Shown here: piece by piece, positions 1-64,000 of the stretch | How positions within the stretch are numbered: the first letter of the stretch is position 1 | How the letters are laid out: the number at the start of each line of letters is the position of its first letter | Source of the DNA: Dermatophagoides farinae | Taxonomy: Eukaryota > Arthropoda > Arachnida > Sarcoptiformes > Pyroglyphidae | Assembly (NCBI RefSeq): GCF_024713945.1 | Contig: NC_134679.1 | Span: forward strand, 625,001-689,000 | Direction: 5' to 3' | Length of the DNA stretch: 64,000 nt | Notes under the pieces: model-generated | Database searches by the model: none | Seen by the model: only the letters and a program-made list of their open reading frames with translations | What the model was told of the DNA's origin: nothing | Program-made: the position numbers and the translations under genes

Positions 1-435
1 AAATGCAAATTGTTTCTTGCACCTAATGAGAATTTTTATTCTAAGAAAAATTTTCAGCCTAGGAATGTGTGGAATTCAGTCAGCCAATTGATGCCGAATA
101 AATTTTCATTCATCTTTTCAACTCTTTGTCTTTCTCTCTAGTTCTTAATCTTTTTCTCTTTTTGTGTGTTTGCCAAATTCTAAGCTCATTATTTTCAAAC
201 TGATTAATTAGTTAATTAGCTCTCTTTGTTTATGGCAAATCAATATATATACGGCTCGATTGATTGAATATTCTATTGCGAAAAAAAAGAAAAAAAAACC
301 CTATTATGTAGTCATTTTCCATTAGGGAAATATCACTACTACTATATTACCACATAAAGAACCTTGTTTCCTATGAACAGAACAGAAAATAATATGAAAA
401 TGGCTTGCTAATCACAAGGATCCGATGGGATTTCG

Positions 436-460
436 ACACACACACACACACACACACACA
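436..460. repeat. (AC)n microsatellite
   Basis: Uninterrupted AC dinucleotides, followed by CAGACAGAGAGA-type sequence. Non-coding. Confidence 0.95.
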
Positions 461-3400
461 GACAGAGAGATCTTGCTAGAAAACACAAACACACCCACAA
501 ACACAAACAGAGAGAAACTTTCTGAAAAACAAAATAATAAAATAAATAAAGTGTAGAATGACCATGGGCCGAATCAATAGCATTAGATCTAGCCATTTCA
601 ATTTATTTTTAATCAGTGAAAAAAAACAAATAGTGCAACAACGACCGAAAAAAAAGCTTTCAAGATTAAAAACATACATCTATATTACATCATCAGCCAG
701 AAAACAAAAGAGAACGAAAGAGAGACCATTTAGGGTTATTTTCAATTTTCTTCGATAGAAATAAAAAAAAACATTACATCATTCAATACCATAGAATCGA
801 ATTGGGAATATTTAATAGAATTTTGAAATTCAATATTCAAAAGTCGAGTACCATCGATCACTTTGTAATACTTTGGGATCAATGTTCAATAATTTAGAGC
901 AGAAAAAAAAAGAACAAAAAAAAAAATAACAACATCCGATGCAACAACAAAATTCGTAACGAATCCATCCAATTTTCAGGATTCATGAATATAGAAAAAC
1001 AATACATTTGTAATTTTAGTGGTCAAAATTCATCAGATGATGAAGTTTGTTTGTCGGTTTGTTGGTTGTTGTTGTTAGAGTTTATATTGGTAAATCATTC
1101 ATTGTTGTTGTTGTTCATGGTTGATTGATTTCCGGTTTGTTTGTTTGTGTGTTTGGTTTCATCATCATTCATTCATTCAATTTACTATAGTTTCCGTTTG
1201 TCTCTCTCTCTCTCCGTGTCATTCATTCATTATTCAGTTACATGAAAAAAAAACAAAGTCAATTTTCTCTATATTTGAATTGCAAACCATTTCAATGGTA
1301 ATGCAAGATTCTTTCTTTTTTTTCTCTCTCTCTTTATTCTTGATTCTTGATTTGCCTTTGGCTTTATCCTCGACTTACACACACACACATAACCGAATAA
1401 CCGACGTAATATTATTATATTATTATTGGTTGATTATATCGTTTTCGGTTATATACAAATTCTTCAAATGTGGATATGGTGAGTAAAAAAAAAAGAATTC
1501 TGTTACCGAATCTATGAAGAAGAAAAAAAGGAAGTCTAAATCTACACGTTCATTATAATACACATGTAATCATCATCATCAAACAACAACAACAGTGACG
1601 GTCTCATTTAATGTAATTTTCCTATCCATATCACCGTAGAAATTCTGTAGGTTTTTCTTTCTTTTTTTTATTCTTGCTTTCGATTTGATTTGGAAATGAG
1701 AAAAAAAACCTCATCATCTCATATGATGTGCATGTGTGTGTGTGTGTGTATCGAAGCATCAGGCTGCCTGCCTAATTGGTGCTGATGTACATGCATTTCA
1801 TTTGAAATTTCAAACAATCAAAAAAAAAAATATACACGATTTCTGTTTTTTTTCACCAGTTTCCGTTTTATTGCAATAATGTTGAGGTATCGTATTACAC
1901 ATGAAATCATTAAACATTTAGCGAATCGATTCAAGAATATCCCATTAACGTTTATGAACGATGATGATGATGATGATGATGATTTGAATCTTGTTGTTTT
2001 TGTAGCACACATTAGTTGTGCACAACAGAGACAACGATGACGATTCCATTTTAGTATTCACACACGAAAGGTGGAATTCTGTTCTGGAACCAGAATTTTA
2101 AAAAAAAAGAAAGGTCATCATCATCATATCAGCACTATTCATGAAAAAAATATTTACAACTCTGATTTCACTGATAAATAAATGTCGATATTCGATACAT
2201 TTGAAAAAAACGATTTGGTGATAAAAATCTGACAAAATTCAAAATGTCAAACAAACATTGATAAAACGAACAAAAAAAATTCTACTTACCAATTCCGACA
2301 CCAATGTGCGACCATTCAACGAAATTCAAAATTTGCATATCAATTGTTTTCGATCAGTTTTGTTAGTTCCTGTTCTGTTGGCTGTTGGCTGTTGTTGTTG
2401 AAAATCTTGGAATTGAAACATGTGACAATCGTTGACAACACACACACACACACATTCGATATGGACAATAATATATCGAATAGATCGATAAATTTCAAGA
2501 ATTCGTAAACAGTTTCACACTTATAGTGAGTGAATGAGTGAGAAATGCATTCAAAAGATTTAATCTTCTTGGACATTCTGGCAAAAAATATTATGAATCG
2601 ATGGATGAATGAATGGACATTCTGTTTTTCGGCCACCAAGTATTTATTGTTTCATAATCATCGTTTAAGATGCACACAATTCATCATTTTCTTTTCATTT
2701 GCTATTGTAACACCAACCAAGAAAACAAGAAAAATGAATGAATCACATTGGGAAAATAACATGATGATGTAGAATTATTTTTTTTTCGAAAATAAAAAAA
2801 AATTCATTCCCATATAAATCGGTATCGATTGATGATTGATTAGATTTTGATTCTTTTGGAGCTAAAACATGGATTTTTTTTATAAATCAACAAAAAAAAA
2901 TCATCAAGAAAAACAAAAACAGTGGCTATTTATATTCTAAACACTTTGGACTATTGGTGTCGAAATGGCCGGCAACATAACCAAAAAAAAAAACTGTCAA
3001 AATGTTTATATCGACAGTTTTTTCTTATCGAGGTGATTTATCTATTTTTTTTGTTGCACCACTATTTATTTATTGAATTCAAGGGACCGATTTCATTCGG
3101 ATGATGACGATAATACAAGTTGACCAAAATGAAAAAAAAACAGAAAAAACGAAAATCCACCATTCACTTTCATCATCATTTGGATGTATGAAAAAAATAT
3201 CCAAGCATTAAATTTCTAGTCAAGTTTTTTTCAATTTTTCACAGTAAATAACCGGAATTATTTCGAGCAACGTTGGTTTTTTGTTTCCATCTCTCTCACC
3301 CTGTCTCTCTCCCATTCCAAATTCCATCGATTTGATCCCCCATAAACAAAACAAGGCGGTCCCAATTTCCAATGAAAAGCAATTGAAACCTAAAAAAAAA

Positions 3401-6400
3401 GAAATGGAGAAAAGAAATTTTTTTTTTTGAAGATAATTAAATTTGGCTGTTTTTTTCAATTTTCAAACGCAAAAAAAATTCAAGTTCATTTTTTTTACGT
3501 TTCAATAATGCAACAACAACAACAACAGAAAACAAAATGACAAAGCCATAAAGAATTTAGCTTGTCACAGCAAACAAACAAACAAACAAACAGAATTTGA
3601 TTCAAAAAATTCATTTCCATAGACAACGAATGTTGAAACTTTTCGATCTCAACAATGACAATGATCCTGATCTGAAATAAAATGAATGAACGAATGAATG
3701 TTTCGAATGTCATAATAGGATTACAACATTGAACAGCAACCAAATTCATCCCAAATGGATTGACTGACTGACTGACTGAATGATTGAATGACTGTTATTA
3801 TTATTATCATTGGCCACAGCTGAAACAACAACGAAAAAAAAACGCCCCGAATCTAATTGAATTATTTGTTTTGAAGCCGAAAACGATAAATTTCAAATTT
3901 AAGAAAAACACCACACACACACACACCCAGACATTGAAGTTGAAATTTCAAAAGTTTCATAACTATCAAATTTCGTTTTTCGAATGTTTGCTGATCCAAT
4001 TATGTCATCAAATTTTTTTATTTCTAGGTTATTCTGAAGAATTGACAATGTACTGGATCTGGATTCTAATTTATAGAAAAAAAAACCTAGGCCAATTTTA
4101 TTTGATACACGCGTTTTTTGCAGCCAATTTGACAATGGAGAGAGAAAGAGAGAGTTACATAATTAATTTTAAATTACCAATCATGGCAAACATTGTCAAT
4201 GATGATCATTGGGTTTAATTAAAATTCAATTATCTTTCCTATGCACACACACACAACAAGACCAACCATCGCCATTCAATTATCTTTGTGAAAGCAAAAA
4301 AAAACCGCTTCGAACCGGAACAGCAAACACCAAACACCAAACAACAACAACAACAGCATCACTGAAATTCGAAACATTTTTTGACAGCCCGAAAAAAAAA
4401 CCGATAACCAAAGTCAAATTTAGACAAACATGCAAAGTTTACATGGAAAAAAAATTCACATTCACTCACATTATCTGTATTCAAATAATGCTGATCAATT
4501 AGGACACACACACAATGGCCCCCACTGACAAAAGTAGCAACTAAAGGAGAAAAAAAAATTCTGCTGATTAAAGCTCATCTCAACCATTATACAGTGGAGC
4601 ATTATCCGCAATGGTCACAGAAGAACAAAAAAAAAAAATGTTGAAAATATGCACAAGCCATCGATAGAGTGAAAAGAATAATTTTGCTGAGTTGTATAAA
4701 TTTTTTTTTTCATCTTCAACTGTCGTTCATCAATGTTTCTGGATCGATTTAAGGCTTCAAGATCATCATCATCATTATAATAATAATAATAATAATAACT
4801 ATACTATAGTGAGATGAAGTGAATTGTAGAATTTATCCGTCCGTTTTTTTTCCTGTTTTCTCTCTATACTCAAAAAATGTGGTTATTGTTTGCCAGAATA
4901 AAAGAAGGTTCCGTTCACATATATAGTATAATTATTATTATTATTATTATTGAATATAAATAAGCAAAGTAGACTATAGAATTCTGTATTCTTGAATTTT
5001 TTTGGTTTTTTTTCTCTTAACGAAAAAAGAAAAGAAAAGAAAGGAAAAGAAAAACCTGACAATAACAGCAGCTGAATGACATTATTGATCGTTTGAAAAG
5101 AAAAAAAATGCAACCGTTTTTAGTTTCGCTCAGCATCTCAATGATGATCATATTATCATTTTTTTTCTTTTTTTTTGCTGGATGATGCTCATTAATATTA
5201 TCATTAGACATTAGATTGTTCATCATGTTGAAAGATTGGTTTTTTTTTTGAATAATTTTCTGTTCTTTTGACAGCATTTTGCGGATGAAAAAAAAACATC
5301 ACAGACAGCAGCCTAAATAAACAACAGACTTACACACACAGAGACACAGAAATCGATCATCTATAGCTTTGCAACGAGAATTATTAATAATGAGCTCAAT
5401 AGGATATATTCCGTCTTGAACGTTGTTGAAGAAAGATAGAAAAAAAAACCACTGTGGTGATGGGCTACACTAATTTAACCATCTTTTTTTGGGACATGAA
5501 ATAATTGTCAAACTAAAAAAGAAACAACCAAGATGTTTGTCATCACCACATCACAGGTGTATATTATACACTCTACAAGTCTATATATGTAACCAGAGGC
5601 TATGAATTAACAAACTGAACAAACAAACCAATGAAATCGATAATGATGATGATCTTATGGATTGATCCAAAAAAATAAAACCTGAATAACAACAAGATTG
5701 AAAAACAGTTGAATAGCCAAAAAAAAACAACAACAACAACAACAACAATGATAATAATGGTCCATTATGATCCAGAAAAATAAACAAACAAACGAAGAAA
5801 AAAATTAATACCATAGTCATTAACATCATCGTAGTTAGTGTATCCGATTGCATTATTATGATCCGGACGAAAACGAAAACGAAAACAAAAAAAAATCCAA
5901 TTTTCCACCATTGTTTGGTTCATTCATTATGGTTTTTCTTTTTCTTTTTTTTTGGCTTGTTTCATTTGTTTATTCTGTTTCCACCATGATTCTAGTTTCT
6001 CATTTTATTCCATCACAAAACATACACAGAAAGTGATGCATGAAATGTTTTCATTTGCAGAAACAAAAAATTAAGATTACCAACCAGAATACAGTGTATA
6101 TATGGTGTAAGCTAAATTATGAAGTGTCAAGGTTTCTTATTTTTTTCCTTTTTTGCTCGTTTGGCTTGGATCTTTGATCCTAAATGATCCTACTACTACT
6201 ACTACTACTGAAGAAAAAAAATGATAATAAATATAAATTAGTCATTTGTGTAATGCACAATGAATGAGAAATGAATGAACCAAGAGAATCCAATCCATGG
6301 ATTTTTTTTTTGTTTTTTTTTCTGGAAAAAAAATTCTCTAACCTGATCGCATTTTGTAGCCACAAACAAAAGAAACAAAAAAAAAATTTCAATTTTTGTT

Positions 6401-7028
6401 GCTGTGTTTCGTTTTTTTTCTGGACAAACAAAAAACCGGACATGTCAAGCAAATTAATTTCAGATTATTATTTCCAAACAAAGTGGATAACAAAAAAAAA
6501 ATCTTTCCATGACACACACACACACACACACTTGGTATCTCAGCTATAATGATTTGAGATGCCATTTTCTTTTTTTGGAAATTATTTCCAAACTTTTTTT
6601 TTTTGTTGCCATTCTTGATTCCATTGATTCCAAAATGGCCGTTCATTTCATTTCGTTTTTGTCGTCAAATGTAACATAAACACACACACATAAAGAGACA
6701 ATGATGATGATGATCATCATGAACTTTACTATTGCTAAATGCATCTCAAATTGATCCAATTTTTCCTCGTTTTTTTTTAGGAAAAAAAACAAAGAGCAAG
6801 AAATTTCAGTTCGTTTCAGCTCGGTTATTTGTGTTTCATATATCAATCGATTCTATTATTTTAACTCATTTCATTGTATATTGCTTGATGCAATCTTTTT
6901 TTTTTTTTTTTTGCTTCGTGTTAAATTAGCCTTTTAATTTGCTTTTCTCTTTTTTGTTTCGGTGCAAAAGCCCATTGTTCGCTCTCAATTTCGAATTGGA
7001 TCGACATAGAGATATCAATCTTTCGTAA

Positions 7029-7059
<31 letters not shown>

Positions 7060-7422
7060 GACAATAATAGCAACAAATAATCTTCACCGTAGTGAAGTGG
7101 GGAAGTGAATGGCCATTTTACATTTTACAAAATGGTGGATTTTTTTTTCTTCTCTTCAAAATAAAACTATTCGTTTGGTTAGTTTTTTTCATTTAACTCT
7201 TTTTTTTTGTTTTTGCTTTTTCAATCATTTCCCAAAAAAAAAGTTCTGCGTATTCAATGAATTCTACATTCTGTTGTTCATGGCTAGATTGGATTTTAAT
7301 TAGCTCAGTCGTTTTTTTTCTTCATCCTAGTTATTCTATTACGAGAATAATATTATGTTACATACACACACATGTTTAGCATCAATGGTTCATTAACAGG
7401 AACTAAAAACCTCATTGAAATG

Positions 7423-7458
7423 AAAATAATCATCATCACTAGAGATGATGATTATTTT
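7423..7458. repeat. perfect 15-bp inverted repeat, 6-nt loop
   Basis: Left arm AAAATAATCATCATC (7423-7437) and right arm GATGATGATTATTTT (7444-7458) are exact reverse complements around ACTAGA. The arms are built from the ATC/GAT triplets common in this genome, so it may have arisen by microsatellite expansion in opposite orientations. Confidence 0.85.
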
Positions 7459-7830
7459 GTGTGGAAAAATTTCGAGAATTTCATTTTGTCGTTGTTGTTT
7501 GGCAATATCCGAGGTTAATATTTTTTTTTCAATGGTTGTCGAGCAGAAATTATAAACAAGGTGATATTAGGTCGATAGGTTTCACTATCTAGATTTTTTT
7601 TCCATTCCAAAAAAAATAATGACATAGAATTTGGCCAATTTTGATTTCGATATAATAGAAAAAAAAATTTCGGAATTGGCAAAAAAAATGTAATATGTAT
7701 CGATTTCAAAATAGAGACAGAGATCCATAAAATAATTGGCATTTCATTTCATCTTTCATTTTTTTTTCATGAAAATAAAAATAGTCAATTGTCGATAAGG
7801 TCGATAACCGAAAAAAATACAAAAAAACCG

Positions 7831-7833
<3 letters not shown>

Positions 7834-7862
<29 letters not shown>
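7834..7862. repeat. (GA)n microsatellite
   Basis: Uninterrupted GA dinucleotides, about 100 bp before a (TG)n block. Confidence 0.95.
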
Positions 7863-7953
7863 CAAAAGATAACCGAATGAAAAAGAAACTATTTATTGCC
7901 AGGAATAATGGGCAATATTCGTTGTTGTTGCAGAAAATTTCGATTCTTTCACT

Positions 7954-7958
<5 letters not shown>

Positions 7959-7994
<36 letters not shown>
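7959..7994. repeat. (TG)n microsatellite
   Basis: Uninterrupted TG dinucleotides, followed at about 8018-8043 by a (CAA)n run that grades into (CGA)n. Confidence 0.95.
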
Positions 7995-7997
<3 letters not shown>

Positions 7998-10900
7998 ATG
8001 AGAATCCGAGCAACCAACAACAACAACAACAACAACAACGACGACGACGAGAAAAAAAACATATAATGAATTCATTTATTATAATGAATACTCTGTTGTT
8101 GAAAAAAATGATTACAAAAACCAAAAAAAATCAATCAATCGATAACAGCAGCAACCGAATAATAATTATAATAATGTTATTCAACAATAATCATCATCAT
8201 CATCATCATCGAGAGATATCGAGAGAAAATGAAAAAAAAATTTTCGACAAAAAACAGCGATACTTTTTCAAAAAAAAAATTGGCCAATTTCAAATATTTA
8301 CGAAAAGTAACAAGTTACGTTGTTTTTTAAATCTTGAACAACAACAACAACAATGGCTACAACAGTGAAAACACTCAAGAAAATAGGTTTTATTGTCATT
8401 TTTTTGTGTGAACATAAAAACATCTTGACTTTGTTGTTGAAAGAGAAAGATAGAAAAACATTTTGTTGTACACTACTATAGTAGTAACTAGTGACTAATA
8501 TTTGCAAACAACAATCAACACACACTAAATCATCAAACACTTATCAAGAATTATTTACTGTTTTTTTTTTTTTTTTTTTTTTGACATGACAATGAAGAAT
8601 TCTTTAAAAGTAAAATAAGTAACGGTATCAAGTATATTATTTTAAGAATCATATTAACTTTTTTTTTTTTATTATTCCGTCGTATAAGAATATTCCAAGA
8701 TGATGATGAGAAGAAGAGAATATCTTGCCGTTGTTGTTGTTGTTGTTGTTGACTCAGTATGTTTTTTTTTCTCTTTCATTCTTTGAATAAATAAATTTAA
8801 ATTAAATTTTCTCACATTTCACTTGACAACATCCTTTGATGATTTTTTTTTTAAAAAACAACAACAACATTGAATAATTATACTTGAGATGTTTGGCAAC
8901 AACATCAACACATAATGTAAAGAATATTCTTGCCATGGCAGAATGGATGGATAGATGCATTACATTAAGTGAACATATTCTTTTGGCCAAAATTAAATTT
9001 CACCATCACACTTAAACCTGGTTTTTTTTTCATTTCTCTGTAGCTAATTGAATTCCGTCATCCAAATGAGAGAGAGAGAGAAAAAAAAATTGGTGAAATG
9101 AAATTCATACACTCACGTTATATTTATGTACGAGAAGTGTATTTTTTTTCTTGTTTTTGTTTATTTATATATAAATTCATTCCGCCATCAGAAATTTCAA
9201 GAGTAACTTGTTTTCAAGAATCAATTTCCCGAAATGGGAAAAAAATTTTTTTATTTTGATAAACTTATCTTTCCTGTTTGATCGACAACAACAACAACAA
9301 CATTTCATTTCACAGTATGACAGGCACATCAGAATACGATAGTGCAATAAATTGACTGTAATAAATAGTGGAAATCAATTTTTATTGATGATCCATTGAA
9401 TGAAATTCATGAAGAAAATCTGCATTCAATCAAGAGGATTTTTTTTCTAGTTATCAGGCACACACACGACAGAAAAAAAACTAAAACATCAACCGATCAA
9501 TGACTGATATCGATGAATCAAACATCAAACATCATCATCATCATTTAGTTTATTAATTATGGATCATCAAACATTGGAAAAGATTTCTGCACAAACACAC
9601 AGAAATTGAGCGTAAAAAATTCAATGTACACAAAAAAAACTGGCCAAAAATTTTTGCTTATCGGTTATTCGGTCATTTCGAATTCGAAATGAAAAAAAAA
9701 CAACAAAAATTCCCATTTCCTTATCTTATTGTATATGTGTCGAGTTTTTTTTTTTATTTTTTTTCCACTCAAATATTGTTATTACTACAACGACAGGAAA
9801 TATGATCGAAACTAACATTCTCGACACAACCAAGAGAGAGAGAGAAAAAAAAACCAGAATAACGATAAGATATTATGGAATTTGAGAATGATGACATGGA
9901 TCAACGACATGTAATAGCAACAACAACAACAAAAATGGTCACTTTTTATTACACACACACACACTTAATGATAATTGTTCCTAGTCAGAAGTAGAAAAAA
10001 AATTCCAAATAACCATATCATCATGAATAAATTTAATGAATATTGGTGCAAAGTAACCTATTTCTAATTATAGAAAGAAAAATTAATTGAAATTGACAAA
10101 TTACGATATATATGAGGTAAAGTGATGATGAATGAATGCTGAAATGAAATGAATATATTATGATTATAGTCAGATAGATAGATAGATAGATAAACATGGC
10201 ATTACAAGGGTAGAAATAGACATAAAAGTAAAGATTAATGTAATGGACCAAAACATAATGAATGAATGAATGAATGAATGGTTAATTGGTAAATTTTCGT
10301 TCGTTCGTTCATTCATTAACATGTAACACAGAATTTGTCACACACACACACAGATGCAGAATAAATAAATAAACCATTTTTGGACATGTATTTCATCATC
10401 ATCATCATGTTGATATATCAATATTTAATCTGAATATACAAAAAAAAATAATGGAAAACAGAATAAAAAAATAAATGAGAAACTGTCATGGAATGTATTA
10501 TGTGGTCATCAAAATGAGCAATTTTCTTTCCTTTTTTCTCTTTTTTTCTCCGTTTTTGTGGCTAAAAACACAAACAAAACAAAACGGAAAAAAAAGTAAA
10601 TCAGGCGAATGATAAATCTCCATTTTTTTTTCATCATCCACTTTACTTTACTTTACTTTCGTATATATTCATTTTATTTTATTTTATTTCCTGATCATTA
10701 CACTGATCATTCAATCAACCGAGGATTAATAATCGAAAAAAAAGGAATAACAATGACAAACAAACGAACGAATAAATTTTTTTTTTTTTGTTGCTGATGA
10801 TGAGAAGATGAATTTCCATTTTCATCAAGACAACAAGCAACAAAAATAGCGAAAAAAAACTTGATGCCAAGAAAAAAAAACTGCAAAATCCAAATCCAGC

Positions 10901-11000
10901 GAAAGTGATGAGGTGCAATAGTGGGCGATTGGGGGCTTATTCTAGGATCCATCAACAACAACAACAACAACAACGGTTAAATGGAATCATTCATTTCATA

Positions 11001-11177
11001 TTAAATTTTTATTTTCCCATTCGTTTTTTGTTTGCTCCAATAATCAAACTGAATAGAATCTGCAATAGGAAAAAGCAAAAAAAAAAATTAATTATGTCGA
11101 CGTGTGTGAGCCATGATAATACAACTGCCACTACTGCTGCTACTTACCTGACTGATTCATATTTGATGATGGCCAAC
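11001..11177 (-). CDS. possible two-exon 3' end of an unknown gene (tentative)
   Basis: On the minus strand a 30-nt stretch (11148-11177) follows ACTAACCTATTTCAAAG, a branch-point-like and acceptor-like string. It ends at a perfect consensus donor CAG|GTAAGT. A T-rich tract ending in TTGCAG precedes 11059. Joining the two pieces keeps the frame open and reads WPSSNMNQSDSIQFDYWSKQ then nine more residues to TAA at 11001-11003. Codon use looks like the real genes nearby. I cannot find upstream exons or recognise a family, and an antisense frame is also open here. A chance match in AT-rich DNA is quite possible. Confidence 0.2.
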
Positions 11178-12499
11178 CTTTGAAATAGGTTAGTGAGATA
11201 AAAAAAAATTTCTTTCACCGAAATTCTGAAAATTTAATACACCAAAAAAAAAAATAAAAAAAAATAAAATAAAAGACAACCTAAGCAGTGGTTCATTTTT
11301 TTTTTCATTCTTTCTCTCATTCGATGCAAATTTTTTCTCAATTTCATCATCTTCAGAAAATGAAAATGATGAAAAATGTTTGCACCAGTTTATGCACACA
11401 ACAACAACGACAACGACGACGACACAAGAAACATCCCAAGAGAGTGTAAGTAGAATGGAAAAGAAAATGTTTCTCTCATGAGTATTGACAGTGAAGAAAA
11501 AAAAAACGCTAGTTTTTGGTTGTCGGAAGCCAGAAGTTTTTTTTTGGCAAAAAAAGTTTTCAAAAGTTCCAGTTGGTTTAGTTTCGTATTTGTTTTTTTT
11601 TTTTGCTTTTTTTTTGGCCAACGAAGAGTGGTGGTTACAAAGTCAAAGTTGTGTTTTTGAAACAAAACAAAAAAAAAAATGAAAAAAAATTGACTCCATT
11701 CTGTTCATTTTTTTTCCAACGAAATTGATGAAACTGGAAAAAAATGGATGCTACAAAGTGTTATTTTTTTCTGGTTAATTTTTATTCATTAAGATCATCA
11801 TCGTCGTAGTTCAATATTTGACATGATTGGATCGTTGTTTGATGATGATGATGATCAGACAGCAGCGAAAATCGCTCCATCACTATCTATCTGGATTGGA
11901 AAACAACAAAAAAAAACAAGATAATCTCTTTTACAAAAAAACGAAAATTCACATCATCAAAGAAAAGATTCTTAGTCTAATTCTTAGTAAAATATATTGC
12001 CTTTGTTGTTGTCATAATTGAGTCAATGTTTTTTTGTTTTTGTTTGGATACAAAAACAAAAATAAGATGCAGCCATAAATTATATTTAGTTTGAACGACA
12101 AAGCCAACACCACACCAGCAGAAGACAAAAGAAAAAAAAATTTATCCAGAACAACAAGACAACAATTTGCATCTTTGAACAAAAAAAAAAACAGAAACAG
12201 AAACAGAAACAGAAAAAAATCTTTAAATTAAATTAGTTTCAGCAGGCAAGCAGAATAAACAGGAGCTAAAAAAAACTTGAATTCACACAACAACAACAAC
12301 AACAATGTGAATGAAATGGATGCAAAACTTTTTTTCGGTGAATATAAAAACCTAAAGACTTTATTATGCTATAAATGCCCAGGTTTTTGAAAATGATACG
12401 CCCTTGTTTGGGTTTATTCTGGACCAAACAATCGAAAAAAAAATTTAAATCTGATTTCTGGTTGGATGCTGAGAAAAGACAAAAATGTTTCTGGAAAGT

Positions 12500-12531
12500 T
12501 TATTGGCTGTATGAATTACAGCGGCCAATAA
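12500..12531. repeat. stem-loop with 3-nt bulge
   Basis: TTATTGGCTGTA (12500-12511) pairs with TACAGCGGCCAATAA (12517-12531): 12 pairs, a CGG bulge and a 5-nt loop. It sits in a small GC-richer pocket with the palindrome GCCACGTGGC at 12544-12553. Confidence 0.75.
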
Positions 12532-12579
12532 CCGAATAATTGAGCCACGTGGCCGATCCCAGCCATCGATTCATTCATT

Positions 12580-12624
12580 TTTATCTGTGGCAAAAAAAAA
12601 CTTGCGGTATTTGCCACAGATAAA
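12580..12624. repeat. perfect 15-bp inverted repeat, 15-nt loop
   Basis: TTTATCTGTGGCAAA (12580-12594) and TTTGCCACAGATAAA (12610-12624) are exact reverse complements. The arms are not simple-sequence, unlike most dyads in this window, so a chance origin is less likely. It is not inside any gene I can support. Confidence 0.9.
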
Positions 12625-15600
12625 CATTCGGTTTTAAGAAAATGAAAATAAAAATAAAAATAATCCCCAAAACCAGAAAAGAAAAAAAAATCGTGCCATG
12701 AATACATTATTTGAGTTATCAAAAGCAATAATTAATCAGCAAATATTGACAGTTTGTAGCCGCCGCTGCCGCCGACACTTATTACAACAGAATAAAATAA
12801 GAATATTTTTTCATGCAGAAAAAAAATTGTTAATATCAAACCAGAGAGAGAGAGAGAGAGAGAGAGAAAATGAATGAATGAAAAAAATGAGTAAATTAGA
12901 AATTAGCTCGGCAAGTGGGGCAAAAAAAAAAGAAAGAAAATGAATCGAGTGTCGTGAATGAAGCTGATTGATAAATGGTAAAAATGTGAATTATTATCAT
13001 CATCATCACCATCATCATGATGTTAACAATGAGATTTTTTTTTTTGGCAAAAAACGTCTGCTGTTGGTGGTTGATTTATTTGAATTTGAAAATTTTCAAA
13101 TTCATCATCATCATCATCATCATCACTAGCGACGACAACAACGGCAAAAAAAAGCCCATTAACACCACTGTGTGTATCATTGAGAAGATTAGACGATGGA
13201 AATAAAAGAGAAAAAAAAATTCCATAAATCGAGAAACATTACGAATCAATCCTTTTATACATTTCATTTCATTTCATTTTTTTTTCTGGCTGGTTGGTTA
13301 TAAATCAAAAAATGAACATTTTGTTTCGCTGTTTTTGTTGTTGTTGTTGTTGTTGTTTGTAATTTATTCAAATTATAAAACACAGCAAAAAAAGAAAAGA
13401 CGCCAGATGAACAAATTTTTTTTTTGTTCATTGCGCTCGCTTTTATAGCATCAATTTTCATGTCATCGACACAGTCACAGCAACAAAAATGAACATTTCT
13501 TTGCCTTTCACTTGGATATTTGTCATGTTTAAAGATGCAAATTTTTTTTTCATTTCTTTCATTTTCACCAACCAAATCTATCCATCTTTTGACATTATGA
13601 ATATTTTATCATCATCATCATCATTGCCATTTTTCTGGTGCTGGTGAGAAGCTTTTTTTCTCAGTTATATGAAAAAAAAACACTAAACATTGAAAAAAAT
13701 GGCTAACCATTTTTCTTCATATTCAGAGAATTTTCGTTTCGTATATGAAAATGGTTTTTTTTCTTTCTTCCTTTCTTTCTTTCTGTATTCTGTTTCTGGA
13801 ACCACCAGACAATATGAACGATACTCAGAATCCTCATTTGCTAGGCTTCAAAATTGATTTTTGTTTATAAAAAAATTTTCCATATGAAGCGAAAAACACG
13901 AGCTAATCAAGTTGTTGTTGTTGTTTTGCTCATTCGAATCATATCAAACCGAATCGATGGATGAATGAACCTCATTCGTTGTTTTTGGAAAAAAAAATTC
14001 TTCGGCTGAAACTAATTTAGATAAACAAATAAATTAACTTTATTCCACTCGTCGTCGTCGTCGTCGGCATTCTCAAACAATTTTCATCGAAATTTTCAGC
14101 ATCTTTATAGAGATAGAGAGGGCTAAATAAAAGGAGCCAATTGAAATAATGATGATGATGCCGGGCTTTGTGATAATAAGACGCGCGCTTGATAATGAAG
14201 ATTGCTGTGAGCAATTTTCAACAACAACAACAACAACAACAAAGATCGATCAATCGATCGATTCATCAATCGATTGATGAGAATGAATGAATGAATAAAT
14301 AAATAAATGGATGAATGGATAACAGAGCAAAAAATTGTTGTTGTCTTTGATTAAATCATCGATAGATCGATCCACACACATACGAAGCAAATTATGATTT
14401 CTGTTTATTCTGTTTATCTGTGCGTGTGTATGTGTGTGAAAAGAATTCATGATCAGATTCAGATTGATTCAGTGTGTTTGTGTTTGTTTTAGATCGTGAT
14501 TTTTTTTTCATTTTTCAAAAAACAAAAACAAAAAAAATTAAATTAGAAATTCAATATTCAATACTCATTATTTGATATTATTCGGATGAATATGAACAAA
14601 AAAAAACCATTATCATCATCTGATAAATGGATTGTTGAACAAAAAAAAATGAATCAATCCAAATCGATCAAATGTTTTTAATGCCATCATTATGCTTTGA
14701 TGCGATTCTCATTTTGACTATATACAAACACACAAATCCTTACATCATGGATCGATTTATATTCATTCGGGCAAAAACAAAAACAAAAAATGAATCATTC
14801 GCTCATGTTTTTTGATTGGTTGTCGTTTAACGGATAAATTCATAAAATGGAGATCATTAATAATGGAAAAATAAGAAGAAGTAAGATTTTGCCATTATTA
14901 TTTCGTTTGTTTGATGGAATAATTTTTTTTCTTTTTTTTTTGCAGAAAGAAACCAAATTCATGATAACGAAAGAAATATGAATGTTAAATATTCATACAT
15001 GGACATGGAAACTTTGTATGGAATAATATTCCATATAATCATTATCGTTATGTGATGGATAAATATAAATCATAATCAAAACCACTATGACTGACATTTT
15101 GGTATTTTATTTTCCATAGGCCAAAACGAAATTAAACACACACTAGACACACATGAATATTGTATCGTAGAATCGTTATCACTATCATCATGAATCTACA
15201 ATGTAATGAAAGAATTTTGGCTGTTGTTTTTCATTTGTTTTGTCTCGTTTGCTAATTACCTGCATGTGTGCCTTTCTTTTTCGTTTCGATGAATGAATAA
15301 ATCAACATCGAACAATGATGATGATCGATTATAGAAAAAAAACTTTTGGTCACTTGACCTAGAAATTCTGACCATATATATATAGAGAAAAATAAAAATA
15401 AACATTCAACAGAATCCATTAATTATCAAAAGAAAAAAAAACACGTCAACATGTATATTGACCAATGCCGGTCTATACTGATTCGTTTGTGTTTCATTTC
15501 AGCAAAAATTCATATGAAATTTTTTTTTCTTTCAAAAAATTCCGTAAATCGATTAATCGTTTGTTTTAAACTTTAAAAAAAATTGCTACAACGAATTTTT

Positions 15601-16150
15601 TCATCGGAAAAAAAATTAAACGTGTGTGTGAAACAAAACGAAAAAAAAAATTCGAAACCAAATGGATCGAATTCTTGTTCTAGTGTGTGTGTGTGCGTGT
15701 GAAAAAAAAATGGAACCAAAAACGAAAAAAAAAATCCGCGAAAACGAAGAATAATGGTCAAATGAACAGTGCACACTGTGTGCAAGCAAACGAAAAAAAA
15801 AGGAAACGAAACAATAAATGATGTATCGATTTCGGATTCAAATAATTTATCACCCAGAATCCAAGAAAAAAAAACAACAACGTAAAACAAGTAATGTTTC
15901 AAAGATTCTTGGATTGTCATTACAAAATGTTCATTCTCTCATTCTCTCTCTGCGTGTGTGTGTGTATGTCGTTGTTAGTTTCATTTTCTTATTAGATAAA
16001 TTCTCTTTCCATCTCTCTCTCTCCGGGTTATATTATTTTAGCTATTTATTTCGATTGTGTCACGTCAATATATAAAATATATACGTTTACGTAATAGTAA
16101 CAATAAAAGCAGTAGTAATTGACGCCATTGGATAACTATTTCACTTTTTT

Positions 16151-16220
16151 GTTGTTGTTGTTGTTGTCGTTGTTGTTGTTGTTGTCGTTGTTGTTGTTGT
16201 TGTCGTTGTTGTTGTTGTTA
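16151..16220. repeat. 18-bp minisatellite (five GTT plus GTC)
   Basis: The unit is five GTT triplets followed by GTC. Three full copies are followed by a truncated fourth. It is a higher-order repeat rather than a plain GTT run. Non-coding as far as I can see. Confidence 0.9.
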
Positions 16221-16809
16221 TAGCTGTATATATTGAAAATATTATGAATGATACATGGAATCGGAATATACATTGAATTGTTGTCGTAGATTCGATTCCG
16301 ATGGAATGAAAGAATGAAATCGAGATTCTCGTTTCTATTTCACAATTCTATTTTCACATGTCTTTTATTCGGTGTGTTTGAAACTCAACTAAATAAAAAC
16401 AAAACAAAAACAAAACAAAATAATAATGACAATAATTGGACCATTAATATAAATTATTATTATTACACCAATGTGTGTGTGTGTGTGGGTGTGGGTGTGG
16501 CACGTTGTGGATAAACGTAATGTTTGGATTTTTTTTCCCCGTTCTGTTAACGTTTCGGTATTTATTTATTGTTGTTGTTGTTGCTGTTGTTGTTGTTTTC
16601 GTTTTGATTTTGGATGTCATCATTACATTATAGTCTATATCGATTATTGATTGTATAAATTATCATTGTAGAGTTGTTTTTTTTTTGGTTATTGGAAGTG
16701 GCACATAAACACACACATTATTATTATTTGTCATTTGAAGCTATAATTTTAGATTAGTTGTTCTGGCGTAACAACTTTATATTTCGGATTGGTGTGTTTG
16801 TGTGCGGTA

Positions 16810-16811
<2 letters not shown>

Positions 16812-16842
<31 letters not shown>
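16812..16842. repeat. (TC)n microsatellite
   Basis: Uninterrupted CT dinucleotides in non-coding DNA. Confidence 0.95.
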
Positions 16843-16846
<4 letters not shown>

Positions 16847-19800
16847 ATTTCAAAAAAATCTGAAAATCATCTGAAAATAAAATATCATCATCGATGATTA
16901 TTGATGATGGTGATGAAATCGATGATGGTTATAGAAAAATCAACACAAAAAAAACTTTGAAATTCTCATAGGAAATGTGGATTTTTGCTGATGACAAGAG
17001 AAACAAAACAAACAAAAAAATTTACTACACCAACTCACACATTTGGTCGAAATTTAGTGGCAGTACCGGAAAAAAAAATTTCATTGTTTTTTTTACATTC
17101 GAAAAAAATGACATTATTTATTATTTAAAATAATGGCTAATAACATTGCAGCGGTGGGTGGGTGTTGGAGATGAAAAAAAAAAAAAATTCGCCACCACTA
17201 TTTCACATCATTCATCCACCATTCATTTATTTATGATCAATAATTCCAAAGAGAGAAAAAGTATTAAAAAAATGACCAACTGCTGTTGCTGCTGCTGCTG
17301 CTAATCTGCTGACCGGCTTGTATGACAACAACAACGGCAAAAAAAAAGTAAAACAGATTAAATACATTGGCATCAGCTTGGAAAGAAAAAATCTATCAGA
17401 TAGATAGATTGGATCGATCGATCAATCTATGTCTCATATATATATATATCGATTGTTTGTTTTATTGGATAACAATTTTTATTCTTTAGACACACACATA
17501 GAAAAAAACAAATTATCAATAACATACACATACTAGCACCAATGTTTTCATGATAATAAATGGACATCATCAACAGGATGAAGAAAAGAAAAAAAAATAA
17601 CCAAATCAATTGCTCCTAGAACATGTGTGTGTGTGTGTGTTGTTTGTTGTTGTTGTTGTTGTTGTAGCTATTGGTAAAGATTACATTATTTACAAAACAA
17701 CAAAAAATAATATTAAAAAAAAGGCATAACGATTACGAGAAAATGAAGCTTTTTCTTTTTTTTTCTAGTAAATCCTTAAATCATTTCATTCCTCCTGTTT
17801 GATATAACTAAAACAATCATAAACTATAAGTCATTCATTCATGAAGACCAGATTTTCTCATTCTTTTCTTTTTTTTTGGAACACTAAATGTGCGTAAGTT
17901 GTAAGAAAAAAAAAATGCAAAGCCTTTCGATAAACAAACAGCCAGAAATGAGAAATTCTTGGTTACGGCCGTAAATATACACCGTATGTATAGTGATGTT
18001 GGACATTATTGGTCAAATATTGAACAACAATCAACAACAACAACAACAACAACGACAACGATCGATTGATTTATTATATGGATACTATAAATCATTTAAT
18101 GTCTTGGCCATTGGCTTTTTTTTCTTGCGATACGATTCTGATCAACATTGCTTATTGGATTATTATCATTATTATCGTTGTTTTTCGAAACGCAGAAAAA
18201 AAATTGGCTAGTAAGAAAAGAAAAATTTTCCGGCATTTTTGTTTTCTGGAACTGATTCCATATTTTTTCTTCTTTTCATAATAATAACGACAACGATGTG
18301 CACAAGTGGTGATGAATTCATTTGAATTTTGTTTGTTCCATCACTAAAAAAATTCAAATCCGATTATTATTTGTCAAATTCGGATGGAAAAAAATTGCTT
18401 CAAAGAAGAAAAAAAAAATCGTTTGTTGCCAACACACACCCAGGCACAAAAACTAATCTGTGAATAAATGAAAAATAAAAAAAAATGTAATCAGATTATA
18501 GAATAAATATTGCTTGTTCACTATCCATCATTATCAATTCTGAATTTGAAATGAATTTAATTTTCAAAAATTCAAAACAAAATTGGAAAAAAAACATCAT
18601 AAGAATAGAATGTCAATTTTTTTTTGTTGAATCCAAAAAGTCAATGGTCATTTTGTACGTTCAATCATTCAAATTATTTATTGCTTTTTTTGCAAATATC
18701 AAAAAAAAATTTGTTTACACACACACACACAGAGAGAGAGAGAAACCGAATCAAAAAGCCATTATTCATCACAACCGACCACCAAACACCACACACACAG
18801 AATTGATAATGACCACCATAAACAGAAAAAAAATGATTCCATTTTTCAACATTCATTGAATTTGATTTCAACAACAACAACAACGACAACAAAATAAACA
18901 AAAAACACGTTTTCATTTTTTTTTATTATTTTCTTCTTTTCGGTCCATGAGTTTCCGGAATGGCGGGGTAACAGGAAAAAAAAACATTCCCATTTCTCAT
19001 TTCAAATTTTATTCCATCATCACGTATGGCTATTATGATTATTATTATTATTATGGCGAAAATAATTTGAGATTCACCATTCCACCAAATCGATTGAGGG
19101 GTTCTCTCCCTCTAGCCAACATTTGAAAACGTGCAAGCGAATAAAAAAAAATGCAATGGTCAAGAATCCATTTTTTCGTTTCTCTCTCTTGGTTATGGAA
19201 TCCAAAAACAACCAGAATCAAAATGTTTTTTTTTTGGGCGAAAATATTCCACACACACATGCAGAATCAGTAGTAGCAGCGGTGGTATCGATTCCAGTGA
19301 AGCGAAAAAAAATAGAATCTAAAAAATTCTAATCGAGTATTTTAGATTCTGCTTGCTTTGGGATTTTTTTTCTTCGTTTTTCATTCATTTACATTCACTA
19401 TTCATATATATTCATATATATTATGATTATCTTAAAAAAAAGAAGAATTTTCGCAAGAATCGTCATCATTATATTCACAAGTTGTTCATGTTCGTGTCGT
19501 TGTTGTTGATTATCTCTCTCTCTCTCTATTACTCGTATCATTTTTATATATGGATGGATGGATGGTTGGTTGGTTGATTGAGGAATATCATTTGAAATTT
19601 GATTCGATTCGAATCGCGCGATTGAACCACGTTCTCAATTCCCGTTAGGAATAGAATCGAATCGAATCGAAAAAAAAGGAAAGAATATCTTTTTTTTATT
19701 TATTTCGCCCACTATAGAATATTTGTTGTTGTTGTTGTTGTTAGCCACAAATTGCAATTTATTTTTTTTGCCATTTTTTTCATAGTTCAAAATTCCTAAA

Positions 19801-20288
19801 AAAAAGCCAATCATCCAGACCAAAGAATACCATCTCGTGAAAATATCATTTTTATTTGTTGTTTCCATATGAAATCGAAATCAACGTTTCATATGATCTA
19901 AATTATTATTATTCGAGTTTTTGATATGAAAAAAATGATAAATTTTTCAGAATTTAAAATTCAAAATCGAATTTTTTTTTTCTTGCTGCATTTACATGCT
20001 ATTGAAACGTATGAACATGTGAAGTATGTGTATATGATCACAAGTACTTGCAACGTATGAATAGAGATTTCCAGATTACAGCTGTATTTGGCTAGTAAAT
20101 TCTGGAATTTTCTTGACACATTATGTTTTACATGCGTTCTTTCTCATTGTGACATTCGAATTGAATCGAATAAAATACAAAAACACGATACTGTTTTTTT
20201 TTGTTCAGCAATTTTTTATCGGTCACAATTTGCGATTTTTTCCATATTTGATTTTTTTTTGTAATCGATCTCATTAATAACAACAACT

Positions 20289-21460
20289 ATGAGTACCGTT
20301 TCAGACAATAATAAAGCTCAGGTATGTTTGATCATCATCATCATCAGCTTTTTTTTATTAATCTGATGATTATATCACAACTTTTTTCAGGCATTGTCTG
20401 CTAAAAATAAAGGCAATGATCTTTATAAACAACGAAAATTCGATGAAGCATTGGCCTGTTATGATCAAGCGATCGAATTGGATCCAACCGATATCACTTT
20501 TTTGAATAATAAATCGGCCGTCTATTTTGAACAAGGTAATTATGATGAAGCAATCAAACAATGTGAAAAAGCAATCGAAATTGGTCGAGAAAATCGTGCC
20601 GATTTCAAATTGATTGCTAAAGCATATGCCAGGATGGCCAGCTGCTATCAACGTAAAGAACAATATGAAGATGCGCGAACATTTTTTCAAAAATCATTAA
20701 CCGAACATCGAACTCCGGAAACATTGTCCAAATTGAGTGATGTTGAAAAAATAATCAAAGAAAAAGAACGTAAAGCCTATATTGATCCAGATAAATCGTT
20801 GGAGGAGAAAAAATTGGGTAATGAAATGTTCCAGAAAGGTGATTATCCTGCCGCAATCAAACATTATACGGAAGCTATCAAACGTAATCCGGATGATGCT
20901 AAACTTTTCAGTAATCGTGCCGCCTGTTATCAGAAGTTAACTGAATTTAATTTGGCTTTAAAAGATTGTGAAGAATGTATTCGCCTTGAACCAACTTTTG
21001 GTAGGTCATCATCATTTTAATAGTAATTGTCTCTATTAAATCTCTCTATTTCAGTGAAAGGTTATATTCGAAAAGGCTATGCTTTGTTGGCCGCAAAAGA
21101 ACATGCAAAAGCTCAAGCAGCTTTTCAGAAAGCATTGGAAATTGATGAAAACAACAAGGAAGCAATCGAAGGCTATCGTAAATGTTGTATGTCTTCATCG
21201 CCGGAAGATATTCGTAAACGAGCAATGGCTGATCCTGAAATACAAAAAATTCTAGCTGATCCTGCTATGCAAATGATTCTTCAACAAATGCAAAATGATC
21301 CAAAAGCATTACATGAGTATGTTAATTGTTAAATAGATGAATTATTGGCTCTTACTAATTTCATTCTTTTTTTTCACTTGAATTCAGACATTTAAAAGAT
21401 CCAGAAATTTCAAGCAAAATTTTCAAATTGATGGAAAGTGGAATAATTTCGGTTCGCTAA
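20289..21460 (+). CDS. STI1: short STI1/Hop, Hsp70-Hsp90 organizing co-chaperone
   Basis: Four exons: 20289-20321, 20391-21000, 21055-21316 and 21388-21460, with 54-71-nt GT-AG introns, give 325 residues. Residues about 12-130 are TPR2A, about 137-250 are TPR2B, and the C-terminal 65 form DP2, ending in a typical [10 protein letters not shown] tail. The carboxylate-clamp residues that grip EEVD tails are visible in both TPR blocks ([38 protein letters not shown]). The family role is a cytosolic Hsp90 co-chaperone. Vertebrate Hop has about 540 residues and an N-terminal TPR1-DP1. That half is absent, leaving a layout like the short STI-1 of nematodes. The start is the ATG of a short first exon in frame with TPR2A; no TPR1-like frame occurs upstream. 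A poly(A) signal lies at 21613-21618. Confidence 0.95.
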
Positions 21461-21795
21461 CTTGCAAAATTGAAAATTTTTTTTCTCCAAAACTCAGTTT
21501 TTTATTCGATAAAATACAACTAACAATAAGCAACACATGCATAGCTGAATTAGTGTGTTTTCCAGCCAAGCCTATTCTATGCTCGATGTATTTTTATGGT
21601 CACTTTTTTTATAATAAAAAAAAATGAATAAATGACATTTATGGATTATCTCTGAAAAAAATTGTCAATTTCATTACTAGTGCTGCCATCTGGCCATTGT
21701 TAGATTGGATAATAATCGATATATCGATTTTTTCTGTTTCAAATGTTGATTGTTCGATCACATGTGGAAATTAAAAAGACAACACAACAAAAACA
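21461..21795. other. STI1-TMEM70 intergenic spacer
   Basis: This 335-bp spacer lies between two same-strand genes. It holds the STI1 3' UTR with AATAAA at 21613-21618 and the presumed TMEM70 promoter, with no obvious TATA box. Confidence 0.7.
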
Positions 21796-22341
21796 ATGGC
21801 AAAAAGTGAAACACCAGGAAGATTAATTTATGAAGCACCCGAACAGATGGTACGTTTGATTAAAATGATTAAAAGATTATCAATATCAACTACCATACTA
21901 TCGGCTGGTGTACAACCATTTTTATATCCAAAATTAATTGCTACTGGTTCATCATTAACGATGGGTTTCGCAACGGTCACTTGTGCCGGTATATTTATAT
22001 CGCCATTAATTTTGAATTGGTTCACAAAAAGATATGTAACAAAATTATATTATAATGAACAAAATGATCAATTCATTGCAAAACATTTAAATCTAATAAA
22101 TCGTGATGTACAATTGGCATATAAATCAAATCAAGTTCAAGTACCAGAAATGTTGGGCATTTTCACCACATATATCGTGGATGAGATGAAGAAAAAACGA
22201 CCATTATTTGTCGATCCAAATATGGTGATCGATATGCATGCCTATAAACGAATGCTTGGTTTTGATCGTCCAGTCAATCTGAGGCCTGAAGATTTTCTAC
22301 AAAAACAACAACAACAACAACAACATGATCGTAAATCGTAA
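21796..22341 (+). CDS. TMEM70: TMEM70-like mitochondrial ATP synthase assembly factor
   Basis: Single exon, 181 residues. The opening GRLIYEAPEQMVRLIK resembles the TMEM70 start. Two hydrophobic hairpin segments (about residues 28-50 and 55-75) lead into LILNWFTKRYVTKLYY, the family's most recognisable stretch. Later comes VPEMLGIFTTYIV, then a KRPLFVDPNMVIDMHAYKRM block. The family works in the mitochondrial inner membrane on assembly of the ATP synthase c-ring. The protein is shorter than the human one (about 260), mainly because the long N-terminal targeting region is missing. No clear presequence is visible, so an unrecognised 5' exon or internal targeting is possible. The C-terminus ends in a (CAA)n-encoded Gln run. 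It converges on MARF1. Confidence 0.85.
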   Translation: MAKSETPGRLIYEAPEQMVRLIKMIKRLSISTTILSAGVQPFLYPKLIATGSSLTMGFATVTCAGIFISPLILNWFTKRYVTKLYYNEQNDQFIAKHLNLINRDVQLAYKSNQVQVPEMLGIFTTYIVDEMKKKRPLFVDPNMVIDMHAYKRMLGFDRPVNLRPEDFLQKQQQQQQHDRKS

Positions 22342-22437
22342 ACACAATGATTTTTCTTTATTAATTTTTGTATTTATAAAATTAAACAAAAAAATCGAAA
22401 TATAATTGTTCGTAATAACAAAGCACATAATTTACTC

Positions 22438-22443
22438 AATAAA
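22438..22443 (+). terminator. TMEM70 poly(A) signal
   Basis: AATAAA about 100 bp past the TMEM70 stop, inside the 204-bp gap to the convergent MARF1 gene. Confidence 0.6.
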
Positions 22444-22545
22444 AAAAAAATTTATAGTAGAAAAAAAAGATACAAAATGATATAATTTGTATGCAATAAA
22501 AAAAAAATCAATTCGTAAATTCGAAATTTCAATAACCGTAATATT

Positions 22546-25500
22546 TTAATGAATCATCATTGATGATGATTGTTCTTGGAGAAATTTTTCAAATATCTCT
22601 TCCGATAAAGACTTCTGTTGTTCTGACTGCTGTGATTCACAATAATTACAACGTGGAATCGTACTGAGATCGTAATGAAACCAATCAATTTCTTTGATCA
22701 ATATTGTATGACATTGGAAATCTCTGATTTCGAATAGCCAATCAAATGAAGCAAATGAATCGATTAGATTCGATTGGCCACCACCATTAGTTGGATTGGA
22801 ATATGCCATCGATACACCAAAATGATCATAGAATTCATTTTCAATCTGATCCAAAGTCCATAATGGATGGCCATTATTGCTACTAATACAATGAGGAAAT
22901 ACAATTTTCTCATGCAATAACATAACTGTCAAACATTTGGCTGCAAATTCACACGATGGATTCAATTTGACGATTAATTCATTATTATCATCTTTGATAA
23001 TTTGAATCATTTTTCCAATCTGTTGATCACAAAATAAGCTTAATCCAAATGAAAATCCAAGATGATTATGAAAATGTTGTTTAAGTTCATCGAAAGTAAT
23101 CATTCCATTTGATGATCGATGATGAACAATAATGGTAAAAATTAGGTGAAGAACACGTTGACGCCATGAATGAGAGAATTTATTAAGGAAAATAGTACTT
23201 GATGTATAGATGAGACAATAATTTTCAAACGAGGAATTGACAAGAATTTTTTCAAATAATTTCGATAATGATTTTATGCCCAAATTATCCAAACTAAATG
23301 ATTCATAACGACGATGATAATGATAGATTAAATCATAGATTGGTATTGCAACATTTCTTTCATTATGATGATGATCTGAAATTTCTGATTCTCCATATGA
23401 TATGACTGCCATTTCATTGAATATTTTCAAGAATCGTTTACCCAATTCCATCAATTGTAAATCTACACTTAACATTAATCGATCATGAAATGGTAATGAA
23501 TGTGTCATGATTTCCAAATCACCACCACTATGATTGATAATTAGATTCGATAAACGGCAATAGTTCATTTTTACATTCAATTTTTTATGGATCAGCTGAG
23601 AAAAATCTTCACGAAATTTTGAACAATTTATGGAAAAATCTTGCATCGATAAAAGTGTCTTTTTCAAGTCTGTTTTGATTACATTAAATTCATCTAGTAT
23701 TGCGGAATTCTGAACCAATGGATAACTGAACAGTGCTAATCGTCGATTTTTATCATAAATAAATTTCACTAAATTTGGTCTCAAATCAATAGCCGTGATC
23801 ATATCTTCAATTGAACATGCACCATAAAAAGCGGGATCCAAGTCATCAAAATAATTTGGATCCGATAGATTGAATGGATAAAGTCTAGCCAAATGTGACA
23901 TGAAACGAAGAGCTTGTTCTTTGAAATTCAACGCAACGATACGATGATAACCATATGAATAGATATTGAATTTTTTTCCACATGATTCCAATAATTCAAT
24001 GAGATCTGAAAATCCATAATCACGAGGAATGATATTTTCATCAAAATGACGACGATATTCTACAACAAGATCACTTAATTCAATTGATGGAAAACATGTT
24101 GTTTTATTCGATGTTTGATTTCTCAATAAAGAATGTAAATTCAACATGAATTTTTTCAATAATTTTGATCGTTTACTTGATGATGATGATTGTTGATTGT
24201 GATGGTCCGATGATTCATTGAAAACAATAAATTTTGTTAAAATTTCTTGTTGATCAATTTCAATTTCCATATTACGAATACTGACATTAGGAACACAAGT
24301 AATTAAATGTTCAAGCATCACTTTTGGTCCATCATTATCGTTGATATCATCCAATTCTGTTTCGAATGTTTCAAGCCAACAATCGGGAAATGAATTCAAC
24401 GGTATTTTACCATCATGAGATGATAATAGAAAGCACAGTCTTCGACAAAAAAAATTGAAATCAATATTAATACTGAAGATTTGATTAGAGAATAAGAAAT
24501 TATGATTTTTCGATTGTTTATAATTTTGATTTTGTGAACATATTGTACATGCGGCTGCACGTTTAACAAAAGATTCACTAATCGTCGGTTGACTAATAGT
24601 AGTAGTAGTAGTAGTAGTAGTAGTACGAATTGTGGGTCGAGATTCAGAATTGACACGATTCAATGATTGCTGATGATCATTAATTTGACGACTAGAATAA
24701 TGATTCACAAATGATGATGATGATGTATTTTGATTGGATTGAATAAAATTTGGTTCAAATTTAGATTTGAGAATATGGCCATAAAATTTTCGATTATCAA
24801 CACGTTGATGACAACGTAATGCATCGGAACGGCATTTAAATCGCACAATTGCTTCATGATTTATCATATCAAGATACGTGATGCGTCCACCATTATTGCC
24901 AATAATTCGATTTAATAAACCTTTAATTTGTTCTTCTTCCGCAGCCGATGGAAGATTTGAAATTCGTAATGATGTCACTAATTGATTCCAAAAAATGCCG
25001 TCAATTAGAATTCGAGTTCCAAATAAAATCACTTACTGATAAAATCAGATTGATTATCAATCAGCGGATGATGATTCATTTGTACATTGACAGTATTTGT
25101 CAAACAAAATTGATCATAATCAAAATGATAATGTGAACTCTGCAACAGTGCTGACGATACTTGTTGATGATGAAATAGAATGACCAATACACCAAGACGA
25201 TTTTTAATATCACTCAATACAGGTACAAAATTTATATCACCTAAAAAAATGGATTCGAATCAAATGATCATGAAAAACAATTTCTAATCATCGAATATTG
25301 GATACAAACTTGAAAACAATATAACAGCACAATTTTGTCCATTCGATTGTACAAAACGTAAAATTAATTGTTTCAATTTTTCATCGGCAGCGTTTTTGGC
25401 AAAAGAACTAACATGAATTATATTGACTTGTGTATTATTCAATTCGTTGATCACAGTGGAAGCAAAACTAGGTACATCACAGACAATAGAAAATTCTTTC

Positions 25501-25865
25501 TCAATCAGATTAAATCGTACGATAAATGAACGTATTTTTTCAATCAAATTCGATGGACTAACACCACGTGGAATTGAACAATTTTCAATATCCCAAAACA
25601 CACCAACTGGTTTACGTTGATTAACAATAAAACGGCGATAATCTTGTAGCTGAAGCCAATATTGATTATTAAAATTAACATTCACATGTGCATTGAATTG
25701 ATTTTGATGATCAGAATGATTCATGGTCGATAAAATCATTTGATTTTTGGCAGAATTTGTTTGTTGAAATATGGAAAGTCGATGATATTCACAATTACTC
25801 ATGTCTTTGTTGTTGTTATTGTGGTCGCGTGAAGCAAATTTCGTTTCGAGACACGATATAGACAT
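22546..25865 (-). CDS. MARF1: MARF1/limkain-b1-like NYN-RRM-LOTUS RNA-decay protein
   Basis: Minus-strand exons 25310-25865, 25037-25240 and 22546-24977, with 69- and 59-nt introns, give 1063 residues in frame. Residues about 86-230 are an NYN endonuclease domain: PVGVFWDIENCSIPRG, AKNAADEKLK and FSSDINFVPVLSDIKNR match MARF1 closely. Acidic residues D92, D161 and D187 are in the expected metal-binding places. Residues about 257-330 are one RRM (LRISNLPS start). From about 427 to 1020 I count roughly six LOTUS/OST-HTH-like repeats; the clearest are near 525-605 and 855-930, and the third is degenerate. Human MARF1 is about 1740 residues with two RRMs and eight LOTUS repeats, so this is a shorter form. 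The family cleaves or destabilises mRNAs, notably in oocytes. Poly-Thr and poly-Ser tracts interrupt the RRM-LOTUS linker. Confidence 0.92.
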
Positions 25866-26177
25866 GATAGAGATTCGATGAGGTGGAAATAGTCAAAAAT
25901 TTCAAAAATTTGAAAATATTCGGAAAACAAAAAAAAAAAAATAACAACTGGAAATTCAAATTCAAAAAAATAGTATATATTTAATTTAAATTTTAAAATA
26001 AAATGATGACTAGTTATTGCGTATGTAAAAGTATATTAATTACATCATATTGATGATGATGGGCTTATAATTGATAATAATAATGATCAATCGAATCAAG
26101 GCAAACAATTAAATGATAGTAGCAGCTTTAACAACTTGGAATCACATTGTTTTGACCAATTTTACTTAAAATAAATA
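25866..26177. other. MARF1-KY intergenic spacer
   Basis: AT-rich 312-bp gap between two minus-strand genes. It must hold the MARF1 promoter and the 3' UTR of the KY-like gene. No distinctive motif seen. Confidence 0.6.
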
Positions 26178-29056
26178 TTATTTTTTTGATTTTGATTTCT
26201 TATCATTTTTATTATTATTATTATCATCATTTGTTGTGTGCGTTGTTGTTTGCGCCACTGTCATATCTTCATCATGTTGTAGTGGTTTAATCAATTTACA
26301 ATCAATCATCAATGTGGCCAACATCGGTAAACGCCATTTACCTTTTTGTTTAGGTTTTGGCATGCCAAATAGAATGAATTTGAATGTACCAACTCTTGGT
26401 GGATTGATGGTGAAAATTGTTTTGAAACCATTATCTTCACGTATGATAATGTTTCTAGTATCCATTTCCAATGAATCAGAATCATAAAGTGAATAGGTGA
26501 TTAACATTGTTTCTATTGATTCCATTACTAGACGTCGTCGTCCACCCCATGTAACAATGATTGGTCCTTTTTGATTAACCATTTTGAGTTTATAATCATA
26601 AAATTTTTGTGTCAATCCCCATGGTAATTCATTCAATGGAAATGGTTCAATATATTTTCGGGCTTTCGTACATTCCAATAGAATCATTATTATTGGATCT
26701 AATGGCTGTGATAGGTCCTGTTGACTACCTTGCATTTCTCTTTCTGGTTTGGCAAATATCTACAGATCAAAAAAAAAAAAAAAAATAAAAAAAAATTAGA
26801 TTCATAAATTTAAACATTACAAATCATCACCATTATCTTACTTTAAGTATAAAACGGCCAGCTAATGGTGGCTGTACCATAAATGAACCAACTAGACGAT
26901 CTTCTTTCAATTGACAAAAAACATAATAATTAAGTGATGAATTTTCTTGTTCATCAGCCGCATATAATTTATATTTATAACGCATTGCTTCGTGGCTACC
27001 AATTTTCACCTCTGTAGATATACGAAATTCTAATGGATTATGAATTCTAGATCGTATGCTTAGATTATATTCAAAAAAATGTTCCATCACTTTAGGTTGG
27101 GCGTTGAATTCATCCAATTTTATTGGTTTATCCAATAGTTGCCATCTGTATGATGAATAGTTTGGTTAATAGAAAAAACAATCGATTCACAAAACAAAAA
27201 AAAATTTTTACCTCTCATAATTTTCTTCCACATCACTATATGGAAAATGTGTCCATATCAAAACGGCTGGATCGGTAAGAAAATAATGTTCATTAGTTTT
27301 GGCATGAAATTCTCCGGAAGCATCAGCATAACCAGCCGCCAATGTTAGATCAATAAAACGCCATGAACTCAACACAAATGCAGCATTCCATGATGAGATA
27401 GCATCTTTGCCTATTGTTTTTTTTTGTTTAATTGAAAAAAATTAAGTTAAAATTTTTTCTGGGAAAAAATTTTTAATTAAAATTACCTGGTTGAAAATGA
27501 TATCCCGGACGATAATGATAATCACGTACGAAACCATCGATTTTTTTCACACGTACACCCATCAATCGGCATACATCATCGAAAAGGCGGCAATAATCTT
27601 TACTTTTACCTTGTTTTTGTTCAAGAATCTCTGTGGAAATCAAATTTTTTTCAATAGTTTCTGAATTGAAACGAATATTTCTTGTGATCCATGTGAACAG
27701 GGCACGAATTTTGAACAGATCATTTTTGGCAAATTTACATACATATTGTGCTATATCTTGTGTACGAACAAAATCCGGTGCATCAAGCATTTTTTCATCA
27801 ATATCACGAAACATTAATGATGATGGTATCATTTCATTTTTATGACATAATGGTGATCGGGCAGCATATTCTGGTGATTCATCTGTCAATATATCATTTG
27901 TGGTTTGCAATGAAACATCTCTTTTCTGTACGGCAGCAACAACAACATTATTAGTATTTGGTAATAATTGATCCAAAGATTTTTTCTTTCGTATATCATC
28001 CAACAGTAGAAATATACAATCCTGTACTTTTTGTTGTTTCATTAAACCTTTACTTTTTGAACGCCATAATGTTTCGCTGGGAATTTTTCTGACAATCGTT
28101 GGATTTATTATCGATGATGAATTGTTTGCTGTTTTTTGTTGTCCATTATCAAATTTTGATAATGTTTTCTTTACTTTTTCAACAATTTCATCCGGTTTAA
28201 CAATATTGGAATCAAATTCATCATCATCATCTAGTGATGACAATAATTGATGAACCATTTGATCATTATCATTTGAATTTGATTTACAATCAACGATGGC
28301 TTTGGTAAGATTTTCACTTATACGTAACAATTCATGTTGATTCGATGGTAATGTCAGTTCGGGTAGAAAACAATGATCAATTGAACCAAATTTTGTCTGA
28401 GTTGAACGTGTAGATTTTTTTTTGGTTGCCTGCACGGCAACATTGATGAATAATCGTTTGGTAAAATTTTGTTGTTCCTGTAATGAATTGAATGTTTTAT
28501 GGCTTGCTGCAAGTAATAATTCATCATCATCAACGGCATCATTATGTTTATCATTATCATTATCGATTATTTGATCATTAGTATTGATTTTGTTCGTTGA
28601 TTCATTCAAAAATTGTTCATCTAATGCTTGAATCATTGCATCGAATTCTTCATCATTCATATTAATCAATTCAGTTTGGCTATATTGACATTTGAAGCCA
28701 ATCGTATCCGAATCGGTTTGTACTTCACTATGAGTAACATTTGCATTATACATTGTACCATTGATATCCATATTCGATGAACTATTACCAACAAATCGAC
28801 ATGGTAATAAAATACGCAATGTAAAACCATTGATAATACGTGAACGATTTTGTTGTTGATGATTAACATCACCACCACCACCACCACCACCATTGTTGTT
28901 GTTGTTGTTGTTGCCATTTTTATGAATCCATGATTTAGTTGACCAATTTTGTTGTTGTTGTCTTGCATTTTCGGAATTTGTTCCAACCGTAGTTTCTGTT
29001 GCATTAATCGGAACAATTTGTGTATTTGATAATGATGATGATGCACCACAGCCCAT
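26178..29056 (-). CDS. KY: KY/Hillarin-family transglutaminase-like protein, predicted inactive, dually acylated
   Basis: Exons 27487-29056, 27212-27410, 26842-27145 and 26178-26759 (minus) give 884 residues. It starts MGCGASSS, a textbook N-myristoylation site with Cys3 for palmitoylation. Residues 20-430 are mostly disordered, with Asn, Gly, Gln and Asp runs and four [VSTL]QT motifs (112-114, 126-128, 219-221, 383-385). Residues about 440-555 are the transglutaminase-like core. LFTWITRNI, YCRLFDDVCRLMGV, DYHYRPGYHF and WRFIDLT align without gaps to KY, yet the nucleophile position is Ser485, the His position is Ser529, and only Asp544 remains. After it come two beta-rich repeats typical of KY/Hillarin C-termini and a Lys-rich tail. 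Family members act in the cortical or sarcomeric cytoskeleton. A scaffold role at membranes is inference. Confidence 0.85.
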
Positions 29057-29408
29057 TATTCATGATTATTCAGATTTTTTTTTCTTTCTTCAAAATCATA
29101 AAATTCACACACACACACACACACGATTCAAATTCAATTGTTGTTGTTGTTGTTGTTTGGCATACACAAAACTTGTGAACTTGATCTGACCGAAAGAAAA
29201 CAAAAGAAAAAAGAAAATAATAATCAACGTTATAGCCGGTGATGAAATGAAATGAAAAAACAAAACAGAAAAAAAACAAAATTAATTTTCAAAATGATAA
29301 AAACAATGAAATTTATTATTTATATATATATCATTGTCGAAATCATCATCCTCGTGTCATGGATAAAGTGACCGGAATTTAATTTCTTCATTTAATCTTG
29401 TTAAGTGA

Positions 29409-29444
<36 letters not shown>

Positions 29445-31087
29445 GTGTAATTTACAAAAAGGTAATGAAAATGAAGATTACCTTAGCTCATCGAGTGACA
29501 TTCAATCATCGAAAGAATGTCCGAATGAATTCAAATTCATTGTTGTATGTCGAAAATGATTCGATTTGTTTCGATTATAATTCTGTTGATAAAGAAAAAG
29601 AACAAGAAGAAAAAAAACAAAATGAAAATGAAAATGAAATAAAATGTATCATTCTTCTGCTTTCTGTTTGTCGTTGTTGTCGTAGTCATCAACATTGAAA
29701 TCGATGATGAGAACCACAAACAAAACAAAAAAAAATTTTTTTTTCTCGTCATTATTATCATAATGAATGAATGATTAAATTCAGACGTGATCAACATTCA
29801 TTCATCGTTTGTCATTGATCATTGACAAAATGAACGTGATTAGAATTGTTTTTTTTTCTATTATTTGCCGCAGTATTTAGTAATAAATTGTCGATTTGAT
29901 TCATTCTAAAAAAAAATGACCGAATAATAATTACTCATTTCTATCCTTTGGGTACAGAAACAACAACAACAATAACGACAAAAACATTCAAAATAGTGGA
30001 GTGATAATTTAATTAATAATAGTCGTAATGATATTCATTCATAGCATTACCTATATATTGGCTATCGTTTTTTTTTGAATGAAATAACCTAATCCAATCG
30101 AATCGGATGATTAACATAAATGATTATTATGGGCAATCATCTATGATTACCAAGAAAAAAAAACTTGTTCATGGTCAATAAATATACATTGAGTAAAAAG
30201 TTTAGCTTTTTTTCAAACTTACCTACCCCACTTTTGTTTGAAGATGATTCTTCTCTTTAGTTTAAAATAGGTAAATCACACACACACACACACACATGGA
30301 GAAACAAAAACAAAGAGAATTTGATTCAATTTGTTGTTGTTGTTCCAGATACCAAAAAAAAAAAAGAAAAATTCGAACAGAAAAAAAAATGAAAACCAAA
30401 TGCATGTAGCATTGTTTTTTTTTCTGTTCTGTTTTGTTTTGTTTGTTTATTTGGCTAAAACACCATCGTGTATAAGTGTGTGTTGTACACATCAAGGTTG
30501 ACATGATTTTTTTTTTATTTTACTATAAGTCTCTATATATGATGATATTTGCTACAAAAGGCTGCAAAAAAAAACTGAAACTGTCAAAAAAAAAAAAAAA
30601 AATGTATGTCAACGTATTGTGCTGTGTAACGTCGTCCACCACCATTGACAATTATGTAATCCATATATCCATATTATTATTCTAAACATTTCTGCAATGC
30701 ACATTGAACAAATTATTACCAGAAACGAAAAATCCAACTCTTCTGTGTCTGGTAATGTGGTTGCTGTTTTTTTTTTTTTTTTTTTTGGTATGTCGTCCAG
30801 GAAACACCAACAACCAAATAATACCATCAGCATATATGAATTATACGCCATACACATACGATGAAAAAAAAGGTTTTTTTCCAGTACTTTTAAACCTGTA
30901 CATTGATCATGATGATGATGATGATGACCAAATAATGGTCATTAGATAGATAGATGAATAATCATTATTTTTACAAAATGAATTAGCCAGCAATAATTAT
31001 CGTTCGTTTTTGATAATGAAATTGTCCTTGAAATCGATAAATTATTATTATTATTATTATTCAGAATTTGGATTTCAAGAATAAAAA
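29057..31087. other. non-coding stretch upstream of the KY-like gene
   Basis: About 2 kb without a supported gene. It contains (TC)n at 29412-29442, (CA)n near 30278-30296, (GAT)n near 30909-30926 and poly-A/T runs. On the minus strand TAG|GTAAGT at about 30220-30228 could end a 5' UTR exon of the KY-like gene, but no matching acceptor is clear. Confidence 0.5.
29412..29442. repeat. (TC)n microsatellite
   Basis: Uninterrupted CT dinucleotides, about 350 bp upstream of the KY-like start codon. Confidence 0.95.
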
Positions 31088-32321
31088 TCATTTATTTGAC
31101 TGTCGTAATCGTTTTGGTCGTACAGTTGTTGTTGTTGCTGTTGTTGGTGTCGATGTTTGAATTTGTTCACGAAGTGGTTCAAAATTTATCGTTGAAATCG
31201 TTGAAGGATTGATTGTAAAAAGAAATGGATCAATTGTTGTTGTTGTTTGTGGCATTGCACGTGCCACGAAACGACAACCATCAACACGTTGTGTACAATG
31301 ATAAAAATGATTATGTAAATCATAACCACGTGAACGAAATATATCAATAAAACGATTTAATTGAAAACGTGCAAAATCAATATAAGAATCTCGTCGTCCA
31401 ATATTGTTGAAATCTTAAGGAGAAAAAAAAATTCATTTAGATTCAAGGTATTGAATTTTGAATAAAAAATTTACCATCAATCAATGTAGGAAAAAAATGT
31501 ATAAATCGATTCAATGCCGTATCCTCTTCACGATAGGTTCCATCTGACCATGGTCTTATACCGACATTTGGATTTGAATTAAATTGTGGATCATATCCAT
31601 TATAACCATACGTTACACCACCATAATAATTCGTACTTGGCGTCGGATATGGTGATGATGATGATGATGATGACGGTAAATTTGTTGTGCTTATTGTAAC
31701 TGGATTTATAGTAACCGATGGACGACGTGTTACTGATGGTCGTGTTCTAGGTCTAGGTCGTGAGGTTGTGTTGTAGGTCTAGGTTGAGGCCGTGGCTGTG
31801 GCCTAGGTTGAGGCCGTGGCTGTGGCCTAGGTTGAGGCCGTGGTTGCGGTCTAGGTTGAGGCCGTGGTTGCGGTCTAGGTTGAGGCCGTGGTTGCGGACG
31901 TGGCCGATTCGTAATTGGCCGTCTTGTAGTTGTTGTCGTAGTCGTCGTCGTTGTTGTTATTGGATCCTGTTCAAATCCATCGCCACCACCACCACCATCT
32001 ACATCATAGTCATCTTCACCACCACCATTATTATCATAATCATCATCACCTCCATTAGTATCAGTGTAATCACCAGTTCCGAAATCATCTGGAAAAAAAT
32101 ATATATCATGAATTTCAAAAAAAACAAAAACAAAATTACTTATGAATCACCATTGATAGATGGCAGTAATGATTTAATTTTTTCTCATAATTTTAATTAT
32201 TGAATTACAAACCTTGTGCAAAAGATTTGGACACAAACACCATATAGATAATGATGATAAAGAATATGAATATTCGTGCCAATATTGGCGTTTTATGGCC
32301 AATGAAAATATTGATTAACAT
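31088..32321 (-). CDS. secreted Pro/Thr-rich protein with R-P-Q-P repeats, apparent frameshift
   Basis: Minus-strand exons 32213-32321, 31475-32088 and 31088-31413. Exon 1 encodes a signal peptide (ARIFIFFIIIYMVFVSKSFA, cleavage near AQ|D). Exon 2 begins with an acidic Asp/Gly-rich stretch, then poly-Thr, then about ten R-P-Q-P units from a 24-bp tandem repeat. The frame entering the repeat runs to TAA at 31730-31732. The Ser/Thr/Pro-rich stretch that joins correctly to exon 3 is in another frame. Exon 2 is 614 nt where 613 mod-3 spacing is needed, so one base is missing or two are extra near 31761-31780. The C-terminal region (IRPWSDGTYREEDTALNRF to the stop) is non-repetitive, has a Cys pair (HCTQRVDGC) and looks like a real domain I do not recognise. 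It is likely extracellular, perhaps cuticular or mucin-like. The frameshift may be a sequencing error. Confidence 0.75.
31781..31898 (-). repeat. 24-bp coding minisatellite (R-P-Q-P-R-P-Q-P)
   Basis: Nearly five copies at 31781, 31805, 31829, 31853 and 31877 (partial). Two sub-variants differ at the third and fourth triplets (CTG/CCT versus TTG/TCT on the plus strand). GC content is well above the surroundings. Confidence 0.95.
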
Positions 32322-32648
32322 TTATTGATTATCAAAAAAAAAAAAAAAAAACAACATTTGATTTGATCACTATGAATACTATGATGATAATGAATCAAAA
32401 TAAAACAAAACAAAAAAATTTTTTTTTTTTTTGTCATTGACAATTAATAATCTTTCATCAATTCAATTCATTTATCACTCTGTATTCAACGTTTTTTTTT
32501 CCTCAATTAATAAAATTATTGGTTTCAGAATTTCGAAACATTTCTCATATTAACACACACACACACACACACGCTGGTATCAATTTTTGATACTTAAGTA
32601 AAAGATCGATTACTTCATTGGCAACCATCTATCATCCATAGACAACAA

Positions 32649-32684
<36 letters not shown>

Positions 32685-33233
32685 AACAAAGACAAAGACA
32701 TTTTGAATGAATCAACAAGTTGTTGTTGTTGTTGTTGTTTTGAATATGTGAAGGCGTTGTTTTCTGTTCCAAAAAAAAAAAAAAAACAACAACGAGACGA
32801 CGACGACGAAAAACAAGGTCAAATATCGGTTTGAATATTTCTTTTTTCCATCATCATCATCATCATCAAATGATTGCAGGGGATTAATCAATCGAACGAA
32901 AAAAAAATCGATCGACGAATGATGGATCATTCAGAGAAAACAAAAATTCATTATGGTCATTTCATTTCATTTATTATTTTTTTCAAATGATTCGAATTCC
33001 AATCCGGAGCAACAATTGGGTTTTTTTATTTTAACAAACAAACGTAATTTTCGAATTTTTTTTTCCAGCTAAAGAAAAAGCCAAAGAAAAATGTAACATT
33101 TTCCTCTGGTTGAATTGATGGATTGCACTATATTGTTGTTGTTGTATAGGTTTATGGTAGAGAATCGTTGAAAACGAAAAAAAATTCATCATCATTACTG
33201 TTGACAAACCAAAAAAAAATCAGCACATAATAA
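32322..33233. other. divergent promoter region
   Basis: This 912-bp gap lies between the secreted-protein gene (-) and the DHHC gene (+), so it should hold both promoters. It contains (AC)n near 32554-32572, CGACAA x5 at 32655-32684, (TTG)n near 32719-32740 and (CAT)n near 32850-32868. No TATA box stands out. Confidence 0.6.
32655..32684. repeat. (CGACAA)5 minisatellite
   Basis: Five exact hexamers that follow an ACAACA run. Confidence 0.9.
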
Positions 33234-34498
33234 ATGGTAAAAATAAACGAAACTACCACCAGCAACAGCAACGATTATCATCATCATCATCATCATCATT
33301 CACAACAACAACAACAACATGGTAATCGACATAAAGATGAACAAAAATGTAACAAAAACAATTGTTATTGTTATGATGGCTGTAAACAACCACCACTACC
33401 GCCACAGCAACAGCAACAATCATCATCATCATCTTCATCTTGGCGAAAAAAATGTCGAAAAAATTTTTATTTTTATCTTACAATCATTGTAATGATAATA
33501 ATAAATACATTATACATTCGATTCGTTGCATTAGAATTGATCAAATCCATTGGCATTGGTGTATTGATTATATCGCAGATTTTATTTGCACAAATTCTGT
33601 CATATTTAACGGCAACAGCATGTACAGATCCTGGCATTATACCACGTGCACAAGGTTATGAAGCAATATCCGTACAAAAAGAGATACGTAAATTATTATT
33701 ATCATCATCAACAACGGCTAAATCGAATTCAAAAAAATCGATAAAAAAACAAAATTCACCACGTAGTTTTTCTCATTCACCATATGGAAAATTATCAACA
33801 ATATGGAATGTGAATAAAAATCGTTTCAAAATGATTACCAAACCATTGATTATAAATGAACAATTTTTTCGACAAAAATATTGTTATACATGTCATTTTT
33901 TTCGTCCACCACGTTCATCACATTGTTCCGTATGTAATCAATGTATTGAACGTTTTGATCATCATTGTCCTTGGGTTGGTAATTGTGTTGGTAAACGAAA
34001 TTATCGGTCATTTTATTTTTTTCTATTATCACTTTCGGCATACGGTATATTTACAAGTGCCAATGAAATTGCTTTCATTTTTATTGGTATGTACAAATGA
34101 AACGAACAAAAAAAAATGACATTTATATTACCACTCACCTCATTGTTTCTCGTTGTTTTTTTGTTTTTGTTTTTGTAGAACACCAAAAAATTCCTTCATT
34201 TCTTGTCATATTTCGACTATCACCAGTTGTATTGGCATTATTATCGATCAATATAATGATTATATGGTCAATTTTAGGCTTGTTAGGCTTTCATACATAT
34301 CTGTTGGTGACCAATATGACCACCAATGAAGATATCAAACAAACATTTGTTGGACGTCAACAAATAGAACAATCAAAATCATATGACATTGAATCAGGTT
34401 CAGGTGAATCGATTGAAAATCCTTTTAGCGATGGTTCAGCATATGGTAATTGTACAAGAACATTATGTTCATCTCGTTCGACGACATATATTATTTGA
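33234..34498 (+). CDS. ZDHHC: DHHC protein S-acyltransferase, ZDHHC9/14/18 clade
   Basis: Exons 33234-34086 and 34179-34498 give 390 residues. The N-terminus has His, Gln and Ser homopolymers. TM1 (about 78-100) and TM2 (about 105-126) are followed by the TDPG motif at 131-134. The Cys-rich domain (about 215-262) ends in [20 protein letters not shown], with catalytic Cys245. TM3 (about 258-285, split by the intron) and TM4 (about 300-325) follow. The cytosolic [11 protein letters not shown] matches the TTxE motif, and [13 protein letters not shown] resembles the NPYS...NC tail of ZDHHC9/14/18. Family members palmitoylate cytosolic-face cysteines at Golgi or plasma membrane. A Lys/Ser-rich insert separates TDPG from the DHHC domain. 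It is divergent from the secreted-protein gene. A poly(A) signal lies at 34743-34748. Confidence 0.93.
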
Positions 34499-35391
34499 AA
34501 TGAACAACAAAACAAAAACCACCACCAGCAACCACAAGCAACAACAAGAAACATTTGATTGAATTATAAAAATGAAATTTTTTTTATTTTTTTTTACAAA
34601 ATGATATTTATATACACAAAGAGATGACTAAAATAATCTGACAAAATAAAATAACGATGACGATGATGATGATTTGACATTGAATTTGTTTTGTCTTGTT
34701 TGTTTTCGTTCTTGAGTGTGCACAATGTTGTTCATATATATAAATAAAATATAATAAGAAAAAGTTTACATTTGTACAAAATCTACCTGTTGTTGTTGTT
34801 GTTGTTGTCGAGGTTTAGATTTTTTTTTTTTAGCAGCCAAAATACAACATTGAGATATTTGTTTCTTGTTCCGTTTGGTTTGTTGTTTTGACCAGTGAAA
34901 CGTGAAACCATGATGATGCGAAAAAAATGGACAATGAAATAAAAAAAAAGCTAAAGAATGAAATGAAAGGATTCGAAAGAAGAAGAAGGAAAAATCCCTA
35001 TAACAACAACTGGTATAATGGTAAATTGTTCATCACAGATTTTTTTTTCGAAAAAAAAAGAAAAGAAAAGAAACATTTTCAATGGAAAAAAGTCTCTATT
35101 CATCATCACTATTCTTCAATGTCATCATCATCATTGTTAAGAATCTTTCTCTCTCTCTGTTGTTCCGATGACACAATTCCGTTTTTTTTTCTTTTCTTAT
35201 CTTTTATTGAAAGCCTGTTGCTGTTGCTGCTGCTGATGAATAATAATATATCACCCGTTGTCTGTATGTAATATCGATGATGATGACAAGAAAAAAAAAG
35301 TGTCCATGTTGTTTGTCATTGTAGAGATCATTAGCAAAATTGAATAAAATTCAAAAAGAATTTTATCATCCACTTTTGTAGCCATTTTTTA
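34499..35391. other. convergent 3' region between DHHC and iGluR-like genes
   Basis: Holds the DHHC 3' UTR with AATAAA at 34743-34748, a (TTG)n run near 34793-34809 and the 3' side of the minus-strand gene. The open frame at 34927-35271 is low-complexity (Lys, Ser, Leu runs) and not credible as a gene. Confidence 0.6.
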
Positions 35392-37109
35392 TCATCTATA
35401 AATCGGCCTGTATAATAGAATGATAATTATCGAATGGATAGCGGATGACCACCACCACCACCATGATGATGATGGCCTAATTGATGATGATGAACCATTT
35501 GATCTTTTTATTGAATAATATTGACCACCACCACCACCACCACCAACATCATTATCTAGGTCATAATCTGTATTCATTTTATTACGATTATTATTGTTTA
35601 TCATAATCTGATGATGGCGATTATGTGGATGATGATGAGATGGTGGCTGTTGTGGCTGTGATGATGGAACATTCATACGATGGTGATGATGAATTGGATT
35701 ATTATTACGATCATTTATTATTGGATGATAATGACGATTATGACTTGACCATTCAATTTTTGCTTGATTTTTATTTTCATTTGGTTGTTGTTGTTGTTGA
35801 TGATGATTATAATCACCATCATTATGATGCTGTGATGGTGGTAAATTCATTAATTGATCATCCGTTTTGTGGTTATGATCGACAGTTCTGTTGATGGGTA
35901 TGGCAATTGCTGGTGGCAGTGTTGATGATGATGATGATTGTGGTGGTGAAATTGTTGACGACGACAACGTTGAATGGTTGAATTCATCCAAATGGCTACA
36001 ACGATTAATCCAATATTGACGCCTTAATCTTTCAATTGTTCCAGTGGCTTTCAATTCACGTATTACTTTATTGAATGATTGAATTAATGGTGAACCTTTT
36101 GGCAATGCTATAGCAAATCTTCTTGGATACAATGAACGTGTATCATATAACATTGTCAGATTACAATAAATACCGGTCAGGTATTCAGCAAATGTTGATT
36201 CCACAATGAATGCATAACGTCCTGCATTGACACGTTCAAAACCTTCTTTAGCCGAACGTACCAATGCATCGGGATTTCGAAACATCCATTCAAATATTTT
36301 TCTAGCTATTGGATCACGATGTTTTGATAGATGAAAATATGTAGCACCAGTTTTATATGTACCATATGTAAGAAGATGCTGTCTCTCAGTTGGCGGCAAC
36401 TCTTGTCGATGATTAATCTCATTTAATGTTACTAAATCTTCCAATGTACGTAAACCGACAGCATCATCACGTCGAATTATGGCGGCCAATTGATTTTCAA
36501 GAAAAGCATCAGTAAAATCAACATAACGTTTACGTGCATCCGTAACAGTCAAATCGGCAATAGCAAAATCGGCTCTCTATATTACACATATAAATAAATA
36601 TATAATCATCATATCACGCAAACAAACAAAAGAAAACGAATGAAAAATAAAAAGCCCATAAATAACGATTAATAAATAAATATAACTAGTAAGGTCAAAC
36701 GAATCGAATCAAAATCACATTAAATTATTATACTTACATTACGAAAAACTTCGCCAATCATTCCGTTGATATTATTACCATTATATTCAGTACCATATTT
36801 ACCATCCGGTGAAAAATACAAACGATATTCAAAGCCAACTTTTTTGGCAATCAAATTCATCAGATCAACAACAAAACCTTCATATCGATCATTGATACGA
36901 TCAGCATATGGCCAATTCTATGTATTTATATTTGTAAGAAAAAAAAGAGAGAAAAAAAAAAAAAACACCACATTAACAATACGAATGCAACAAGTGCGTG
37001 TATGTTTTTTTAGATAAAGAAAAAAAAATTGATTCAAGAATTCAACATCATCATCTTATTATCGATTTATTCGATTTGATTTGATTGCGTTTTTTTTCTA
37101 AGTTGTTGC

Positions 37110-37140
<31 letters not shown>

Positions 37141-38960
37141 AAAAAGCGAATAATTTTCTCGCCTTTTTTTTCTTCACGAAAAAAAACTGACCAACAATTT
37201 GAATTGGCCACGCAATTCTTTTTTATTGCTTTTTTTTCTGGTTATTGGTGTGTACACTTTTCGGCTCGGGTACACTTGTTTGTTTATTTGTTTGATTATC
37301 GCCTTTGACATTTGGGGGTCATGGTCTCTTTTGCTCTGTTTGTGCGTGTGTGTGTGTCTAGAAATATTTCTCTTTGACCAAATAGAATTTATAGACAAAT
37401 TCATAAACAAAAAAAAAAAAATTTTTTTCTCACTCGACCTTTCATTTCACACTCACACACACACACACACCATTATCATATAAACAATGATGATAATGGT
37501 GTGGCCATCTGAAATCATCAAAAAATCGTCATCGAAAAAAAAACGAAAATCTTGTTATTTAGTGTGGTCGGTTATCATCATCATCATAAATGTTTATTGT
37601 AGTTGCTGTTTGCATCAACAGAAAAAAATGGCCAATTTTCGTTTTTTTATTATTTGTTGCTGGTTTTTTGTTGTTGTTGTAAATTTTTATGACCATATCA
37701 TCAAACAACAACAAACAATTCAGTGAATAAACACGGATTACAAATCCATTTGCGCGTTTGCCAATTTTTTTTTTATTCAATCGAAAAAAAAAATTACCAA
37801 AAACAAAACGAAACACAAAAAAAATGAATTTACATTTGCACCTCACACACTCCTTGCGCACAAACTGGGTAAATTATTTGCAAATTTTTTTTTTATTTTA
37901 TTCAAATTATGATGATGACTATATGATAATATGCATTGTCCATATTGATTAGGCCATATATGCACATGCATACAAAGGAAAAAAACATTTCGATAATTAT
38001 ATAGTTTCTCTCGCAGAAGAAAAAAGAAGGAACCAATTTTCAAATTGAAAATTGACGTTTTCCACCAAAAAAAAAAAAAAAAAAAATGTGTCAATCTTCC
38101 ACCCTAAATAATAATGACCAATTTTCATTTTTTTTTTCTTTCACCCAACTAATGATTTCGTGATCAAAACAATTTTTTTTATCGTTTGTGAAAGAAAAAA
38201 AAAATTCTTTATTCACATATTAAATACCGAAGACATCGCGTGTCATTGTGGCTATGATGAACGAAAAAATTAATCGATCACAATTTTTCATCATCAAAAT
38301 CGATTTTTGAAAATTATTCATCAAAACGAATGAAAAAAAAATGAATGGTTGAATGATTACACACACACACACACACTTGAATATATAAAGTCGTTATATT
38401 GATGATTAACAATCGATCGATGAAAAAAATGAAAAAAAAAATCTTAATCATCATACACCAACGCACCCGGATGAAAAAATCATTGAAATATCCGTTGATT
38501 TTTTTTTATTCATTATTGTTTTTCATGTGTCACGCAATGGCATTCAATTCAATGAATGATTCATAATCAAGTTGATTTGATTATTAATTAATCGAATAGA
38601 AGAAAAAAAACAATGATGAAAATTGTCATTAAAGGTAAAATTGTTCAGTCAAATCATAATTATTATATATATGGTGGCCTAACATTTGAATAAAATAGGA
38701 AATTCCCTTTTTTTTGTTTGTTTGTTTGTTTGTTTGTGACCTCAGTAATGACTTGAAACTTTTGAAATTTTTAAATAAACGATCAAAACAAAAAAAAAAC
38801 TTACCCGAAATGTTACACCTCTTAATAGTGGATAATTTGGTTTTGCATACACCATCGATTGTTGTGCTAAATTCATTATGATTATAATGATTGGAATGAT
38901 CTGTGTAATCATCATTCTTGACGATAAAAAACAACGATAATGATGACTTATCGATGACAT
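35392..38960 (-). CDS. pore-less iGluR-like ligand-binding protein 1 (S1-S2 without channel)
   Basis: Minus-strand exons 38805-38960, 36738-36917 and 35392-36576 give 506 residues. A signal peptide (residues 1 to about 39, MVYA|K) leads straight into S1, with no amino-terminal domain. S1 shows RYEGFVVDLMNLIAKKVGF, NGMIGEVF, RADFAIADLTVTDARKRYVD and FTDAF. R127 sits where iGluRs bind the ligand carboxylate. Only about 17 residues later S2 begins (LRTLEDL...TYGTYKTGATYF; T191), then YAFIVESTFAEY (E238), YCNLT and YWINRC, the conserved cysteine pair (C250, C305). The usual TM1-pore-TM3 block is missing within one continuous exon. TM4 is replaced by a His/Asn/Gln-rich tail ending in WWWWWSSAIHSIIIILLY and five more residues, a possible membrane anchor. 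Predicted extracellular amino-acid-binding protein, not a channel. The ligand is unknown. Confidence 0.88.
36918..38804 (-). other. 1.9-kb intron of the first pore-less iGluR-like gene
   Basis: A long intron compared with the 54-161 nt typical nearby. It splits the start of S1 (GVTFR|NWPYADR) in phase 0. It contains (TTG)n near 37101-37140, (GT)n near 37345-37357, (AC)n runs and poly-A/T. S1 is continuous across the splice, so no exon needs to be hidden in it, and I see none. Confidence 0.75.
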
Positions 38961-41597
38961 GGTTATGATGGTGGTGGTATATAGTAGGTTAAATTCTGAT
39001 CACCAATCAAAGAATTGAATTGAATTGAAAACAATTGTTATTGGATGTGAATAAATCATTCGAAAAAAACCGGATCGATGATGAATCATAAATGTTTTCC
39101 GATTTTTGACAACAAACACACATATACACACACACAAGTGAAACAAATCACATGATGATCAATCAAAATTTATTTAAAGCAAAAGAAAATAAATTAAAGT
39201 TATCATTTTCTGTCTTTTTTTTTCTTTACAAAAGTTTCAATCAAAAAAAAAAAAAAAAAATTTACAATCGGTTATTGTTTTTTCTTTCAATTCAGATGAT
39301 GATGATAATAATAGACAAATTCAACAGGTGGTCCTATCAATTCAGTCTTGAAAGAATTGATTCAGGTTAGTTGGTATTTGGTTAGATTTGATGCTAAATT
39401 TTTTTTTCAATGAAAGATGTGATTTCATTTCTTCTTGATGATGATGATGATGATGATGAATTCAATTTGATTTGAGAATTTGAATAAATAAAATAACGAA
39501 TGGAAAAGATGGTGGAAAAGAGAAGAAAGTGAAAAAAAAATCCCAAGCTTTACTTATCAACAACAACAACAGCAAAATTCATTTATTCAACAGTCGCACA
39601 AATTTATATTTGGAACAGATATTATTATTATTATGGCAGATTTTAAGGCGTTGGTGGTTGTTGTTGCTGTGGTGATGATGATGGTGAAGTTTTGAAATCA
39701 GAACGAAAAATCAAAATAAAAAAAAAATAAAATAAAAAAAATGTCGAGATTGATGTGAATCGAATCAAATCAAATATAAAATCAAAATGAAATGCATACA
39801 CACACCATAACACATTGGATGATAGGATCAGAGAAAAGAAACATCATTTTCTTTAAATGGACATGGAAACTAACGAAAACTAATGTCGCGAATGATGATG
39901 ATGATGATGAATATATATGAAAAATTTTTTATTTTATTTTCAAAAAAACTGGCTTTCTCTCTCTCACATCTCACCACCATATCATATTCAATCAATTGAA
40001 TGTTTTTTTTTCTTCTTCTTCTGAAGAAGAAAATCATCTGTTGTGTTCCGTTCGATACGGCAAACAAACTTTAAATGAACAACATTGATCGATTTATATT
40101 GGTATCACTAGAAAGATTTTTTTTTCTACCTTAAAAATTTTCTGTAGTAGAGGCAACATTTATGGTACTAGTGGTTTTAGTGTTCATTTGACCACCATCG
40201 ACCGGTCGACCCGTCCGTCTGAATGATCAACTAAACGATGGATCAAAAAAAATGAAATGAAATGAAATGAAATGTGAATGAAAATGAACAACAGAACAAG
40301 CCCATTCACCTACGCGAAAATTTTTTTTTTAAATTTATTTCGTATCTGACAAATATGTGAATGAGAGAGATCAAGATAGTGGCAAGAGAATGAAGAAAAA
40401 AAAATGAGAAAAGGAAACTGGTATTTTGTCAGTCAATCACCAAAATACCATACTACAATACAAATACAAACAAAACAAAAAACGTTTTTCCATACACACA
40501 CACACACACAAAATGAGCGTCGTTTTTTTTGAGGTCCTCAAAGAATTTGTGTATTTTCCATGTACCTATTTGGCCTCTATGCCCTTGCTGTGTGTGTGTG
40601 TGTGTGTAAATATGATATTCATCATCATCTTTCAAGCTTGATTGGATTTTGAGATTTTTTTTCTTTTTGTTCGTACAAAATCCAATTTTGATCTTTTTTG
40701 ATAACAACCAACCAACAGATGTATATGATTTAATGGTTTAGATTTGACATGTTTACCCAAAAGAAAACACTATGGGCTACCCACTATTATCACCACCCCT
40801 ACTACACCCACTTCAATTTGTAAAACACTTAATGAACTAGATATATCTATACAAATAACCTCGTATGGTGCATGTGTGTTTTTTTCTTACAAATAATGAG
40901 CGATGACAAATGAATGATTATGTTCCAAAAACACTTGTGTGGTGGTAAGCAACAAGTGTTTGTTCATATGAAAAAAAAATGAAATCAAATCAAATCAAAT
41001 AAATTCATCAGAAATTCAATTCAAATCACTTTTAATAACAACAACAACAACAACAAGCCATACTTGAGATTTTTTTTTTTTTTTTTGAAAAATTTTCTTT
41101 TTCTCTCGATGAACAACAACCACAAAACCTACGCATTTTTTGAATTTGCCAATTTTTTTTTTAATATATTCCTGAATCATTATTTTTTCCATCTGTCATG
41201 CACAGTGATACAACCACAACAACAACAACAAGAAGGAGAAAATGAATGAAAATGATCATTTAATATTTGGATAAGACCGATGAATATTTTTTTTTCTGTT
41301 GATCACATTGTGATGTTGTAAAAACCATCAAATCAAGATTTTATTTTTTCAAAAAAATAAAAAAAAAAAATGGTCGATGAACACCAATGGAGAGCAAGAG
41401 AATAAATAAATGGACAAAAAAATCGTTTTTGATATGCCGACTATAAATGATGATGATCATCATTTTTTTTATGATGATTTTATTCATTGTTGACCATTTG
41501 TTGATTTGATTCGAATTTTTTTTTCTGTTTTCTTTGGATTCGATTCATTCGTTTATCGGGTAACCATTACCATAAACAAGCGAACAAAACAAAATTC

Positions 41598-41622
41598 TGT
41601 GTGTGTGTGTGTGTGTGTGTGT
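41598..41622. repeat. (TG)n microsatellite
   Basis: Uninterrupted TG dinucleotides in non-coding DNA. Confidence 0.95.
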
Positions 41623-44600
41623 TTATTCACAAATCTAAACCTTTATGTATTTATAATTTGTATGATGATGATGATGATATGATAATGATTGTGAATGGCA
41701 AACAACACCTGTGGATATTTTGCTTTGCATTTTTTTTTCCTCCGACGATTAAAGTGTGAAACCAAAATCAAGATTGTGTGGAATACGGAAAAAAATTGAA
41801 AACAGAAAAAAAATCGTAAATTTCATCATTTCCTTGGCATTTTTTTTAATGCTTCTGAAATAGAGAGAAAAAAATCGCTTTTGTGTGATTTTTGTTTTGG
41901 CTTTGTTTTTGATTACCGGTATTATTTTATCACAAGTAAATCTTGCGACAAATTATTCACCACAACATAATGTTTTTTTTCAATTTTTATTTTTCGAAAA
42001 GAAATCATGTGAATAATCAACACTAATAATGATCAGTATATAATAATCATGTCCAGTCTTGGTTTGTCAATAGATAACTGAAAATCATTGAAAGAATTAA
42101 ATTGAAAAAATTCAAAATGAAAAAAAAGGGAAAAATCCGATTCAATCAAAATTGTTTCAATCATAGGATCAATTTATTTTCAGCGATTAATCTTGGATTA
42201 TCATCATCATCATCATCATAGAACGAGGTGTAGACAACAACAATAACAACAACAACACTAGCCCATAATGAAGAAGAAGAAAATGGATCGAATGAATAGT
42301 TCAGAGAGATTATCCATGTCTGTATTATTATTTTATTATTATTGTTGTTGTTGTTGTTGTTGTTGTTGAAACCTACACCTTTTTTTGCCGCATTACAATT
42401 GGCTGAATTGATTGAAATAACCGATTGAATATACATGCACGGATATCTTTACTACATCTATTTATAGTCAACACTTGTTGTTGTGGATCATGAAAGCCAT
42501 GATATGTGGATGAATGGCAATCATGTTGTTGTTGCTGAATGGAACAAAATCGGATTAGATTAATTCCACGATGATGATGATGATGATGATGAAAAGATCC
42601 AAACAACAACAACAACAACAACAAATGCTGCAAATCATCATAAAAAGCATCGACAACTTGTCAAAACATAATGATATGATTCGAAAATTGTGGATTAAAT
42701 AAATCTGAATAATAAAGAAAAAAAAAGAAAATAAGTTTTCTTGAATATGCTTGCAAAAAAAATGACAATTTTAAATCAAGCACACCACACACAAAGATTT
42801 TTATAATCATCATCATCATCATCATCAACCTGATAATTATTTTCAATCATTCAACTTTGAACAAAAAAAAAATCTCCAGTTATCAACATCATCATCCATC
42901 TTTCAATCTTGCAGTAATTTTGCTTCAAACAAACAAAAATCAAAAAAAAAAATTTTTTCCCGTTTTTTTTCGTTTCATTCACCGATTTCTAGATGTTTAG
43001 TTTAAAAAAAAAAATTTTTTTCTTAGTCTGAAGATAATGGATTTTTAAAGAGAGAGAGAGAGATAGAAACAAAACGAAAAAAAAATTTTGAAATAAGAAC
43101 TATTTTTAAAAACATATTTATCGATTGATGATACGCCCTGTAAATCCTGAAGATGATAATCACGGAAATGATTTTTTTTTCTTTGCCGCATCGAAAACTT
43201 GTGTCTTACGTAATCTTTTTTTTTTTTTTTTTTTGATTCTCTACATTCGATAATTCGATGAAAATAAAATTCATGACCAATCATTGATCATGACAAATTA
43301 TTGATTGCAACAGCAACAACAACAACAGCAGCAGCAGTGGAAAATGCGAATTTGATCAAAGAAAATTTGATTCAAATAAAAAAAAATCATCATTTACAAT
43401 AGATTGAAGAAAGCCAAAACAATCGGATTAAATTTGATGGAAAAGAAAAATTTTCTCGGTCAATCAACAATCATTTTTCATCATACTGCAATATAAAGCA
43501 ATGTGTTCCATATGTTCAAAATTGGCCAAGATCAAAAATCAAACCCCCACTCCCCGCTCAGCACCATGAATGTTATCCAAATCGATCACTATTATTCCCT
43601 AGATCCTGATAATCATAATCATCGTCAAATCTAAATTGTTCATCTCAACAACAACAGCAGCATCATCATATAATTCTTGTCATTTGCCAACAACAACAAC
43701 AATGATAATAATCGAAAAACGACGTCGACAACGACGACCCACACATACCACATGCTAACCAAGTAGAAAAAAAAAGTTTTTAAGGTTAGGTCGAGGTTGT
43801 ACGTTATGGTGGTTCGTATTTTTGTTATTAAAATGGAGATGTTTTGGCCAATAGGCTGATACACACACACACACACAAACACAAGACAATGGCGGCAATT
43901 GAGAAAATAAAGAAATGAAACGAAACAAATGGGGTTCATTTCTTTCAAATCCAACAATCAAACATACACAAAAGGGATCAAACCCAAATAATTTCATTTT
44001 TGAATGGGTCAAATTAACCTTTGAACTTTTCTATAGAAAAAAAAATTTGTTGTTGTTGTGTGTGTGTGTGTGTGCAGGGTACGCGATTGTCTTTTGTTGT
44101 TGCTATAGTTTAGTTGTTGTAGATTTTAATCATAATAACAACAACAACAACAATAAATGGCAATATTGTTCCGTTGTTGTTGTTGTTGTTGTTCCATCAA
44201 GAAAGGTACAATTGGCATTCTCTTTTGATGGCTAAATATCTTGAAAGAAAAAAATGTAGACAACAACAACAACAAACATCGAAAAAAAACATTGATTTTC
44301 AAAAAAAAGAACCTAAAGGTAAAAGAAACAAAAAAAAATGGCAAACACAACGATCGTTTAGATTGGAGATGAAAAATCTGGAATGATAATCACACGGTTT
44401 CTTCTTCTTTTTTTTCTCTTCAAAAAAGGGGCCATCATTATCGCATTCTTTCGGACTAAATATGTCCATTTTTTTGGCGTGTCATTTTTTCTGTCTACCA
44501 TATACATCATAAATTGTACAAATTTTTATCGATTAAATTTTTCAAGATGTTAACAACAACAACAACAACAACGAAAACAAAACTAGAACACCAATAATGT

Positions 44601-47541
44601 CTATCTATAAGTGGATTGATTCTCAAGACTCACTTGACGATGATGATGATGATGGGCAATGTAGAACATTATCACTTTTAATGGTTGAACAACAAAAAAA
44701 AAATTTGTAGAATCCGCTTCATGATGACCACCGAGGTGAGGGTGTGTGTGTATGTGTGTGTAGAATGACCTACCTCCCATTCAAACCATTATCATCATAA
44801 ACGAATTGAATATAAAGACGACGACGACACGAAAAAATGATCGACTATAATCATAAAGTGAAAAATGAACGAAGAAAACTTACGAAAACAAACGATAAAG
44901 TTCATATGGTTGGGTCATTCATTTTTTTCTGAAAAAAATGATGATGGTAAATAATGATGGTTTCTTTTTTTTAAAGTTCAACATACAGAAGAAGAAGTAA
45001 AGCTCGTACGGATGCGTCGGTGTATTTTATATTTTTTTTTTTGTTTAGTGAACTAATGGATCGACATTTATATCGAAAAACTGCACACACACACACATTA
45101 ATCTATCAGTTGTCGTTGTCAATATCTTGGTTCGATGACCAAAAAAAAAAAAAAAATTTTTTTTCTTTGGATACAACCACACTCAGTCACTTGATCAAAT
45201 TGATGATGATGATGATCAACAAATTTATCAAAATGAAAGAAAAAAAAATTGTCATTTCATCCATCCATCAACAATAATAACAAGCATTAATTTAATTTTT
45301 GATTTCGACGAGCACACACACAATTGGCCATGTCCGTCACATTTGATTTGATTAGCGAGAATGTGAGTTAAAGAGAAACAAAATCACCATTTCCGGTTCG
45401 AAACCCGTATATATGTCAAAATATTTTTTTTCGTTTTGTGTGTTGGTATTGATTTGACCTTTTTTTCCAAACAATTAAATCAATAAATGATCAATTTCAT
45501 TATTCTTCTTCATTGAAATTATCAAAACTCAAATTCTTTTCAAAGAAAAAAAAAACCTGAAAAAAATCGAATTAGAATGGGATGGTAATCACCATTATTA
45601 TTATCATCATCATCGACAACAATTGGGCTTGTCCTTTTTTTTCTTTACACTGGCTAAAGAGACAATCAATCGATAATTTGCACATGGTTTTTTTTTATCT
45701 TTCTATGCGACATGGCATTTGTAACTAGAATAAAATTTTTTTTTTTTGGGCACTTGAAGTAAGCAGGAAAAAAAATAGTTAAAAACAAAAATCATATCTA
45801 CGAAACAAAAAAAAAATAGGCTTGGCACCAATGAAGCTTCTGTGGCTGGTCATTTTTTTTCAAGCATGTGTGTGTGTGGTAGTATGGACCGAACCAAACC
45901 AACCAACAACAACAACAAATGACCAACCAATACAATTTTTTTTGGTGTAATCTTGGTTCAAATTATTCGGGTATTAGAATAGTGAATTTTTAGCTAATTT
46001 TTTTTCAGGGTAGGTATAGGTACAGAGAGAGATTATAATAGTTTTGACTTTCTGTGTGTGTGCATGTGTGTGTTAATTATTGTTGTTTTAACAACAAACA
46101 CAAAACAAAACCAAAAAAAAAACACAGAGCCAGGAATTGAATTTTTGAAAAGAATGGATAAAAAAAACAACCGAATGAATGAAATTAGAATTATCCTACT
46201 ATTCAACAGCAAATAAAAGTTCATTTTCATTACATTTTAATCGGTGCAATGCAATAACAACAACAACAACAGCAGCAGATGATGATGATGAATTTCGTTG
46301 GTTTTGGACGAATAAATTCATACAAGGTATAGAATGGAAATGTAATTCAACCTCGAACAAAAAAAGGAAATTTAAATTCAAAAAAAAAAACTCAACTCTA
46401 AACCATTCGATTCATTCATTACTACCATATAGACAGAAGCAATCATCAAATCCATATTTTTTTTCGTTTGTTACATGATGGTGATGGTATTTTTTTTCTT
46501 TGAAATCTAATTGCATTTTTGTATAAAAAAATAATGATGATGATGATGATGATAATGAACTTGGCCGTTCTCTTCTTTTTGGATTTTCAAACACAAAAAT
46601 CCATCATCATCATCATCATAATTATGCGCGTGTATTTTTTTTTTTTTTTTTTTGCTATTGACTACCCCAACTATGACTATTTAACAATCATTATCATCGT
46701 GTTTTGTTTCGTTTTATATATTCCGGCTGATGGCAATTTGCAATGGAAAAAAAAATGAAATGATGTGGGTATACCATTATCAGTGCTGCTTGCTGCTGCT
46801 GTTGCTTATTATTTCATAATTTAAGCCATATATATAGAGTGAGAGAAGTAACAAAAAAAACTGAATTAATAATCGATCAAATTGAAAATCAAAAACATTT
46901 CTCACATTTAAAATTCATTCAGAATCATCATTTTCATTACGATTATTATATAGTTCGATTATCTTTGATAGTTGTCGATGATCGTCATCATGATTGGAGT
47001 GGTAGTGGATGAATAATAATAATAATGATAATTCATAATTAATGTAGTGATTGCACATCCAATGTCCAATGTAATTATTTAATCGTTTCAATGGAATCAA
47101 ATTAAATCACAATTGATGATGATGATTCAGATTCTTGAAAATTAGATATGATGCAATCAAACAAAAGCAACGGGAAAATTTTTTTTTTTTTTTTGCTGGT
47201 GTTAAAAAACGCCACCACAAACGAATAATTTGTTCAAAAGCCAAATTTGGTCAAACATAACCAACTTTGAGACTAAAATTGGCTATTTTAACATTTTCAA
47301 AAAATTTTTATTTTATTTTGACCAAAAAAAAAAACGAAAAACAAAATAAATGCGATTTGCATGTTCATCATGATCAAAAAAAAAAAAAAAAAAATGTTTG
47401 CGTCGAATGTGAAATGAATAAATTTCAAATACCAAAAAACAGAAAAAAAACCAATGCCATTATGATCGTGATCTGATCTCTGATTTTTTTTTTCTTTCCA
47501 CCACTTGAAATTGAATGTGAAGACATTTAAAGCTCAAATTA

Positions 47542-47545
<4 letters not shown>

Positions 47546-47581
<36 letters not shown>
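47546..47581. repeat. (GA)n microsatellite
   Basis: Uninterrupted GA dinucleotides, among the longest in the window. Confidence 0.95.
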
Positions 47582-47583
<2 letters not shown>

Positions 47584-50500
47584 GGGAAAAAATTTTTCTT
47601 ATTCGTTCATCACCGACGAAGAAAGAAGAAAAAAAAATTGAAAGAAATTTAAAATTTTTTTTTCAATTTTTCAAAATATTCATCATTGATGATGATGATG
47701 ATAGCCGGCAATGATGACCAGTATGGTTCGACAGAGCAAAAAAAAAATTACCACCATTATCCACATTATTATCAATGACAAACATCTATGTTTGTCTGTG
47801 TGTCTGTCTGCCAGATATCTCTTCAAGTCGTCAATCGTTGTCGTCATGGATTCTCTGCTTGACCATTTCAAAAAAATAAAAAAAAAATAAAGCACAAAAA
47901 AAATTAAACCTCGACGATTACTAGACCGATATATTATCAATCAAAGTATAATGAAAGAAAAAAAAATTCAAGTCATCATTTCCCGAAAATTTTATACTTT
48001 CAAAGTTGTTGCTGTTGTCGAATAACCACAAATATCAAATTAGTTCGTTTTTCAGAATAAGCAAAAAAAAAATTGAATTAAATTAATCGTTTGATGAGAT
48101 TCCTTCAAAGTTATTGGCTACCTGATGATGATGATGACCATAATGTCATCAAATAAATAAATCGACCATATCCGTCGAAATGTTGGTTTTTTTTCACTAA
48201 TTTATTTCATTTCATTCATTCATTCATTCAAATAACCTGTTGAAAGCATTGAATTGAATGAAATTCATGAATATATATGGTTTATATCGTTTAAATTTAT
48301 GAAAATTTGTGAAAAATAAAATAAAATTTATGACAAACAACCAAACAACCAAACAAACAAACAACCCGAACATTATCATCAACGCATAAACAGATCAACA
48401 TATCACACAACTAAAACTACAACAAAAACATTCAAACATCCTTCTCTTTTAACCATATTTGAATTTTATTTTTAAAGAAAAAAAAACTATAACCATAAAG
48501 TTTACCCGAAAGCAAGCAACAGGTAATTGATGGCTTTTGATATTGACGGTATAAGAAAAAAAATTTTTTTTTTATATGATGCCAAGCCCAGTTTTTTTTA
48601 CCATGAAGGATATATGATTATTATTGCTTATGTTTTAGCCATTATCGTTGAAAATGCCATAATCATCATCATCAATGATTCAGTGGCCTATCCGTAATTT
48701 TTTTTTTAATATTGATCATCATCATCATAAGCGCGTTGACGCCTTTAATTTAAATCAATAATCATCGTCAGCATCATCATCATCATCATCCATATTGGCT
48801 TCTGCTTATGCTCATTCGAGGTTGGTTGGATGGATGGAAACGAATTCTTCTTCTTTTTTTTCCATTTTACTTGTTAATTGATTTTAATTTGATTAGTTCC
48901 ATAGTTTTATAGGCTAGGCATTGATTGTACCATTACAACAAATTATTCTTTATTTGGTCATGGAATTTTCATTTTAAATTTTCAAGCAATTACCATCATT
49001 GACCGATAAGAATCATCATTGAAAATTGACCATAATTCACTTTTTGAGTTACCATGTAAACTTGTGTGTAGTGGACCATTTAAAGAATGAGAACGAGAGA
49101 AAGATTTTACTTAGATAACCAACTAAAAAACATTTATTGTCAATTGAAAAGAATTTTTGCCTTTTTTCAAATTTTGACCAAAAAATGTTTTTAAAAAAGC
49201 AACAGGTGTCTTGTATTAGAAAAATGCAGGCAAGCAAGCGAAAAAGTCAAATGTTTATCTAACATAAATAGATAACCCTATTGAAAATATTATATTATTA
49301 TGGCATGACGCCTACTGTTTTTGTTCACTCACTCTCTTTGAGCACGATCAAACACGTGTTTGTTTGTCTATTGGCCCAGGTGGGTCCGCAAACACACCAA
49401 CAAACACAAACATTCCATTTATTCAAAAACATTGACTTGTTGACCCAATCTTTGTGTCAATCAATTGATGATAATACAAATGACAAATATTGGTTCAATT
49501 TGGTAAATTTTTTTTGGGGCCACGCCATATTTATCTATAAAAATATCGCACAGAAATTCCAATGCAAACACTTTGGTTTTTTTGGGGCTGTTTGTTTTTA
49601 ATGTTTTTGTGTTTTTTCTTTTCTATTTCAAAAAAAAACGTTTATTCTCAAAGAAAAAAAATTTTTATGGCAAAAAAAGATTTGATTTCGTTTACATATT
49701 AAACACACACACAACGAAGATCATTTGAATTATCATCATCATTATTATTACAGGAACAGAAACCAACGCAAATGCACACACAAACACAGCTGAGAAAACA
49801 GCCATTATCCTAAAATGGAAATACCATCGCCATTTGCCTAAAAGAACCGGGATTCATTTCTGGACGACAAAAAACAACAACAACAACGAAATCCTGAATT
49901 CATAACGTTGAACAATCAAATCCCGTACAAATACAAATAGAAAAAACAAATGCGTAGGTTTTATTTTAGGTTATGGAATTTCGCAAATGAAAAAAAAGAC
50001 TCGAAACGACTTGTAGAAAAAAAAAATTTTTATATCTAAAGATAAGATGTGAAACCTGTCGGTTAATCAACATTTTTTTTGGCTTTACTTTACTTTGATT
50101 AACAAATGCGGTCAAATCAGTTTGATTGACCATCAAAAAAAAAAAAAAAAAAATAACAACAACAACTAACCATCAACCAAAAGCAAGCCAGGGCAACCCT
50201 ATTGTGGATTTATTTTATTTTCTTCTTATTCTTCTTCAACATTGAGTTTCAATGAACTTTTCTTTTATATCAAAAAATAAAAATAAAATGAAAAAAAATC
50301 ATTCATAATGTCAATCTCTCTCTCTCTCGCTGCACTTTTTGTTTTGTTTTCGGGTTAATCTTTCACATCCATCCATCTAGTCATCCATGATGCCAAAAAA
50401 AAAATATTCAGCCATTCATTCAGTGTCTGGGTTGTAGCGTTGAAAGCTATTTTATTTCATTTTACGTGTATTGAATACTAGAAATATATCAGGGTTTGTT

Positions 50501-50944
50501 GTTGTTGTTGTTGATGTTGTCGATGAAAATTTCATGTATACAAAATGGACAAGAGAATGAAAAATTTAAAAAAATTGGTAAATTTTTCGTTTCGTTAAAT
50601 TGTTGTTGAGAATCATACAACAACAACAACAACAATCACGCCTTGAAAGATAAATTTTACTCTGTCAGCCATTGGTTTTTTTTTTGCTTGAAAATGAATC
50701 ATCGTCGTCGTCGTCGTCATTTCAATGGGTAGCAATGAAAAAAGCTTGTCAATCAATTTTCTTCAATGGATTTAAAACACACACACACACAGAGTGATTT
50801 TATTTTTTGCCAATTCCACATTCACAATTCCGATTCCAAAATTTCGTCGTTATTGATAGTCAGTTGATAGCCAATGATGTTGTTGTTATGTGAGAAAAAC
50901 AAAATTTTTTTTTTTTAATTGATTGAAAAAATTATTACCCTTCG

Positions 50945-52857
50945 TCAAAAACTGATCATTATTGTATAGATGATGAAACAGGATAAGTTCACAAAGGAAA
51001 ATGTCGATGATAATGATGAATTTTCTTGAAAATCAGTCATATTATTACTTGAAAAATGGTCATTGAGATCAGGAAAATCATTTTGATGTTGTGCTTGCAT
51101 TATTTGTTGTTCACGTTGTTCACATTGATTATACCAATGTTGATCAATAATCGATTCTAATCTGCCAGTTTCATCAAGATATTCTAATGATTTTTCGAAA
51201 TAACCAAAAAACGATGAATTATGTGCCAATGCAATGGCATATTCAAGCTGAAAATCGTAACCAAAACTTTTAACATTTTCCGTTCTGGCTGTAATCACAT
51301 GAAGATCACAATCATTAGCGGCAATTAAATCTAATCGCACATTATCCGATACTAATGCATAATCACGTTCCGATTTTACTAGATTTACGGCCACATCCAT
51401 TTGCTAATAATGAAATGAAATGAAATTAAGTCAATTTGAGCAATCAATCAAACAAACAAACATACAGCAATACTATATGGTAATAGATGATAAACCAATG
51501 GATTACGTGATGTTTTAAAATAACGATCAGCCATTGATCCTTTGATTACGATACGTTTACTACGTTGTAATATTTCACGTAAATCGTCCGTATTATTATT
51601 ATGGCCATGGCTATTATTATTTAATAATGATGATGATGATTTTCGTATCAATACGGCCAATTTGGAACGCATAAATGGTCGTGTAAATTGAACAAATTTT
51701 TTCCGTTCCGATGTTATTTCCATATCGGCAATGATAAAATCAGCATTCTAAGAAACAAAAAGTATTAACAAAATTATCAGGTCATTTTTCTTTATTCCAC
51801 CTAAAAAAATAGATAAATCGATCATCATCATCAAGTTAATTGCTGAAGCAGCTAAAAACAGCTCAATTAGCCATTTGATCTAGTTTTATTTTACGATAAT
51901 CTTTAGCTTTGTTTCTTTTCATTTTTTTGGTGCAATATCGAAAATTTTTTTTTCCTATTCTTCCAATCATTAATCAACTATATATCCATGTAATACTACG
52001 ACCTTGGTGGTCGATAATCATCAGCAGTGAATACACACACACACACACACAACACAAATATTCGGCCATTTATTTTATAATGGCCAAATAATCAATGTTT
52101 AAATATAAACATCTACTATAGCGCAACAAAAAAAAAAAGTAAATACCGGATTTCTGTGTGTGTCCGGAAACAACATGCATGTAGTATGTATATTTTTTTT
52201 TAATTTTATTTACAATCGTGGTCAGACAAAGAAAGAAAAAAACCACCTATAGCCAAACAAAAAATTGACCATATGATGTATGTATGTGTTCAATGTATGT
52301 ACAATCAACCAACCAATCGAACCATAGACATTATGGTCTTGCCTATCAACATAAACAAACACAAAATGTTGTTTGCACGAATAAAATATGAATGGACAGA
52401 ATTCACTGGATGACGATAATGATGATGATGATCATAGAAAGAGCAAAAAAAAAACTTACATTCTCATAGATTTCACCAATCAATCCTTGTGGTATAGTTT
52501 CACCGATTTCACCACCATAAATTGCTTCAGGCAATGTTCGTAATTGATAGCTAAATTGGCCAACATCACTTATTTCGGTTATTAATTCATGAAAAAAACT
52601 TTCATATATATCTGAACGTGGATGATTTGGCTGTTTAATTCCATAGATTTTGACGATTTCAGAATTATTTTTAATAATTAATTTCCAATTAAATAAGAAT
52701 CAAAACAAAACAAAAAATAAAAAATACGTACCACTAAAGTAACACCATTCAAATGAAGTGAATTGATTTTTGATGAAATCGTGATTATTAAAATTGTGGT
52801 CAAGATCATCATCCATTTGGATAACGATCTAATTAGTGGCCAGATCGATGATGACAT
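50945..52857 (-). CDS. pore-less iGluR-like ligand-binding protein 2, possible GPI anchor
   Basis: Minus-strand exons 52732-52857, 52460-52630, 51466-51747 and 50945-51403, all phase 0, give 345 residues. The signal peptide (WMMILTTILIITISS core) is followed at once by S1: LHLNGVTLV, IPQGLIGEIYENNADFIIAD, then EITSERKKFVQFTRPFM, with R114 in the ligand-carboxylate position. A short Ser/Asn-rich linker replaces TM1-pore-TM3, again inside one exon. S2 follows: IVIKGSMADRYF, DYALVSDNVRLDL, CDLHVI and HWYNQC. The usual S2 glutamate is Asp213; the cysteine pair is kept. The last 25 residues (small Ser-rich segment, then FSFVNLSCFIIYTIMISF to the stop) look like a GPI-attachment signal. Introns after GVT(xx) and before NADF match the paralogue at 35392-38960; the third intron is unique. 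Predicted extracellular ligand-binding protein, ligand unknown. Confidence 0.85.
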
Positions 52858-55492
52858 ATTACAGATTGATCAGAAACAACCAAAAAAAAACGATGACAAA
52901 ATTTTTGAATTTTCGAAATTAAAATCGAAAACACAAACGTCAAGTAAAAACACTAAAAACGTTCCAAATACGTTGTTTATTTTGAGCAATGAAGAGCAGA
53001 AAATTTATGACCATGTAAACAACAACAGCAACAACATGACAATAAATTGATGAACTTGTATACGGACCAATCACCGTTTACAGTGACAAAATCGCTTTCT
53101 TTATTTGTTGGCTCAATCTTTATGACAAAAAAAACAACAACAACAACAAAGACGTATTCATTGTCAAAACAACGAATCACAAAAAAAAACAATCGAGATG
53201 AATCATTTTTTTAAGACGTAACGGCATGCGATTTTGTGATTGCTCACAAAATAAAATCACAATCATATCAGAGTTACATCGAAAAACAAAAAAAAATCTG
53301 TGACTGTGATGTGTGCGACAAGAAAAAAAAAATTGGATGTGATGTGATTCTATGATTCATTCATTTTTTGTCAAAATAAACCGTAATATATTTGGCAACC
53401 AGGATAACGTCATTCGGTTATTATTATTATTCTTGCAAAGAATATTTGTCAATGATGGAATGAAAAAAAAAAAAGAAAATCCGATTCTAATTAAATTCTA
53501 ACCAGAAAAGATGAACACATGGATGACATCCATATCATTTTACATTTGAAAATGAATGATTTTTTTTTTATCTTTAGTTAAAAACTGAAATAAAACAAAA
53601 CTAGTACAATGTCATTCACTTTCTCTTGGTGATATTTTTTTTCGGGCCAAAGAATGCGGACAAAATCCGTATTATTATTAATGAAAAAAAAAACAATACA
53701 AATGTCTGGTTAAAGATTCCAAAGAGATTATCATCCAGTCTGACTTTGATTTTATTTTTATTATTATGGTGAAAAAAATCTACAAATTTTTTTTTATGAC
53801 AATGAAGGAATATTAAAAGCTTGAAAGAAGAAAAAGAAAAAGAAAACAAAATTTAAGAATCCAATCAAGAATAGTGATCATCATCAACATCATCATCATA
53901 AAAAAATTTCTAAAAATAAAAATGAAAACGTCAATCCATCTTGGTGGAAAAAAAATCTGGGTGAGGCAATCGAATGAATAGTTATTTTATTTTTTTATTT
54001 TTTTTTTGCCATCAAAAATCAAATCGGTTTCGAGTTTAGCTCAGTAATGCATAAACCAGCATCCGAAAAGCAACATCAACAGCAGCAGCAATCAAATCAA
54101 ACATTCAACATTAACTAAAAAAAATGGTGATGATTTACTCGTTAACAAAAAAAAAAAAAAAAATTCCAAAGGGGAAAATGAACGAAAAAAAAATTAAAGT
54201 TCATATTTTTTCTCCAAAAAAATCCTGTAGTAGTAGTAGTAACAGTGGTGGTGGAAATTGTTGAATGAAAAAATTTTTTTTTCACCCCAAAATGTTTCAT
54301 TGAGTTATCAAGAGAAAAATTTAAAAATTTTTTTTTGTTTCACAGAAAACCAAAAATTAAAATTAAAAAATGACCGTAAAATGAAAATGATTTAGTTCTG
54401 GTTACATGTTGATTAAATCATCATCATCATCATCATCATGATCATTGGGATGATCATGATTGAGCGATTCATTATGAATCGAATTGAATAAATTGATTTT
54501 GGCTCGGAAAACTAACTATACACACAAACACAGCAATCAGAGAGATTTCTCAATGAGAAGGGAAAAAATTTTCTTCATTTCACAGACATAGACGAACAGC
54601 AAAAAAACATGTAGCCTGCAATTAATCGCTATTAATCAACAACAACAACAACGAAACATCCATATCTTTACATCGCTGAATGACATGATAAGCAGCAGCA
54701 ATCATTTGGTTTGGTTTGGCAAAAAAAAAAAATATCCATATCGATCAATGTCATATGTGGCGAAATGTGATTATTTCAGGTTCATTCACTAAAAAGATCA
54801 GATCATTTAGCTGAAAAAAATCATATTTGATAAGCAGGGAAAATTTTTTCTTTTTTCACCCACTCTCTTTTCATAAATAGCGTGTAAATCAATCATCATT
54901 CTGATATTAATTTATTGATGATGAACAAAAAAAAAATCTGTTTTACCAGAGTTTTTCTTCTAATTATCCATATGATGAGAATTTTCATTGAATGAAATTA
55001 GTCATGTTATTTTGTAGCATAAATCAAATTCAAATTTTGTTTCAAATTATTAAATTATATCCATGATGGCAACATTTATAAATGACCATTACCATCACCA
55101 AAAAAATCATCTGTGGTAATTATCATTGTGAATTATGAATTTTCTCACCTACATAAAGTTTTTTTTTCTTTTCTTTTTCGGCTGATTCATCATACAATGT
55201 ACAGTTGTTCATTGCTCATTATCATCTTGTAGTAATAGAAATAAACGTATTTGGCGATAACAAGTGTCATCGGATTTGAAAATCAATCAATAATTGTGAT
55301 GATGATTAAAAATTTCACATGATTAAATCTAGACCATCAAATCATCATGTCAATCAATTTGTTTTTTCGCTTCTCGTTTATTTGGTGTGCACCTTAAAAG
55401 TATATAAAAATGTTTGAAAAAATGACAATAATTTTCATTCACTTTTTCTTTTTTTTTCTTTGAAAGCCTTTGAACTTTGAAAACTTTGAAAA
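52858..55492. other. divergent gap before the sorbitol dehydrogenase pair
   Basis: About 2.6 kb that must hold the promoter of the minus-strand iGluR-like gene and that of SORD copy 1. I see (CAT)n near 54418-54440, poly-A/T runs and a TATA box at 55401-55409. No gene recognised. Confidence 0.6.
55401..55409 (+). promoter_or_regulatory. TATA box of SORD copy 1
   Basis: TATATAAAA lies 84 bp before the start codon, leaving room for a transcription start near 55430 and a short 5' UTR. Confidence 0.55.
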
Positions 55493-56756
55493 ATGCCATC
55501 AAAACCAAATCAAGCGTTTGTTTTGCGTGCACCAAACCAGGCAAAATTGGAACCATATGAAATGCCCGGTGATCCTGGACCAGACGGTTAGTTTTGGATT
55601 GATTTTTTTTTCATTCAAATTTTTCATTTTTTTTTTTCATTTCCATTTGCAGAGGTACTATGTCGTACATTGGCTGTCGGTATATGTGGATCAGATATCC
55701 ATTATTGGCGAGATGGTAAAGTTGGAACGTTTATTCTTGGTAACGAACCATTTGTACTTGGTCATGAAACAGCGGCGGAAATTGTTCGATGTGGCAAGAA
55801 TGTTTTACATCTGAAACCAGGAGATAGAGTCGCTGTTGAACCAACAGTTTCATGTGGTGATTGTGATTATTGTTTGAATGATCAATATAATCTTTGTCCA
55901 CAAATTACTTGCCATGCAACACCACCAATCGATGGTACATTACAACATTATTTCATACATACAGCCAAGTATTGTTTCAAGTATGATTCATTCAACTGTA
56001 AAAAAAAATTTTGGATTTAATTAATAATACACATACACACAAACAGGGTTCCTGAAAAACTTACGAATGATGAATGTGCAATGATGGAACCATTAGCCGT
56101 TGCTGTACATGCATGTCAACGTGTGAATATAACGAAAAAATCAAACATTCTCATCACTGGTGCTGGACCGATTGGCTTGTTAATATTACAAGTGGCCAAA
56201 GCTTATGGTGCCAATCGTGTGGTAATAACCGATATCAATGAAGAACGTTTGAATTTCGCTAAAGAATTAGGTGCCGATGAAACGATATTAATTCAACGTG
56301 AAAATAGTGAAGAGAAAAATGTTCAAATCATTCGTGATCGATTCAATCAAATCGGATCGGATATTGCATTTGAATGTTCAGGTGTTGGAGTCAATTTTCG
56401 TTTGATTATTTTTGCATCAAAACCAGGTGGTACTTGTATGTTTGTCGGAATGGGTCCATCAGAATTACAATTACCTGTTGCTGCTGCTGCGTTTCGTGAA
56501 ATTAAAATATATGGCTCATTACGATATAAAGGATGGTGAGATTTTTTTTGCGAAATTCAATTCATGATGATCATTTATATTTGATTTAATTTGTTTTTTC
56601 AGCTTTCCAATAGCTATCGATTTGGTGGCAAATGGTCAGGTGAATTTACAAAAAATGGCAACACATCATTTTGATTTCGCTGAAACATTGAAAGCATTTG
56701 AAACGGCAAAATCTGGCCAAGGTATCAAAGTTATTATCAATGTAGATCGTCAATAA
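55493..56756 (+). CDS. SORD: sorbitol dehydrogenase, copy 1
   Basis: Exons 55493-55586, 55653-55980, 56047-56535 and 56603-56756 give 354 residues, the normal family length (human about 357). It oxidises sorbitol and related polyols to ketoses with NAD+ in the cytosol. Catalytic-zinc residues are in place: Cys43 (VGICGSD), His69-Glu70 (LGHET) and the Glu of MMEPLAVAVHAC. Four cysteines in CGDCDYC-LNDQYNLC form a second, structural zinc site that mammalian SORD lacks. The Rossmann motif is GAGPIG, followed by VVITDINEERL, whose Asp fits NAD preference. The C-terminus ends GIKVIINVDRQ. All three introns lie at the same positions as in copy 2, 930 bp downstream. A poly(A) signal lies at 56788-56793. 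Confidence 0.96.
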
Positions 56757-57685
56757 TTCTGACATCTATCGGCGGAGAAAAAAAGTGAATAAAAAAAATT
56801 TTGAAATTCAAAAAAAAAAAAAACAAAAAAAAATTCCAAACTTTTATACAGCCATCTCAGGGCCTAGAATTGTACTATCTATATAAATATACCAATGTTT
56901 ATTGACAATGTGTGTTGATGATGATGATGATTCTTTTCCAATGTCATCTGGGTGAACACACAAGAATTCCATCAATTCTTGTGCGAGTGTGTGTGTGTAA
57001 ATGAATACAATTTTTTGAAGAAAAAAAAGTAAGTTTCATTGATTTTTTTTATACAACCTAAGCTTTCAATTCCAAAAGTTCAATTGAAATTTGATCCAAT
57101 TTGAATCGGGTTTCTTTTGCATTTTTTTTCGATTGACAAACACGTACACACACACACACGTACGTACAAAAAATTCAAAATATTTGTCAACCAAATGTGT
57201 GATTGATTACTGATAACCTCGAACAAGGTTAACAGAAAATAAAAGTGTATACAATTTCAAGTGTAGATGATGATGATGATAAACAAGTTTTGTTATATTT
57301 TTTTTTTACTAATCAATTGCCAAAAATTGAAAAATGAAATGCGAATGAAAATGAAAACGGGGTCCATATTAATCTCAAATGACAGCCAAATATGTGTGTG
57401 CGTGTGTGTGTGTGTGTGATATTTATAAATATCAAAAATCAAAAAACATAGATACACACTAGATATAAATGACAACTTTTTTTTTGTTGTTATTTGTTTT
57501 TCATCGTTATTAATTTTTTTTTTGCTACAATTTTCATGTTTCTAAATATTTCATTTCATTTTTTTTTTTGCTTCATCTTGAAGACAAAATCACGTTATTA
57601 TTAAATTAATAATTCATTTGTGCTAGATTTTTTCTTGATACAAATTCAAAGCAAAAAAAAAAAAAGTTTGTGCAATAATAACAAA
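56757..57685. other. spacer between the SORD copies
   Basis: Contains the copy 1 poly(A) signal (AATAAA, 56788-56793), (GT)n runs near 56988-56998 and 57393-57418, (GAT)n near 57267-57281 and T-runs. No TATA box found ahead of copy 2. Confidence 0.6.
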
Positions 57686-58970
57686 ATGGCTACCATCGAA
57701 ACGAATGAAGCGTTTGTTCTTTATGCTAAAGATGATGCACGTGTTGTCCAATATCCAGTACCATCGAATCCTGGCCCTAATGGTTTGTATCGATGATCTG
57801 ATGAATTGAATTGGGATTAATTTTTCATTAATTGATTAGAGGTTTTATGTAAAACACTGGCTGTCGGTATTTGTGGATCGGATATTCATTATCTAAAAGA
57901 AGGACGTTGTGGAAAATTCATTGTCAATGAACCAATGGTACTTGGCCATGAAACGGCAGCGGAAATTATTGCCACCGGATCGGATGTTAAAGATTTTAAA
58001 CCAGGTGATCGTGTGGCTGTTGAACCAACGGTTCCATGTGAAAAATGTGAATGGTGTACCAAAAACAAATATAATCTTTGTCCGGATGTAACCTGTCATG
58101 CTACACCACCGATTCATGGTACATTGCAACGTTATTTTATTCATCCAGCTAAATATTGTTTCAAGTAATTTCAGTCATTTGTTTTTTTCTTGATGATTAT
58201 CTGATTTGATAATTTTCTTATTGTTTTTTTTCAGAGTTCCCGACAGTTTATCAGTGGATGAAGCTGCCGTTGTTGAACCATTAGCTGTTGCTGTACATGG
58301 ATGTCGTCGTGTACCGATCACAAAAGATTCAACAGTTTTAGTCACTGGTGCCGGTCCTATTGGTCTTTTGGTGATGGCCACAGCTAAAGCTTATGGTGCC
58401 CGTCGGGTAGTTGTCACTGAAATCAATGAATATCGATTAGGTTTAGCACGTGAAATGGGTGCCGATGAAACGTTGCTTTTTGATCGTAGTACAACTGAAC
58501 AACAAATGGTGGATAAAATCAGCGAAGCATTTGGTGGAAATTTACCCGATATAACATTAGAATGTTCTGGTGTTGGCATTAATTTTCGTGTAGTCATGTT
58601 GGCCACTAAACCTGGTGGCCATTGTATGATGATTGGTATTGGGCCAGCTGATTATAATCTGCCAATAGCTACGGCTTCAGCACGAGAAATCACTATTTTA
58701 GGTGCATTTCGTTATCAAAATTGGTATGTATATTTGGAAAGACAAAAAAATAAAAATGCGGAAAAATCGATTATTTAAAATTCATAACATTTGGAAATAA
58801 TCGTTTTTTGTTTTGTTTTCCATAGTTTCCCTGAAGCAATTAATTTATTGTCATCAGGACGTGTTAAAGTTGGTGGTTTGATTTCACATCGTTTTGATTT
58901 CAAAGATAGTCTTGAAGCTTACGAAACAGCCGCCGCTGGTAAAGGAATCAAAATTATAATCAAAGTATAG
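57686..58970 (+). CDS. SORD: sorbitol dehydrogenase, copy 2
   Basis: Exons 57686-57782, 57840-58164, 58235-58723 and 58826-58970 give 351 residues. Domain layout matches copy 1: VGICGSDIHY, LGHETAAEI, a four-Cys structural zinc loop (CEKCEWC-TKNKYNLC), VVEPLAVAVHGC and GAGPIG. The residue after the third Rossmann strand is Glu (VVTEINEYRL) where copy 1 has Asp; both suit NAD. Substrate-loop residues differ (LKEGRCGKFIV versus WRDGKVGTFIL), so preference may have shifted. Intron positions are identical but intron sequences differ completely, so the duplication is not recent. Both copies look intact. A poly(A) signal lies at 59038-59043. Confidence 0.96.
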
Positions 58971-59973
58971 ATATAGAAAAAAAATAACAACAGACAGGCA
59001 AACGATTTGCAAAATACTAAAAAAAATGCACTCTATAAATAAAAATAAAATATCAAACAAAAAATGAAAACAAAAACAGATTTCTTAAACTCTGAATAAA
59101 TAAATTTTTTTTTTGCAAAACGACAGAAAAAAAAATTTTTGTCGGTTTTTTTTCCACATTTTCAAGGATTATTTTTTTTTTAATCAGCCAAAAACAACAA
59201 CAATAATGATAATGATCATTACCTGTTGAAATTTATTTTCTTTAATGACGACGACGATCATCATCAGATAAGTGATGAAAATGAAATAAACACAAAACGA
59301 AAATCAGATGTTCTTTTTTTATTTTGAAAATAAACAAACTGATTATATTTGTATTGATTGATTCATTCCGATCATATTATTATCATCATCATGATCGATA
59401 ATTATGGACAATTTTCAATCAATTTAAAAATAAAGTTAAAAATAAAATTGCCAAATTTTTGTTTATTTTTTTCTGTTTGAAATTAAACAAAAAAAAAGGA
59501 TGGTGATTGAAATCATAACAACAACAGTTTTGATTATGAAATTTTGTTTTGTTGTCTTGTTGTTTTTTGAATTTACTTTGATCACCATAAATAAATTGAT
59601 TTGGATTTGGATTTTTTTTTCACAATATTTTTTTATGCATACAGTTTGTTGATCCGCAATAAAAAAAAAATTATGGACATCACAGAAAGACGGTGCAATT
59701 TTTGTTGTAATAATCACCATCATCATCATCATCAGACATTAATGCTCCATTAACAGCCGATCAAAATATGTGTAGTAGTTCATATATAGCGACTACGAAA
59801 TTTGAAATTTGAAATTTATAATTTTTTTCAATTTGACATTTTTTAATCTTAAATTATACAATTTTAAATTTGGATGCATTTTTTTTTCTTATTTTTAAAA
59901 TCATATAGGATCACGATCGATCGATGATAATCAATGATAATCAATCAATCAATCAATCAACAACAAAAATCAC

Positions 59974-60010
59974 TGATATGTGCTTCATCCAAAATTGAAT
60001 GTCAAGTTTT
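59974..60010. repeat. direct repeat, copy A
   Basis: 37 bp starting TGATATGTGCTT, matching copy B at 60236-60272 with three mismatches. Similarity resumes after a gap (TTTTTCCCC then a CACAACCA-like stretch). Confidence 0.85.
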
Positions 60011-60235
60011 GTCATTTTGTTTTTCCCCATTCACAACCAATCAGTTTTGGTGGAAAAGAAAAAATTCTTTGAAATTGAATTTATGATAACCAAAAAAAAA
60101 AAAGTAACAAACGTAAACGTAACGGATTCGTAATTTCAATGTAAAAACAGTAAAAATAAAAAATTATTCATTCCAACGCATCATTATCATCTGATCAATC
60201 AAAAACGAATAAAAATAATAATAAAAAATAAACAT

Positions 60236-60272
60236 TGATATGTGCTTGAACCAAACTTGAATGTCAAGTTTT
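60236..60272. repeat. direct repeat, copy B
   Basis: Second copy, 262 bp after copy A. It shares TTGAATGTCAAGTTTT exactly and is followed by TTTTTCCC and a Cys-anticodon-free CTCAACCACC tract rather than any gene. Confidence 0.85.
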
Positions 60273-60814
60273 TTTCCCTTTCTCAACCACCACCACCACC
60301 ACCACCACAACCACCGCCATCACCATCACAGTTATTTTAAATGGATAAAATGTGATTCAATGCTACAATAACAACCACAGCAGAAACGGTGATGAAGAAA
60401 AAAAAGGAAAAATCTATAATGGATTAATATGTTGATTAATCAATCAATTTTTAAGCAATCAGCATGATTTGAAACTGTGGTATGCGTGTGTGTGTGTGTG
60501 TGTGTGAGTGGTGTTCCAAGAGAATGCTCTGAAGCAGCAATGAAATTCATCAAATAATAAAAAAATAAAGGAAGCTGATCTGATGATCATGATATTCAGA
60601 GCAGACACACGCACACACACACACATAGAAAGAAGACAGAAAAAAACTGAGAGAGTATTTGGATGATCAGATGAAGAAGAAAAAAAAACAGGTTATGTAG
60701 TGGCATTGAATGATCATTTTCGAACTGAACAAAGCAAATGAATTGAATTAAAAAAAAAGAAGAAAGTGTAAAACTTTTACCATTTACATAGCCTATAGAG
60801 ATTTTCAAATAACA

Positions 60815-60824
60815 TATATAAATA
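60815..60824 (+). promoter_or_regulatory. TATA box of the small orphan gene
   Basis: TATATAAATA, about 210 bp before the next start codon on this strand. It is followed by ATTCATTCAATC-type sequence in the usual initiator distance. Confidence 0.5.
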
Positions 60825-61031
60825 CCATGGAAATGTATTCAATGATTCATTCAATCATCAATCGATCGATATATAGAGAAAATTTTTGAATCTTGTTCAT
60901 TTGCTTCGTATCGGTTATTCATTGAAAAAGTTGAAAAATTTTCTTTGAAAAACAATTCATCATCATCATCATTCATCTATAATCGTTAAATTTCAACAAA
61001 ACAAAACCAAAAAAAAAAAAAAAAAAAAAAA

Positions 61032-61343
61032 ATGGATAACACTGAACGTGATCTTTGTCAATTAATCATCCAGGCACGACGATTACCATGTGAACAATTG
61101 GAACCATGTAAAGATTGGACTAAAGAAGAAATTGCACGAGCCAAAAAAATGTATCAAAAAATTGATCGTCTTCAATCATCGCCAAAAATTTCATCAAAAT
61201 TATTCAATGAAGCACGTGATTGTTGCGATATGTTGAGTGGTTATATCCGTAAATTAGAATTACATATGCTATCATCGAATACACGTGCTATTAATTCGTT
61301 GACCGATCTTGGTAATGCAAACAAAGCTGCTGCAATCTATTGA
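61032..61343 (+). CDS. small orphan helical protein
   Basis: Single exon, 103 residues. I do not recognise the family. Codon use resembles the confident genes (CGT, GAT, TTG, GAA) and the sequence is not low-complexity, which separates it from the shadow frames around it. It looks all-helical and charged (TKEEIARAKKMYQKIDRLQ; LFNEARDCCDMLSGYIRKLE), with five cysteines and no signal peptide or membrane segment. The ATG follows a long A-run. A TATA box at 60815-60824 and poly(A) signal at 61580-61585 frame a complete short transcription unit. It is likely cytosolic, possibly a helical-bundle adaptor, but function is unknown. Confidence 0.72.
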   Translation: MDNTERDLCQLIIQARRLPCEQLEPCKDWTKEEIARAKKMYQKIDRLQSSPKISSKLFNEARDCCDMLSGYIRKLELHMLSSNTRAINSLTDLGNANKAAAIY

Positions 61344-64000
61344 AACAATGACAACGGAAAAACTTTCTCGCTCAATCTCTCTGGATACAAAATACAATGG
61401 CCAATATACATTTACATGCATATTTAATCTTTTTCATCATTGAAAAAATATTGTCTTTTTTTTCTTTCTTTCTTTTTACTCATTTATTCATTTTTTAATC
61501 CAATGTCTTTTTAACAAAAAAAAAAAAAAAAAAAACAAAAAAACCAATTTGATGATTTGATGAATTTGAATTCAATGTGAATAAAAATAAAGCAAAAACA
61601 AAAATTTATCCGATTTTCGTATTTTTATTTGACAGGAAAAAAAATGCCAAAAACCAATCGTAAATAAATTGTTTCAAAAGTCAAAAAAAAAAAAACACGA
61701 AAAAATTCACAGTCAATGTCCAATATATTTATATTTAGTAACAATAATGGCAAATAGAGATATCGAGTTTCTAAACATTTCCATGTGTTTTGACCATTTA
61801 AATGATCATAATGAAAAAAACTAATTCACTACCGATCCATATAACTAGCTAAAATACATAGATAAGGAAAACGGGAGCCAATTAATTGAAAATGGCGAAA
61901 ATTGTGATTAACAAACACGTTCTGATATGATTATGATGATGATGAATATTGATGATCGTCGATGTGAAATTTTTAGTAATGTTGTGCAATTTTTTTTTTG
62001 GAACAACAACAATTATAACATCACACATTAGCATCATCAACATTAAATTGGATCGAGAGATTAAAGAAATTAATTTAATCAATTTAGCAATTTTTGATGC
62101 CATTTTTGGGCGAATTTATTCTTTTTTTTTTGTTTGTCATGTCGAAATCATATTTCCAAACCGACAGATGGCGTATACCGAACGTTTAAACAAGTCAATG
62201 CCAAATCATCGATCATCATCATCAAATTTCTTTGGCCAGTTTTTTTTGTTTTGTTTTGTATATTTCCATAAAATAGCCATTTGTTTATTTATTAGTGTGT
62301 GTGTGTGTGTGTGTGTTAAGAACACAACACAAAAACGAAGAAATATTCAGGAAATTGACCATCATCAATCGTCGTGTGGCAAAAAAAAACGAAACGAAAC
62401 GAAACAAAATAATATGATTTCAAAGCTAATCACAAATGAACAAACAAACCAAACCAAAGTTTAAAATACAAATACACAAGTATATTTTGTAATCATTGAA
62501 TGATGATGAAGATGATGATCATCATAATCATCATCATCATTGTTGAATATAATTTTTCTACATTTATTCAAGGATTCTTATTATGGTGTGTGAAAAAAAA
62601 ATTAATAAAAAAAAAAACAAAACAAAAAACAATTATAATGTAACAAACAAAAACAGGAAAAGAGATGGAATAATGAAAAAAAAAATTTCAAAAAAAAAAA
62701 AAACAAAAAACAAAACAAAACACAATAGCAATCAAAACACTTTATTTAATAAATAAATATAATCAAAAATGGTCATCATCATGGATCTCGTGTTTATTAT
62801 TATCATGATGATGATGATGATGAGGTAAATGATACATGAAAATGATGATGATGATAATTATATCCTGCCACAGCAATATATATTATCCATACTTGACCTC
62901 AATTCTGGTACATCTTTTGTTTTTACATTCTTTCAAGGTATTTTTTTTTTGTTTAATGCCGGTGTTTATTTTTCCAATATTTTTTTCAACGAAATTCCAT
63001 TAATTTTTCTTTTCATTAAAATATCATCTGTTTGATCAAAAATCATCATTGTCATTTGAAATGCGTGATCGTTTTGTTAATTGGGTCATAAATCATCATC
63101 ATCATCATCATTTTTTTCCATTGGGAGTGGAAATTATTTTACCAGAGAAAAGAAAAAACGAAATTCCTCTATTATTATGCAATAATAACCTAACACAACT
63201 ACTGATGTTGTTGACCTGGAAAAAAAATTAATTACACAAACATCTATTATTACTATGTGATGATGATGGAATAATTTTCATATTTTGAAACAAACAAATG
63301 TTCAAATTATGAGTCTAGTGATCATGTTGAATGCATGAATGGATGATGATTGTGCTTAGTCTAGATTATTTTTAAGTGTGAACGTAATGACATTATTGTC
63401 TCACGAGTACAATAATCATCATCATCATCATCATGATGGTGATAATTGTTTTCATTCTCTTAATGAAGTTTTTTTTTATGTTGCGTGAAAAGAAGAAACG
63501 AAATTCGTTTTTTTAAAATGATGATGATGATGATGATGATGTGCACCAAAAACACCGAAACACATTTTGCTTATTTCAACTTTGTTTTCGTTGAAATTTA
63601 ATTATCAATCACCAATTGTCATCATCATCATCATAATGATCATCATGTCGATGATGATCATTATGTTGTCATTAAAGTTTAAAAAATTTGATTCATTTTA
63701 ATTAAAATTTAATAATCAAAATCAGGAAACGTTCTCACACATGCACACACATTCTACTTTGGTTTTGGTATTTTTTTTTTTTGGTCATGAGAACAAATTC
63801 CAATCATCATCGTTCGAATCAATTAATCGATAAATCTCTCTTCTGAATTCGATTAATTGAATTTTGACAATTTATGGTGTTTGAGAAACAATGATGGAGA
63901 TCTCCAATTGTCACAAACAATTGATTTGTGGTATTTAAGCAAACTGTTTGCAATAAGTTTCAAGGATTTTCTGTTCATCATCATCATCATCGTCATCAAA
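61344..64000. other. non-coding right end of the window
   Basis: Holds the orphan gene 3' UTR with AATAAA at 61580-61585. After that come (GT)n near 62296-62316, repeated (ATC)n and (GAT)n blocks (for example near 62805-62824, 63416-63434 and 63519-63542) and poly-A/T runs. The frame at 61949-62464 is built from such tracts and is not credible. A TATTTAAG near 63933 could be a TATA box of a gene beyond the edge; weak. Confidence 0.55.

Follow-up and report, generated by a model that had tools for sequence, protein, structure and literature searches.

In molluscs and annelids, the acetylcholine-binding protein (AChBP) is a soluble homologue of a nicotinic receptor domain that is secreted from glia, and a role as a suppressor of synaptic transmission has been proposed for it and is itself disputed (PMC3423370). 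The mite genes described here resemble it as the ligand-binding domain of a channel without the pore, their secretion being predicted; they differ in that AChBP is pentameric and of an unrelated fold and receptor superfamily, and in that the mite family is known from sequence alone. Among ionotropic glutamate receptors (iGluRs) a comparable layout is found in the engineered S1S2 constructs (PDB 5ehm, 3u92, 8blj), in which S1 is linked shortly to S2, whereas the mite gene is natural, has a putative signal peptide and a tail of its own, and occurs in seven diverged copies. Bacterial solute-binding proteins of family 3 (GlnH etc.) have the same clamshell fold family, are extracellular and lack a pore, and their model SBP_bac_3 matches the mite genes; the latter nevertheless lie far below the bacterial model cut-offs, carry animal introns and show kainate affinity. 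The KaiR1D-type kainate iGluR (Drosophila CG3822, known as KaiR1D) has in common with the mite family the ligand-binding domain, an IADLT motif with Asp at the position of P478, the disulphide cysteines of S2 and, in the related channels of the mite genome, the position and phase of an intron. The mite family differs from it in lacking M1, the pore loop, M3 and the ANF domain, and M4 is represented at most by a short C-terminal hydrophobic stretch. Residues are numbered after GluA2, in which the positions used include Y450, P478, T480, S654, C718 and C773.

We found no description of a natural pore-less animal iGluR in the open-access literature, in keeping with the statement of an earlier sequence-only reading of this DNA that it knew of no such animal family. 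The fold is known, and a natural, pore-less, receptor-derived family in animals is new as far as this literature was searched. We put at about 0.72 the probability that the gene at the centre of this study, gene A, is a member of a family in which the iGluR ligand-binding domain stands alone and acts as an extracellular amino-acid binder in the manner of AChBP.

The window, the whole stretch of DNA analysed, comprises 64,000 nucleotides of the Dermatophagoides farinae genome. Of seven ML-domain matches in this genome, the best protein is closest in the PDB to Der p 2 and Der f 2 (108 and 106 bits) but differs from both, as would suit a relative of the dust mites. Gene A lies on the minus strand of the window in three exons (38960-38805, 36917-36738 and 36576-35392, in window positions), and the spliced protein of 506 aa begins with a putative signal peptide, followed by the iGluR ligand-binding domain (S1 and S2) and a low-complexity tail. 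Splice sites were assigned by eye from the DNA (GT-AG, phase 0), and the signal peptide was judged by eye and from the hydropathy of the N-terminus rather than with a dedicated predictor. The features are as follows.

38805..38960, minus strand: exon 1 of gene A, with start codon, hydrophobic N-terminus (putative signal peptide) and first S1 strand, ending in RGVTFR; GT donor, phase 0
36738..36917, minus strand: exon 2, S1, NWPYAD...GEVFRN; AG acceptor and GT donor, phase 0; PF10613
35392..36576, minus strand: exon 3, with the end of S1, the short junction, the whole of S2, the low-complexity tail and the stop
36547..36549, minus strand: T122 (position of GluA2 T480)
36532..36534, minus strand: R127 (GluA2 Arg485, carboxylate-binding; role from PMC6307864)
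36439..36513, minus strand: S1-S2 junction, 25 residues lying between F133 and D159, at the site of M1, pore loop and M3 in channels
36340..36342, minus strand: T191 (GluA2 Thr655), with G189 the glutamate-type selectivity pair
36199..36201, minus strand: E238 (acidic residue 705 of GluA2)
36163..36165, minus strand: C250, first cysteine of the conserved S2 pair
35998..36000, minus strand: C305, second cysteine of the conserved S2 pair
35395..35448, minus strand: C-terminal hydrophobic stretch, possibly a GPI signal or tail anchor (weak)

The sequence-only reading had given the gene the span 35392..38960 and the strand correctly. In the spliced protein, R127, T191, E238 and the cysteine pair C250/C305 stand at the positions it had claimed. 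Its description of an iGluR-like protein without a pore also held in Pfam, where the gene A protein scored 94 bits with Lig_chan-Glu_bd and, over residues 60-300, 62.7 bits with SBP_bac_3, and showed no match to the pore family Lig_chan. The tail (35395-35997, minus strand) is made up of runs rich in His, Asn, Gln, Ser or Gly, which track simple DNA repeats; it is a putative coding part that may be translated only partially. Downstream of gene A and on the opposite strand lies an exon of a DHHC palmitoyltransferase (33234-34100, plus strand; PF01529, 96.8 bits), an ordinary neighbour.

A phmmer search of the PDB with gene A matched iGluR ligand-binding domains over the whole length of the protein (E = 1.2e-32). 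The top scores were 116.6 bits for GluD1, 115.7 for Drosophila CG3822 and 115.1 for GluK3, with AMPA receptors at about 113 bits, values that do not separate the delta, kainate and AMPA classes. With a profile of seven related genes (see below) the scores rose to 193.7 bits for GluK4, 193.4 for CG3822, 189.8 for GluK3, 176.5 for GluD1 and 171.2 for GluA2, and the best E value against a solved iGluR ligand-binding domain was 3.7e-56. A chance resemblance is excluded by these values. Structure prediction, which had been proposed as a check, was uninformative: AlphaFold2, given only 200 aa from exon 3 and no alignment, returned a meaningless, all-helical model with a mean pLDDT of 40.3.

Considering that SBP_bac_3 covers residues 60-300 and that bacterial models of the GlnH type also match weakly, we examined whether gene A might be a bacterial periplasmic binding protein gained by horizontal transfer. 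The best bacterial model reached only 51.8 bits against its cut-off of 303, PF10613 outscored SBP_bac_3, and the best 60 PDB matches were all iGluRs. The gene also has introns in common with animal channels. Taking these results together, we rejected a bacterial transfer, which we regard as scarcely credible.

The genome was then searched with the gene A protein and the candidate loci were read. As a result, we identified seven pore-less genes, two of them in the window (A and G, contig C3) and five on contig C4. Gene G, a more diverged paralogue, occupies 52809-50945 of the window on the minus strand.

52732..52809, minus strand: exon 1 of gene G
52460..52630, minus strand: exon 2 (S1), its acceptor being the least certain splice site among the seven models
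51466..51747, minus strand: exon 3 (end of S1, junction, start of S2)
50945..51403, minus strand: exon 4 (remainder of S2, tail, stop)
C4:2092k: gene B
C4:2089k: gene C, on the strand opposite to that of the adjoining gene B
C4:2798k: gene D
C4:3460k: gene E
C4:3379k: gene F

Pairwise identities among the seven range from 23 to 50%, and both S2 cysteines are kept in all of them. In five protein searches of the same genome, with the best candidates scored, no eighth member was recognised. Three loci among the 49 PF10613 matches had been picked because they showed no obvious companion in the first listings, and were set aside: two of them (L055 and L062) have long hydrophobic stretches after S1 and look like divergent channels, and no S2 was seen on the strand read in the third (L066). 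Next to gene E there is a helical, His-rich frame (L014:2904-3539, plus strand) whose match to the ZrgA zinc uptake family stays below the cut-off (21 bits against 27.4).

We measured the junction in each gene as the number of residues lying between the Phe of the DFT motif and the Asp of the EDL motif. It amounts to 25 residues in gene A against 23 in all four solved S1S2 constructs compared, while the same landmarks are 143, 143 and 144 residues apart in three pore-bearing receptors of the mite genome; gene A lacks about 118 residues, which correspond to the M1-pore-M3 block. The junctions of the seven genes are 25, 25, 37, 29, 25, 27 and 33 residues long. Lig_chan was absent from all seven proteins (Pfam, E 0.01), and PF10613 and SBP_bac_3 matched every one of them. 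In the wider genome, none of the 35 pore-family matches listed fell at the seven loci, the nearest being about 15 kb from gene E. The only one on the contig of gene A was about 2.3 Mb distant, so that at this sensitivity there is no pore exon near gene A. Likewise, none of the 46 ANF-domain matches listed for the whole genome was at any of the seven loci, with none on contig C4 and three on C3, about 2.7 Mb off. With respect to the parts of a channel iGluR, the family thus has S1 and S2 and lacks both the M1-pore loop-M3 block and the ANF-type domain. An N-terminal domain of this type is also absent in many IRs.

As only one assembly is at hand, the short junction of a single gene might have arisen by a deletion in the assembly or by a missed pore exon. 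However, S1 and S2 of gene A are joined within a continuous 394-codon frame of exon 3, and a short junction inside an open frame recurs at seven separate and differing loci with no pore match near. The seven paralogues rule out an assembly deletion, and artefacts of this kind are hardly conceivable as the explanation. Two points of the sequence-only reading are borne out here, the joining of the halves inside one continuous exon and the likeness to crystallography constructs; as far as the DNA allows, neither the hidden pore exon nor the assembly deletion that it had named as grounds for abandoning the claim was encountered. Its central proposal was that an animal receptor had given rise to a natural S1-S2 fusion, and the seven paralogues, the shared introns, the shared pocket residue and the profile scores support it. 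We are highly confident that the family, its loss of the pore and its animal origin, as read from these sequences, are genuine.

Concerning the ancestry of the family, intron 2 (GEVFRN|RADFAI in gene A) was found in phase 0 at the same place in six of the seven pore-less genes, D being without it, and also in the four kainate-type pore-bearing genes checked (donor in four, acceptor in three). In at least three other pore-bearing genes (C5:3208k, C2:4162k and C9:1777k) the frame runs through this point uninterrupted. Intron 1 has counterparts in two of the four kainate-type channels checked. Asp at the position of P478 is present in all seven pore-less genes, in 7 of 15 pore-bearing genes of the same genome and in CG3822, and is absent from GluK3, GluK4, GluD1 and the other 8 of the 15. 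In maximum likelihood trees the seven genes form one clade, with supports of 99.1/97 (25 rows) and 99.8/100 (24 rows), and an AU test rejected trees in which the earliest branch, D, was forced among the pore-bearing receptors (p 0.0017 and 0.0002). These trees took in 15 (then 14 and 13) pore-bearing genes of the genome, covering part of its IR-type genes; K_C1_4104 was dropped for having too few columns (26 to 25 rows) and K_C1_7621 for its extreme branch (24-row tree). The best tree sets the family, with weak support, beside long-branch NMDA-like and other divergent genes and outside the kainate group; placement with KaiR1D was no more than not rejected (AU p 0.125). We infer that the position next to the long-branch NMDA-like genes is a case of long-branch attraction. 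The shared place and phase of the intron, the Asp shared with the KaiR1D group and the profile scores point to an ancestor somewhere among the animal kainate-class receptors. One pore-bearing receptor, at C2:283k, has an exon that begins at the same intron and continues through the pore into S2, which would make an in-frame deletion within one exon the simplest route to the pore-less form. The channel at C2:283k (L051) and that at C5:688k (L048) are near-identical and of the KaiR1D type, and their short branches on different contigs indicate a recent duplication.

We next considered the ligand pocket. In iGluRs, Arg485 and the acidic residue 705 fix the backbone of the amino acid, so that their presence suggests an amino-acid ligand, and Gly653/Thr655 mark glutamate whereas Ser/non-polar residues mark glycine (PMC6307864). 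Arg485 is kept in six of the seven genes and the acidic residue in all seven, gene A having both. The Gly653/Thr655 signature is kept in A, B and E, while C has Ser/Ile and D has Gly/Asn. Gene F is without Arg485, and G keeps the Arg and Asp; the selectivity positions of F and G could not be aligned with confidence. T480 is kept in four of the seven genes (it is replaced by Glu in C and G and by Tyr in F) and T655 in three of seven, so that glutamate binding cannot be a function common to the whole family. Judged from these residues, A, B and E look glutamate-type and C glycine-type, and F, lacking the Arg, may bind something else. The pocket has therefore diversified within the family. Genes C (2089k, L012) and B (2092k, L010), with predicted pockets of the glycine type and the glutamate type, respectively, are arranged head to head about 2 kb apart.

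The loss of the Arg in F and the variation of pocket residues might also be taken as signs that these genes are decaying relics or pseudogenes of receptors. The sequences as a whole argue against this: all seven have open spliced frames and retain their cysteines at identities of only 23-50%, and the order of identity by codon position was 2 > 1 > 3 in 21 of 21 pairs, the order seen in proteins under selection, with a small margin for the most distant pairs. We therefore regard decay as very improbable.

In terms of location, a hydrophobic N-terminus was found in all seven proteins (12-residue maxima of 2.43-3.78), and the proteins are likely to be secreted. The N-terminus of gene A is hydrophobic as the sequence-only reading had stated, its signal peptide as such being putative. 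A C-terminal hydrophobic stretch, perhaps a GPI signal or what is left of M4, occurs in five of the seven (A, D, E, F and G; B and C are without it). As a control, the ends of 749 arbitrary ORFs in the AT-rich window were examined; 259 of them (35%) passed the same hydrophobicity threshold, and the binomial probability of five or more among seven was about 0.05. This being near chance, we rejected a firm claim of GPI anchoring, and tethering by the C-terminal stretch is only suggested. The proposal of a secreted or anchored binder thus fits in its first part, with the N-termini and the pocket residues of gene A in agreement, and its anchor lies close to what the control would give.

Taken together, the family would have arisen, and would most probably act, as follows. 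The ANF domain of an ancestral kainate-class gene, probably KaiR1D-like, would have been lost, and M1, the pore loop and M3 would have been removed by an in-frame deletion within a single exon, after which the pore-less copy would have been duplicated. The products would pass through the secretory pathway and work extracellularly, B and C as free proteins and A, D, E, F and G perhaps tethered, capturing an amino acid by closure of the clamshell. Without a pore they cannot pass current, and they might buffer, carry or present the ligand as AChBP does for acetylcholine. We somewhat favour the view that a kainate-class receptor in this way gave rise to a whole gene family whose products bind amino acids outside the cell with diverging ligand specificity, which would be the first natural counterpart of AChBP in the glutamate-receptor superfamily and a reversal of the pore-insertion step. 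The buffering or carrier role itself we propose tentatively, at slightly less than even odds.

The main rival to a role as buffer, carrier or presenter is that the proteins are chemosensory carriers, whose diversified pockets would take up amino acids or small molecules from the surroundings in the sensory organs, in the manner of odorant-binding proteins. The divergence of pocket residues between paralogues whose fold residues and cysteines are kept would agree with this, as would the absence of odorant-binding-type proteins from mite genomes described in a trombidid mite paper (PMC6275457). On the other hand, A and B keep a glutamate-type pocket, and we consider a chemosensory function rather unlikely. 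Another possibility is that the proteins dock on channel iGluRs through the dimer contacts of the ligand-binding domain and tune gating as auxiliary or dominant-negative partners, for which speaks that they are of the same class as channels of the mite genome. The assembly of iGluRs is, however, normally driven by the ANF domain, and none is present near the pore-less loci; a function of this type seems improbable.

If glutamate is bound outside the cell by these proteins, mites would possess a means, undescribed in the open-access literature searched, of buffering or carrying either an excitatory transmitter or a chemical cue. The iGluRs are thought to have arisen by insertion of a pore into a periplasmic-type binding protein, and the family would represent this step run backwards in an animal. 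AChBP has come to serve as the principal soluble substitute for nicotinic receptors, and the mite genes would supply naturally soluble receptor domains, with pockets that diverged under selection. Table 6 of PMC4930577 includes kainate-like predictions of short length (298, 357 and 465 aa among others) from the scabies mite Sarcoptes. Further genes of the pore-less kind may wait in existing genomes, since surveys that require the pore motif would miss them: one major iGluR survey left out sequences in which fewer than four of the residues of SYTANLAAF were present (PMC6307864).
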